Below are positions 1 to 40,089 of a stretch of 40,089 bases of DNA, one piece after another; within the stretch, counting starts at the first letter, position 1, and every line of letters starts with the position of its first letter. Location: positions 1 to 40,089 of the forward strand of contig CAUJFJ010000215.1 in NCBI GenBank assembly GCA_963169675.1, given 5' to 3'. Below the pieces are notes generated by a model. That model saw nothing but the letters and a program-made list of their open reading frames with translations, had not been told where the DNA came from and made no database searches. This DNA comes from Bacteroidota bacterium (GTDB taxonomy: Bacteria > Bacteroidota > Bacteroidia > AKYH767-A > OLB10). The position numbers were made by a program, and so were the translations under genes.

Positions 1-249
1 CGAGTCTTGAATATTTTTACTTTGGATCATCTTATGCAAACACTCAAAAACTGGAAGCCAAAATACCACAAGGAGTGGCTTTTTGCTTTAATAGCGACGC
101 ATTTTAATCGCATTATACGCTTCAACTATTTTCAACCCAACTTTGCAACCTGATTTTTGCATGCGTTTAAAACGTTGCACTGCACTTAGAATGAAATTTT
201 AAAAGCTGTTTTTGGAGAAAAATAAATGGGAATGGAGTTTTTTCACAAC
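1..249. other. Left edge, no confident gene
   Basis: No start codon with a convincing coding region lies here. Two plus-strand frames are open from the window edge: one from base 1 to a stop at 151-153 (50 codons), one from base 3 to a stop at 105-107 (34 codons). Either could be the 3' end of a gene truncated by the window. I cannot choose between them and recognise neither. If the neighbouring attC-like element bounds a cassette array, this stretch would belong to the next cassette. Confidence 0.25.
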
Positions 250-380
250 CTGACGTTCCGGGGCTTTGCGTTCGGGCGGATTCCGGAGCTTTCGCCTGTC
301 TAAAAGTAAAGAAAATTAATAGTTGGACAAAACTTTGAGTTTGCTTATCAAACCGCCTGTCGCAAAACCCCTGTTAGCGG
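250..380 (-). repeat. attC-like imperfect palindrome (cassette recombination site candidate)
   Basis: The arms at about 250-279 and 353-380 are imperfect inverted repeats about 70 bp apart. Blocks GGGG, TTTGCG and GGCGG in the left arm are matched in order by CCGCC, CGCAAAA and CCCC in the right arm. Simple-site-like cores sit at the ends (CTGACGTT on the left, GTTAGCGG on the right). The element begins 8 nt after the stop codon of the minus-strand ORF at 389-649, which is where an attC site sits relative to its cassette gene. The cores do not match the integron consensus GTTRRRY exactly. No integrase is visible. A REP-like or MITE-like element is the alternative. Confidence 0.5.
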
Positions 381-388
381 TAGTTTGA

Positions 389-649
389 CTATTTGCCTAA
401 TATTTTAAAACACAATTTATACAATAGATAAAGTGTGATTATTTGAGCAATTATTACTGGGATAACATATCCATCTGCCATTCCAAATCTAATTGTTCCT
501 CCTAGTATTGTAGCTGGGAAACATAACATATAAAGAATCATAACATTTTCGCAATAACATTCATCTATTCCATAGCTGCAGAATATTGCATATGTTCCAA
601 GACTCACATATATTAACGAAAATACGAACGCTTTCTGTTTCTTAGTCAT
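389..649 (-). CDS. Small integral membrane protein (86 aa), possible cassette gene
   Basis: This is a hypothetical protein I do not recognise. The first ATG is at 649. An upstream in-frame TTG at 658 would add only three residues and is not preferred. After a short basic start (MTKKQK) the protein has about three hydrophobic stretches, near residues 8-24, 35-50 and 60-80, so it should lie in the inner membrane. Cysteines cluster between the first two helices (ECYCEN). The stop codon lies 8 nt from the attC-like palindrome at 250-380. A GTTATGCGG motif (minus strand, 672-680) lies 23 nt before the start and resembles the core at the far end of a cassette. Small orphan membrane proteins are common cassette cargo; the function is unknown. 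Confidence 0.55.
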   Translation of the reverse strand: MTKKQKAFVFSLIYVSLGTYAIFCSYGIDECYCENVMILYMLCFPATILGGTIRFGMADGYVIPVIIAQIITLYLLYKLCFKILGK

Positions 650-922
650 AAAAGTCAAGTCATAAAAATTACCGCATAACTCACATATTCCCGCAAAAAA
701 ATATTCGCAATTAACCGTGTGTAAAACGCCTATTTACGCAAGAATTGAGCCCTTTAAAAATACACCATTTACAACACCTGACCTATTCCCCAGCGCATAT
801 TTCATAAATCTTATTGATCTAAATATCAATACATTACAAAAGACATAGTGATAAGCCTAGAGGGAAAATCCTCGCTTTTTGAAGGTCGGTATTGAAAATT
901 CTGCTTAAAAACGTGAATTTAA
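650..922. other. Intergenic, AT-rich, no gene seen
   Basis: No coding region is supported on either strand. Apart from the CCGCATAAC/GTTATGCGG core at 672-680 I see nothing distinctive here. The repeat tract begins at 923. Confidence 0.4.
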
Positions 923-1048
923 AATGTTCAATGCTCAATTTTCAATGTCAAATGCCCAATGTGGAATTTCCAATGCTAAATGACAAGTTCGCAATGTAAA
1001 ATGCAAAATGTAAAACTTCCAATTTAAATTGTTAAGTGCTCATTGAAA
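923..1048. repeat. Heptanucleotide tandem repeat tract, consensus AATGYNN
   Basis: Eighteen consecutive 7-bp units can be laid out without gaps. Most begin AATG or AATT, and the last three positions vary. The register shows in CAATG occurrences at 929, 943, 957, 971 and 992, all separated by multiples of 7. Because the units have diverged, the tract looks like a degenerate minisatellite and not a recent slippage product. No coding frame is supported across it. Part of it (985-1024) is repeated at 1193-1232. Confidence 0.7.
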
Positions 1049-1098
1049 GGTAAAATGTCAGAAGTTAAATAGAGTAGTTCAAAAAGTAACAGGAACTA

Positions 1099-1153
1099 CC
1101 CTTCTCCTGCCGAAAATATTTGTGAATAACGGAATGCCCAAGCAGGAGAAGGG
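1099..1153. repeat. REP-like inverted repeat between the two heptad tracts
   Basis: CCCTTCTCCTGC at 1099-1110 is exactly complementary to GCAGGAGAAGGG at 1142-1153, with 31 nt between. It can form a 12-bp GC-rich stem inside otherwise AT-rich DNA. It lies between the two copies of the heptad repeat and near the 3' end of the TlpA-like gene, so it could be a REP-type element. It lacks the T-run of an intrinsic terminator. Confidence 0.55.
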
Positions 1154-1192
1154 CAGGGATGAGGCACATGTAAATTCCGCATGCGTAACGTT

Positions 1193-1242
1193 AAGTTCGC
1201 AATGTAAAATGCAAAATGTACAACGTCCAATTTTCAATAAAT
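1193..1242. repeat. Second heptad repeat tract (duplicate of 985-1024)
   Basis: The first 40 bases repeat 985-1024 with about two mismatches, keeping the same order of 7-bp unit variants, and continue for one or two more units. It ends about 40 bp before the stop codon of the TlpA-like gene. Confidence 0.65.
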
Positions 1243-1280
1243 GAAAATGCCGTAGAAATGAAACAGATGTAAAGCCTTGC

Positions 1281-2657
1281 CTATAATCCCAACTCCGCAA
1301 ATACCTTTTTCAAAGCCGGATCCGATGGTCGCTCGACGTTAGGGTTGATTATTTTTCCTTCTTTGTCGAGAAGTATGAAACGAGGGATGCCGCGGATGGC
1401 GTACTTTGATAAGAAAGGTTCTGTTTTTTCGGAGTAGAGCTGCACGCCGGACATTTCTTTTTCTTTCAGGTATTTTTCCCACTTCGATTTTTCGTCATAT
1501 GTGCAGATGCTGACAAACACAATGTCTTTGCCGTGCATTTCGCTTTCGAGTTTTTTCAAGTGTGGTATTTCTCCAATGCATGGCATGCACCAGGTAGCCC
1601 ACACGTCGATATAAACATATTTTCCTCTAAAGCTTTTCAAGGTATATTCTTTGCCTGCTATATCTTTCAGTTTGAAGTCAGGTGAAGGCTTGCCGGGTAA
1701 TGTCGATTCAGCTTGCGAAAACCAGTCGTCAGCTACTTTGATATGCGTTGGATCTTTTACAATTGCCTTATACCTCGCCACATATTCTGCTGGTGTTTTG
1801 GTGTGCTCCAATGCCATCTTACCAAAGTTAAAAGCCACATGCTCTTTTACCTCTGCATTGGTAACCAGCGAGTCAATCATGTTCAGACATTCTGTAAAGA
1901 CATCCCGGACTTCATTGCGTTCCTTTTTTTCATTGGCCAATTTAAACGACAGGTTTTGTATCAGCATCGTATAACCGGGCACCTGAATTAAATCCGGGTC
2001 GTTGAAGTTCGTCAGCTTAAATGCATCCGGATAAGTGGAGGTGGTCTTGAAATCTTTTTGTCCCAATGCAAATATTTTCATCATCGGAAAATTCACCAGC
2101 TCATTCATTTGCTCAATGGCAAGCGATTTTTTCTCGAGCTGTATAAAGGCGTCATCCTGAATTCCGGAATTGTTGAGTAGATCTGCTTTAGCTTTAAAAA
2201 TAGAATCGTTGTATTTAATAAAGTTGGCTTCTTCCATTTGTATGGCCATTCCATTTGCTTCTGCAGCTTTTGTAAGACCATCACGTTTTGCTTTTGTAAT
2301 GAGGTAGTTGTTTGCTGCTGCCTGTCCGCCCGAAAATTGAATGGTGTTTCCAAATTCTTTCATGTTCACCGAAAAGGAATGCATATCACCGGATTTAAAA
2401 TAGCATGGGAATTTTTCCTGCCCCAGCATCATCTGGTAATAACCGGTTTTGCCTTTAAAGTATCCTTTTACTTTACTGTTTTCGGTGATTGCAATCTGAT
2501 GCACGGGCTCATCGAGACCATTCATGATTAACAACGAATCGGAGACGTTATTTTCAATGACGCCGGTGACATTTATCAGCGAAGGACTCTTCTGGCAATA
2601 GCCGGTAACGACAGTTAGTAATTGAAAAACAGTTATGAAGATTAGTATCCTTTTCAT
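1281..2657 (-). CDS. TlpA-like thioredoxin-fold thiol:disulfide oxidoreductase (AhpC/TSA family)
   Basis: This 458-aa secreted protein has a signal peptide in the first ~21 residues ending ...TGYCQ. That cysteine could be lipidated, although the lipobox is poor. Residues ~28-120 form a beta-rich N-terminal region of the DUF4369 kind often fused to these enzymes, and ~130-310 are a helical linker. The C-terminal thioredoxin domain (~322-458) has the active site WCMPC (C357, C360), and GIP with the expected cis-proline at P425. The likely role is reducing or isomerising disulfides in envelope proteins. It is a single gene, downstream of the terminator at 2765-2793, with its own -7 element. The family call is firm; the substrate is unknown. 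Confidence 0.9.
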   Translation of the reverse strand: MKRILIFITVFQLLTVVTGYCQKSPSLINVTGVIENNVSDSLLIMNGLDEPVHQIAITENSKVKGYFKGKTGYYQMMLGQEKFPCYFKSGDMHSFSVNMKEFGNTIQFSGGQAAANNYLITKAKRDGLTKAAEANGMAIQMEEANFIKYNDSIFKAKADLLNNSGIQDDAFIQLEKKSLAIEQMNELVNFPMMKIFALGQKDFKTTSTYPDAFKLTNFNDPDLIQVPGYTMLIQNLSFKLANEKKERNEVRDVFTECLNMIDSLVTNAEVKEHVAFNFGKMALEHTKTPAEYVARYKAIVKDPTHIKVADDWFSQAESTLPGKPSPDFKLKDIAGKEYTLKSFRGKYVYIDVWATWCMPCIGEIPHLKKLESEMHGKDIVFVSICTYDEKSKWEKYLKEKEMSGVQLYSEKTEPFLSKYAIRGIPRFILLDKEGKIINPNVERPSDPALKKVFAELGL

Positions 2658-2722
2658 AATTTTCGATCTGATTTTTAAAGATAATTTTTAGTCTGACGGG
2701 TAAAGTTCCGCAGTTAAGTCTT

Positions 2723-2730
2723 CAAATATA
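2723..2730 (-). promoter_or_regulatory. -7 promoter element for the TlpA-like gene
   Basis: The minus strand reads TATATTTG, an exact match to TAnnTTTG, about 65 nt before the start codon at 2657. I found no good -33 TTTG at the usual 19-21 nt spacing. Confidence 0.45.
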
Positions 2731-2764
2731 GCTTTTTTTAGGAAAATGCATGATTTTGAAGCAC

Positions 2765-2793
2765 AAAAAAACCGCACTACCTAAGTAATGCGG
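2765..2793 (-). terminator. Intrinsic terminator of the M23 peptidase gene
   Basis: On the minus strand CCGCATTAC and GTAGTGCGG form a 9-bp stem with one mismatch and a short loop, followed directly by seven Ts (the A-run 2765-2771 on plus). It begins 22 nt past the stop codon of the M23 gene. Confidence 0.85.
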
Positions 2794-2814
2794 CTCCACT
2801 GTGGTTGGTTTTTC

Positions 2815-4290
2815 CTATTGTTTTACAAATTTGGAGACAAATATTTCTTCATTTGATGAGGCCTTAACTTGGTATATTCCTGCAGGTAATGTTGCACAAT
2901 CGATTTCAGTTTTCGTAATGCCATCATTTAGTTTTTCACTAATCGAAAGTACTTCTCTTCCAAGCTGATCAATAACACTGATTGCTTTAATGGATTTATT
3001 TCCGGGAACAGAAAGGGTAAATGAATTTTGTGCTGGATTTGGTGAAATGATGCAAGGCTTCACTCCGGAAATCTCTTGTGTACTCAGCGGATTTCCAATC
3101 ACAAAATCATGCTCATAAACATTACCACCATAGTTCACTCGCCATTTCCAGTTTCCATTTACAAACCAGTTATCGACGATGTAATACCATCTCACATATG
3201 ATGTTGGCCAGGTTGCCCAAGGCACAGTAAAGCTCCAGTTAATTCCGCTAACTCCTGCAGGTGTGATGAGATCGAGATTCATGGTTGAGTTGAATTCTAA
3301 ATCGCGCACATAAGCCCAAACCCAGAGTGAATCTCCCAATTGGAACGTATCTTTTTCATAGGTAATTTCAGGATCCGGGCAATCGTAAAAATCTATTTGA
3401 GAAGATTTAGTACAAACGCGATTTACGGATGGAACACTGTAAGGCTGTTGATTTTGCCAGAGACTAACAGGAGTAGTGGGGTTGCATGGTCCTTCCCATG
3501 GATCCACAAAATTTCCGGCTGCATCATTCACTTGAAAATGCACGTGTGGCCAGTCGGAACTTCCGGAGCTTCCGGCAAGGCCTAAATATTCGCCTGCAAC
3601 AACTGCATCGCCAACATTTTTGGATGTAGCGCTTCCTGTTTTGAAATGCCAGTACCATGCTTCCGAGCCATCGGCATGTTCCACAATAATTCCATTCCAT
3701 GCCGAATTACCATTGTTCAGACAGCTTCTGTCGGGATATGCATTTCGTTTATTGATAATTATTCCGGGAGCAGCAGCTACAATTTCCATGATGCCTGCAT
3801 CCATACTTCTCCAGGCATAAGGCCAGTAAATAATATCGGTTCCTTCGTGGTTACCGCTTCCAAAATCATAGGTACGCTGCAGGCAATTGTAATCTTGTAA
3901 TTGATTCGGAAATGCAGCATTGTGATCCACCAGATTTTGAACGGTGTAATATCCGTAATCGGTGAAACCTGCTTTGGGTTGAGTGGGCCAGATAAAAGTT
4001 GGGAACTGAGAAGTTCTATTGGCAAACAGCGAAGGATTTTTAGCTATCAATGCTTCGCGGTTAAGCTTGTTTTCAACTTGCACCTGTGCTTTTAATGCCG
4101 GCGATATACATTCAGACTGCGGAATGTTTGCTTTGCTTAACAATGCAGGAGAAGGCGAAACGGGAAGTCTGCTGTTCACATTGGTGTTTGGAACAGCAAT
4201 GGTTTCATCCATTCGCGACCACTGGGCTTGTACCTGGTGACAACAAATAGAGGTCAATAATGCGGTGGTAAGGAGTAAAGATTTTTTCAT
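2815..4290 (-). CDS. Secreted M23 (LytM-type) metallopeptidase with T9SS type A sorting domain
   Basis: The start is set at the ATG at 4288-4290, because the protein then opens with a classical signal peptide (MKKSLLLTTALL...VQAQ). An in-frame ATG 18 codons upstream would bury that signal. The product is 491 aa. The M23 zinc site is visible as HEGTD (H148, D152 in this numbering) and HVHF (H249, H251), with another conserved histidine in WYWHF (H215). Residues ~280-400 are an unassigned beta-rich region. The last ~75 residues are a T9SS sorting domain with SPNPAQNSFTL, GREV and LPAGIYQVK motifs. It probably cleaves peptidoglycan cross-bridges or glycine-rich peptides outside the cell. An intrinsic terminator follows it. 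Confidence 0.92.
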   Translation of the reverse strand: MKKSLLLTTALLTSICCHQVQAQWSRMDETIAVPNTNVNSRLPVSPSPALLSKANIPQSECISPALKAQVQVENKLNREALIAKNPSLFANRTSQFPTFIWPTQPKAGFTDYGYYTVQNLVDHNAAFPNQLQDYNCLQRTYDFGSGNHEGTDIIYWPYAWRSMDAGIMEIVAAAPGIIINKRNAYPDRSCLNNGNSAWNGIIVEHADGSEAWYWHFKTGSATSKNVGDAVVAGEYLGLAGSSGSSDWPHVHFQVNDAAGNFVDPWEGPCNPTTPVSLWQNQQPYSVPSVNRVCTKSSQIDFYDCPDPEITYEKDTFQLGDSLWVWAYVRDLEFNSTMNLDLITPAGVSGINWSFTVPWATWPTSYVRWYYIVDNWFVNGNWKWRVNYGGNVYEHDFVIGNPLSTQEISGVKPCIISPNPAQNSFTLSVPGNKSIKAISVIDQLGREVLSISEKLNDGITKTEIDCATLPAGIYQVKASSNEEIFVSKFVKQ

Positions 4291-4396
4291 CAGAAAGGTT
4301 TTGATCTGTTTTAGGTTCAGTTGTGATGGATGCAGTTTTGTCACATCTTAAGCAAATTTGAGAAGAAAATCGACTCTTGTCAATGGTGGGTCCGGT

Positions 4397-4423
4397 CGTG
4401 TAAACGGGATTGTCGTTTACACG
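4397..4423. promoter_or_regulatory. Perfect 10-bp inverted repeat in the divergent intergenic region
   Basis: CGTGTAAACG (4397-4406) and CGTTTACACG (4414-4423) are exact complements around a 7-nt spacer. The element lies 107 nt before the M23 start and about 230 nt before the kinase start. With no T-tract it is more likely an operator than a terminator. I know of no named regulator for this sequence. Confidence 0.5.
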
Positions 4424-4521
4424 GGTTGCTATAAAAAACACCTTTTTGTCATAGATAATTGATAATTAGATAAATGTAGTAAAATCCAATTTTTACGATT
4501 TTCACCCTGCACCCCCAAAAT

Positions 4522-4568
4522 TCACCACATTTGGTAATTGTACAGGCCGAAATACGGGGGCACTTTTG
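4522..4568 (+). promoter_or_regulatory. Distal kinase promoter P1 with ACCA-N4-TGGT palindrome
   Basis: TCACCACATTTGGTAA (4522-4537) is followed at once by TTG (4538-4540), 20 nt, then CACTTTTG (4561-4568), a 7/8 match to TAnnTTTG. The same arrangement occurs before the response regulator and the SBBP protein genes. If transcription starts about 3 nt after the -7 element, the palindrome is centred at about -41.5, the class II activator position. Confidence 0.6.
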
Positions 4569-4578
4569 GTGAAGATGA

Positions 4579-4625
4579 TACCTGATTTCAGGTATTTGGT
4601 AACCAGCCGGATATTTTTATATTTG
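4579..4625 (+). promoter_or_regulatory. Proximal kinase promoter P2 with consensus -33/-7 and a 16-bp palindrome
   Basis: TTTG (4595-4598), 19 nt, then TATATTTG (4618-4625) is a full Bacteroidota promoter, 28 nt before the start codon. Directly upstream is the perfect palindrome TACCTGATTTCAGGTA (4579-4594), centred at about -41.5. Its half-sites (ACC-N8-GGT) differ in spacing from the ACC-N6-GGT of P1, so it may bind a different protein. Confidence 0.65.
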
Positions 4626-4653
4626 AAGAATTGATACCCACTAAGAGTGATTT

Positions 4654-7026
4654 ATGAATAACTGTATAAAGAGTGCTTTATTTGGGATAACCTTCTTATT
4701 GATTTTTTGCCTTCCCGGGAAGGTATTTGCACAACAAACCGAATTTGCAAAATGGGAATCGAACCTGGCTCAGGCGTCCAATGATTCGTTGCGATTTGTG
4801 GCATTGACAAAACTTTTCAGTTTAAATGCTCGTGCAAAAATTGATCTGGCAAATGATTATTTAATCAAAGCAGAAGAAATCGCAAAAGGGAAGCAATCTG
4901 CATATTATGAAGGTGTAGTTTTAAATCAGCGTGCTGCCTATTTTAATTATAAAGGAAATTACGATTCCACATTTGCTTATGCAACGAGGGCATGTGAAAT
5001 ATTGGAGAAGAGTCCGTTTAAAATTCCATACGCCAAGGCATTAGGAACTCTGAGTACAGCATTAGGAACTCAGAATCAAAAACGAATTGACATCTTAAAG
5101 AAATGCCAGGTTATTTATGAAGAATTTAAAGACACATCAAGTCTGATCTGGACCTACAATGCCATTGCTAACAATTATACTTATCTAAACAAGTTTGACA
5201 TTGCACTTGATTATTCCAATGATGCTTTAAGGTTAGCTAAGAAATCAAATTCAGTAGCTGATATTGGATCTACTTTGAATAAAATTTGCAACATTTATTT
5301 TGAGCAGCAAAAATTTGATGAAGCGGTAAAAACAGGTTTAGATGCATTGGAATATCACAAAAAAGCTGGCAACACCAATGATGAAATCTGGGTTTACATT
5401 ACTCTGGCGAATATTTTTTACAACCAGAATAATTTTCCGAAATCACATGAATATTATGATAAGGCATTAGAACTTTCAATAAGTTCAGGAATCAAAAACA
5501 GAATTGCGCGAATTTATCTTGAGAAAGGGAATGCCTATTTATTAGAGAAGAAATATCAGGATGCTGAAACGTATTTCGAAAAAGCTATGGCAGCTGCCAT
5601 AGCAAATAACAGCGTTTACTTTACCATGGCGTCAAACAGTGGTTTTGCCGATTTACACTATGAAAAAAAGGATTATGTGAAATCTATTTTTCATGCAAGA
5701 ACGGGATTAGAGATAGGTGAAAAACTAAATGCAACTACGGATTTACCTTATCTGATTAATTTAATCGGTCTTAATTATTTTCAGTTAAATAATCTGGATA
5801 GTGCGAGCTTTTACGCTGAAAAAAGTTATTCGCAGGCAGTGGCCATTAATGATATTAAGAAAGTAATGGATGCTTCCGATTTACTTTCCAAAATTTATGA
5901 AAAGAGCGGAAACTATTCCGGAGCGCTGAAGTATTTTCAAAAATATAAACTGCTGCAGGATTCCATTTACAATGAAGAAAAGGCAAGAATTATAGTCGAG
6001 GCAGAGAGCAAATTCCAGACTGCACAAAAGCAGGAAGAAATTCAACGATTGCTTTCGGAGCAAAAAATTAACATGCTTATTCTGGAACAAAGAGAGCAGC
6101 AATTAATTCTGGAAACATCAAAAAACAAGAGTAAGGAAGATCAACTGGCATTAGCTGAAAATGAAGCGAAGATTAAAGATCTGCAATTGACAGAAGTACG
6201 TTTGAATGAAGAAAATCAGCGGAAGAAATTATTACTTCAACAGGCGGACCTGGAGATGAGTGCAAAAAATCTGGATCTCGCAAACCAGATAAGTGCCAAA
6301 GAAAAATCACTGCGGAATGTTTCGTTAATAGCAGTGCTGATCACCTTAGTTGCTGCGTATTTGTTGTTTGTTCATTTTAACAGGAAAAAACAAAGTGAAA
6401 AAAGAATTTCATTAATAGAAGAACGGTTACGAATCAGTCGGGAATTGCACGATGATTTAGGAAGTACCTTGAGCAGCATTTCTGTATACAGTGATGTAGC
6501 AAAAAACAGAGCATTGAAGAATGCAGGCAATGAAGAAGTTTTGAATAAAATCAGTTTTGCTTCGCGTGATCTCATCGATAAAATGAGTGACATTGTATGG
6601 AGTTTAAATCCGGGAAACGAATCTATAGATCAGTTAAAAAACAGAATGCTTGCATTTTCAGCGATGATGCTATCTCCCAATGGAACTTCTTTTCAATTTG
6701 ACTTTGAAAACGATTTATTGGCAATGGTTTTATCGCCTGAAAAACGTAAAAATGTTTTCCTCATTTTTAAAGAAGCCATTCATAACATCGTTAAACATGC
6801 CGGGGCAAAAAATGTCATGGTATCGTTGAAGAGTAAATCGGGTGTTTTGCATCTCGAAATAGCTGATGATGGTGTTGGCTTTCCGGCCCTGACCAATGGT
6901 AACGGACTAGGAGGAAACGGACTGCATAATTTAAAATCGCGGGCAAAAGATATCGGTGGAGAACTTTATCTGGGAAAGGCAGAACCATCCGGAGCTTTGG
7001 TGCGTTTAACTTTTAAGACAGATTAA
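4654..7026 (+). CDS. TPR-containing sensor histidine kinase (HisKA_3/HATPase_c, NarX/DegS type)
   Basis: This 790-aa kinase has a signal peptide (residues 1-27, ...KVFAQQ). Tetratricopeptide-like helical repeats follow (~45-435), recognisable from recurring A-x3-Y and ALE/ALR patterns, then a coiled coil (~440-550). A transmembrane helix spans ~556-575. The dimerisation/phosphoacceptor helix has RELHDDLGS with H599. The ATPase domain has an N-box EAIHNIVKHA (~707-716), DDGVGF (~738-743) and GNGLHNL (~754-760). The sensor region should therefore be periplasmic and the kinase cytoplasmic. The NarL-type regulator gene follows 119 bp downstream and is the obvious partner. Shared promoter palindromes suggest the pair regulates itself. 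The signal is unknown. Confidence 0.93.
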   Translation: MNNCIKSALFGITFLLIFCLPGKVFAQQTEFAKWESNLAQASNDSLRFVALTKLFSLNARAKIDLANDYLIKAEEIAKGKQSAYYEGVVLNQRAAYFNYKGNYDSTFAYATRACEILEKSPFKIPYAKALGTLSTALGTQNQKRIDILKKCQVIYEEFKDTSSLIWTYNAIANNYTYLNKFDIALDYSNDALRLAKKSNSVADIGSTLNKICNIYFEQQKFDEAVKTGLDALEYHKKAGNTNDEIWVYITLANIFYNQNNFPKSHEYYDKALELSISSGIKNRIARIYLEKGNAYLLEKKYQDAETYFEKAMAAAIANNSVYFTMASNSGFADLHYEKKDYVKSIFHARTGLEIGEKLNATTDLPYLINLIGLNYFQLNNLDSASFYAEKSYSQAVAINDIKKVMDASDLLSKIYEKSGNYSGALKYFQKYKLLQDSIYNEEKARIIVEAESKFQTAQKQEEIQRLLSEQKINMLILEQREQQLILETSKNKSKEDQLALAENEAKIKDLQLTEVRLNEENQRKKLLLQQADLEMSAKNLDLANQISAKEKSLRNVSLIAVLITLVAAYLLFVHFNRKKQSEKRISLIEERLRISRELHDDLGSTLSSISVYSDVAKNRALKNAGNEEVLNKISFASRDLIDKMSDIVWSLNPGNESIDQLKNRMLAFSAMMLSPNGTSFQFDFENDLLAMVLSPEKRKNVFLIFKEAIHNIVKHAGAKNVMVSLKSKSGVLHLEIADDGVGFPALTNGNGLGGNGLHNLKSRAKDIGGELYLGKAEPSGALVRLTFKTD

Positions 7027-7081
7027 TTAATTGATAAGCAATTTATTATGATTTTTCTTAGCTATTTAGCCATTCCAATGA

Positions 7082-7128
7082 TTACCACTATTAGTAATTG
7101 AGTGAATGGTAAATTCGGTGTTTCTTTG
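7082..7128 (+). promoter_or_regulatory. Response-regulator promoter with the shared palindrome
   Basis: TTACCACTATTAGTAA (7082-7097) is followed by TTG (7098-7100), 20 nt, then TTTCTTTG (7121-7128), a 7/8 match to TAnnTTTG. The start codon lies 17 nt further. Spacing is identical to the sites at 4522 and 7871. Confidence 0.6.
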
Positions 7129-7145
7129 CAGTTAATTTAAATTGG

Positions 7146-7793
7146 ATGAACAAGATTCGGGTAGTAATTTTTGATGACAATGCACTTCTTCGGGATTCAA
7201 TTTCGCTGTTGATTGGAGATACTGATAACCTGGAGCTGGTAGGATCCTTCCCGAATTGCAAACAATTAAAAGACAATATCACAGAGTCGAATCCACATGT
7301 AGTAGTGATGGATATTGATATGCCCGGAATTAATGGCATTGAAGGTGTTGTTTTAATACGGAAGTTTTTCCCCGATATTCATATTTTGATGCAGACGGTA
7401 TTCGACGATGATGACCGGATTTTTTCAGCGCTCAAAGCAGGTGCGAGTGGTTATATTCTAAAAAATGCCGGATCAGCAAAATTGCTTGATGCCATAGTGG
7501 AAGTGCATAATGGCGGTGCTCCTATGTCGCCGAGTGTTGCCAAAAAGGTGTTGAATCAGTTTCAAAGCGGAAAGCCCGATTCTGAGGAGGATTTTAATTT
7601 ATCGGCTCGCGAAAGAGAAGTTTTAGGGCTGTTGGTCAAAGGCAAAAGTTATAAAATGATTGCCGATGAGTTGTGCATTTCGTATGATACGGTGCGCGCG
7701 CATATGAAGAAAATTTATGAGAAACTGCATGTCAGTTCCATGACTGAAGCAGTGGCAAAAGCCATTAACAAAAACATCTTTGGCTTCTTTTAA
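7146..7793 (+). CDS. NarL/FixJ-family response regulator (REC + LuxR HTH)
   Basis: This 215-aa cytoplasmic regulator has a receiver domain (1-~120). The acidic pair is D10/D11. The phosphoacceptor is D56 in MDIDMPG, the conserved threonine is T84 and the lysine is K106 in GYILKNA. The LuxR-type helix-turn-helix (~152-210) has the usual LSAREREVL and DTVRAHMKKIYEKLHV signatures. It should be phosphorylated by the HisKA_3 kinase encoded just upstream. Palindromes before the kinase, this gene and the following SBBP protein gene are the natural candidates for its binding sites. That link is inferred from geometry and repetition, not shown. Confidence 0.95.
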   Translation: MNKIRVVIFDDNALLRDSISLLIGDTDNLELVGSFPNCKQLKDNITESNPHVVVMDIDMPGINGIEGVVLIRKFFPDIHILMQTVFDDDDRIFSALKAGASGYILKNAGSAKLLDAIVEVHNGGAPMSPSVAKKVLNQFQSGKPDSEEDFNLSAREREVLGLLVKGKSYKMIADELCISYDTVRAHMKKIYEKLHVSSMTEAVAKAINKNIFGFF

Positions 7794-7836
7794 TTCGGTC
7801 AATAGTTGTACTTATGTGCTTTTTAGGTCAAAATAT

Positions 7837-7882
7837 ACACCATTTCTGGTATTGCGGGACCTTCTAAAAGTTACCACCTTTG
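7837..7882 (+). promoter_or_regulatory. Upstream copy of the palindrome-promoter module before the SBBP gene
   Basis: ACACCATTTCTGGTAT (7837-7852), TTG (7852-7854), 20 nt, then CACCTTTG (7875-7882), a 7/8 match to the -7 element. Its -7 element overlaps the palindrome of the next module at 7871. The two palindromes are 34 bp apart, so occupation of one could affect use of the other. Confidence 0.45.
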
Positions 7883-7917
7883 GTAATTGCCTGAAGTATC
7901 AAATTTTAATTTATTTG
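7871..7917 (+). promoter_or_regulatory. SBBP-gene promoter with the best copy of the shared palindrome
   Basis: TTACCACCTTTGGTAA (7871-7886) has exact 6-bp arms. TTG follows at 7887-7889, then 20 nt, then TTTATTTG (7910-7917), a 7/8 match to TAnnTTTG. The module places the start codon at 7938 and not at the in-frame ATG at 7887, which lies inside the promoter. Confidence 0.65.
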
Positions 7918-7937
7918 TAAATTATTCTAATTCTGCC

Positions 7938-10900
7938 ATGCCCCCATTTTTAAATGACTTTAACTACAACATCTTTTCTTTAAGAAGGTTGTGGTTTATG
8001 ACATTTTTCATTCTTATTTTGTTTCAGTCAACCAGTCAGGCTCAATTCCAGACTTTTGAATGGGCCAGGTATGGTGGTGGATCGGGATTGGAAAGAGCTG
8101 AATTTATTGGTACAGACGCAGGAGCGAATGCTTATGTATCGGGCAAATTTGAGATTACAACTGACTTTGATCCGGGTGCCGGCACTACCAACTTAACACC
8201 TGCAGGTTTAGGTGATATTTTTATCATGAAATCGGATGCTACCGGCAATCTGGTGTGGGCAAACCGGATTGGTAGTACAGGTGACGAATACATTTCGGCC
8301 ATGGCAGTTGATCCTGCAGGCAACGTATATCTTGCTATTGGTTTTGGCGGGACTATCGATGTTGATCCCGGGGCAGGTGTGGCATCATTCACGCAGCCGG
8401 CGTTTGCAAATGGAGTTGTATTAGTAAAATTGAACTTCAATGGAGTATTTGTTTGGGCAAAGCAATTTGGACAGGCATCTCAAAGTATAAATATTGGTGC
8501 TCTCGATTTTGATCTTAATTTTAATTTGGTTGTAGCTGGAGAATTTTTCGGCAGTGTGGATATAAATTTTGATGCTCCGGTTCTTACTTTCAATATTGGG
8601 GCCGGAGTTTTTTGTGACTCATACATTATGAAAGTTTCAAATGCCGGAGCATTTACATGGGCCAAACAATTAAGAACAACATCTGCCTTGGCTACTATCA
8701 ATGATTGTAATTATCCTCAGGCTATAAATGTAGATGATTTGGATAACATTATTATCACCGGGTGGTTGAGGGGAGCCATGGATTTGGATCCGGGAGCTGG
8801 TACGGTAACCGCTAATGCAAATACGAATGATGGGGTTTACATTGCTAAATATTCTAATGTAGGTAATTATGTATGGGGTGGAGCTATAGTAAGCGCAGCT
8901 CCGGGTTTGTGGCCCCGTGATATTAAAACAGATGTTCTGGAGAATATTTATGTGGCTATGTATTCATTTGGAGGTAATATTGATTTTGATATCAACGCAG
9001 GTGTTAGTAATATGAATACGGTTAATGGAGTTCCCTGTTTACTAAAATTAACTCCAGCAGGTGCATTCGTATGGTCAAAAACCTTTTCTCAAAACGCCTG
9101 GTCCTCTTATATAAGTATAGATGTCTCGCAGGGTGCAACCCCTTATCTCATGATGGCAACCGGTTTCACATATACTAAAGATCTCGATCCGAATGCAGGT
9201 AATGTTCCGGTAGTTGCTACTCCTGAATACTTTGGTGGATTGTCTGATAATGATGCGTTAGTGCTTAAGTTATCGGCAAATGGCGATTATGTAGACCATG
9301 CCATTTTTAGTGGCCCTAAAGCGGAAACAATTTATGACATGGTACTGACTCCCGGCAGTAATTTTATTGTCACGGGTAGTTTTTCAGGGGTCGCTGATTT
9401 CGATCCCGGCGCTGCAGTAAATCAGAAAATATGTAAGGGGGCAGAGGATATATTTACAGTACGATTAAGTCTGATTCTTGATCATGTGTGGTCTCATAGC
9501 ATAGGTTCAAATGGAATACTAACCGCAAATTGTCTTGCAAAATCTGTAACTACCAGAACAATTGCGGGTGGTTCAGTTGTAGGTTCATCTCAACTAAACT
9601 TTAACACAGCCATTCCTAATAAAAATGCCATGATTTCTTCGACCAGTAATTCGGGTTATAGTGGTCTCAGTTCCTATGAATTTGGCGGTCCCGGAAATGA
9701 TGAAATAACAGCTGTGTGTCAGGATACCGGAGGTAATGTTTTTGTAGCAGGCACTTTCGAACAGACTGCAAATTTGGCGAAGAATCGCTTTGACACACCA
9801 CAGAATTTTGCATCTGCCGGAGGGAAAGATATTTTCATTATAAAATACAATAAAAATTTTCAAACGGTTTGGGTGAAACAAATAGGTAATGTGAATAGTG
9901 AAGAAGTTTCAGCAATTGCTGTGAAAGGTAATAGTGTGTATTTAACAGGTGCCTACAAAGGAACACTCGATTTTAATCCCAATGCCGGAACATTAAATCT
10001 GACTTCTGCTACTAACACTTTCGATATATTTGTCATGAAACTGGATACAGCCGGAGCATTTGGATGGGCAAAATCAATTGGCTCTGGAACAGCTTATGAT
10101 ATTGGAAATGGAATTACAGTTGATCCTTCAAACAATGTATTGGTAACTGGGTATTATTCCGGCGCTGCCGACTTTGATCCGAATGCCGGCACTTTAAATT
10201 ATACTTCGGTTGGCGTTGCCGATATTTTTGTTTTAAAATTAACGAGTGCCGGAAATTTGCTTTGGGCAAAATCTATTGGAAGTGGATTGGATGATGTAGG
10301 GACAGACATCATAACTGATAACATCGGAAATGTATATCATACGGGCCATTTCAAAATTACAGCCGATTTTGATCCGGGACCAGGAGTGTATAATTTATCG
10401 ACTTCCGGTGGTATATCCAACAATGACGGCTATATTCAAAAACTTGATCCCAATGGAAATCATTTGTGGTCGGGACATTTAAAAGGTACCGGCAATGATC
10501 TGCCATCTGCTATTACTATTGATAAAATTAATAATATTTATGTCTCCGGAACTTTTGCAGGAACTATTGACATGAATCCATTTATTTCTCAAACACAGAA
10601 TCTGACTGCCGCCGGTAGTACCGATGGATTTGTATTAAGTTTGAGAGTAGCCGATAGTACCTGCTGGTTTTATAACATCGGTGGTGCTGTTGCTGACAAT
10701 GCTCAGGGAATTGCTGTCGACAGTCTCTTTTATGTTTATACCATAGGTAATTTTAGCGGAGCAGTCGATTTTGACCCATTCCCTCCTTCATTCTCCTTGA
10801 CAGCAAATGGGGCGCCAATGGACATGTTCACACTTAAGCTCGGTCAGGTTTCTCCGTTGCCAATTGAATTATTATCGTTCACAGCTAAGCCTGTCGATAA

Positions 10901-11393
10901 TAAAGATGTGAGATGTGATTGGGTTACTGCATCTGAAATTGACAATGATTATTTTACGATTGAACGAAGTAAAAATGGAATTGAATTTGAAACAGCCGGA
11001 ATGACCGATGGTGCCGGCAATAGCAATTATCAATTGTCGTATGCTTTCACCGATACAGAACCTTATCGGGGATTATCCTATTACCGGTTGAAACAAACCG
11101 ACTTCAATGGCAAAAGTTCCTATTCTGAAATAGTAGCTGTGATGCTAACCGATAAAAATAGTCTTATCGGAGTTCCTAATCCCGCTTCTGATGAATTTAC
11201 GGTTTATTTCGATAGCGAAATGGAATATGATTTTACATTAACAGACATGAATGGCAGAGTCGTGTTTGAAAAGCAACAAATTACTTCGGGATATTCCGTG
11301 GACACATCGCCTTTTTCTTCCGGAATGTATCAGGTAAAACTCACCAATGATCGGGTTGAGCCGATGTTTATGAAACTGGTGGTAAAGCGTTGA
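7938..11393 (+). CDS. Large SBBP beta-propeller surface protein with T9SS type A sorting domain
   Basis: The protein is 1151 aa. The ATG at 7938 was chosen because the predicted promoter covers the earlier in-frame ATG at 7887; M38 of that longer frame is another possible start. A signal anchor (FFILILF...SQAQ) precedes about 13 SBBP-type repeats. Each has GD(I/A)FI-type, LVWAK and DFDPGAG-like segments, and they probably build one or two beta-propellers. Aspartate-rich FDPGAG turns may bind calcium. Residues ~970-1060 are the LPIELLSFTA...SYYRLKQTD linker domain common before sorting signals, and the last ~75 residues are the T9SS domain (VPNPASDEFTV, GMYQVKL). It is an exported adhesin-like or scaffold protein. 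It lies immediately downstream of the two-component pair and shares its promoter palindrome. Confidence 0.88.
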   Translation: MPPFLNDFNYNIFSLRRLWFMTFFILILFQSTSQAQFQTFEWARYGGGSGLERAEFIGTDAGANAYVSGKFEITTDFDPGAGTTNLTPAGLGDIFIMKSDATGNLVWANRIGSTGDEYISAMAVDPAGNVYLAIGFGGTIDVDPGAGVASFTQPAFANGVVLVKLNFNGVFVWAKQFGQASQSINIGALDFDLNFNLVVAGEFFGSVDINFDAPVLTFNIGAGVFCDSYIMKVSNAGAFTWAKQLRTTSALATINDCNYPQAINVDDLDNIIITGWLRGAMDLDPGAGTVTANANTNDGVYIAKYSNVGNYVWGGAIVSAAPGLWPRDIKTDVLENIYVAMYSFGGNIDFDINAGVSNMNTVNGVPCLLKLTPAGAFVWSKTFSQNAWSSYISIDVSQGATPYLMMATGFTYTKDLDPNAGNVPVVATPEYFGGLSDNDALVLKLSANGDYVDHAIFSGPKAETIYDMVLTPGSNFIVTGSFSGVADFDPGAAVNQKICKGAEDIFTVRLSLILDHVWSHSIGSNGILTANCLAKSVTTRTIAGGSVVGSSQLNFNTAIPNKNAMISSTSNSGYSGLSSYEFGGPGNDEITAVCQDTGGNVFVAGTFEQTANLAKNRFDTPQNFASAGGKDIFIIKYNKNFQTVWVKQIGNVNSEEVSAIAVKGNSVYLTGAYKGTLDFNPNAGTLNLTSATNTFDIFVMKLDTAGAFGWAKSIGSGTAYDIGNGITVDPSNNVLVTGYYSGAADFDPNAGTLNYTSVGVADIFVLKLTSAGNLLWAKSIGSGLDDVGTDIITDNIGNVYHTGHFKITADFDPGPGVYNLSTSGGISNNDGYIQKLDPNGNHLWSGHLKGTGNDLPSAITIDKINNIYVSGTFAGTIDMNPFISQTQNLTAAGSTDGFVLSLRVADSTCWFYNIGGAVADNAQGIAVDSLFYVYTIGNFSGAVDFDPFPPSFSLTANGAPMDMFTLKLGQVSPLPIELLSFTAKPVDNKDVRCDWVTASEIDNDYFTIERSKNGIEFETAGMTDGAGNSNYQLSYAFTDTEPYRGLSYYRLKQTDFNGKSSYSEIVAVMLTDKNSLIGVPNPASDEFTVYFDSEMEYDFTLTDMNGRVVFEKQQITSGYSVDTSPFSSGMYQVKLTNDRVEPMFMKLVVKR

Positions 11394-11412
11394 GGTAAGA
11401 AGTACAGGACGA

Positions 11413-11844
11413 TTAAATAAAATTTCTCGCTTTAAGCCACTTATCTTCCATTTTACGCATCAGTTTCTCTTCGGCTTCTGATTTATCGCCGTAACCGCAT
11501 AAATGCAATACACCGTGAGCCATTACGCGGTGGAGCTCGTTTGTAAAAGATTGATCGTATTCTTTAGCATTTTCCCGAATGCGATCAAGACTGATATAAA
11601 TATCGCCTCCGATTTGTGCGGTAAATTGTTCGTGCGGAAAGGTGATGATATCTGTAAAGTAATCGTGATTTAAAAACTGCTTATTAATTTTTCTCAGGTA
11701 TTTATCGCTGCAAAAAATGTAATTGATGGTTTCAATCCGAAGCTTTTCTTTTTTTACTCCGGAAGTAATCCATTCACGAAGTGCATTTTTATTCTTAAGA
11801 ATGTATTTTACATCTTCATTAAAAAAACTGATGGGTGATTCCAT
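11413..11844 (-). CDS. Endoribonuclease YbeY (rRNA maturation factor)
   Basis: This 143-aa metalloendonuclease acts in 16S rRNA 3'-end maturation and ribosome quality control. The signature is MAHGVLHLCGYGDK: zinc ligands H110 and H114 are present, but the third position, usually histidine in HGxLHLxGYDH, is aspartate (D120). From memory, Asp at this place is usual in Bacteroidota YbeY, so it need not mean loss of function. TDIITFPHE and GDIYISLDRI are the other family blocks. It is the last gene of a three-gene operon, 5 nt after the DUF1801-MORN gene, and ends 19 nt from the convergent SBBP gene with no obvious terminator. Confidence 0.93.
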   Translation of the reverse strand: MESPISFFNEDVKYILKNKNALREWITSGVKKEKLRIETINYIFCSDKYLRKINKQFLNHDYFTDIITFPHEQFTAQIGGDIYISLDRIRENAKEYDQSFTNELHRVMAHGVLHLCGYGDKSEAEEKLMRKMEDKWLKARNFI

Positions 11845-11849
11845 TTTTA

Positions 11850-12431
11850 TTATTTGAATATAGTTTCTTTATACACTTCTCCCATCTTATCGTATGTGGT
11901 CCATTTCCCGACTTGCTTGCCGTCTTTAAAACTGCCGGCACGTAACATGCTTCCATCTTTCCGGAACCATTCCCATTTTCCTTCCTGTCGACCATTTTTC
12001 ATTTTCCCTATGGCCCAGATCGAACCATCTTTATGAAAAGTGATGTCGGGTTTCACTTTAAGCTTCTTAACTTTAGCTTTAAACAAGTTTTCCTGTATTC
12101 TGAAAATGGCTATCCGCGTAATCAATTTAACAGGTAACGGTTGATCGTAGGGAAATTGAATAGCACCTTTACTTACAACATAAGGTTTTAGTTCTTTTGC
12201 AAATGCTTCGTTTCCTGAAGGAGTTGCATAAAAGCCAATATGCGATTTCCATGCTGCAAAATGCAATAGGTTTCCATGAAATTCAAAAGTAGGCATTCCG
12301 TATTTGATGGTTTCCTTTAAATGTGGCGCAACTTTTAATACAGTATTTCTTAATTGATTGAGAAGTTTTTTTTGAGAATCCGGATAAGTAGCGATATACT
12401 CATCTGTTTTTGAAAATGCTGACGGTTTCAT
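11850..12431 (-). CDS. DUF1801 domain protein fused to C-terminal MORN-like repeats
   Basis: The 193-aa product starts at the ATG at 12429-12431, because the longer frame from 12506 would overlap the symporter by 50 bp and adds a poor leader. Residues ~1-120 match the DUF1801 (YdhG-like, frataxin-fold) family: YIATYPDSQ, IKYGMPTF, LLHFAAWKSHIGFY. Residues ~130-190 contain two copies of a MORN_2-like unit (KDGS...G..KNGRQEGKW, KDGS...G.FKDGKQVGKW). No signal peptide is visible, so it is probably cytoplasmic. DUF1801 proteins have been linked to iron handling in Bacillus, but the evidence is thin. It lies 25 nt after the symporter gene and 5 nt before ybeY, so the three are probably co-transcribed. 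Confidence 0.8.
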   Translation of the reverse strand: MKPSAFSKTDEYIATYPDSQKKLLNQLRNTVLKVAPHLKETIKYGMPTFEFHGNLLHFAAWKSHIGFYATPSGNEAFAKELKPYVVSKGAIQFPYDQPLPVKLITRIAIFRIQENLFKAKVKKLKVKPDITFHKDGSIWAIGKMKNGRQEGKWEWFRKDGSMLRAGSFKDGKQVGKWTTYDKMGEVYKETIFK

Positions 12432-12456
12432 ATTAGATAAAATTGTTCCTTGAATT

Positions 12457-13770
12457 TTATTTTTTAATATTAGTAGCTTTATAATTATCATCCCATTCTT
12501 TAGCAACAGGGTTCCGAAGCATTCCTTGTTTCTTAGCTATCAAAGCCGAAACACAAGCATCCGATGTAACATTTACCACTGTCCGGAACATGTCAAGTGG
12601 ACGATCGATAGCAAATATTAAAGCTAAGCCTGCTTCGGGAATTCCGGCCTGACCAAGTACAATAACCAACATCACCATTCCGGCACCCGGAACAGCCGCT
12701 GATCCAATACTTGCCAGTGTAGCTGTAACAATGATCATTAATTGTTGCGAAAGTGTAAGATCGATACTCATTACCTGAGCAATAAAAATAGCAGCTACTG
12801 CCTGGTACAACGCAGTGCCATCCATATTTACGGTTGCGCCCAATGGAAGTACAAAACTTGCAACTTCTTCTTCAACTCCTAAATGTTCAGTAGCACATTC
12901 CATGGTAACAGGCAATGTGGCTGCGGATGAACTCGTGGAGAAAGCTACCAGTTGTGCCGGTAACATCGCTTTAAAAAATCTTTTTGGGGTCACACCGGCA
13001 AATGTTATCAGTAAGCCGGGATAAAACAGAAACAATAATAATATCAAACCCAATATTACTGTTAAAGCATAAGCAATTAGTCCACCTAAGATGGAAGCAT
13101 CCGGAATTTCAACGATCAATGCAGCGAGTAATGAGAAAACACCGATTGGTGCTGTGAGCATAATCAGGTCAATAATTTTTAAGATTACTTCATTCAAGCC
13201 TGAGAAAAAGTTTGTGACAGGTCTTGCTTTTTCTTCAGGTATTAAAATCAAACCAATTCCAAATAAAATAGCAAAGAATATAACTTGCAACATGCTGCCA
13301 TTGCTACTCATCGCTTTAAATAGATTATCGGGGACCATGTCAATCAAAGGCTGCAATGGTGCACTTTCCTGAGTTGCATGGGCTGCCTGAATTTTGGAAT
13401 CGACATCACCTGCAAAAGTGGTTAGTAAGGTTGATCGTGCCTCTTCATTTATAAAACTTCCGGGTTGAATGATATTAGCTAATACCAATCCCAGACTTAC
13501 AGCAAATGCTGTTGTAAATAAATAGATGAGGATGGTATTGCCACCCATTTTAGAAAGTTTTGAAAAGTCCTTTAACTCAGCTAGTCCTGTAATTAAGGAT
13601 GCTAGAATTAATGGCATCGCAATTAATTTGAGACAGTTTATGAAAATAGTTCCTAATGGCTTTATCCAATCAATAACTATTTCCTTTAATCCCAGACTGT
13701 TCATCACCAACCCGAACAGTACACCCAATGCCATTCCAATTAATATTTTCCAGTGCAGTTTGAGTTTCAT
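12457..13770 (-). CDS. Dicarboxylate/amino acid:cation symporter (DAACS family, GltP/DctA-like)
   Basis: This 437-aa inner-membrane transporter has about eight hydrophobic spans plus re-entrant hairpins. The family's substrate and cation site motifs are present: the serine-rich hairpin STSSSAATLP (278-287), NMDGT (315-319) and DRPLDMFRTVVNVTSDA (389-405). These motifs place it among Na+ or H+ coupled carriers of glutamate, aspartate or C4-dicarboxylates. Which substrate it carries cannot be told from the sequence. It is first in an apparent operon with the DUF1801-MORN gene and ybeY. A hydrophilic insertion around residues 108-150 fits the variable loop of the family. Confidence 0.93.
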   Translation of the reverse strand: MKLKLHWKILIGMALGVLFGLVMNSLGLKEIVIDWIKPLGTIFINCLKLIAMPLILASLITGLAELKDFSKLSKMGGNTILIYLFTTAFAVSLGLVLANIIQPGSFINEEARSTLLTTFAGDVDSKIQAAHATQESAPLQPLIDMVPDNLFKAMSSNGSMLQVIFFAILFGIGLILIPEEKARPVTNFFSGLNEVILKIIDLIMLTAPIGVFSLLAALIVEIPDASILGGLIAYALTVILGLILLLFLFYPGLLITFAGVTPKRFFKAMLPAQLVAFSTSSSAATLPVTMECATEHLGVEEEVASFVLPLGATVNMDGTALYQAVAAIFIAQVMSIDLTLSQQLMIIVTATLASIGSAAVPGAGMVMLVIVLGQAGIPEAGLALIFAIDRPLDMFRTVVNVTSDACVSALIAKKQGMLRNPVAKEWDDNYKATNIKK

Positions 13771-13853
13771 AAAATGATATCAGGTGTTTTTGATGAGGTT
13801 TAGGAACAAATATGGTAATTTCAGATATCCTGCTTTTATAAGGAATTTGGTAT

Positions 13854-15185
13854 CTATTTCGTGATTATGATTTTATCATTCAGCACTTCTGATCCGGTTC
13901 GTAGTTGAATCAGGTAAATTCCGGGTTCAGTTATATCCACTTGCTGAAGATCGGTATATTGCTGTTCAGTATAAATTATTTTGCCGGCAATATCCGTAAT
14001 GATTAATTCTGCCGATGAAATTTCACTTTGGATATAAAATTTTCCTTTTGATGGATTTGGGAATGGCTTAACAGTGTTATCGGATGAATTTAATTCATTC
14101 ACTAAAGTTGTGGTACCGAAAATTAATTCAAAATTAATAGCATAATTGTACGCTGTTTCACAAGTATGAACAGCATCCCAGTTAATCGACCAGGTCATCA
14201 TACCTCCTAAACTTGGATAAATGTTAGTGAGTGTATAAAGACCAGGTTTCGGTCCGTTTCCACGGATGTAATCAATTGCTGATTTAACGGTAACATCATT
14301 TACAAATCCGCCACCGGCAGCATTACCGCATGCAGGTAAACCTACAGCAATTTTGTGAGCGGGTAATCCCTGAAAAAATCCGCCGCCTGTCTGAAATCCC
14401 TGTACTACTGCCTCGGTCATTGCAACAATAAAATCAGCATTTCCCTGTGTGTAAATTCCACCATCGATTCCATACATCGATCCACTGTTGTATAATTGCA
14501 TATGCAACAAATCAATGGAATCGCGCAAAGCATTTATGATCGGCAAATAGCCACCCCAAATTCCGCCATAAGCCGACATGCCACCGGTGACATAAGCAGT
14601 TTCAGGTGCCATGGTCAACAACATTTTCTTACCGAAAGTAGTCCGGTAGTTTTGCATGATTTGCTGAATGGCATAAATCAAGTGTTGTTGTGAAATATTT
14701 GTCGGACTAGCAATGGTTCCTCCGGTAATGGTGATGGCATTTCCATGTTCAATATCGATATCCATCCCATCAAAGCCATAAGTCACCAACAAGTTGGTCA
14801 TGGAAGTGATGAAGGCATCTCTGTTAATAGTTGTTGTTAAATCGATAAAAGCATTTGCACCACCAATACTTAACAATACTTTTTTTCCGGCAGCCTGCAA
14901 TGCCTGAACTTGTGCTATGAATGCGGGAACACTTCCATTATCAGGAGTAAAAGTCATGGTCATATCCTGTGGCGATACCGGAACTGCAAAAGAAATTTCT
15001 ATAACATTATAACGGTTGTCGATTGCATTTAAAGGAATGTAAGGAGCACTCGCATCATTCCAGTTGTGCCAGTAACCGACAAGAGCAGGGGAAGGTAGTT
15101 GGGCGTATCCTGAATTGTTTATTCCGCCACAAACCAGTAACATCAAACAAACCTTAACCAAATGTCTACTTATTAGTGCCTTCAT
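13854..15185 (-). CDS. Secreted GH18 chitinase with T9SS type A sorting domain
   Basis: This 443-aa protein starts with a signal peptide (~1-29, ...NNSGYAQ). The GH18 barrel (~32-350) carries both family signatures: SIGG (106-109) and DGMDIDIEHG (139-148), where D139, D142, D144 and the catalytic acid E146 form the complete DxxDxDxE motif. MTWSINWD near the barrel end supplies the usual substrate-platform tryptophan. After a short linker the last ~70 residues are a T9SS sorting domain (PFPNPSKGKFYI, IAGKIIY, PGIYLIQL). No separate chitin-binding module is seen. It should hydrolyse extracellular chitin or related beta-1,4-GlcNAc polymers. It is a single gene, 83 bp upstream of the symporter operon on the same strand. 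Confidence 0.93.
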   Translation of the reverse strand: MKALISRHLVKVCLMLLVCGGINNSGYAQLPSPALVGYWHNWNDASAPYIPLNAIDNRYNVIEISFAVPVSPQDMTMTFTPDNGSVPAFIAQVQALQAAGKKVLLSIGGANAFIDLTTTINRDAFITSMTNLLVTYGFDGMDIDIEHGNAITITGGTIASPTNISQQHLIYAIQQIMQNYRTTFGKKMLLTMAPETAYVTGGMSAYGGIWGGYLPIINALRDSIDLLHMQLYNSGSMYGIDGGIYTQGNADFIVAMTEAVVQGFQTGGGFFQGLPAHKIAVGLPACGNAAGGGFVNDVTVKSAIDYIRGNGPKPGLYTLTNIYPSLGGMMTWSINWDAVHTCETAYNYAINFELIFGTTTLVNELNSSDNTVKPFPNPSKGKFYIQSEISSAELIITDIAGKIIYTEQQYTDLQQVDITEPGIYLIQLRTGSEVLNDKIIITK

Positions 15186-15456
15186 ATCAATTATGCTTTT
15201 CAGTGAATTTCTAATCGTTGAAAGTACTTTAATTATTTTAAATTTACAATAATGTGTTCTGTATTGCCTTGATATACATTAATTTAATTGATTTTCGGAG
15301 ACCAGGTTGCACACACCAAATTGGCTCAGATTTGTTAAATGGTTTGGGATGGAAAGGAAAAGTAAAGGTAAATATTGATAGATTATGCAACTAACAAAAT
15401 GTTGATTCCGTCAGGTTGTTGCTGTTACTTTCAAAACGCACTTGAATATTTCACTT

Positions 15457-18400
15457 ATGAAAAAATTACATCTTCTGCTCGTTACCTTTTGTGTTTATTC
15501 ACTTTCGGTTTGTGCTCAACATCCAACCGGGAATCAAGTTTCCAATTCTAAATGGAATACTTCCGGTAACAAAATGGGAGATGAGCGATTCGAAAATAAG
15601 GCTGCATTCCGAAAGATGTTGGAGAAAAGAACTTTTCCTGAAACAAGTAAAAATCGTTATGGTGCATGGATGGAGGAACTTGCTGAATTCAAAAATTCAA
15701 ATCCACAACAGCAAGTTGCAAACTGGACACATATCGATGCCAGTGGTAGTTTATTGAATGATGTTGGCCGCACTTCATCGATCACTATAGATACGGTTAA
15801 TGCAGGCAGGTTTTATGTCTGCACTCCACACAGTGGTGTTTGGGTGACTACAAACAATGGAAATTCCTATGTACCGATCACCGAAAATATGCCCACGCAA
15901 AATACTTCTTGCCTGGTTTATGATCCATTGAATACATCGACATTGTACCTGGCCACCGGAACCCACAATATGGATATGCCTCCGAATAGTATGGGTGTTT
16001 TTAAATCAACGGATACCGGTACTACCTGGAATGTTACCGGACTCTCCTTCTCTCCAGCAGATGGTCATACCATCGGGGATCTCATGATTAATCCGTCGAA
16101 TTCCAATTCATTATTAGCTGCAACAACAGATGGTTTGTACAGAACTTTTGATGGCGGGATATCATGGAATAAAATTATAAATGATACTATATTTAGCGTG
16201 AGGTATAAACCGGGAGATACCACCACAGTATATGCAGTTGGAAGGCGCTATTACCGTTCTGATAACAGCGGCACAACATTTACCCAGATAACTTCCGGAG
16301 TGTTAAGCACATTTGATTATAGCTACGAATATTTTGTTCGCACTACGAAAGCTGATCCAAATATTTTATATCTGTTTACCGCCGGGGTATGGATTGGATC
16401 AGGATTTAATACCAGGTTGTATGTTCACAAATCAATAGATAATGGTTTAACATTTTCCGTAATCGATTCACTTGCCGGTGATGCATGTTATCAATCAGAT
16501 GTATCTCAGCTTACACCCGATAGAATAGCTTCGGGATACCGGGGAACTGCTTTCAGAAATGGTAGCGGCTCTGCTTATGTAACAGCTTCACTACCATATT
16601 CAGGTGGATCATTTCCATACATGCATGCCGATCAAAGAGGTATTTTATTCGACCCCTTTGATGATAATATTATTTATTATTGTAATGATGGTGGATTGTA
16701 TCGTTCAACGGATGGAGCAGTAACTTTCCAGAATATTACTGCCAACATGGAGTTGACGCACTTATATGATTTTGCTGTCTCCCAGTCAGACCCCTATAAA
16801 ATTGTAGTTGCAACATTGGATGTAAGTCCATATATACTTGGCAACAGTGGCATTGCAACCACCTTTTCTAATTTCTTTGTGGAAGCTTTCTCCACCAGTA
16901 TGAGTCCGTTAAATGATGACAGATTTCATTTAGCCCATCAAACACCATACTTTACCACGAACAGCGGAAGTTCTTTTTATAGTTCTTCTCATCCGATGAT
17001 TGGTAATGGATCTTATGAGGCAAATAGCATTCAATTCGATGAATGTAATGAAAATGTTTGCTATTTTTCTTCATGGAATGATATTTACAAAAGTGATGAT
17101 GGTGGTGCATCGTTTATGGAGTTTGTCGAAACACCTTACAATCCCGTAAATTCATTTATACGATCGCCGCTTGCCTACAAAGTTTGTCGATCTAATCCCC
17201 GATTTGTTTATGTGGCTTACACCGATTCAATTTATATAACCAAAGATGGAACAAGTAATTTTACTAATATATCTGCAGGATTGCCGGTTGGTCAGGCTGC
17301 AATTTCTTCCATCGCTGTTGATCCTGTTAACGAAAATCACATTTGGGTTTCTTTCTCCGGATATAATTCGGGCAATAAAGTCTTTTTTTCTGCAGATGCA
17401 GGCCAAAACTGGACTAATATTTCTGCGGGACTACCTAATATTCCAATCAATGAACTGGTTTGTCAAACCGGATTTGCCGGCGCCATTTATGCTGCGGCAG
17501 ACGGAGCCGTTTTTTATAAAGATAATACGTTTTCAAACTGGCAATTATACAACACAGGATTGCCTGCTGTTATTATAAATGGAATCGAAATACAATACAA
17601 TACCGGTAAATTAAGGGTTGCAACTTTTGGAAGGGGAGTGTATGAAAGCGACCTGTTTCAGTCAACTCCTCCCGGATATGTTTTGCCACCTGTAGCTTTG
17701 TTCCAGATTCCTAATACAACATCCTGTGTGGGTGCTTCACTTACTCTTGAAAATATTTCATGTGGTATAGTTGATTCTGTGTTATGGTTGTTCCCGGGTG
17801 GTACACCTGCTACTTCTGTTGATTACAATCCAGTGGTTTCTTATGCAGCTTCGGGAAACTATACAGTTACACTCATTGCATACAACAGTGGAGGGTCCGA
17901 CACGCTAACACTTCCAAACTACATCACAATTCAGGTTCCTCAGTCAATTCCATATTATGAACCTATAGGCGATTTAAATCTTCAGATTCTTCCTGCCGGA
18001 TGCAGTAAAACAGATGTTAATGGTGATGGCGTTTCCTGGTGGCGATCGTTTTACCCCGATGGCTCATCAGGGTCCGGCGACGATTTTTTGGTGTATGATA
18101 ACTTCAACTATGCACTTGCAGGATTGGAAGAAGCATTTATTCTTCCACAGATAGATCTTTCTACAGCTACCAATCCGATGTTGTATTTCTACCGCTCCTA
18201 TAACCGTCGTGATCAGTTTACAACCGACTCGCTAAAAATAGCAGTGCGTGCATGTGGTGGAAATGATGTGGTGTTGTATGCAAAAGGTGGATTGCAACTG
18301 GCAAATTCAGTAGCTACTTTTCCAGCTACATTCTGGACACCAAACCTTCCTTCTGATTGGATCAGAGATTCTCTTGATTTAACTTCGTTTGCAGGTGAAG

Positions 18401-18732
18401 AAGCAGTAACGATTTCTTTTATAAATAAAGGATATTCCGGTCAACTTCTCTATATTGATGATTTCAGAATTATGGAAGCAGGAACAACTTCTTTACAGGA
18501 ACCTCAGGCCGTTGAATTTTCTATATTCCCCAATCCTGCAACATCAAAGCTTTATATCAGAGGCTTCACGGCCCGGTTAAATACTATTGTGATTAATGAC
18601 CTCACCGGTCGTGCTGTATTAAATAATACTGCTTCAGGATTTGATGATGTGATAGATGTTAGCTCGCTGGCAAAAGGATGTTATTCGGTATCAATTAATG
18701 ATACTGCTCCTCAATTGATAATTATCAATTAA
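15457..18732 (+). CDS. BNR/sortilin-like beta-propeller protein with PKD, jelly-roll and T9SS domains
   Basis: The protein is 1091 aa; the start is placed at MKKLHLLL (15457), not the ATG five codons earlier, to give a normal signal peptide ending VCAQ. Residues ~80-740 hold BNR-type propeller repeats (KSTDTGTTWN, YRTFDGGISWN, KDGTSNFTNI). A PKD domain follows (~745-830, with YNPVVSYAASGNYTVTL), then a choice-of-anchor/MAM-like jelly roll (~835-1010), then a T9SS sorting domain (FSIFPNPATSKLYI, AKGCYSVSI). It is paralogous to the protein at 29429-32866, sharing the NWT.I...GR opening and the propeller-PKD order. Propellers of this type occur in secreted glycosidases and adhesins; no catalytic site is evident. 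Confidence 0.88.
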   Translation: MKKLHLLLVTFCVYSLSVCAQHPTGNQVSNSKWNTSGNKMGDERFENKAAFRKMLEKRTFPETSKNRYGAWMEELAEFKNSNPQQQVANWTHIDASGSLLNDVGRTSSITIDTVNAGRFYVCTPHSGVWVTTNNGNSYVPITENMPTQNTSCLVYDPLNTSTLYLATGTHNMDMPPNSMGVFKSTDTGTTWNVTGLSFSPADGHTIGDLMINPSNSNSLLAATTDGLYRTFDGGISWNKIINDTIFSVRYKPGDTTTVYAVGRRYYRSDNSGTTFTQITSGVLSTFDYSYEYFVRTTKADPNILYLFTAGVWIGSGFNTRLYVHKSIDNGLTFSVIDSLAGDACYQSDVSQLTPDRIASGYRGTAFRNGSGSAYVTASLPYSGGSFPYMHADQRGILFDPFDDNIIYYCNDGGLYRSTDGAVTFQNITANMELTHLYDFAVSQSDPYKIVVATLDVSPYILGNSGIATTFSNFFVEAFSTSMSPLNDDRFHLAHQTPYFTTNSGSSFYSSSHPMIGNGSYEANSIQFDECNENVCYFSSWNDIYKSDDGGASFMEFVETPYNPVNSFIRSPLAYKVCRSNPRFVYVAYTDSIYITKDGTSNFTNISAGLPVGQAAISSIAVDPVNENHIWVSFSGYNSGNKVFFSADAGQNWTNISAGLPNIPINELVCQTGFAGAIYAAADGAVFYKDNTFSNWQLYNTGLPAVIINGIEIQYNTGKLRVATFGRGVYESDLFQSTPPGYVLPPVALFQIPNTTSCVGASLTLENISCGIVDSVLWLFPGGTPATSVDYNPVVSYAASGNYTVTLIAYNSGGSDTLTLPNYITIQVPQSIPYYEPIGDLNLQILPAGCSKTDVNGDGVSWWRSFYPDGSSGSGDDFLVYDNFNYALAGLEEAFILPQIDLSTATNPMLYFYRSYNRRDQFTTDSLKIAVRACGGNDVVLYAKGGLQLANSVATFPATFWTPNLPSDWIRDSLDLTSFAGEEAVTISFINKGYSGQLLYIDDFRIMEAGTTSLQEPQAVEFSIFPNPATSKLYIRGFTARLNTIVINDLTGRAVLNNTASGFDDVIDVSSLAKGCYSVSINDTAPQLIIIN

Positions 18733-18744
18733 ATTGTGTTGCAA

Positions 18745-19194
18745 TTAGTAGATTGTAGTATATTTTACCAGCAATACAATCAGGTAACTTATAATCAGGC
18801 TATATGTAACATTTAGTAATGTACCTGCAAGGAAAAACATACTGTTCTTACCAATATCTTCTTTTCGGATAATGGTTTTAGCAGTAAAAATTAATGCTAT
18901 GGCAGTGTAGGAATTGGTAATATTCAATAGCAATATTATGATGTTTTCACACTTGCCAATTATCAACCCTGTTGAAATTCGATCACGATTTATTTGTTCA
19001 TCTCCTGCATGCATTGGAGTTTCAGCAGATTGATGTTCATCTGTGGCGGCAGAAATTTCCTGAATAGATTTATTGTAAATCAAGTTCATCATTTGATTTA
19101 CAAATTTGCCGCTTGTTGCAAGCAGAAAAATTGCTCCGGCTACTACTATGAATAGAAAGTAAGTGTTTTGTAAAAGTAAATCAGTTTGTTCCAT
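18745..19194 (-). CDS. Small membrane protein resembling the C-terminal part of DUF3307
   Basis: This 149-aa inner-membrane protein has hydrophobic segments at ~12-30, ~74-92, ~93-106 and ~118-143, with a hydrophilic loop (~40-72) between the first two. The block GKCENIIILLL...SYTAIALIFTAKTIIRKED...FFLAGTLLN resembles the C-terminal half of DUF3307 proteins, which are typically encoded next to SatD. The start codon lies inside the end of the SatD gene (14-bp overlap), so the two are translationally coupled. It is shorter than I expect for full DUF3307 proteins, so it may be a reduced version. The biochemical role is unknown. Confidence 0.7.
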   Translation of the reverse strand: MEQTDLLLQNTYFLFIVVAGAIFLLATSGKFVNQMMNLIYNKSIQEISAATDEHQSAETPMHAGDEQINRDRISTGLIIGKCENIIILLLNITNSYTAIALIFTAKTIIRKEDIGKNSMFFLAGTLLNVTYSLIISYLIVLLVKYTTIY

Positions 19195-19807
19195 CGGTAA
19201 AAAGATTTAAGAGCCGTTCTTCAATTGTTGCGATGCTATTGAATTGAATTTGAGTTAATGTTTTTGAAACAGATTGTTGACTAACATTCATTTCCTTTGC
19301 TATCGTTTTTTGGTTCAGTCCTTTTTTATGCAGCCGGTAATGTTGCATTTGGTTTGTTGTGAACTCTCCTTTTCTCAAGAGTAATAAATTTAATATAAGG
19401 CCGGAAGAAGCTATCAACTTAGTGTTGTTTTTATCTTCCATATTGACCAACAATTCGGTTTCTTTTAGCTTGGACATTCGGTCAGTTATTATCCCAAATT
19501 CCGGATTTGTTAATTCATGAATGGGTTTCCCTTTTTCAATATCATTGATTGGCATCACTTCATACCTGTATCTATAAGGGTGAAGCATTTCCTGAATTAA
19601 AAGTATTGAACTCATTGCACACTTCCAATTCCCCGCAATAAGCATTATCTCATCCAACCCCTTCCAGATTGCAAAATTAGCATGCCCCTTTTCGTCCGAA
19701 AATTGAGCTTCCAGTAATGATAGTCTTTCTGGCAAATCACTTTGTGAGGCGATTCCACTTGATGCTACCAGATCGCCATAAATTAATATCCCGCTTCTTT
19801 GCTTCAT
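19181..19807 (-). CDS. SatD-family protein with C-terminal helix-turn-helix
   Basis: This 208-aa cytoplasmic protein has an N-terminal SatD-like domain (~1-125: GILIYGDLVASS near the start, FGIITDRM). Residues ~161-186 form a clear helix-turn-helix (LNQKTIAKEMNVSQQSVSKT). SatD was named from the acid-tolerance locus of Streptococcus mutans; its molecular role is not settled. The HTH suggests DNA binding, and the three palindromes just upstream are obvious candidates for autoregulation. The gene overlaps the DUF3307-like gene by 14 bp, the usual pairing for this family. The -7 element lies only 5 nt before the ATG, so the transcript may be nearly leaderless. Confidence 0.82.
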   Translation of the reverse strand: MKQRSGILIYGDLVASSGIASQSDLPERLSLLEAQFSDEKGHANFAIWKGLDEIMLIAGNWKCAMSSILLIQEMLHPYRYRYEVMPINDIEKGKPIHELTNPEFGIITDRMSKLKETELLVNMEDKNNTKLIASSGLILNLLLLRKGEFTTNQMQHYRLHKKGLNQKTIAKEMNVSQQSVSKTLTQIQFNSIATIEERLLNLFTDGTN

Positions 19808-19812
19808 AGAAA

Positions 19813-19820
19813 CAAAGATA
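19813..19820 (-). promoter_or_regulatory. -7 element of the SatD operon
   Basis: The minus strand reads TATCTTTG, an exact TAnnTTTG match, 5 nt before the start codon. Transcription should begin within a few bases of the ATG. No good -33 is present at the expected spacing; that place is occupied by the first palindrome of the operator array. Confidence 0.6.
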
Positions 19821-19826
19821 CGAAAA

Positions 19827-19902
19827 ACAACTAAAAATGGTTGTTTTTTGAATTTACAACTATTTTTAGTTGTTTTTATTTTTTACAACCAAAAAAGGTT
19901 GT
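19827..19902 (-). promoter_or_regulatory. Triple operator array: three 18-bp palindromes at 29-bp spacing
   Basis: ACAACTAAAAATGGTTGT (19827-19844), ACAACTATTTTTAGTTGT (19856-19873) and ACAACCAAAAAAGGTTGT (19885-19902) share the form ACAACY-N6-RGTTGT, apart from one arm base in the first. Their starts are exactly 29 bp apart. The first overlaps the -33 region of the SatD promoter, as a repressor site would. Relative to a start at about 19810 the centres fall near -26, -55 and -84. The likely binder is the HTH of SatD itself, but another regulator cannot be excluded. Confidence 0.8.
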
Positions 19903-19982
19903 TCATAATGAATTTAGCATTTGTTCAAAACGGCGGATTGGTTTTTTAATCTAAAAAATTGAAAATCAATATTTAAGAAAGA

Positions 19983-20411
19983 TTATGCCAAAGTATCATT
20001 GTGGGTCTTGAAATACAATTCCACCACTTTGCCATTCTCAGAAAAAATTACCTGATCGGCGAGGTGTTTCATTAAAAAGACTCCACGTCCAGTAGGTTTT
20101 TCGAGGTTTTCAGGAGCAGTAGGGTCGGGGAGATTGTAATAATCGAAACCTTTACCTTCATCAGAAACAGTAAACACAATGCGGTCGCCATCAACTTCAT
20201 AGCTGACTTTCACCTGCTTGGAAGGATCGCAATCGTTTCCATGCATGATGGCATTGTTCACGGCTTCAGTAACAGCAACCAGGATGTTTCCATAGGAATC
20301 CTCATGGATATCGAACTCATTCTTTAAATCATCGATTACTTTTTCAATGATGTTAATGCTCTGAGGTTGGGAAACAATTTCCAGGGAATTTGAATATTTG
20401 GTAGCTGTCAT
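19983..20411 (-). CDS. RsbW-like ATP-binding protein (anti-sigma factor-type serine kinase fold)
   Basis: This 142-aa soluble protein has an HATPase_c_2 domain. The N-box is TEAVNNAIMHGN (~48-59), G1 is DEGKGFD (84-90) and G2 is GRGVFLM (108-114). The family covers RsbW/SpoIIAB-type kinases that bind sigma factors or phosphorylate STAS anti-anti-sigma proteins. No sigma factor, STAS protein or PP2C phosphatase gene is in the window, so the partner is unknown. It lies 7 nt after the DUF4175 gene and is surely in the same transcript. About 175 bp separate it from the SatD promoter array. Confidence 0.9.
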   Translation of the reverse strand: MTATKYSNSLEIVSQPQSINIIEKVIDDLKNEFDIHEDSYGNILVAVTEAVNNAIMHGNDCDPSKQVKVSYEVDGDRIVFTVSDEGKGFDYYNLPDPTAPENLEKPTGRGVFLMKHLADQVIFSENGKVVELYFKTHNDTLA

Positions 20412-20418
20412 TTTGGTA

Positions 20419-23400
20419 TCAATTTTCTAGGGCTTGAAAGTAGTAATTTACGAGGTTTTTATAAAATGCATTAAAGCCTGGAGGAATAGTTTTTAATAAT
20501 TCTAATTCCTTCATTTTCAGCTTTTTGTATTCTTCGAACTGTCCGGGGTTCCTAAAAATGGCATCGTTGCCTTCATTTGACTGTCGTTTTTCGTCCTGTT
20601 CCCGCTCTCTTTCGGCTTTTTCGCTTTCCAAAAGTCGCGTTAAAATCTCTTCCTGACGACGAAGCGTTTCGGCAGTAATTTTCCGGTTTACGATATCTTT
20701 TTCGGTCTCTTCCATCTGTTTGGCAACCTTATCCAGATTTCCCATAGAACCCTGACCGTCTTTATTTTCTTCATTGCTCAATTGCTGCAACTCATTCCGC
20801 AAAGCTTCCTGTTGGGCAGCCATTCGGGCAAGTTCTTCACTCATGCCACCCGACTTCTTACCCTGTCCCTCGCCTTTTTGTTTACCATCCATTTTTTCTT
20901 TCAACGCTTTCATCTGCTGATTAAGCTGTTGCTGCATCTGTCGCATTTTCTGTGCCGATGGGGATGGTTTTCCTTTGCCTGGTTTTTTACAATTTCCGCT
21001 ACTTCCTTTTTGTTCCTTTTGTTGTTTCATCTGCTGTTGCATCTGATCAAAAGCTTCCGTGAGCAACAATGCTAAGTTATTTACGGATGTCATAACGTAC
21101 TGCTGTTCAGAACGTGCTTGTGGCACATAACGATCCTGCAAATGCGCAATGGTTTGCGAAATATTTTCATTGATGGAAGCAATTTCCGTATTTACCAATG
21201 ATGAAATCTGTGGTACTCTTTTGCTCAGTGCAAACAAAGAATCTTCCAGTACTTTAGCATCGTCTTTTAATTCACGTTGCTTCTGTGCCATTTTAGTATA
21301 CCGTGGATTATTTACATCCATAGTTTTTAACTCTTCCATCAGACTTTCCTGATTGAAAGAGAAACGAATCAGATTTTCAAGCAATGCTCGCAAAGCATTC
21401 ATATCTTCTTCAGCACTTTCCTCTTCAGCCTGCTCTTGCTGCTGTTTCATTTTTTCGGAAAGCTTCTCCATTTTCTCAGCAGCACTCTTCTGAGATTTGG
21501 CAGCATTCTTTTTCTTGTTGTCGCCGAGTTCTTGCTTGCTCTGCTCCATCTGCTCTTCTATATCCTTCATTTCCTCTTCACTCTTTGGAAGTTCTTGAGG
21601 ATATTCCAGCTCTTCGTTTTTCTTCTCGAGCGATTTTACATCATCTTTTAATTTCTCAAATTCTTTATTGATCTCATCCTGCTTTTTTTCTAATTCCTTA
21701 TTATCGGTTTTAGCTTCTTCCGATTTCTCAGCAAGTTTGTTTTGTTCTTTAGCAAGTTCATCCAGTTTGCTAATAGCTTCTTTTAGTTTTTGTTCAACCT
21801 CAAGTTGCTTGAATAATTCTAATGTACGATCGAGTTGCTTTTCCAGATCTTTATTGTCGAGTTTCATTTTCTCGACCATATCTTTCACCTGATCTTTATT
21901 CAGCTGCTGCAGCATTTTTTCCAGTTCACGCATGAGCTGCTTCATCTCTTCACTCATGAGTTTCTCGAACAACTTTTCCAGCTCTGCTTTTTTCTCCTGC
22001 AGCTCTTCATTGTCTTTGCGATATTCTTTCTCCTGAGAGTTGTTCATCTGATTTTCTTTTTTCAGATTCTCAACTTGTTTCTGCAATTCTTTTTGCTGGT
22101 TCAGAAGATCCTCAATCTTTTTCTTTTCTTCATAACCCATGGTTTTCTTCTCGAGCATATCGCGTGATACGGCCTGAAGATCTTTCTGTAATTTTTTGCT
22201 CTGCTGAATACTCTTCTCCAGATCAGCCTTCATCTTATCAGCATTCAATTCAGCCTTTTCAGCAAGTTCCTGTAAAGTAGGAGCTCTGAAAACCATCGAT
22301 TGCGTACGAGACGATTTCGGTCCGGAAACGCCGTCATTATCCCATACTTCAAAATAATATTCCACCTCTTCACCGGGTTCAATCATCAAAGACTGCATGT
22401 TCCAGGCATGAAAAAATTGATCCTGATTGGATGAACGATTAACTGCAATATTTTCGGTTACCAGATTTTTCGAACGTAAATTTTCTTCGGAAGTCTTTAT
22501 GAAACGGTAATGGAATGCCATTTTGCTGAATCCATAATCGTCGCGTATTAAACCTTTGAAGTAAAGCAATTGAGTACTCAGCGAATCTTGTTGCTGTTCG
22601 GTTTGAATCACCGGATACAAATCAGGAATCACATTAATGTTGTAATCCATTGGCTCTTTTGAAACCATAAATTCATTCTCGGGAGTTACCGTGTAACCGG
22701 AACTTTTCATGAATGATCGTGAATATTCAAACAAGGATCCGTCTGCATTTAAAGAATAAGTACTGTCGGAAAATCCCATTTTCAAGGTGTTGGTATTGCG
22801 CGCTTCAAAGGACCATTTAATTTTTGTTCCTGCAGGAACTGTCAGGTCACCGGTATTGGTTAACTGCTCTGCCTGTTTTCCTAAATAAGATGGATATTGA
22901 AGTGAAATATTGAAATTTAAAACCGACGGATTAGGAATTGCGTCCAGAACATATTCACGCGAACTATAACCATTTGCGAATAAGTGAAAACGGGTAGTCT
23001 TCTGAATATTCCGGAAGGTGTATTTAAAATTAATACGATTCTCTTTGTCTAGTTTAAACTGATTGCCATCAATTTCTATGTATGCTTCATCAGGTACAAC
23101 CTTTCCTGACACCGATACATCCAATAAGAAATCTTCGTTCTGAATAGCCTGCAACTTATCATTTTCAATTTCAAAAATAAAAGGTGCAGGAACTTCGAAA
23201 TGAGTGCTATGTTTCATCAGTCGCTCACTGCCATCAAACAACAGGCTTGGTGCCGCAACCAAAATAACTAAAAGAAAAATTACCGGTAACGCTGCATACT
23301 TTAAATATCTTCTGTTTTTCTTGAAATCAATAGCAGCAGCAAATGGAACCAGACGCAGTTCTTCGGTTTTCTGTTCAACACTTGCAAGCAATAACTCACT

Positions 23401-23778
23401 TGCATTGGTTTGATTATCGGCTTCCGCTTTAAGTTGCAGTGTGTTCAGTAACTTATCCTGCACATTTGGAAAATGCTGACCAATAATTCCGGCTGCCTGT
23501 TCGTGACTGATTACTTTCCCCAATCGGTAAAGCTTCGACAATGGGGTGAGAATGTAAATCCACATCGCATAGGCAGCTGCAAGAATAAAAGACCAAAATA
23601 AGGTGGTGCGCACGGCAATTGAAAAATGGCCGAAATACTCCAGACTGGTAAATACCAGCCAGGCTCCGGACAAAGCCGTAAATACATACAAACCACCTCT
23701 TATAAGCTGGTTTTTGTAGTACTTGCGGATGAATTCATCCAGCTTTCCGATTAGTTCCTGATAATTGCTTCCTCTCAT
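20419..23778 (-). CDS. DUF4175 family membrane protein with long coiled coil
   Basis: This 1119-aa protein is of the Bacteroidota DUF4175 type. Three transmembrane helices lie near the N-terminus (~29-47, 59-79, 160-181). A beta-rich, Ig-like region follows (~190-500). Then come a very charged coiled coil rich in K, E, Q and L (~505-790) and a Q/M/K-rich low-complexity region with KQQKEQKGSSG and GKGKPSPS stretches (~900-1010). The topology suggests anchorage in the inner membrane with the large domain on one side. The function is not established. It is first in an operon with the RsbW-like gene. Opposite-strand frames here are shadows of the coiled-coil codons. Confidence 0.9.
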   Translation of the reverse strand: MRGSNYQELIGKLDEFIRKYYKNQLIRGGLYVFTALSGAWLVFTSLEYFGHFSIAVRTTLFWSFILAAAYAMWIYILTPLSKLYRLGKVISHEQAAGIIGQHFPNVQDKLLNTLQLKAEADNQTNASELLLASVEQKTEELRLVPFAAAIDFKKNRRYLKYAALPVIFLLVILVAAPSLLFDGSERLMKHSTHFEVPAPFIFEIENDKLQAIQNEDFLLDVSVSGKVVPDEAYIEIDGNQFKLDKENRINFKYTFRNIQKTTRFHLFANGYSSREYVLDAIPNPSVLNFNISLQYPSYLGKQAEQLTNTGDLTVPAGTKIKWSFEARNTNTLKMGFSDSTYSLNADGSLFEYSRSFMKSSGYTVTPENEFMVSKEPMDYNINVIPDLYPVIQTEQQQDSLSTQLLYFKGLIRDDYGFSKMAFHYRFIKTSEENLRSKNLVTENIAVNRSSNQDQFFHAWNMQSLMIEPGEEVEYYFEVWDNDGVSGPKSSRTQSMVFRAPTLQELAEKAELNADKMKADLEKSIQQSKKLQKDLQAVSRDMLEKKTMGYEEKKKIEDLLNQQKELQKQVENLKKENQMNNSQEKEYRKDNEELQEKKAELEKLFEKLMSEEMKQLMRELEKMLQQLNKDQVKDMVEKMKLDNKDLEKQLDRTLELFKQLEVEQKLKEAISKLDELAKEQNKLAEKSEEAKTDNKELEKKQDEINKEFEKLKDDVKSLEKKNEELEYPQELPKSEEEMKDIEEQMEQSKQELGDNKKKNAAKSQKSAAEKMEKLSEKMKQQQEQAEEESAEEDMNALRALLENLIRFSFNQESLMEELKTMDVNNPRYTKMAQKQRELKDDAKVLEDSLFALSKRVPQISSLVNTEIASINENISQTIAHLQDRYVPQARSEQQYVMTSVNNLALLLTEAFDQMQQQMKQQKEQKGSSGNCKKPGKGKPSPSAQKMRQMQQQLNQQMKALKEKMDGKQKGEGQGKKSGGMSEELARMAAQQEALRNELQQLSNEENKDGQGSMGNLDKVAKQMEETEKDIVNRKITAETLRRQEEILTRLLESEKAEREREQDEKRQSNEGNDAIFRNPGQFEEYKKLKMKELELLKTIPPGFNAFYKNLVNYYFQALEN

Positions 23779-23791
23779 GGTCGTGATTCTA

Positions 23792-23799
23792 CAAAGTTA
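23792..23799 (-). promoter_or_regulatory. -7 element of the DUF4175 operon
   Basis: The minus strand reads TAACTTTG, an exact TAnnTTTG match, 13 nt before the ATG at 23778. No clear -33 TTTG is seen upstream. Confidence 0.5.
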
Positions 23800-24149
23800 G
23801 TAACGTAAAAGTTAAAAAGGTGTTTTATTATTCACTCTTTCAAACACAAGGTTTTTACCGTAATCTGATGAATATGATGACCGGAGTTGGCTGTTGTGGC
23901 TGGTAATCAGTTGATTTAAAAGTCACTTATAATCCTGGTAAGGTACTAATGCCTATTAATTCACATGTTGAATATCCCTATAACTTACAAAATTTACTAT
24001 CAAATATATTGGTAATTAGCCAATTAACTTTTTAAAATCAATTAATATTATCACTACTAAGTCTTCCAATTTGTAATTTAAACGCATACTTCTTCTCCAT
24101 TATCCATTTTAAAAAGCCAAAACTGTTCAGTAAGAACATTTATTTTAAG
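23800..24149. other. Intergenic, AT-rich, no gene seen
   Basis: This divergent intergenic stretch shows no supported coding region, RNA or clear repeat. Its outer ends carry the -7 elements of the flanking genes. Confidence 0.4.
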
Positions 24150-24157
24150 TAAATTTG
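24150..24157 (+). promoter_or_regulatory. -7 element of the PIN toxin-antitoxin unit
   Basis: TAAATTTG matches TAnnTTTG exactly and lies 17 nt before the ATG at 24175, which supports that ATG as the original start of the PIN gene. No matching -33 was found. Confidence 0.5.
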
Positions 24158-24174
24158 AAAGTCTAAAAATTGAA

Positions 24175-24639
24175 ATGGTTCAAAGAATTTAAATTGATAC
24201 TTCGGTTGTTGGGGGATTCTTTGATGAGGAATTCAAAGAGGCGACAAATTTGTTGTTCCTCAGACTTGAAAACAGAGAAATTAAATTTGTAGTTTCGGAT
24301 TTACTTGATCTTGAATTAATTAGTGCCCCAGCTCACGTTAGAGAATTGCTTTTTAGATACCCGGCAGATTTTTTTGAAAGAGTTGAATTGTCTGAAGAAG
24401 CAATGATTCTAGCAAAAACTTACATTGACGAAAAGGTCGTAGGTAAAACAAGTATCGAAGATTGCAGACATATTGCCTTGGCCACCATTTACAAGGTAGA
24501 TGTTTTAGCAAGTTGGAATTTTAAGCATATTGTAAATCTTGATAAAATAAAAGGATATAATTCTGTTAATCTCAGACTTGGGTATCCAATGATCGAAATT
24601 AGAAGCCCTAAAGACCTGGTAAAATATGAAGAAGAATAA
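24175..24639 (+). pseudogene. PIN-domain toxin gene interrupted by in-frame TAA at codon 6
   Basis: Reading from ATG 24175 gives M-V-Q-R-I-stop-I-D-T-S-V-V-G-G-F-F-D, and the frame then stays open to 24639. PIN toxins of this group typically begin with a hydrophobic strand followed by (Y)IDTSVVGG. The TAA (24190-24192) sits where a TAT or TAC tyrosine codon would be expected, so it looks like one base change. Catalytic acidic residues are intact downstream: D8 in IDTS, ED in SIEDCRHIALA, and D in VDVLASWNFKHIV. Restart at TTG 24250 would lose D8. Only a non-standard start such as ATT 24193 would retain it. PIN toxins are RNases. The overlapping antitoxin gene is intact. A sequencing error or a non-standard start remain possible. 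Confidence 0.75.
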
Positions 24640-24790
24640 ATTAGAAAAGTCTTTTGATGCAGTTAAAATGATGCGTGAAATAAGAGACAAAATTAGTTTG
24701 GAAACACAAAATATGACTTTAGACCAGTTGAAGGCATATATTAAAGTTAAATTGCAAGACAAAAACTCTAAACTTGTTGGGCAAAAGTAA
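24626..24790 (+). CDS. Putative antitoxin of the PIN toxin (54 aa)
   Basis: This short ORF starts at ATG 24626, overlaps the toxin frame by 14 bp and ends at 24790. The product is small, charged and helical, with a core VKMMREIRDKIS followed by NMTLDQLKAYI. From memory this pattern is typical of small proteins encoded directly after PIN-domain genes in Bacteroidota and cyanobacteria. No DNA-binding motif is obvious. It probably binds and blocks the PIN RNase. It is intact although the toxin gene carries a stop codon. Confidence 0.75.
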   Translation: MKKNKLEKSFDAVKMMREIRDKISLETQNMTLDQLKAYIKVKLQDKNSKLVGQK

Positions 24791-24951
24791 ATGGAGATCC
24801 TCTTTGTCCCAATATAGGATCATTATTTAAAATAAGTTAGCCTGGTGCATATAGATGTTTCTGGTGCTTTCAGAGCCAGATCTAAGGATTCATTTAGCAC
24901 TTAACAATTCTCTGGAAATTTCTCATCAATATTAATTCCTACTTTCGTTTC

Positions 24952-25512
24952 ATGGGAAAACATTTTGAAGTCATAGCTCCTGAGCAAAGGAAATGGATTG
25001 AAAATCAGAAGGTGTTTTTTGTCTCGACGGCACCATTAGATCAGCAGGGACATATAAACTGCTCCCCGAAGGGACTAGATTCGCTGCGGATAATATCTGA
25101 AAACAAGGTTGTTTACCAGGATTTGACCGGAAGCGGGGTCGAAACCATTGCTCATTTGCAGGAAAATGGCCGAATGGTAATTATGTTTTGTGCATTTGAA
25201 GGGCCGCCAAAAATTATGCGGTTGCATGGAATTGGAGAGGTAGTTTTGCCTGCTGATGCGGAGTTTACCAATTATCAGGAATTATTCCCTTCCCGGATTG
25301 GAGTAAGATCATACATCGTATTACATGTGAACCGGGTAAGTGATTCCTGTGGATACGGTGTTCCATTGATGGATTTTAAATCGGATCGCGACGTAATGAT
25401 TAAATGGGCCGATCATAAAGGAGAAGCAGGTGTAGCAGCATATCAGCAGCAAAAAAATTTAAATAGCATTGACGGATTGCCTGCATTAAAAAGGGCAGAA
25501 GGTCATAAGTAA
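24952..25512 (+). CDS. Pyridoxamine 5'-phosphate oxidase-family (FMN-binding split barrel) protein
   Basis: This 186-aa cytoplasmic protein opens with a split-barrel pattern typical of the PNPOx-like superfamily: FFVSTAP, GHINCSPKG, YQDLTGSGVETIAHLQENGRMVIMFCAF and PKIMRLHGIGEV. It probably binds FMN or F420-like flavins and acts as an oxidoreductase. The substrate cannot be told, and it need not make pyridoxal phosphate. It stands alone, 161 bp after the antitoxin gene, and converges on the SAM methyltransferase gene across the repeat arrays. A near-consensus -7 (TACTTTCG) lies a few bases before the ATG. Confidence 0.85.
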   Translation: MGKHFEVIAPEQRKWIENQKVFFVSTAPLDQQGHINCSPKGLDSLRIISENKVVYQDLTGSGVETIAHLQENGRMVIMFCAFEGPPKIMRLHGIGEVVLPADAEFTNYQELFPSRIGVRSYIVLHVNRVSDSCGYGVPLMDFKSDRDVMIKWADHKGEAGVAAYQQQKNLNSIDGLPALKRAEGHK

Positions 25513-25552
25513 TAAGTGGGAATTTAAAGCGATAAGTTATATTTAGTTTCCA

Positions 25553-25813
25553 GAGCCGCAGGCGATATACTCATTTTCCCCTGAGCCGCAGGCGAAAGTT
25601 AATTTTTCCCTGAGCTGAGCCGCAGGCGACCCTCATTTTTTTCTGAGCCAAAGGCGATAGTCTTTTTACTTTCCTAAGCCGCAGGCGATCCTCATTTTTT
25701 TCTGAGCCGCAGGCGAAAGTTAATTTTTCCCTGAGCTGAGCCGCAGGCGATCTTCATTTTTTTCTGAGCCGCAGGCGATAGTTAATTTTTATCCTGAGCT
25801 GAGCCGCAGGCGA
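25553..25813. repeat. Nine-copy GAGCCGCAGGCGA repeat array
   Basis: Thirteen-base units start at 25553, 25583, 25617, 25645, 25676, 25704, 25738, 25766 and 25801; copies 4 and 5 carry substitutions. Intervals are mostly 28 and 34-35 bp, so units form a higher-order pattern. A block of about 65 bp at 25581-25645 recurs at 25702-25766 (offset 121 bp). Spacers are T-rich (TCATTTTTTTCT, AGTTAATTTTT). Each unit contains GCC-GCA-GGC, able to form a 3-bp stem. The array is non-coding in all frames. It lies between convergent genes and could be a REP-like cluster. Confidence 0.8.
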
Positions 25814-25825
25814 ATCAATACTAAC

Positions 25826-25945
25826 AACTTAATTAACCACCTAATTAACCACTTAATTAACTACCTAATTAACCACCTAATTAACCACTTAATTAACTAC
25901 CTAATTAACCACCTAATTAACCACCTAACTAACTACTTAATTTTC
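25826..25945. repeat. 12-bp tandem repeat, ten units around TAATTAAC
   Basis: Ten head-to-tail 12-bp units of the form YAC-YTAATTAAC fill the 120 bp. They alternate CAC and TAC in a way that suggests a 36-bp higher-order unit. Several contain the palindromic octamer TTAATTAA. The array runs into the 3' end of the methyltransferase gene: its stop codon (25933-25935) and last codons fall in the terminal unit. One plus-strand frame would read Leu-Ile-Asn-His repeats but has no start and a stop upstream. Confidence 0.85.
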
Positions 25946-26820
25946 GTTCTGCCAAACACCCCCAATGGCAACTTAATCCCACTAGTTGCATGCAAAAATA
26001 ATTCCCCGGTTTCAAAAGTATTTCGGAGTGGTGTTTCGTTCAAAAGATTTTCAATGATTACAGAAGAGAAACCTAATGAGTAGGTGTTGAGTAATAAAAA
26101 ATGATCTTCAGGCTCGAGCAGTGATGTTACCAATTGTGTCATTTCCTGAATTTGTTCTTCCAGCTTCCACTTCTCACCATTGGCACCATGACCGTATGCA
26201 GGAGGATCCAAAATGATTCCGTTATATTTTTTACCGCGTTTTACTTCACGTTTCACAAAAGTTAAAGCATCTTCAACAATCCACCGGATATTTTCCAGTT
26301 TGCTGTGCTCCATATTTTCCCGTGCCCAGGTAACCACTTGTTTTATAGAATCGAGATGTGTGGTGTCGGCACCTGCTGCTTGTGCTGCAAGTGTGGAACC
26401 TCCCGTGTAAGCAAAAAGATTAAGAACTTTTGGCTTGCTTGTTTTCAGACTTGAAACAGCATTATAAATATAATTCCAGTTGACGGCCTGTTCTGGGAAA
26501 ACTCCCACATGTTTGAATGAGGTTAATCCCAACCGAAGCACCATTTTCTGCTTGCTCCCATTCTCCCCAAGCAGATCATATCCTATCCGCCATTGATCAG
26601 GCATCTCCTTGAACTTTTTCCAGCTTCCTGAAGAACTCGAATTCGGTATAAACCTCACATGAGCCTGCTTTTCCCACTCCTTGGCAGTGAGTGCCTTGCC
26701 CCAGACAGCCTGAGGTTCGGGACGAATAGTAATATACTTTCCAAAACGTTCCAGTTTTTCGAAATCACCGGCATCGATGAGCTCATAATCGGGGAAATTT
26801 TGTGGCGACAATAGTAACAT
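25933..26820 (-). CDS. Class I SAM-dependent methyltransferase (RlmI/COG1092-like)
   Basis: The 295-aa product starts at ATG 26820; an upstream in-frame TTG at 26829 lies in the promoter. A beta-rich N-terminal region (~1-110) precedes the Rossmann methyltransferase domain. Motif I is VLNLFAYTGGSTLAA (~132-146), an acidic loop carries D157, and the catalytic-type motif IV is ILDPPAYGHG (~203-212). DPP-F/Y motifs in this arrangement are typical of COG1092 enzymes that methylate cytosine or guanine in rRNA. The exact target is unknown. The C-terminus (GRTKIK) lies in the 12-bp repeat array. A consensus promoter abuts the start codon. Confidence 0.85.
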   Translation of the reverse strand: MLLLSPQNFPDYELIDAGDFEKLERFGKYITIRPEPQAVWGKALTAKEWEKQAHVRFIPNSSSSGSWKKFKEMPDQWRIGYDLLGENGSKQKMVLRLGLTSFKHVGVFPEQAVNWNYIYNAVSSLKTSKPKVLNLFAYTGGSTLAAQAAGADTTHLDSIKQVVTWARENMEHSKLENIRWIVEDALTFVKREVKRGKKYNGIILDPPAYGHGANGEKWKLEEQIQEMTQLVTSLLEPEDHFLLLNTYSLGFSSVIIENLLNETPLRNTFETGELFLHATSGIKLPLGVFGRTKIK

Positions 26821-26826
26821 GGTGTG

Positions 26827-26857
26827 CAAAAGTAAGATTTTGTAAGGGTTTCACAAA
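26827..26857 (-). promoter_or_regulatory. Consensus -33/-7 promoter of the methyltransferase gene
   Basis: On the minus strand TTTG (26854-26857), 19 nt and TACTTTTG (26827-26834) match both Bacteroidota elements exactly. Only 6 nt separate the -7 element from the ATG, so the mRNA should be nearly leaderless. Confidence 0.7.
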
Positions 26858-26867
26858 TTCTTAGACT

Positions 26868-26875
26868 TATATTTG
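26868..26875 (+). promoter_or_regulatory. -7 element of the glycosyltransferase gene
   Basis: TATATTTG matches TAnnTTTG exactly, 13 nt before the ATG at 26889. It lies back to back with the methyltransferase promoter, so the two divergent starts are less than 50 bp apart. The -33 element is not clear. Confidence 0.5.
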
Positions 26876-26888
26876 AACCTTCATAGAT

Positions 26889-27998
26889 ATGAAATTAATC
26901 GACCTCAGTTTTTACCATCACCCAACTGCCGACCTGCCGCATATGGTAAACAGGTTCAGCACTTCCTATCAATATATTTTTGAAGGCGATCGAAAACTTG
27001 AAGTTATTCCGGTTTTAAATCTTGCGACTAATACACAATTTACAAAAGATGGATGCACCTTTCATGGATTTAAAGGAACATCTCTGGTGAGGGATCCATT
27101 ATTTGGATTTGCACGCAAATTGAAAAAATGGAATCCTGATATTGTAATGGTACACGGATTAGTTTATCCAGAAAAGATTATCGCTCTTAGAATGATATTA
27201 GGCAATAAAGTTAAAATTGTTGTTCAGCACCATGGTGGATTACCTTCAAAAAATGGTATTAAAAAATACTTCCACCGAATTGCGGATAGTATGACAGATG
27301 CCTATTTTTTTACATCTAAATTTAACAGCATTCCCTGGCAACAGGCACATATTATTCACCCATCTAAACCAGTATTGGAATTGCTGGAAGCATCCACATT
27401 TTTAAATCCTGTTGCAAAAGATATTGCGAGAAAAACCATCGCAATGAGTGGCAATTATAATTTTTTGTGGGTGGGAAGATTACATCCCGACAAGGACCCT
27501 ATAACGGTTTTAAAAGCATTTGAAAAGTTTGCACTGATGCAACCTGACGCAAAACTTTTTATGATCTTCCAAAGTAATGATTTGTTGAATGAAATCAATG
27601 AACTGCTATCCGGTTCGGCCGCTTTGAAAAGTGCTGTTGAACTGGTTGGAAAAATTGATCATTCGGAAATTGCAAATTGGTATAGTGCCGCCGATTATTT
27701 TATTTCCGGAAGTCACCATGAAGGTTCCGGTTATGCATTAATTGAGGCATTGGCATGCGGGTTGTTTCCTGTTGTTTCCTCCATTCCGCCATTTACTAAA
27801 ATCACCAATTCAGGTGAAGTGGCATTACTGTTTGAAACCGGAGATCACGAGGATCTTTTTCGCAAATTAGTGCAGCTAAAAAGTATGAGTAAATCATCAT
27901 CGGATGAACTCATTTCTTATTTTCATAAAAACCTTAGCTTCAAAAAAATTGCCGATACTTTGTATGAACATTGTCGACAACTTGTGGAGGGGAAATGA
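26889..27998 (+). CDS. GT4-family glycosyltransferase (GT-B fold)
   Basis: This 369-aa protein fits the GT4 retaining glycosyltransferase family. The N-terminal Rossmann half has DIVMVHG (~84-90) and VVQHHGG (~111-117). The C-terminal half begins around LWVGRLHPDKDP (~193-204), and the donor-binding EX7E motif is EGSGYALIE (E278 and E286), followed by ALACGLFPVVSS. It should transfer a sugar from a nucleotide donor to a lipid- or surface-linked acceptor, at the cytoplasmic face of the membrane. No polysaccharide cluster surrounds it, so the acceptor is unknown. It has its own promoter, divergent from the methyltransferase gene. Confidence 0.9.
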   Translation: MKLIDLSFYHHPTADLPHMVNRFSTSYQYIFEGDRKLEVIPVLNLATNTQFTKDGCTFHGFKGTSLVRDPLFGFARKLKKWNPDIVMVHGLVYPEKIIALRMILGNKVKIVVQHHGGLPSKNGIKKYFHRIADSMTDAYFFTSKFNSIPWQQAHIIHPSKPVLELLEASTFLNPVAKDIARKTIAMSGNYNFLWVGRLHPDKDPITVLKAFEKFALMQPDAKLFMIFQSNDLLNEINELLSGSAALKSAVELVGKIDHSEIANWYSAADYFISGSHHEGSGYALIEALACGLFPVVSSIPPFTKITNSGEVALLFETGDHEDLFRKLVQLKSMSKSSSDELISYFHKNLSFKKIADTLYEHCRQLVEGK

Positions 27999-28106
27999 TA
28001 AGAATTTCATAGCGATAAATTAAGTTGTTGATTATCACATATATACTATTTATCCTTTGGCGGATTGAACAGGTTTACCGACATTTATAAATTATAAATC
28101 AGATCT

Positions 28107-28742
28107 ATGAAAAAAATTCTTTTAGTGTTAACCGGTTGTTTTTTAGCCTTTACAACTAATGCCCAAATAAAGGCCGTAACCGAAAAAGGCGATGAGGTAT
28201 TTCTTTATGATAATGGCAGCTGGAGTTATGCAAATGCAGCTCCAAAAGAAGAAGTTGTCATACCTGAAAATCCTGGAACATTTACTACTGATAAAGCATC
28301 TTCTTTTCTTGTGAAGAGTGATCGCATCCCTGTGGGAATAAATATTAATCCGAAACTATGGTCTTTCAAAAAAGCTGGTGAAGATGAAGCGGCAGAATTT
28401 GAATTTCAGTTAAAGAATGAAGATTTGTATATGCTTCTGATTACTGAGAAAATTGAAATTCCTGTGGAGAGTTTATCGGGCATAGCATTTGAAAATGCAC
28501 AGTCAGCTGCTCCCGATGCCAAAATAGTTGCTCAGGAATATCGGATGGTGAACGGTGTAAAATTGTTGATGATGCAAATGGAAGGTACCATTCAAGGTGT
28601 AAAGTTTAAGTATTTTGGATACTACTATGGTGGTCCTGCCGGTGCAGTACAAGTGCTTTGTTATACAGCCTCTAATTTGTTTGATGGTTACAAAGATGAA
28701 ATGGAAACATTGCTGAATGGCTTTGTGGTAAAGGAAAAATAA
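28107..28742 (+). CDS. Hypothetical secreted protein with DUF3157-like N-terminus
   Basis: This 211-aa protein has a clean signal peptide (MKKILLVLTGCFLAFTTNAQ). Right after it comes IKAVTEKGDEVFLYDNGSWSY, a short motif also found at the start of DUF3157-type proteins. Residues ~65-205 form a mixed alpha/beta domain I do not recognise. No catalytic motif, lipobox or sorting domain is visible, so it is probably periplasmic. It is followed 52 bp downstream by another small secreted protein on the same strand; the two may be co-transcribed. Confidence 0.7.
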   Translation: MKKILLVLTGCFLAFTTNAQIKAVTEKGDEVFLYDNGSWSYANAAPKEEVVIPENPGTFTTDKASSFLVKSDRIPVGININPKLWSFKKAGEDEAAEFEFQLKNEDLYMLLITEKIEIPVESLSGIAFENAQSAAPDAKIVAQEYRMVNGVKLLMMQMEGTIQGVKFKYFGYYYGGPAGAVQVLCYTASNLFDGYKDEMETLLNGFVVKEK

Positions 28743-28794
28743 CCAATTGACCGATTATTCAAAAGAATTATTATATTTACAAAAAAAATAACTC

Positions 28795-29169
28795 ATGAAA
28801 ATTAAATTATTCCTCCTGGCTATTCTGGCATTCGGCTCTTATTCTGTTAATGCCCAAAATAAATTATGTTCTGAAATTTATGCTGCCAATCTGTTCAATG
28901 TGTATGTTTTTTCTGAACAAACAGGTCACGATCTGACAACGCTGATGGGAGAGCAAATAAATCCTGCTTTAGTGAACATTATTTATGTAAAGACTGCTGA
29001 GCAGAAAGCTGAAATTGATAAAAACTGTAAAATGGGAAAAATGGAAGGTTCTGTTTTGATTTTCCCTAATGCCGACCCATCTAAAACAAGAAGATTTTGT
29101 ACCACTACCGATTATGTATTGGCAATTCGTGCGGAAGGAGACCTGAGTATACAAAGTGCTGTAAAATAA
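28795..29169 (+). CDS. Small secreted protein of unknown function (124 aa)
   Basis: A signal peptide (MKIKLFLLAILAFGSYSVNAQ) precedes a mature domain of about 103 residues with three cysteines, in KLCSEI, KNCKMG and RRFCTT. I recognise no family. A -7-like TATATTTA lies 15 nt before the ATG, 22 nt after a TTG, so it may have its own weak promoter. A long hairpin lies 48 bp after the stop codon. Confidence 0.65.
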   Translation: MKIKLFLLAILAFGSYSVNAQNKLCSEIYAANLFNVYVFSEQTGHDLTTLMGEQINPALVNIIYVKTAEQKAEIDKNCKMGKMEGSVLIFPNADPSKTRRFCTTTDYVLAIRAEGDLSIQSAVK

Positions 29170-29217
29170 GAACGAATAAGATTTGAATATTGCTCCGTAA
29201 AACGGACTTTCAGGCAC

Positions 29218-29249
29218 CAAATGGCGGATGAGAAATCATTCGCCATTTG
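29218..29249 (+). terminator. Hairpin with 14-bp stem and GAAA tetraloop, probable terminator
   Basis: CAAATGGCGGATGA (29218-29231) pairs with TCATTCGCCATTTG (29236-29249) with one G-T wobble, closed by a GAAA tetraloop. The following TATTTTAT is only moderately T-rich, so termination is likely but not certain. It lies 48 bp after the small secreted protein gene. Confidence 0.6.
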
Positions 29250-29351
29250 TATTTTATGGGGTTTAACTGGTAATTTTTCATCAAAATTAGCCCTGTTTAT
29301 TGCTAAGCCACGCTTTTCCAGTCGTTTAACCCAAAATTTGTTGTTATATAT

Positions 29352-29383
29352 GTTGCTAGTTTTCAATTATAGTGCTACATTTG
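29352..29383 (+). promoter_or_regulatory. Promoter of the second BNR-propeller gene
   Basis: GTTG (29352-29355), 20 nt, then TACATTTG (29376-29383), an exact -7 match. It leaves a leader of about 40 nt before the ATG at 29429, and covers the in-frame ATG at 29372, which is therefore not the start. Confidence 0.6.
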
Positions 29384-29428
29384 AAAATTGAACCCAATAC
29401 AACTCAAAAACTCCAAATCAACTTACTT

Positions 29429-32400
29429 ATGAAATTAACACTCAGACAACTGGCACTGTTGCTAGCCTGTTTCCTGTTTTCATCAACCTTATTCGCTCAG
29501 GATTGGGTTAAGAAAATGCAGGACCCGAATACGAACTTCTTCGAAGTTCAGCGGTCTTTCAACGAATATTACAACGACTATGTGGCGAACTATCGCCAAC
29601 AGTTTGGAACCGATCCTTCAAGGGTTCCCGGTTACAAACAATATAAGCGTTGGGAATATATCATGGCTCCACGTGTTGGATCCGATGGCACCCGTTTTAA
29701 TCCTTCAGCAGTTTGGAAAGAAAGTAAACAATACCGCCAGCAGGTAAGTGCTTTTAATGCAGGTAACTGGACATTCATCGGTCCCGATGTGGTTCCTAAT
29801 GGTGGTGGTGGTGCCGGACGATTGAATTTCGTTCGTATTCATCCTACCAACCCCGATATTTTATACGTAGGTTCTCCCGCCGGAGGATTGTGGAAATCGG
29901 ATGATGGTGGAATTTTATGGACTACCAATACCGATCAGTTAGCACAGGTAATTGGTTGTACGGATCTTGCATTTGATCCTGTAAATCCGGATATCATGTA
30001 TCTCGCAACCGGTGATGGTGATGCTGGTGATACTTACACTATCGGTGTTCTGAAATCAACTGATGGCGGTGCAACATGGAATACAACTGGTCTCTCTTTC
30101 TTCACAGCGAACTATCGCCAAATGAGTAAAATTTTGGTTAATCCTAATGATGGAAATTTAATTCTGGTTGCTACTACCGGTGGTGTTTACCGTAGTACGG
30201 ATGCTGCCGCAACGTTTACGCTGGTACAAACAGGATCATTCAAAGACATGGAGTTTAAGCCGGGTGATCCTAATACGGTTTATGTTGCTGGTGGTGAATT
30301 TTATCGTTCTACCGATGCCGGTCTTACATGGACAAAAACTACAACCGGTTTACCAAATGTTGCTAATGTTAGCCGTATGGCAATTGCCGTTACAGAAGCA
30401 GATCCAAATTATGTTTATATGATTGTTGGTTTGCCTGCACCAAATTATGGTACCGAAGGCTTTTATAAATCTACAAACAGCGGAGTAAGTTTTACAAAAC
30501 CAAGTACTCCGGGTTTAGGAACACAGCAATGGTATTACTTGTGTATCGATGCTTCTCCAACTAATAAAGATGAGGTTGTTGTAGGTGGTCAGACAGATTT
30601 CCTTCGTTCTACCAATGGTGGTTCAGGATGGAATCAGAATGGCGGAAATACACACGTTGATTACCATGATATTAATTTTGAGAATGGAACCAAATACTAC
30701 ATGGGTAATGATGGTGGTATTTATGTTACAGATAACAGTGGTGCATCGTGGAATAATCTGAGCAACGGTCTTGCTATTGCACAGATGTATGGTTTCGGAC
30801 AATCAGCAACAAATCCAAGTTTGCTTGTTCAGGGATGGCAGGATAATGGTACCAATAAATTTAATGGACTTACCTGGTCACACATTCTTGGTGGTGATGG
30901 TATGCTTTGCTTTATTGATCGTACCAATGATCAGAATATCTGGGGTTCAACTCAGAATGGCGGACTTGCCAGATCTACTAATGGTGGAGCAACATGGGCC
31001 GGAGCAACAAACGGTATCAACGAAGCTGGTGCATGGGTTACTCCATGGTTACAGGATCCTGTAAGTGCCAACACACTATACGCAGGTTTTGTGAATGTTT
31101 GGAGAAGCACTACCGCTGGAGCTGGTTGGGTTAAGATTTCTAATTTCACAAACACAGCACAAATTAATACGTTGGCTGTTTCACCTGCAAACAATCAGGT
31201 GATCTGGGCTGCTAAAGCAACCGGTTTGTACATGACATCAAATGGTGGTACCAACTGGAACACCATCAGCAACGTGCCATCCGGAACTATCACAGGCATT
31301 GCATGCAGCAATACTGACCCTAACAAAGCATGGATTACTTACTCCGGATTTTCAAATACCAATAAAGTATTCCAGACAAATGATATGGGAGCTAGTTGGA
31401 TTAATATCTCTGCTTCTATTCCAAATGTACCGGTTAACTGTATCACCTTTGTGAATAATTCTAATGATGCAATTTACATCGGAACCGATTTAGGAGTGTT
31501 CTATAAAGATGCTTCTCTCAATGTTTGGGAACCATACTTCAACGGTCTGCCAAACGTTATTGTAACACAACTGGAAGTGTTTTATCCAACAGGAAAATTA
31601 AGAGCTTCCACTTATGGAAGAGGAATGTGGGAAACTGATTTATTTGTTCCCGGTACTTATCCTCCTGCATCTTCATTTACTGTAAATACAAGAATCGGTT
31701 GCCCAGGAACTGCTTTGCAATATTCAGATTATTCTACAGGTTCACCAACTTCCTGGTCATGGACATTCCAGGGAGGTAATCCTTCAACTTCATCTGATCA
31801 GAATCCGGTAGTTACTTATAACACTCCGGGCACATACGAAGTTACGCTTTCTGTAACCAATTCAATTGGAACAAACAGCTACACCCAAACTAACTATATT
31901 ACTATTACACCAAGTCCGTATAATGCTCCGGCAACTGTTGGCGCACAACGTTGCGGACCAGGTATTGTTAACCTTTCTGCATCAGGAACAGGTTTAGGAA
32001 ATCTCAGATGGTGGGATGCACCGGGTGGTGGAAATTTACTGAACACCGGAAGTACTTATTCGCCAAATATTGCTGCTACAACAACTTATTGGGTGGATGA
32101 AGATTTCCCAAGTGGCTTACAGGATTTCACCGGTGAGTTCAATAACTTAAATGGTGTAGGTGCATTCTTCACTGCCAATGATATCAGAGGTTTGTATTTC
32201 GATGTACTTGCTCCGGTTGTTGTAAACACGCTGGATGTATATCCAAATTCAGCCGGTAACAGAACCATTGAGATTTTGGATTCTCAGGGAAATACAGTTA
32301 TTGATACTACAATATTTATGGCTGCGAGTCCGAATAACCCACTTACTGTGAATGTTAATTTCACGCTCTATCCGGGAACTAATTATTTCATTAAATGTCG

Positions 32401-32866
32401 AGGTAATGTGGATCTTTTCCGGAATTCATCCGGTGCAGTTTACCCATACAACAGCAGTCTGATTAATATCACTAACAGTAATGCCGGTTCACCGGGATAT
32501 TACTATTTCTTCTACAATTGGGTGTATACCGAAATTACCTGTAACACTGCCCGTACTTCTGTAATGGCAGTTGATACTTGTAATACTGTAGGGATAAATG
32601 AAATTACTGCGAATGATCTGATCAGCATTAATCCGAATCCGGGTAATGGTGTATTTAATGTTGCATTTACTCCTGCAACTCCTGCAGATTATAACCTGCA
32701 AATTATCAATGCACTTGGTCAGGTTATTTATAACGAACAACTTCCTGAACTGAAAGCATACTTCAGCAAGAAACTTGATCTTACTAAATTTGATGCCGGT
32801 GTTTATCAGTTACACATCAACGGTGGCGGAATGCGTTCCACACAAAAGCTGGTGATACAGAAATAA
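29429..32866 (+). CDS. BNR/sortilin-like beta-propeller protein with PKD, Ig-like and T9SS domains
   Basis: The start is ATG 29429, where a signal peptide (MKLTLRQLALLLA...LFAQ) begins; a longer frame from 29372 starts inside the promoter. The product is 1145 aa. BNR-type repeats fill ~110-740 (KSDDGGILWTT, KSTDGGATWNT, YRSTDAGLTWTK, ARSTNGGATW). A PKD domain follows (~745-830, QNPVVTYNTPGTYEVTL), then an Ig-like domain (~835-890, CGPGIVNLSASGTG...TTYWVDE). A beta-rich region (~895-1050) and a T9SS sorting domain (SINPNPGNGVFNV, DAGVYQLHI) complete it. It is paralogous to the protein at 15457-18732. It should be exported and anchored or released at the cell surface; no enzyme active site is visible. 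Confidence 0.9.
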   Translation: MKLTLRQLALLLACFLFSSTLFAQDWVKKMQDPNTNFFEVQRSFNEYYNDYVANYRQQFGTDPSRVPGYKQYKRWEYIMAPRVGSDGTRFNPSAVWKESKQYRQQVSAFNAGNWTFIGPDVVPNGGGGAGRLNFVRIHPTNPDILYVGSPAGGLWKSDDGGILWTTNTDQLAQVIGCTDLAFDPVNPDIMYLATGDGDAGDTYTIGVLKSTDGGATWNTTGLSFFTANYRQMSKILVNPNDGNLILVATTGGVYRSTDAAATFTLVQTGSFKDMEFKPGDPNTVYVAGGEFYRSTDAGLTWTKTTTGLPNVANVSRMAIAVTEADPNYVYMIVGLPAPNYGTEGFYKSTNSGVSFTKPSTPGLGTQQWYYLCIDASPTNKDEVVVGGQTDFLRSTNGGSGWNQNGGNTHVDYHDINFENGTKYYMGNDGGIYVTDNSGASWNNLSNGLAIAQMYGFGQSATNPSLLVQGWQDNGTNKFNGLTWSHILGGDGMLCFIDRTNDQNIWGSTQNGGLARSTNGGATWAGATNGINEAGAWVTPWLQDPVSANTLYAGFVNVWRSTTAGAGWVKISNFTNTAQINTLAVSPANNQVIWAAKATGLYMTSNGGTNWNTISNVPSGTITGIACSNTDPNKAWITYSGFSNTNKVFQTNDMGASWINISASIPNVPVNCITFVNNSNDAIYIGTDLGVFYKDASLNVWEPYFNGLPNVIVTQLEVFYPTGKLRASTYGRGMWETDLFVPGTYPPASSFTVNTRIGCPGTALQYSDYSTGSPTSWSWTFQGGNPSTSSDQNPVVTYNTPGTYEVTLSVTNSIGTNSYTQTNYITITPSPYNAPATVGAQRCGPGIVNLSASGTGLGNLRWWDAPGGGNLLNTGSTYSPNIAATTTYWVDEDFPSGLQDFTGEFNNLNGVGAFFTANDIRGLYFDVLAPVVVNTLDVYPNSAGNRTIEILDSQGNTVIDTTIFMAASPNNPLTVNVNFTLYPGTNYFIKCRGNVDLFRNSSGAVYPYNSSLINITNSNAGSPGYYYFFYNWVYTEITCNTARTSVMAVDTCNTVGINEITANDLISINPNPGNGVFNVAFTPATPADYNLQIINALGQVIYNEQLPELKAYFSKKLDLTKFDAGVYQLHINGGGMRSTQKLVIQK

Positions 32867-32887
32867 ACGAAAGCAGAAACAAAAAAA

Positions 32888-32916
32888 GCCAGTCGGAAAT
32901 CCGGCTGGCTTTTTTT
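32888..32916 (+). terminator. Intrinsic terminator of the second BNR-propeller gene
   Basis: GCCAGTCGG-AAAT-CCGGCTGGC forms a 9-bp stem with one wobble, followed by a run of seven Ts. It begins 21 nt after the stop codon. A matching A-run precedes it (32881-32887), so it could also act on minus-strand transcripts. Confidence 0.9.
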
Positions 32917-32921
32917 GTTTT

Positions 32922-32958
32922 AAAAAAAAAGCAGCCCCGGAAATAGGGCCGGTGCTGC
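32922..32958 (-). terminator. Intrinsic terminator of the minus-strand T9SS protein gene
   Basis: GCAGCCCCGG (32931-32940) pairs with the complement at 32949-32958 with one mismatch. On the minus strand the hairpin is followed by nine Ts (A-run 32922-32930). It is back to back with the plus-strand terminator at 32888. Confidence 0.85.
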
Positions 32959-33008
32959 AGTCCGCGTTCTGCCTTTTACGGACGTGTGTTTCTCGTTTGG
33001 TAATATTT

Positions 33009-34727
33009 TTATTGGAAGATTAATTTTTGCATCTGCCCACTTCCTGTAGTGACAAAGTAAATTCCCGGTGCAATTCCATCACGCTCAATTCTGGTAATGT
33101 TATCGGTATTGCTTTCGAAAGTAGCAGATGAATAATTTCTGATCAACTTTCCGTTTACATCAAGAATCTGCATGTCACCAACAGCTGTGGCATCATCAAA
33201 TTTAATGTAGAAATGATCGCTTGCGGGATTTGGAAATACTGCAAATGTTCCGAAGTTTATTTTGTGAATGTTTACCGCACGGATATCTGAATAAGTAAAT
33301 GCGCCATCATAATCTGTTTGTTTTAAACGATAGTAGGTAATGCCTTCAAATGGTTCTTTGTCTTCCGTTTGATAGTAAAGTACACTGGTCGAATTCCCTG
33401 CTCCATCTACCATGGTAAATGGTTCAAAGTTGATTCCGTCACGTGATTTTTCTACAGTGAAAAAATCATTGTTTATTTCTGTTGCTGTTGCCCAGTTCAG
33501 ATCAACAATGTTTTTATCGTTTAAAGATGCATCAAAAACCAAAAGTTCAATTGGTAATGGACCATTGCTGCCCGCTAATGTCCAGAATGGATTGTAAGCA
33601 CTTACATTATTTATGATAACGGTATTGGTGGTTGCATTTACAATTCCAGCTGGAACAGGATTCCAGGTGCTGCCATCACTCGATTGTGCTTTCAATAGGA
33701 TTTCAACTATTGAATTTGTGCTTCCACCGGTTGCATCCCATTCATTATCACGATAAGATAATGCCAGGTCACTTACAGGAGGTGTTGTGTAAGATGAAGC
33801 ATCCATCACCCACCATCTGTCGAGTACATTTGCCGCATTTTCTGAACCGGAAAGCGACATCAAAGAACTTAAACCGGTTGGTAATGGACGGTTGTTTGGT
33901 GCTGCAATAACTGATGTAGGATAAGTGGCGACAGTCAGATTTCCACTCGCATTATTTCCGGCAGTAGTAATGTTAAAGGATACCGGCAAATAGGAAGAAG
34001 CCAAAGCATTTCCAAATGGGAAAATGTAATTCCCGGTTCCTGTTCCTATCATCCATTTTACCTGACCATATCCTGTTACAGGATCAGTTTCTGAAACTAT
34101 AAATCCTGTGGTGCGATTGACTGCAGTTGGAGATGGATTTTTTACGGTAAGTAGTTGTGAATTTAAAATTATATGTTGAGTCGATAAGGATAGTACCCCG
34201 GATGGTGAGGCATAATTCCCTCCAACACTGATGTCTTGTTGCAAAATTTTTGCTCCGGTTCCTGCTATGGTCAAATCATTGAATCCGGTCGATGATGAAC
34301 CCGCTATATTTTGAGATCCACCGTTTAATACAACCGTTCCGGTGCTAAGTCCGAAAAGTGAACCGCCTGAATTGTTGGTCAGATCACCCGAGATTTCAAT
34401 GGTTCCATCATTATCTAAGGAACTTCCAGCATTGCTTAATAAAGCGCCTTTGACGGTAATAACCGAACTATTGGTAATAGTCGCATTGTTAACGGTTACA
34501 GTTTGTGCAAAAGCATTGATAATCAGTAATGCATTGATAATGATTAAGATAACTGATAATTTGATGTAGAATGAAGTCCGTGATTTTGCTTTTTCGGCTT
34601 CATAATAGATGGTTTTACCAAGCTTATCCAAATTTTTGGTTTTAGCTTTTGTTTTGGTAATTGCCTGATTATCAGCGGTAATGTACTCGCTTTGGGAGAT
34701 GGTTGAAGTGTTTAGATAGGTTGACAT
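33009..34727 (-). CDS. T9SS type A sorting domain protein with long N-terminal region before its signal segment
   Basis: The start is placed at ATG 34727 (572 aa) because a -7 element lies 27 nt upstream; the frame is open to 34826, which would add 33 residues. Even so, ~52 mostly hydrophilic residues rich in T, K and A precede the hydrophobic signal segment (~53-75, ...INAFAQ), which is unusual. Residues ~80-200 are a filamentous, beta-helix-like region rich in N, S, G and T (SGDLTNNSGGSL). A beta-sandwich region follows, then the LPIELLVFDA...TYYRLKQTD linker and a T9SS domain (FAVFPNPASDHFYI, APGIYFVTT). No enzyme motif is visible. It is probably a surface protein. A strong terminator follows. 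Confidence 0.82.
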   Translation of the reverse strand: MSTYLNTSTISQSEYITADNQAITKTKAKTKNLDKLGKTIYYEAEKAKSRTSFYIKLSVILIIINALLIINAFAQTVTVNNATITNSSVITVKGALLSNAGSSLDNDGTIEISGDLTNNSGGSLFGLSTGTVVLNGGSQNIAGSSSTGFNDLTIAGTGAKILQQDISVGGNYASPSGVLSLSTQHIILNSQLLTVKNPSPTAVNRTTGFIVSETDPVTGYGQVKWMIGTGTGNYIFPFGNALASSYLPVSFNITTAGNNASGNLTVATYPTSVIAAPNNRPLPTGLSSLMSLSGSENAANVLDRWWVMDASSYTTPPVSDLALSYRDNEWDATGGSTNSIVEILLKAQSSDGSTWNPVPAGIVNATTNTVIINNVSAYNPFWTLAGSNGPLPIELLVFDASLNDKNIVDLNWATATEINNDFFTVEKSRDGINFEPFTMVDGAGNSTSVLYYQTEDKEPFEGITYYRLKQTDYDGAFTYSDIRAVNIHKINFGTFAVFPNPASDHFYIKFDDATAVGDMQILDVNGKLIRNYSSATFESNTDNITRIERDGIAPGIYFVTTGSGQMQKLIFQ

Positions 34728-34754
34728 GACCAGTATTGAATTAATTAACTGGGT

Positions 34755-34762
34755 CAAAAGTA
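34755..34762 (-). promoter_or_regulatory. -7 element of the T9SS protein gene at 33009-34727
   Basis: The minus strand reads TACTTTTG, an exact TAnnTTTG match. It lies between the in-frame ATGs at 34826 and 34727, and supports the shorter product. No -33 TTTG at the usual spacing was found. Confidence 0.5.
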
Positions 34763-34869
34763 TATCAGCCATCTGGTAGCCATCCCTGTAACTTATTGAA
34801 TGGTGGTTATCTTGAGTAAGATGCATTTTTAGTTAGTTTTAGAAGTTTGAATCAATCCACAGAAGAGGA

Positions 34870-37215
34870 TTATTCTTCATAAGTGATTAAAACAGTGACG
34901 GGTTGGCCGTATAACGCGGAGGTGTTGGAAGGCGAATTGTGAAGACTAACTGCAGTTGGAGTTAAAAAATATTGATATTCTACTCCGGGAGTGTGTGTAT
35001 AATTTGGCGGATAAAAATTTCCACTGCCATTCGCTACAAAAACACTTACCTGTAATATTTTTGAACTCATTAATCCATGAATAAAATTTGTGGTTCCATT
35101 TCCAAATGCAGTTAGAGTGGAGGTCATTTTTTTCATTCTAATTTTTGGTGCATCATTGCCCAATTTAGTATAACCAAACACATCGAGTTCAGCAGTTGGG
35201 GCATTGGTTCCAATACCAACTTTTACCGCATTTATGCCAGTACCTCCAAGAACCAGACTATTGCTCACAGTTGTTGCTGCACTATTCCCAATTGCGATGG
35301 CATTAGTGAGATTCGTTCCTACATGAGAATTAAAACCAATAGCAATATTTTTTGTACCTGTGGTGTTTGCATTTCCAGAAGAAGCACCAATGAAAATATT
35401 TTCATTTCCTGATACATTATTATACCCGGCATTTCGTCCAAGAAAAACATTGTTGATTCCTATCGTTGTTAAATATCCTGCAAGGCCACCAATAAAGGTA
35501 TTATTAACTCCTGTTGTGTTTGAATAGCCCGATTCACTACCGTAAAAAGTATTATAGTTTCCCTGATTGTTGAACCCTGAAGTCCAGCCGAAAAATGTAG
35601 AGTAGTTTCCTATGGATGAATTAAAACCAGCACCTTCTCCAACTATGGTATTATTTATACCAGATGTATTGGAGAATCCTGCATTACGACCCACGAAAGT
35701 ATTTTGGTTTCCAGTTGTATTCAACCGTCCTGCAGAACGACCCACAAAAACATTGTTTGCGCCAGCAGTATTAGTTAATCCTGCAGCAGCACCAACCATA
35801 GTGTTTTGAGCACCTGCAATATTGTTTGATCCTGCAGATGCTCCAACAAATGTATTCAGGTCGCCGGTTGTGTTATCCTCTCCGGCAATATTCCCAATAA
35901 AAGTATTGTTTGCCGCAATAGTATTTGATGCACCCGAGGCAGTTCCTAGAAACACATTGCTATTTCCTGAACTATTTGAATAACCTGAATTTGCTCCTAA
36001 GAAAACATTGTTACTTCCAGTTGTATTGGTAAAACCAGCCTGACTCCCGGTAAATACATTTGAATTTCCTTGATTATTATAACCTGCAATCCATCCCGAC
36101 AAAGTATTGAAACTACCAGCCGTGGCATTGAAGCCCGAACCCTCACCAATCATAGTATTGTTGTTTCCCGTGGTATTTGCTACACCGGCATTTCTTCCTA
36201 TAAAAGTATTTAATGTACCTGTTGTATTGTTCTTTCCTGAGGCATGTCCCAGAAAAGTATTATTGGCGCCTGTAGTATTTGATAACCCAGATATTGTTCC
36301 AACAAATGTGTTGGTATTTCCTGTTGTATTTGCAGAGCCCGAGGAGCTTCCCATAAATACATTTTCATACCCTGATGTAATTGCATTTCCTGCATAGGCT
36401 CCGAATATGGAATTAGATGATCCGGTGAAATTCGGAGTGAAACCGCTGGCACCTGCATAAACTCCATATATGGAATTATTGCTTCCTGTGGTGAGTCCAA
36501 ATCCGGCACTGGTTCCTGTTATGGTATTATAACTACCGTTTGTGTTGTTTATACCTGCCCACGCTCCCACAAAAGTATTTATGGAGCCTGTGCTATTACT
36601 GTATCCCGATTTATGTCCAAGCATGGTATTCCAGTTACCAATAGTGCTGTTACTTCCTGCCAGATAGCCACTCAGCAAATTAAACTGACCAGTTGTATTT
36701 TGATAACCTGCAGAATCTCCGATGAAAACATTCTCTTTACCGGTTGAATTTTCACCTGCAACCATACCTAAATAGAGGTTGTGATTGATGTGATCAATAC
36801 GACCGGCATCGGTATTGTTAACTTTAAAATTTAAGGGAACATTATCAGTTGTGCCAATAAAATTTACGCCATCTACAGTGCCCGCATTTCCGGTTGTATT
36901 CCATCCCTTTGAATCACCTAATATTTTTCTCCATATCGTTCCATCATAAAACCAAAACTCGCCTAAAGTCGAATCAAAAACCAGCAAACCTGTTGCAGGA
37001 GTTGCGATGGCTGTTCTTTGTGCTGTGGTCATCCGCGGTACCAGTAATCCCTGAGATGTTGAGGTCAGGTCAAGCAATGCACTGGCATCGGGAGTTGGAT
37101 TGTTAATACCTACGTTTTGCCCGAATGATGCCACCGATAATAGTAGCAGCAACCAAAGGCACACGATAAAAATTAAGTTTGCGAATTTGTTACTTTCTTT
37201 AAGCATTTGATACAT
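34870..37215 (-). CDS. Large secreted protein with ~30 YadA-head-like 17-residue repeats
   Basis: The start is placed at ATG 37215 (781 aa) because a consensus-like promoter covers the earlier in-frame ATG at 37254; ATG 37206 is also possible. A signal segment (~12-32, ...VASFGQ) leads into the conserved Bacteroidota opening NVGINNPTPDASALLDL and a short domain ending in WFYDGTIWRKIL. About 30 repeats of the form NTTGxxNTFIGxxAGxx follow (~146-652), like the left-handed roll of YadA heads. The C-terminal ~130 residues have VGIGTNAPTAELDVFG and a terminal beta domain. There is no T9SS sorting domain, no YadA membrane anchor and no S74 chaperone. It is probably a long exported, possibly trimeric, fibre; how it is attached is unclear. 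Confidence 0.85.
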   Translation of the reverse strand: MYQMLKESNKFANLIFIVCLWLLLLLSVASFGQNVGINNPTPDASALLDLTSTSQGLLVPRMTTAQRTAIATPATGLLVFDSTLGEFWFYDGTIWRKILGDSKGWNTTGNAGTVDGVNFIGTTDNVPLNFKVNNTDAGRIDHINHNLYLGMVAGENSTGKENVFIGDSAGYQNTTGQFNLLSGYLAGSNSTIGNWNTMLGHKSGYSNSTGSINTFVGAWAGINNTNGSYNTITGTSAGFGLTTGSNNSIYGVYAGASGFTPNFTGSSNSIFGAYAGNAITSGYENVFMGSSSGSANTTGNTNTFVGTISGLSNTTGANNTFLGHASGKNNTTGTLNTFIGRNAGVANTTGNNNTMIGEGSGFNATAGSFNTLSGWIAGYNNQGNSNVFTGSQAGFTNTTGSNNVFLGANSGYSNSSGNSNVFLGTASGASNTIAANNTFIGNIAGEDNTTGDLNTFVGASAGSNNIAGAQNTMVGAAAGLTNTAGANNVFVGRSAGRLNTTGNQNTFVGRNAGFSNTSGINNTIVGEGAGFNSSIGNYSTFFGWTSGFNNQGNYNTFYGSESGYSNTTGVNNTFIGGLAGYLTTIGINNVFLGRNAGYNNVSGNENIFIGASSGNANTTGTKNIAIGFNSHVGTNLTNAIAIGNSAATTVSNSLVLGGTGINAVKVGIGTNAPTAELDVFGYTKLGNDAPKIRMKKMTSTLTAFGNGTTNFIHGLMSSKILQVSVFVANGSGNFYPPNYTHTPGVEYQYFLTPTAVSLHNSPSNTSALYGQPVTVLITYEE
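35260..36780 (-). repeat. Tandem ~51-bp coding repeats (17 aa, about 30 units)
   Basis: The unit encodes T-T-G-x-x-N-T-F-I-G-x-x-A-G-x-x-N. Most copies are 17 residues, with a few of 15, 16, 18 and one of 23. A higher-order duplication is visible: units 12-15 (36025-36225) and 22-25 (35518-35718) share the same unusual sequence of variants (RNAG, GEGSGFN, GW.(A/S)G, NNQGN). They are offset by ten units (507 bp). The DNA copies have diverged, so the duplication is old. Confidence 0.8.
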
Positions 37216-37235
37216 GGCAGAATTTTTTGTTTTTG

Positions 37236-37268
37236 CAATATTACGGTCGCTCAAAGGCTGATGGCAAA
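37236..37268 (-). promoter_or_regulatory. Promoter of the YadA-head-like gene
   Basis: On the minus strand TTTG (37265-37268), 21 nt and TAATATTG (37236-37243, 7/8 match) form a promoter that leaves a leader of roughly 18 nt to the ATG at 37215. Confidence 0.5.
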
Positions 37269-37290
37269 CAATTCTTATTCTATGGATATA

Positions 37291-37430
37291 CCGTTTATCC
37301 TATGGTTTTTAAATGCCGTTTGATTGGTAGTTTAACCGTTTGATATTGTCATTTCAGGCAATAGATTGATTTCTGAAATGCCTCTGCGTTTCCAGATTTG
37401 ACCATTCGATAAATCCCCCGACCGTTTGAT
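37291..37430. promoter_or_regulatory. LytTR-like direct repeats CCGTTTGAT between divergent genes
   Basis: CCGTTTGAT occurs at 37316, 37336 and 37422; near copies are CCATTCGAT at 37402 and CCGTTTATC at 37291. The closest copies fall in two pairs, each with exactly 20 bp between starts (37316/37336 and 37402/37422). This matches the known form of LytTR regulator sites: 9-bp direct repeats with CGTT cores about two helical turns apart. One pair is nearer each divergent promoter. The neighbouring sensor kinase is of a type that often partners LytTR regulators. Confidence 0.7.
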
Positions 37431-37459
37431 AACCGGAGGCTTTTGGCAATTAGCACCAT

Positions 37460-37490
37460 TATGAAAATCAATAGGAATCACTTAAATTTG
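37460..37490 (+). promoter_or_regulatory. Promoter of the propeller sensor kinase gene
   Basis: TAAATTTG (37483-37490) matches the -7 element exactly, and TATG (37460-37463), 19 nt earlier, is a 3/4 match to the -33. The start codon is 17 nt after the -7 element. Confidence 0.55.
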
Positions 37491-37507
37491 GGCATTCCCG
37501 ACCCGGT

Positions 37508-40089
37508 ATGAAAATTCACTTGAAATTCTCTCTCTTTTGCTTTCTGGTACTTTTTACAACCATATTTTCAATGGTGTTTTCCACTTGCGCTGTTAAAGCA
37601 CAGCCCGGACAGTTTCGTTTCAGTCATCTTACCAATGAAAATGGTTTAATTCACAATACGGTTTATGATATCCTTCAGGATAAATATGGCTTTATATGGT
37701 TTGCTACAAAAAATGGTGTAGGCAAATATGATGGCTATACAACCAAGAGTTATAAACCAACAGATTATGCAACACGTGATGTGGTTGATTTAGTTCATTG
37801 CCTGGAAACAGATGATGATGGCAATATTATTTTCGGAACAGGTTTCGGAATTTATTTTCTCGATATCAACAAAGATTCCATTGTGAAGGCTGTAAACTTC
37901 ATGAATGTTAATCCTGATGATATTTATATTAATAATGCTTTTGCATTATGCAGTGATAAGAACATTGTCTGGGTAGGAACCGGAAATGGCTTAATGAGAT
38001 ATGACAAAAATACTCATAAGGTCAGGTATTTTAACAGCGAAAATTTAGTTCCGGGCTGGACGACTAAAAGAGCCTGGATAAAAAGTCTGATACTCGACAA
38101 AAACGGTATGTTATTTATTTCTACTCAAAAAGGAATTGTTAAGATGAACACGTCTGATTTTTCTACAGTTGTTTACAATGCAAAACAATCAGGTGAATAT
38201 TTTGTGGACAACGATTATTTTTCTTCAATGGCTTTTGATTCAGAAGGAAGATTATGGGCAGGTACGCTTCGGAAAGGAGTTTTTTGCTTTGACTTCAAAT
38301 CGAAAAAAAATCATAACATCAATTTTACGGGACTCAATGATTCGACAGAAGAGTTCAATGAGGTGAAACGTTTGATTGCTGATTCCAAAGGGTATATCTG
38401 GGCCGGCACACAGTACACCGGTCTGGTGCGTATAAATCAAGAGGACTTCTCCTTACAAAAAATACGTTCCAATATTTTACTGCCTAATGGTTTGTCGAGT
38501 GACCTGATAAGCGGTTTGTTAGAAGATAGAAATGGAATTCTATGGGTTGGAACCTATAACAATGGAGTTGATCGCACCAACATCAGAGGTTCCCAATTTA
38601 TGCATGTACCTTTTTCTTCAAATGACAGCCTTTGCTTTAGTATCAAAGCTGTAGAATGTTTTACTGAACAGAATTCCGAATTTGTTTGGGTTGGTACCAT
38701 GAAAGGGCTTTTTCGATATAACAGAATTACGCATAGCTGCAGTTCTCTCGAAGAAGTTACTTATGGTAAAGTAAAACTCCCACATCAATCCATTGTTGGT
38801 TTGATGTTCGATAAAGACAGTATGTTGTGGATTGGTACCAGGTCTGATGTTCTGGTTCGGGTTAATCTCAAAACAGCAGCAAGTAAGTTTTATATTCCTG
38901 ATACAACTATTGCTGAACTGAAAGGAATTAATGATTGCCGAAGCATGAGCAGGAGTGATGATGGTCAATTATTTTTTTCATTTGATAATAAATTGATGAG
39001 CTATAATTATGATGCTGATTCACTTGAGCTGGTAGTAGATAAGGATAATTATGTTGGAGAGTTAAGCAGAATGAGTCGGCTATCAAACATCATTCCCGGT
39101 AAACTACTGGTGTATAGTGATTACTTTGGTACTTTCTCCTGGGATCTGGAGAAAAACACAATTACTCAATTGCATTCTCCTGATGATACAAAAGATAAAC
39201 TATCGGAACAGGTAAATATTAAGCCTCTCCGAAACGGTGGATTTCTGCTTGTAGATTATAATGGTTTATACGAGCTTGATCAGCAAATGAATTTTAAAAA
39301 GCATTACACAACAGCTGATGGCTTAAGCGACAATAAGATCTGCAACATTGAAACCGATACTAAGAACAGAGGCTGGATGTCGACTTATAATGGCATTTCT
39401 GTTTTTAATCCTTCCACTAAAAGTTTCCGAAATTACTTTGTTCAGGATGGTTTAGCAGTAAATGAATTCCGTGAGTCGAAGTCGATGCAAACAGCAGATG
39501 GAACCATATTTTTCGGAACTCACAAAGGGTTTACTTATTTTAATCCTGACCACATAAATGATTCTATACAGGAAGCTTCCGTTTTTTTCACTTCTTTCAA
39601 AATCATGGGAAAGGAAGTTGCCACAGGGGTGAATTTGAATGCACCCCAGACTATCCGGGTTCCATCAGGAAGTAATTTTTTCTCCATTTCTTTTGCCAGC
39701 ATGGGATTTCATACCATCCATCCGGCTAAGTATCAATATCAGCTGGAAGGTGTCGATCACGATTGGCTATCAACGGATGGTCTTCAAAATAGTGTAAACT
39801 ATACCAATATAGATGGTGGGATGTATGTTTTTAAAGTAAAAAGTCCCGGAAACACTGCTGAAGTCAGATATCTTCAAATACAGGTTGGTTATGTTTTTTA
39901 TAAAACCTGGTGGTTCCGCGGATTGCTTATTTTGTCGATGGGCGCCTTGATTTTCTGGTTTATCAGGTTAAGGGAGAAACAAATTCTCAAAGGGGAATCG
40001 GAGAAAACTATCGATTATTTTGCCAATTCCTTTTATGGAAAAAATTCTGTTGATGAAATTCTGTGGGAGGTTTGCAGAAATTGCATTTC
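37508..40089 (+). CDS. Two-component regulator propeller sensor kinase, N-terminal 860 residues (runs off the window)
   Basis: The frame is open from ATG 37508 to the window end. A signal peptide (MKIHLKFSLFCFLVLF...AVKAQ) is followed by ~14 Reg_prop blades with IWFATKNGV, VWVGTGNGL, LWAGTLRKG, IWAGTQYTG and LWVGTYNNG motifs (~35-710). A Y_Y_Y domain (~718-783, YQYQLEGVDHDW) and a transmembrane helix (~801-820, FRGLLILSMGALIFWFI) follow. The cytoplasmic start, TIDYFANSFYGKNSVDEILWEVCRNC, resembles the linker and GAF-like domain seen in propeller kinases of the LytS type, whose kinase domain would lie beyond the window. It probably senses a carbohydrate or other ligand in the periplasm. Direct repeats of LytTR type lie upstream. 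Confidence 0.9.
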   Translation, partial: MKIHLKFSLFCFLVLFTTIFSMVFSTCAVKAQPGQFRFSHLTNENGLIHNTVYDILQDKYGFIWFATKNGVGKYDGYTTKSYKPTDYATRDVVDLVHCLETDDDGNIIFGTGFGIYFLDINKDSIVKAVNFMNVNPDDIYINNAFALCSDKNIVWVGTGNGLMRYDKNTHKVRYFNSENLVPGWTTKRAWIKSLILDKNGMLFISTQKGIVKMNTSDFSTVVYNAKQSGEYFVDNDYFSSMAFDSEGRLWAGTLRKGVFCFDFKSKKNHNINFTGLNDSTEEFNEVKRLIADSKGYIWAGTQYTGLVRINQEDFSLQKIRSNILLPNGLSSDLISGLLEDRNGILWVGTYNNGVDRTNIRGSQFMHVPFSSNDSLCFSIKAVECFTEQNSEFVWVGTMKGLFRYNRITHSCSSLEEVTYGKVKLPHQSIVGLMFDKDSMLWIGTRSDVLVRVNLKTAASKFYIPDTTIAELKGINDCRSMSRSDDGQLFFSFDNKLMSYNYDADSLELVVDKDNYVGELSRMSRLSNIIPGKLLVYSDYFGTFSWDLEKNTITQLHSPDDTKDKLSEQVNIKPLRNGGFLLVDYNGLYELDQQMNFKKHYTTADGLSDNKICNIETDTKNRGWMSTYNGISVFNPSTKSFRNYFVQDGLAVNEFRESKSMQTADGTIFFGTHKGFTYFNPDHINDSIQEASVFFTSFKIMGKEVATGVNLNAPQTIRVPSGSNFFSISFASMGFHTIHPAKYQYQLEGVDHDWLSTDGLQNSVNYTNIDGGMYVFKVKSPGNTAEVRYLQIQVGYVFYKTWWFRGLLILSMGALIFWFIRLREKQILKGESEKTIDYFANSFYGKNSVDEILWEVCRNCI

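Follow-up and report, generated by a model that had tools for sequence, protein, structure and literature searches.

A fixed-position palindrome as the likely private operator of a NarL-type response regulator and its relatives in Bacteroidota

Three promoters in the window (the whole 40,089-nt stretch of Bacteroidota DNA analysed here), preceding the genes for a sensor histidine kinase, its NarL/FixJ-type response regulator and an SBBP surface protein, share one palindrome-promoter module (Table 1). The comparative sequence evidence, for which there are no binding or start-site data, makes it likely that the regulator acts at these promoters by class II activation, with autoregulation, as part of a phylum-wide architecture of regulator-specific operators. 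The sites, their fixed spacing, conservation and enrichment, their consistency for individual regulators and the exported nature of the targets can be read directly from the data presented below.

Table 1. Coordinates of the module elements and genes in the window
Feature	Position	Strand	Remarks
Kinase-promoter palindromic operator TCACCACATTTGGTAA	4522..4537	+	Core ACCA-N4-TRGT from 4524; kept in congener G001 (C24:39486)
Kinase-promoter -33-like TTG	4538..4540	+	
Possible degenerate second operator GGCACTTTTGGT	4559..4570	+	Over kinase -7 element, 35 bp past first operator
Kinase-promoter -7-like element CACTTTTG	4561..4568	+	TTG + exactly 20 nt; G001, CACATTTG
Sensor histidine kinase, 790 aa	4654..7026	+	Pfam: TPR repeats, HisKA_3, HATPase_c
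Response-regulator-promoter palindromic operator TTACCACTATTAGTAA	7082..7097	+	Core from 7084; G001, ACCACATTTAGT
Response-regulator-promoter -33-like TTG	7098..7100	+	
Response-regulator-promoter -7-like element TTTCTTTG	7121..7128	+	20 nt past TTG; G001, TTATTTTG
NarL/FixJ-type response regulator, 215 aa, helix SYDTVRAHMKKIY	7146..7793	+	Pfam: Response_reg, GerE
Tandem palindrome ACCATTTCTGGT (then A-TTG)	7839..7850	+	34 bp upstream of main SBBP site
SBBP-promoter palindromic operator TTACCACCTTTGGTAA	7871..7886	+	Core from 7873; G001, ACCACTTTTGGT
SBBP-promoter -33-like TTG	7887..7889	+	
SBBP-promoter -7-like element TTTATTTG	7910..7917	+	20 nt past TTG; G001, GTTATTTG
SBBP beta-propeller surface protein with type IX C-terminal sorting domain	7938..11393	+	Pfam: SBBP, Por_Secre_tail

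Using a search of both strands, we found three exact copies of ACCA-N4-TRGT-N2-TTG-N20-NNNNTTTG and no other copy in the window, where 0.0003 would be expected by chance under an i.i.d. model (0.03 per genome); 20 Mb of first-order Markov sequence contained no exact module. At all three promoters the operator is a 16-bp palindrome, the -7-like element matches five of the six informative positions of TAnnTTTG (7/8 counting both n), and the TTTG of the Bacteroidota sigma-A -7 element is present (3/3). The first-pass annotation had claimed three palindromes, each followed by TTG, exactly 20 nt and a 7/8 match to TAnnTTTG, and this held for all three; the positions it gave (4522, 7082 and 7871) fit the 16-bp palindromes, with the ACCA-N4-TRGT cores beginning 2 nt later. 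Its placement of the palindrome centres near -41.5 calls for a small correction: with the -7 box at -12 to -5, as in Flavobacterium psychrophilum (PMC9723704), they would fall at about -43.5, and the value ranges from -41.5 to -43.5 with the choice of the predicted, unmapped start. The loose core ACCANNNNTRGT matched the window 14 times against 2.1 expected, with palindromic sites scoring twice in this count. Other loose cores (at 14706, 19830, 30173, 30611, 35791 and 36145) are without TTG-N20-TTTG and were set aside. A reading of the palindromes as terminator hairpins was rejected on inspection, given the very short stem, the absence of a T-run and the occurrence of the same element before the kinase.

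The protein encoded at the centre of the locus carries a receiver domain (PF00072, 1.4e-20) and a GerE/LuxR-type HTH (PF00196, 9.9e-18), and the adjoining kinase carries HisKA_3 (8.1e-10) plus HATPase_c; this combination of receiver, GerE HTH and HisKA_3 partner kinase is what defines a NarL/FixJ-type regulator. Reg_prop/Y_Y_Y sensors accompany regulators related to this one. The SBBP protein likely starts at the ATG at 7938, separated by a 20-nt gap from the -7 element, and is about 1151 aa long; a Por_Secre_tail at residues 1097-1165 (2e-10) qualifies it as type IX cargo.

Genome-wide, the full module (at most one mismatch) occurred five times, at the three window promoters and before a paralogous NarL-type regulator gene and the gene for an exported protein; the latter two, which were not used in motif building, both precede genes. 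Pattern searches of the genome led us to reject a genome-wide repeat, and the one refuting condition of the first-pass annotation that sequence could address came out in its favor, the motif not lying at random genomic positions. In 42 genomes from the order, the module matched 20 times and a reversed-pattern control not at all; every associated gene that was examined encoded the kinase, an exported protein or a regulator. In the congener G001, the only one used for the conservation comparison, all three modules retain palindrome and spacing. Fourfold-site identity to this congener was 29-44% in the kinase, regulator and SBBP genes vs 67-85% in flanking genes; silent sites of the three genes are thus near saturation, yet the modules persist. 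The same ACCA operator also lies beside a regulator gene of Flavihumibacter solisilvae, whose product is the nearest regulator identified in any named species (recognition helix TYDTVRAH vs SYDTVRAH in the window regulator), and in another genus an ACCA module precedes the gene for a further SBBP protein that ends in a type IX tail.

The same geometry extends to other NarL-type regulators. For 155 regulators, palindromes clustered 34-36 nt before the -7 TTTG with a peak at 35, where we counted 11 upstream and 18 downstream of the regulator genes (the remaining distances averaged 1.2 and 2.5, respectively), and the peak persisted after thinning to 65% identity. It recurred in 81 held-out regulators (12 vs 0.84), and 23 held-out regions exceeded the threshold vs 1.3 expected. 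The centre-to-TTTG distance of 35 +/- 1 in both training and held-out sets meets the class II criterion of a fixed activator-site position. Because related promoters were counted, the Poisson p-values overstate significance. The module is detectable in only a minority of regulator loci (51/310 regions). Downstream genes looked exported in 30/37 cases with the module vs 55/195 without it (p 2e-9), and in 30/35 vs 55/98 when only genes of >=80 aa were considered (p 0.002). It is likely, though inferred from sequence alone, that this architecture is general to the NarL-type regulator family of Bacteroidota, with operators specific to each regulator.

The half-sites vary between regulators, whereas the copies on either side of a given regulator gene match: for the 14 regulators with sites on both sides, half-sites agreed at 6.4 of 8 letters vs 2.8 when shuffled (0/5000). 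Regulators with similar recognition helices tend to have similar operators (Mantel p 0.0004). Ancestry is a partial confounder of this helix specificity, as similarity of the receiver domain is correlated with operator type as well (r 0.39); the ancestry-independent component is weak yet positive (partial r 0.16, p 0.011). A residue-to-base code was fixed before new loci were examined: in S/T-Y/F-x-T-V-X helices, R or H would specify C as the third half-site base, N would specify T and D would specify G. Only one new regulator (L257, TVN with ACTA) fell in the stated helix class, and it matched the prediction. Among looser cases, those with N (2/2) and those with K (3/3) agreed too, but R outside the Y/F helix class occurred with ACAT, CTAC and other half-sites, and no D/E helices were found among the new regulator loci. 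With few fitting new cases, the R exceptions and no new D/E helix, the code is suggestive and not established.

We propose that the 16-bp palindromes are the operators of the response regulator encoded in the window. A phosphorylated dimer would sit on the palindrome immediately 5´ of the -33 TTG and touch the main sigma factor or RNA polymerase at a promoter with poor -33 and -7 elements, thereby activating the regulator's own gene, its kinase and the neighboring type IX cargo. More generally, each Bacteroidota NarL-type regulator would have a private 4+N4+4 palindrome whose centre lies 35 (34-36) nt ahead of the TTTG in the -7 element, preceding its own gene and/or an adjoining exported-protein gene. 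Binding, activation as the sign, dependence on phosphorylation and the signal are inferred. The first-pass annotation had likewise proposed regulator binding, autoregulation of the pair and switching-on of the SBBP protein, for which the support is comparative, not experimental; it had missed the family-wide architecture, a tandem second operator and the near-identical operator of a paralogous regulator, C17.

The tandem palindrome at the SBBP promoter is not clearly conserved in the congener. At the kinase promoter, the degenerate element matches ACCACATTTGGT at 9/12 positions, and the congener carries CACATTTGGT in its place; that it is a second operator is no more than possible and rests on the sequence alone. 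The SBBP and C141 tandem operators are 34-35 bp apart, with one copy overlying a -7 box.

Several points count against activation by the window regulator: none of the -7 elements is perfect, the -33 box assumed here is a weak feature of promoters in the phylum, the ACCA operator of C17 is nearly the same, and position cannot strictly rule out repression. It is unlikely that C17 (helix SYETVHSH) is the main binder, or that both regulators bind within a shared or hierarchical regulon. The C17 promoter does bear ACCAATACTGGTGATTG-N20-TAATATTG with an identical ACCA half-site, and the left flank TTC is common to the kinase site and several C17-type sites. However, TRGT is followed by A at 7/7 sites of the window type (TGGTAATTG; both congeners and Flavihumibacter) vs G at 14/15 sites of the C17 type, and relatives with the C17 type alone use the G form. 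Given the near-identical operators, some cross-talk is possible. We also regard as improbable that the regulator binds but represses, blocking polymerase at -33, such that autoregulation is negative and the surface protein is signalled off. The operator abuts the -33 TTG, the possible second kinase operator would cover the -7 element, and both sets of tandem operators place a copy on a -7 box, all consistent with repression. A repressor, however, would not need an exact position, yet the distance to the -7 element is held across many regulators, and the promoters appear weak by themselves.

Recognition of the module by an unlinked transcription factor or alternative sigma factor is very unlikely. 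The evidence is limited to sequence and the fixed motif-promoter distance resembles a sigma motif, but the half-site changes by regulator while the geometry stays constant, and the sites on either side of one regulator agree; the motif of a sigma factor or global factor would be independent of which regulator lies next to it. Chance, or a non-regulatory repeat, is all but excluded and is refuted at the sequence level: AT-rich DNA is rich in short palindromes, as the loose cores in the window illustrate, but the full module is far rarer by expectation than observed, the reversed control gave nothing, and the module is conserved in diverged DNA.

In Proteobacteria, NarL/FixJ class II activators bind as dimers to an inverted repeat near -41.5, adjacent to the sigma-contact hexamer, and commonly autoregulate. 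The window regulator is similar in its receiver, GerE (LuxR-type) HTH and predicted inverted-repeat site beside a promoter element, but its promoters are of the Bacteroidota sigma-A type (TTG/TAnnTTTG), the operators are not NarL heptamers, paralogues have their own half-sites at one distance, and the targets are adjacent exported proteins. Relative to the Bacteroidota housekeeping promoter (-33 TTTG, -7 TAnnTTTG; PMC7366714, PMC9723704), the window promoters share a -7-like element (5/6) and a TTG near -33, but differ in the imperfect -7, the exact 20-nt spacer and the palindrome fused upstream. PorX/PorY-SigP likewise ties two-component signalling to type IX secretion in Bacteroidota, though PorX is reported to work through a sigma factor or at the secretion motor (PMC4800418, PMC5005315), while for the NarL-type regulator the predicted binding site is in the promoter of a single neighboring cargo gene. 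As in the hybrid two-component systems of Bacteroides polysaccharide loci, in which kinase and regulator are a single polypeptide (PMC11253607), the sensor adjoins the surface genes it is inferred to control; here, however, kinase and regulator are separate, the regulator is NarL-type and its targets encode type IX cargo or proteins exported in other ways rather than SusCD-type uptake functions. The literature searched, coverage of which was incomplete, yielded neither a published operator nor a direct target for such Bacteroidota two-component regulators.

A bolder reading, which we consider slightly more likely to be wrong than right, is that Bacteroidota NarL-type regulators constitute many insulated sensor/regulator/exported-protein circuits, in which every regulator has its private palindrome at one fixed promoter position, with letters set by a few recognition-helix residues. 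On this reading the circuits are exchangeable allelic cassettes, and the window cassette appears to have been exchanged in this manner. Because the operator position is fixed and the palindrome is regulator-specific, the operators and targets of many orphan regulators should be assignable by sequence, and hundreds of uncharacterised regulators may have targets that can be read in this way. The regulators also form a natural data set for how paralogues diverge in DNA specificity without cross-talk, and the module suggests how single type IX surface proteins come under their own sensor.

The genes for a kinase, a NarL-type response regulator and a large SBBP beta-propeller protein in the window (contig C215 of a 3.87 Mb genome) are each preceded by a module consisting of the palindrome (T/C)ACCA-N4-T(G/A)GTAA, followed by TTG and, after a gap of exactly 20 nt, a TAnnTTTG-like element. 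These three are the only exact copies of the module on the two strands of the window (0.0003 expected). This confirms the modules that the first-pass annotation had described at the three promoters, and its coordinates and spacing also held, if the palindromes are counted as 16 bp.

Genes and palindromes of the window
Feature	Position	Basis	Module or location
TPR-containing HisKA_3 kinase	4654-7026	domain content	palindrome 4522-4537
NarL-type response regulator	7146-7793	domain content	palindrome 7082-7097
Large SBBP beta-propeller protein, type IX C-terminal sorting domain	about 7938-11393	domain content	palindrome 7871-7886
Extra palindrome ACCATTTCTGGT	7839		34 bp 5´ of the SBBP site
Two more large type IX proteins (Sortilin-Vps10, PKD)	15442-18732 and 29372-32866		without module

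The whole-genome scan called for in the first-pass annotation gave five full-pattern matches at ≤1 mismatch, two of which fall outside the window and were not part of motif construction. One is in a promoter on contig C17 that serves a paralogous NarL-type regulator, which sits beside its own Reg_prop/Y_Y_Y kinase; the second, a tandem pair, is on contig C141, 5´ of a short exported protein. Across 42 genomes of the order, 20 matches were detected, with none for the reversed pattern in the same genomes. Where read, the genes behind these matches encode exported proteins, regulators or the kinase. G019, from another genus (g5), has four sites along a single locus, at the genes for a 1814-aa protein, a 1101-aa protein, a 576-aa SBBP and Por_Secre_tail protein, and a regulator, the last at the end of the locus. 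Thus, a second genus also has an ACCA-module SBBP protein beside such a regulator. The stretch fetched there (L386-L387, G019:C84:24500-48318) encodes several type IX proteins (PKD_6, Cu-binding_MopE, SBBP), carries ACCA modules at four promoters and terminates in a propeller kinase and the NarL-type regulator.

The same five modules are present in G001, the only congener compared, with the regulator and SBBP copies at two mismatches. Fourfold-site identity to G001 is 35% for the kinase, 29% for the regulator (91% identical as protein) and 44% for SBBP, versus 67-85% for flanking genes. The regulator and SBBP promoters retain the palindrome, TTG, TTTG and the 20-nt distance, but not the sequence of the 20 nt in between; because the silent sites of these genes are so diverged, we consider this a real footprint. 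The closest regulator found in any named species, that of Flavihumibacter solisilvae (Chitinophagaceae; 61% identical), has the recognition helix TYDTVRAHIKKIY, compared with SYDTVRAHMKKIY in the window, and ACCATTGTTGGTAATTG-N20-GTATTTTG sits between its gene and that of a short exported protein. We also noted that a block at window positions 4570-10800, spanning the kinase and regulator genes and the greater part of SBBP, shares 54-80% DNA identity with the congener, with fourfold sites near saturation, compared to mostly 86-98% in both flanks. The block begins directly after the kinase -7 element and ends near the SBBP C-terminal domain, and appears to reflect exchange of a diverged allelic cassette.

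For 155 distinct related regulators from the source genome, its relatives and named species, we scored how far every 4+N4+4 palindrome lies from every TTTG in the regions upstream and downstream of the regulator gene. A sharp peak was seen at 35 nt (11 upstream and 18 downstream, against means of 1.2 and 2.5 for all other distances), which persisted once the regulators were thinned to 65% protein identity and reappeared in 81 regulators fetched later (12 versus 0.84). In the later sample, 23 of 162 regions exceeded a threshold fixed on the first (1.3 expected). Half-sites are regulator-specific (ACCA..TGGT, ACTA..TAGT, CCCG..CGGG, CCAT..ATGG, ACAT..ATGT, CTAC..GTAG, ATAT..ATAT and others), agreeing at 6.4/8 positions for the 14 regulators with sites on both sides compared to 2.8/8 in shuffled pairs. 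Operator similarity tracks recognition-helix similarity, a relation that is explained in part by ancestry. Downstream-module genes mostly look exported (30/37, versus 55/195 without a module). Other NarL-type regulators of the source genome carry modules of their own: a C229 regulator has ACTATTATTAGGgattg (L109, G000:C229:4438-4482) 5´ of an exported 'NIGINNPAP' protein, and a C186 regulator (L107) has CCCCGATATCGGGG and CCCCGAATTCGGGG, upstream and downstream.

Among S/T-Y/F-x-T-V-X helices in the first sample, R/H at X mostly goes with C as the third base of the half-site, N with T and D with G, pairings that are chemically sensible. With this rule recorded ahead of fetching new loci, the single qualifying new helix agreed, as did N and K among a few looser cases; R outside the Y/F helix class did not follow the code in the new sample. 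A residue-to-base code is still a hypothesis.

ACCA..TGGT operators are common to the window regulator and the C17 paralogue. The base after the palindrome core is A in 7/7 window-type sites (source genome, congener and Flavihumibacter), including all three in the window, and G in 14/15 C17-type sites; as the sites are related, any p-value for this split is nominal. The C141 pair has T and G, and on sequence alone is probably under the C17 rather than the window regulator.

The first-pass annotation assumed a start that centers the palindromes at -41.5; published maps have the -7 box spanning -12 to -5 (PMC9723704), which gives a center at about -43.5. Either would be the class II position, adjoining the -33 element that sigma contacts. 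Its interpretation, that the regulator binds the palindromes, autoregulates the pair and switches on SBBP, is supported by comparative evidence, without experiment. A fixed distance with varying operator letters is what activation through polymerase contact predicts. The regulator could instead repress from the palindromes, but this is unlikely, as repression would require no exact distance. Under activation, a signal would reach the kinase, the phosphorylated regulator dimer would sit on the palindrome and polymerase would be drawn to the weak promoter, yielding more regulator and kinase as well as the SBBP surface protein. An operator comes to lie over a -7 element where copies stand in tandem 34-35 bp apart (SBBP, C141) and at the kinase promoter, which has a possible degenerate copy; judged from sequence alone, this arrangement might cap the loop at high regulator levels. 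In the tandem operators (window 7839-7884 and, on the minus strand, 2249-2284 of fetched locus L055), the -7 box following TTG-N20 of the upstream copy (CACCTTTG, CAAATTTG) falls within the downstream operator.

The mechanism itself is not a new kind; the operator architecture is apparently unreported in the literature searched, though coverage was incomplete. For Bacteroidota NarL-type regulators, this architecture is general and testable.
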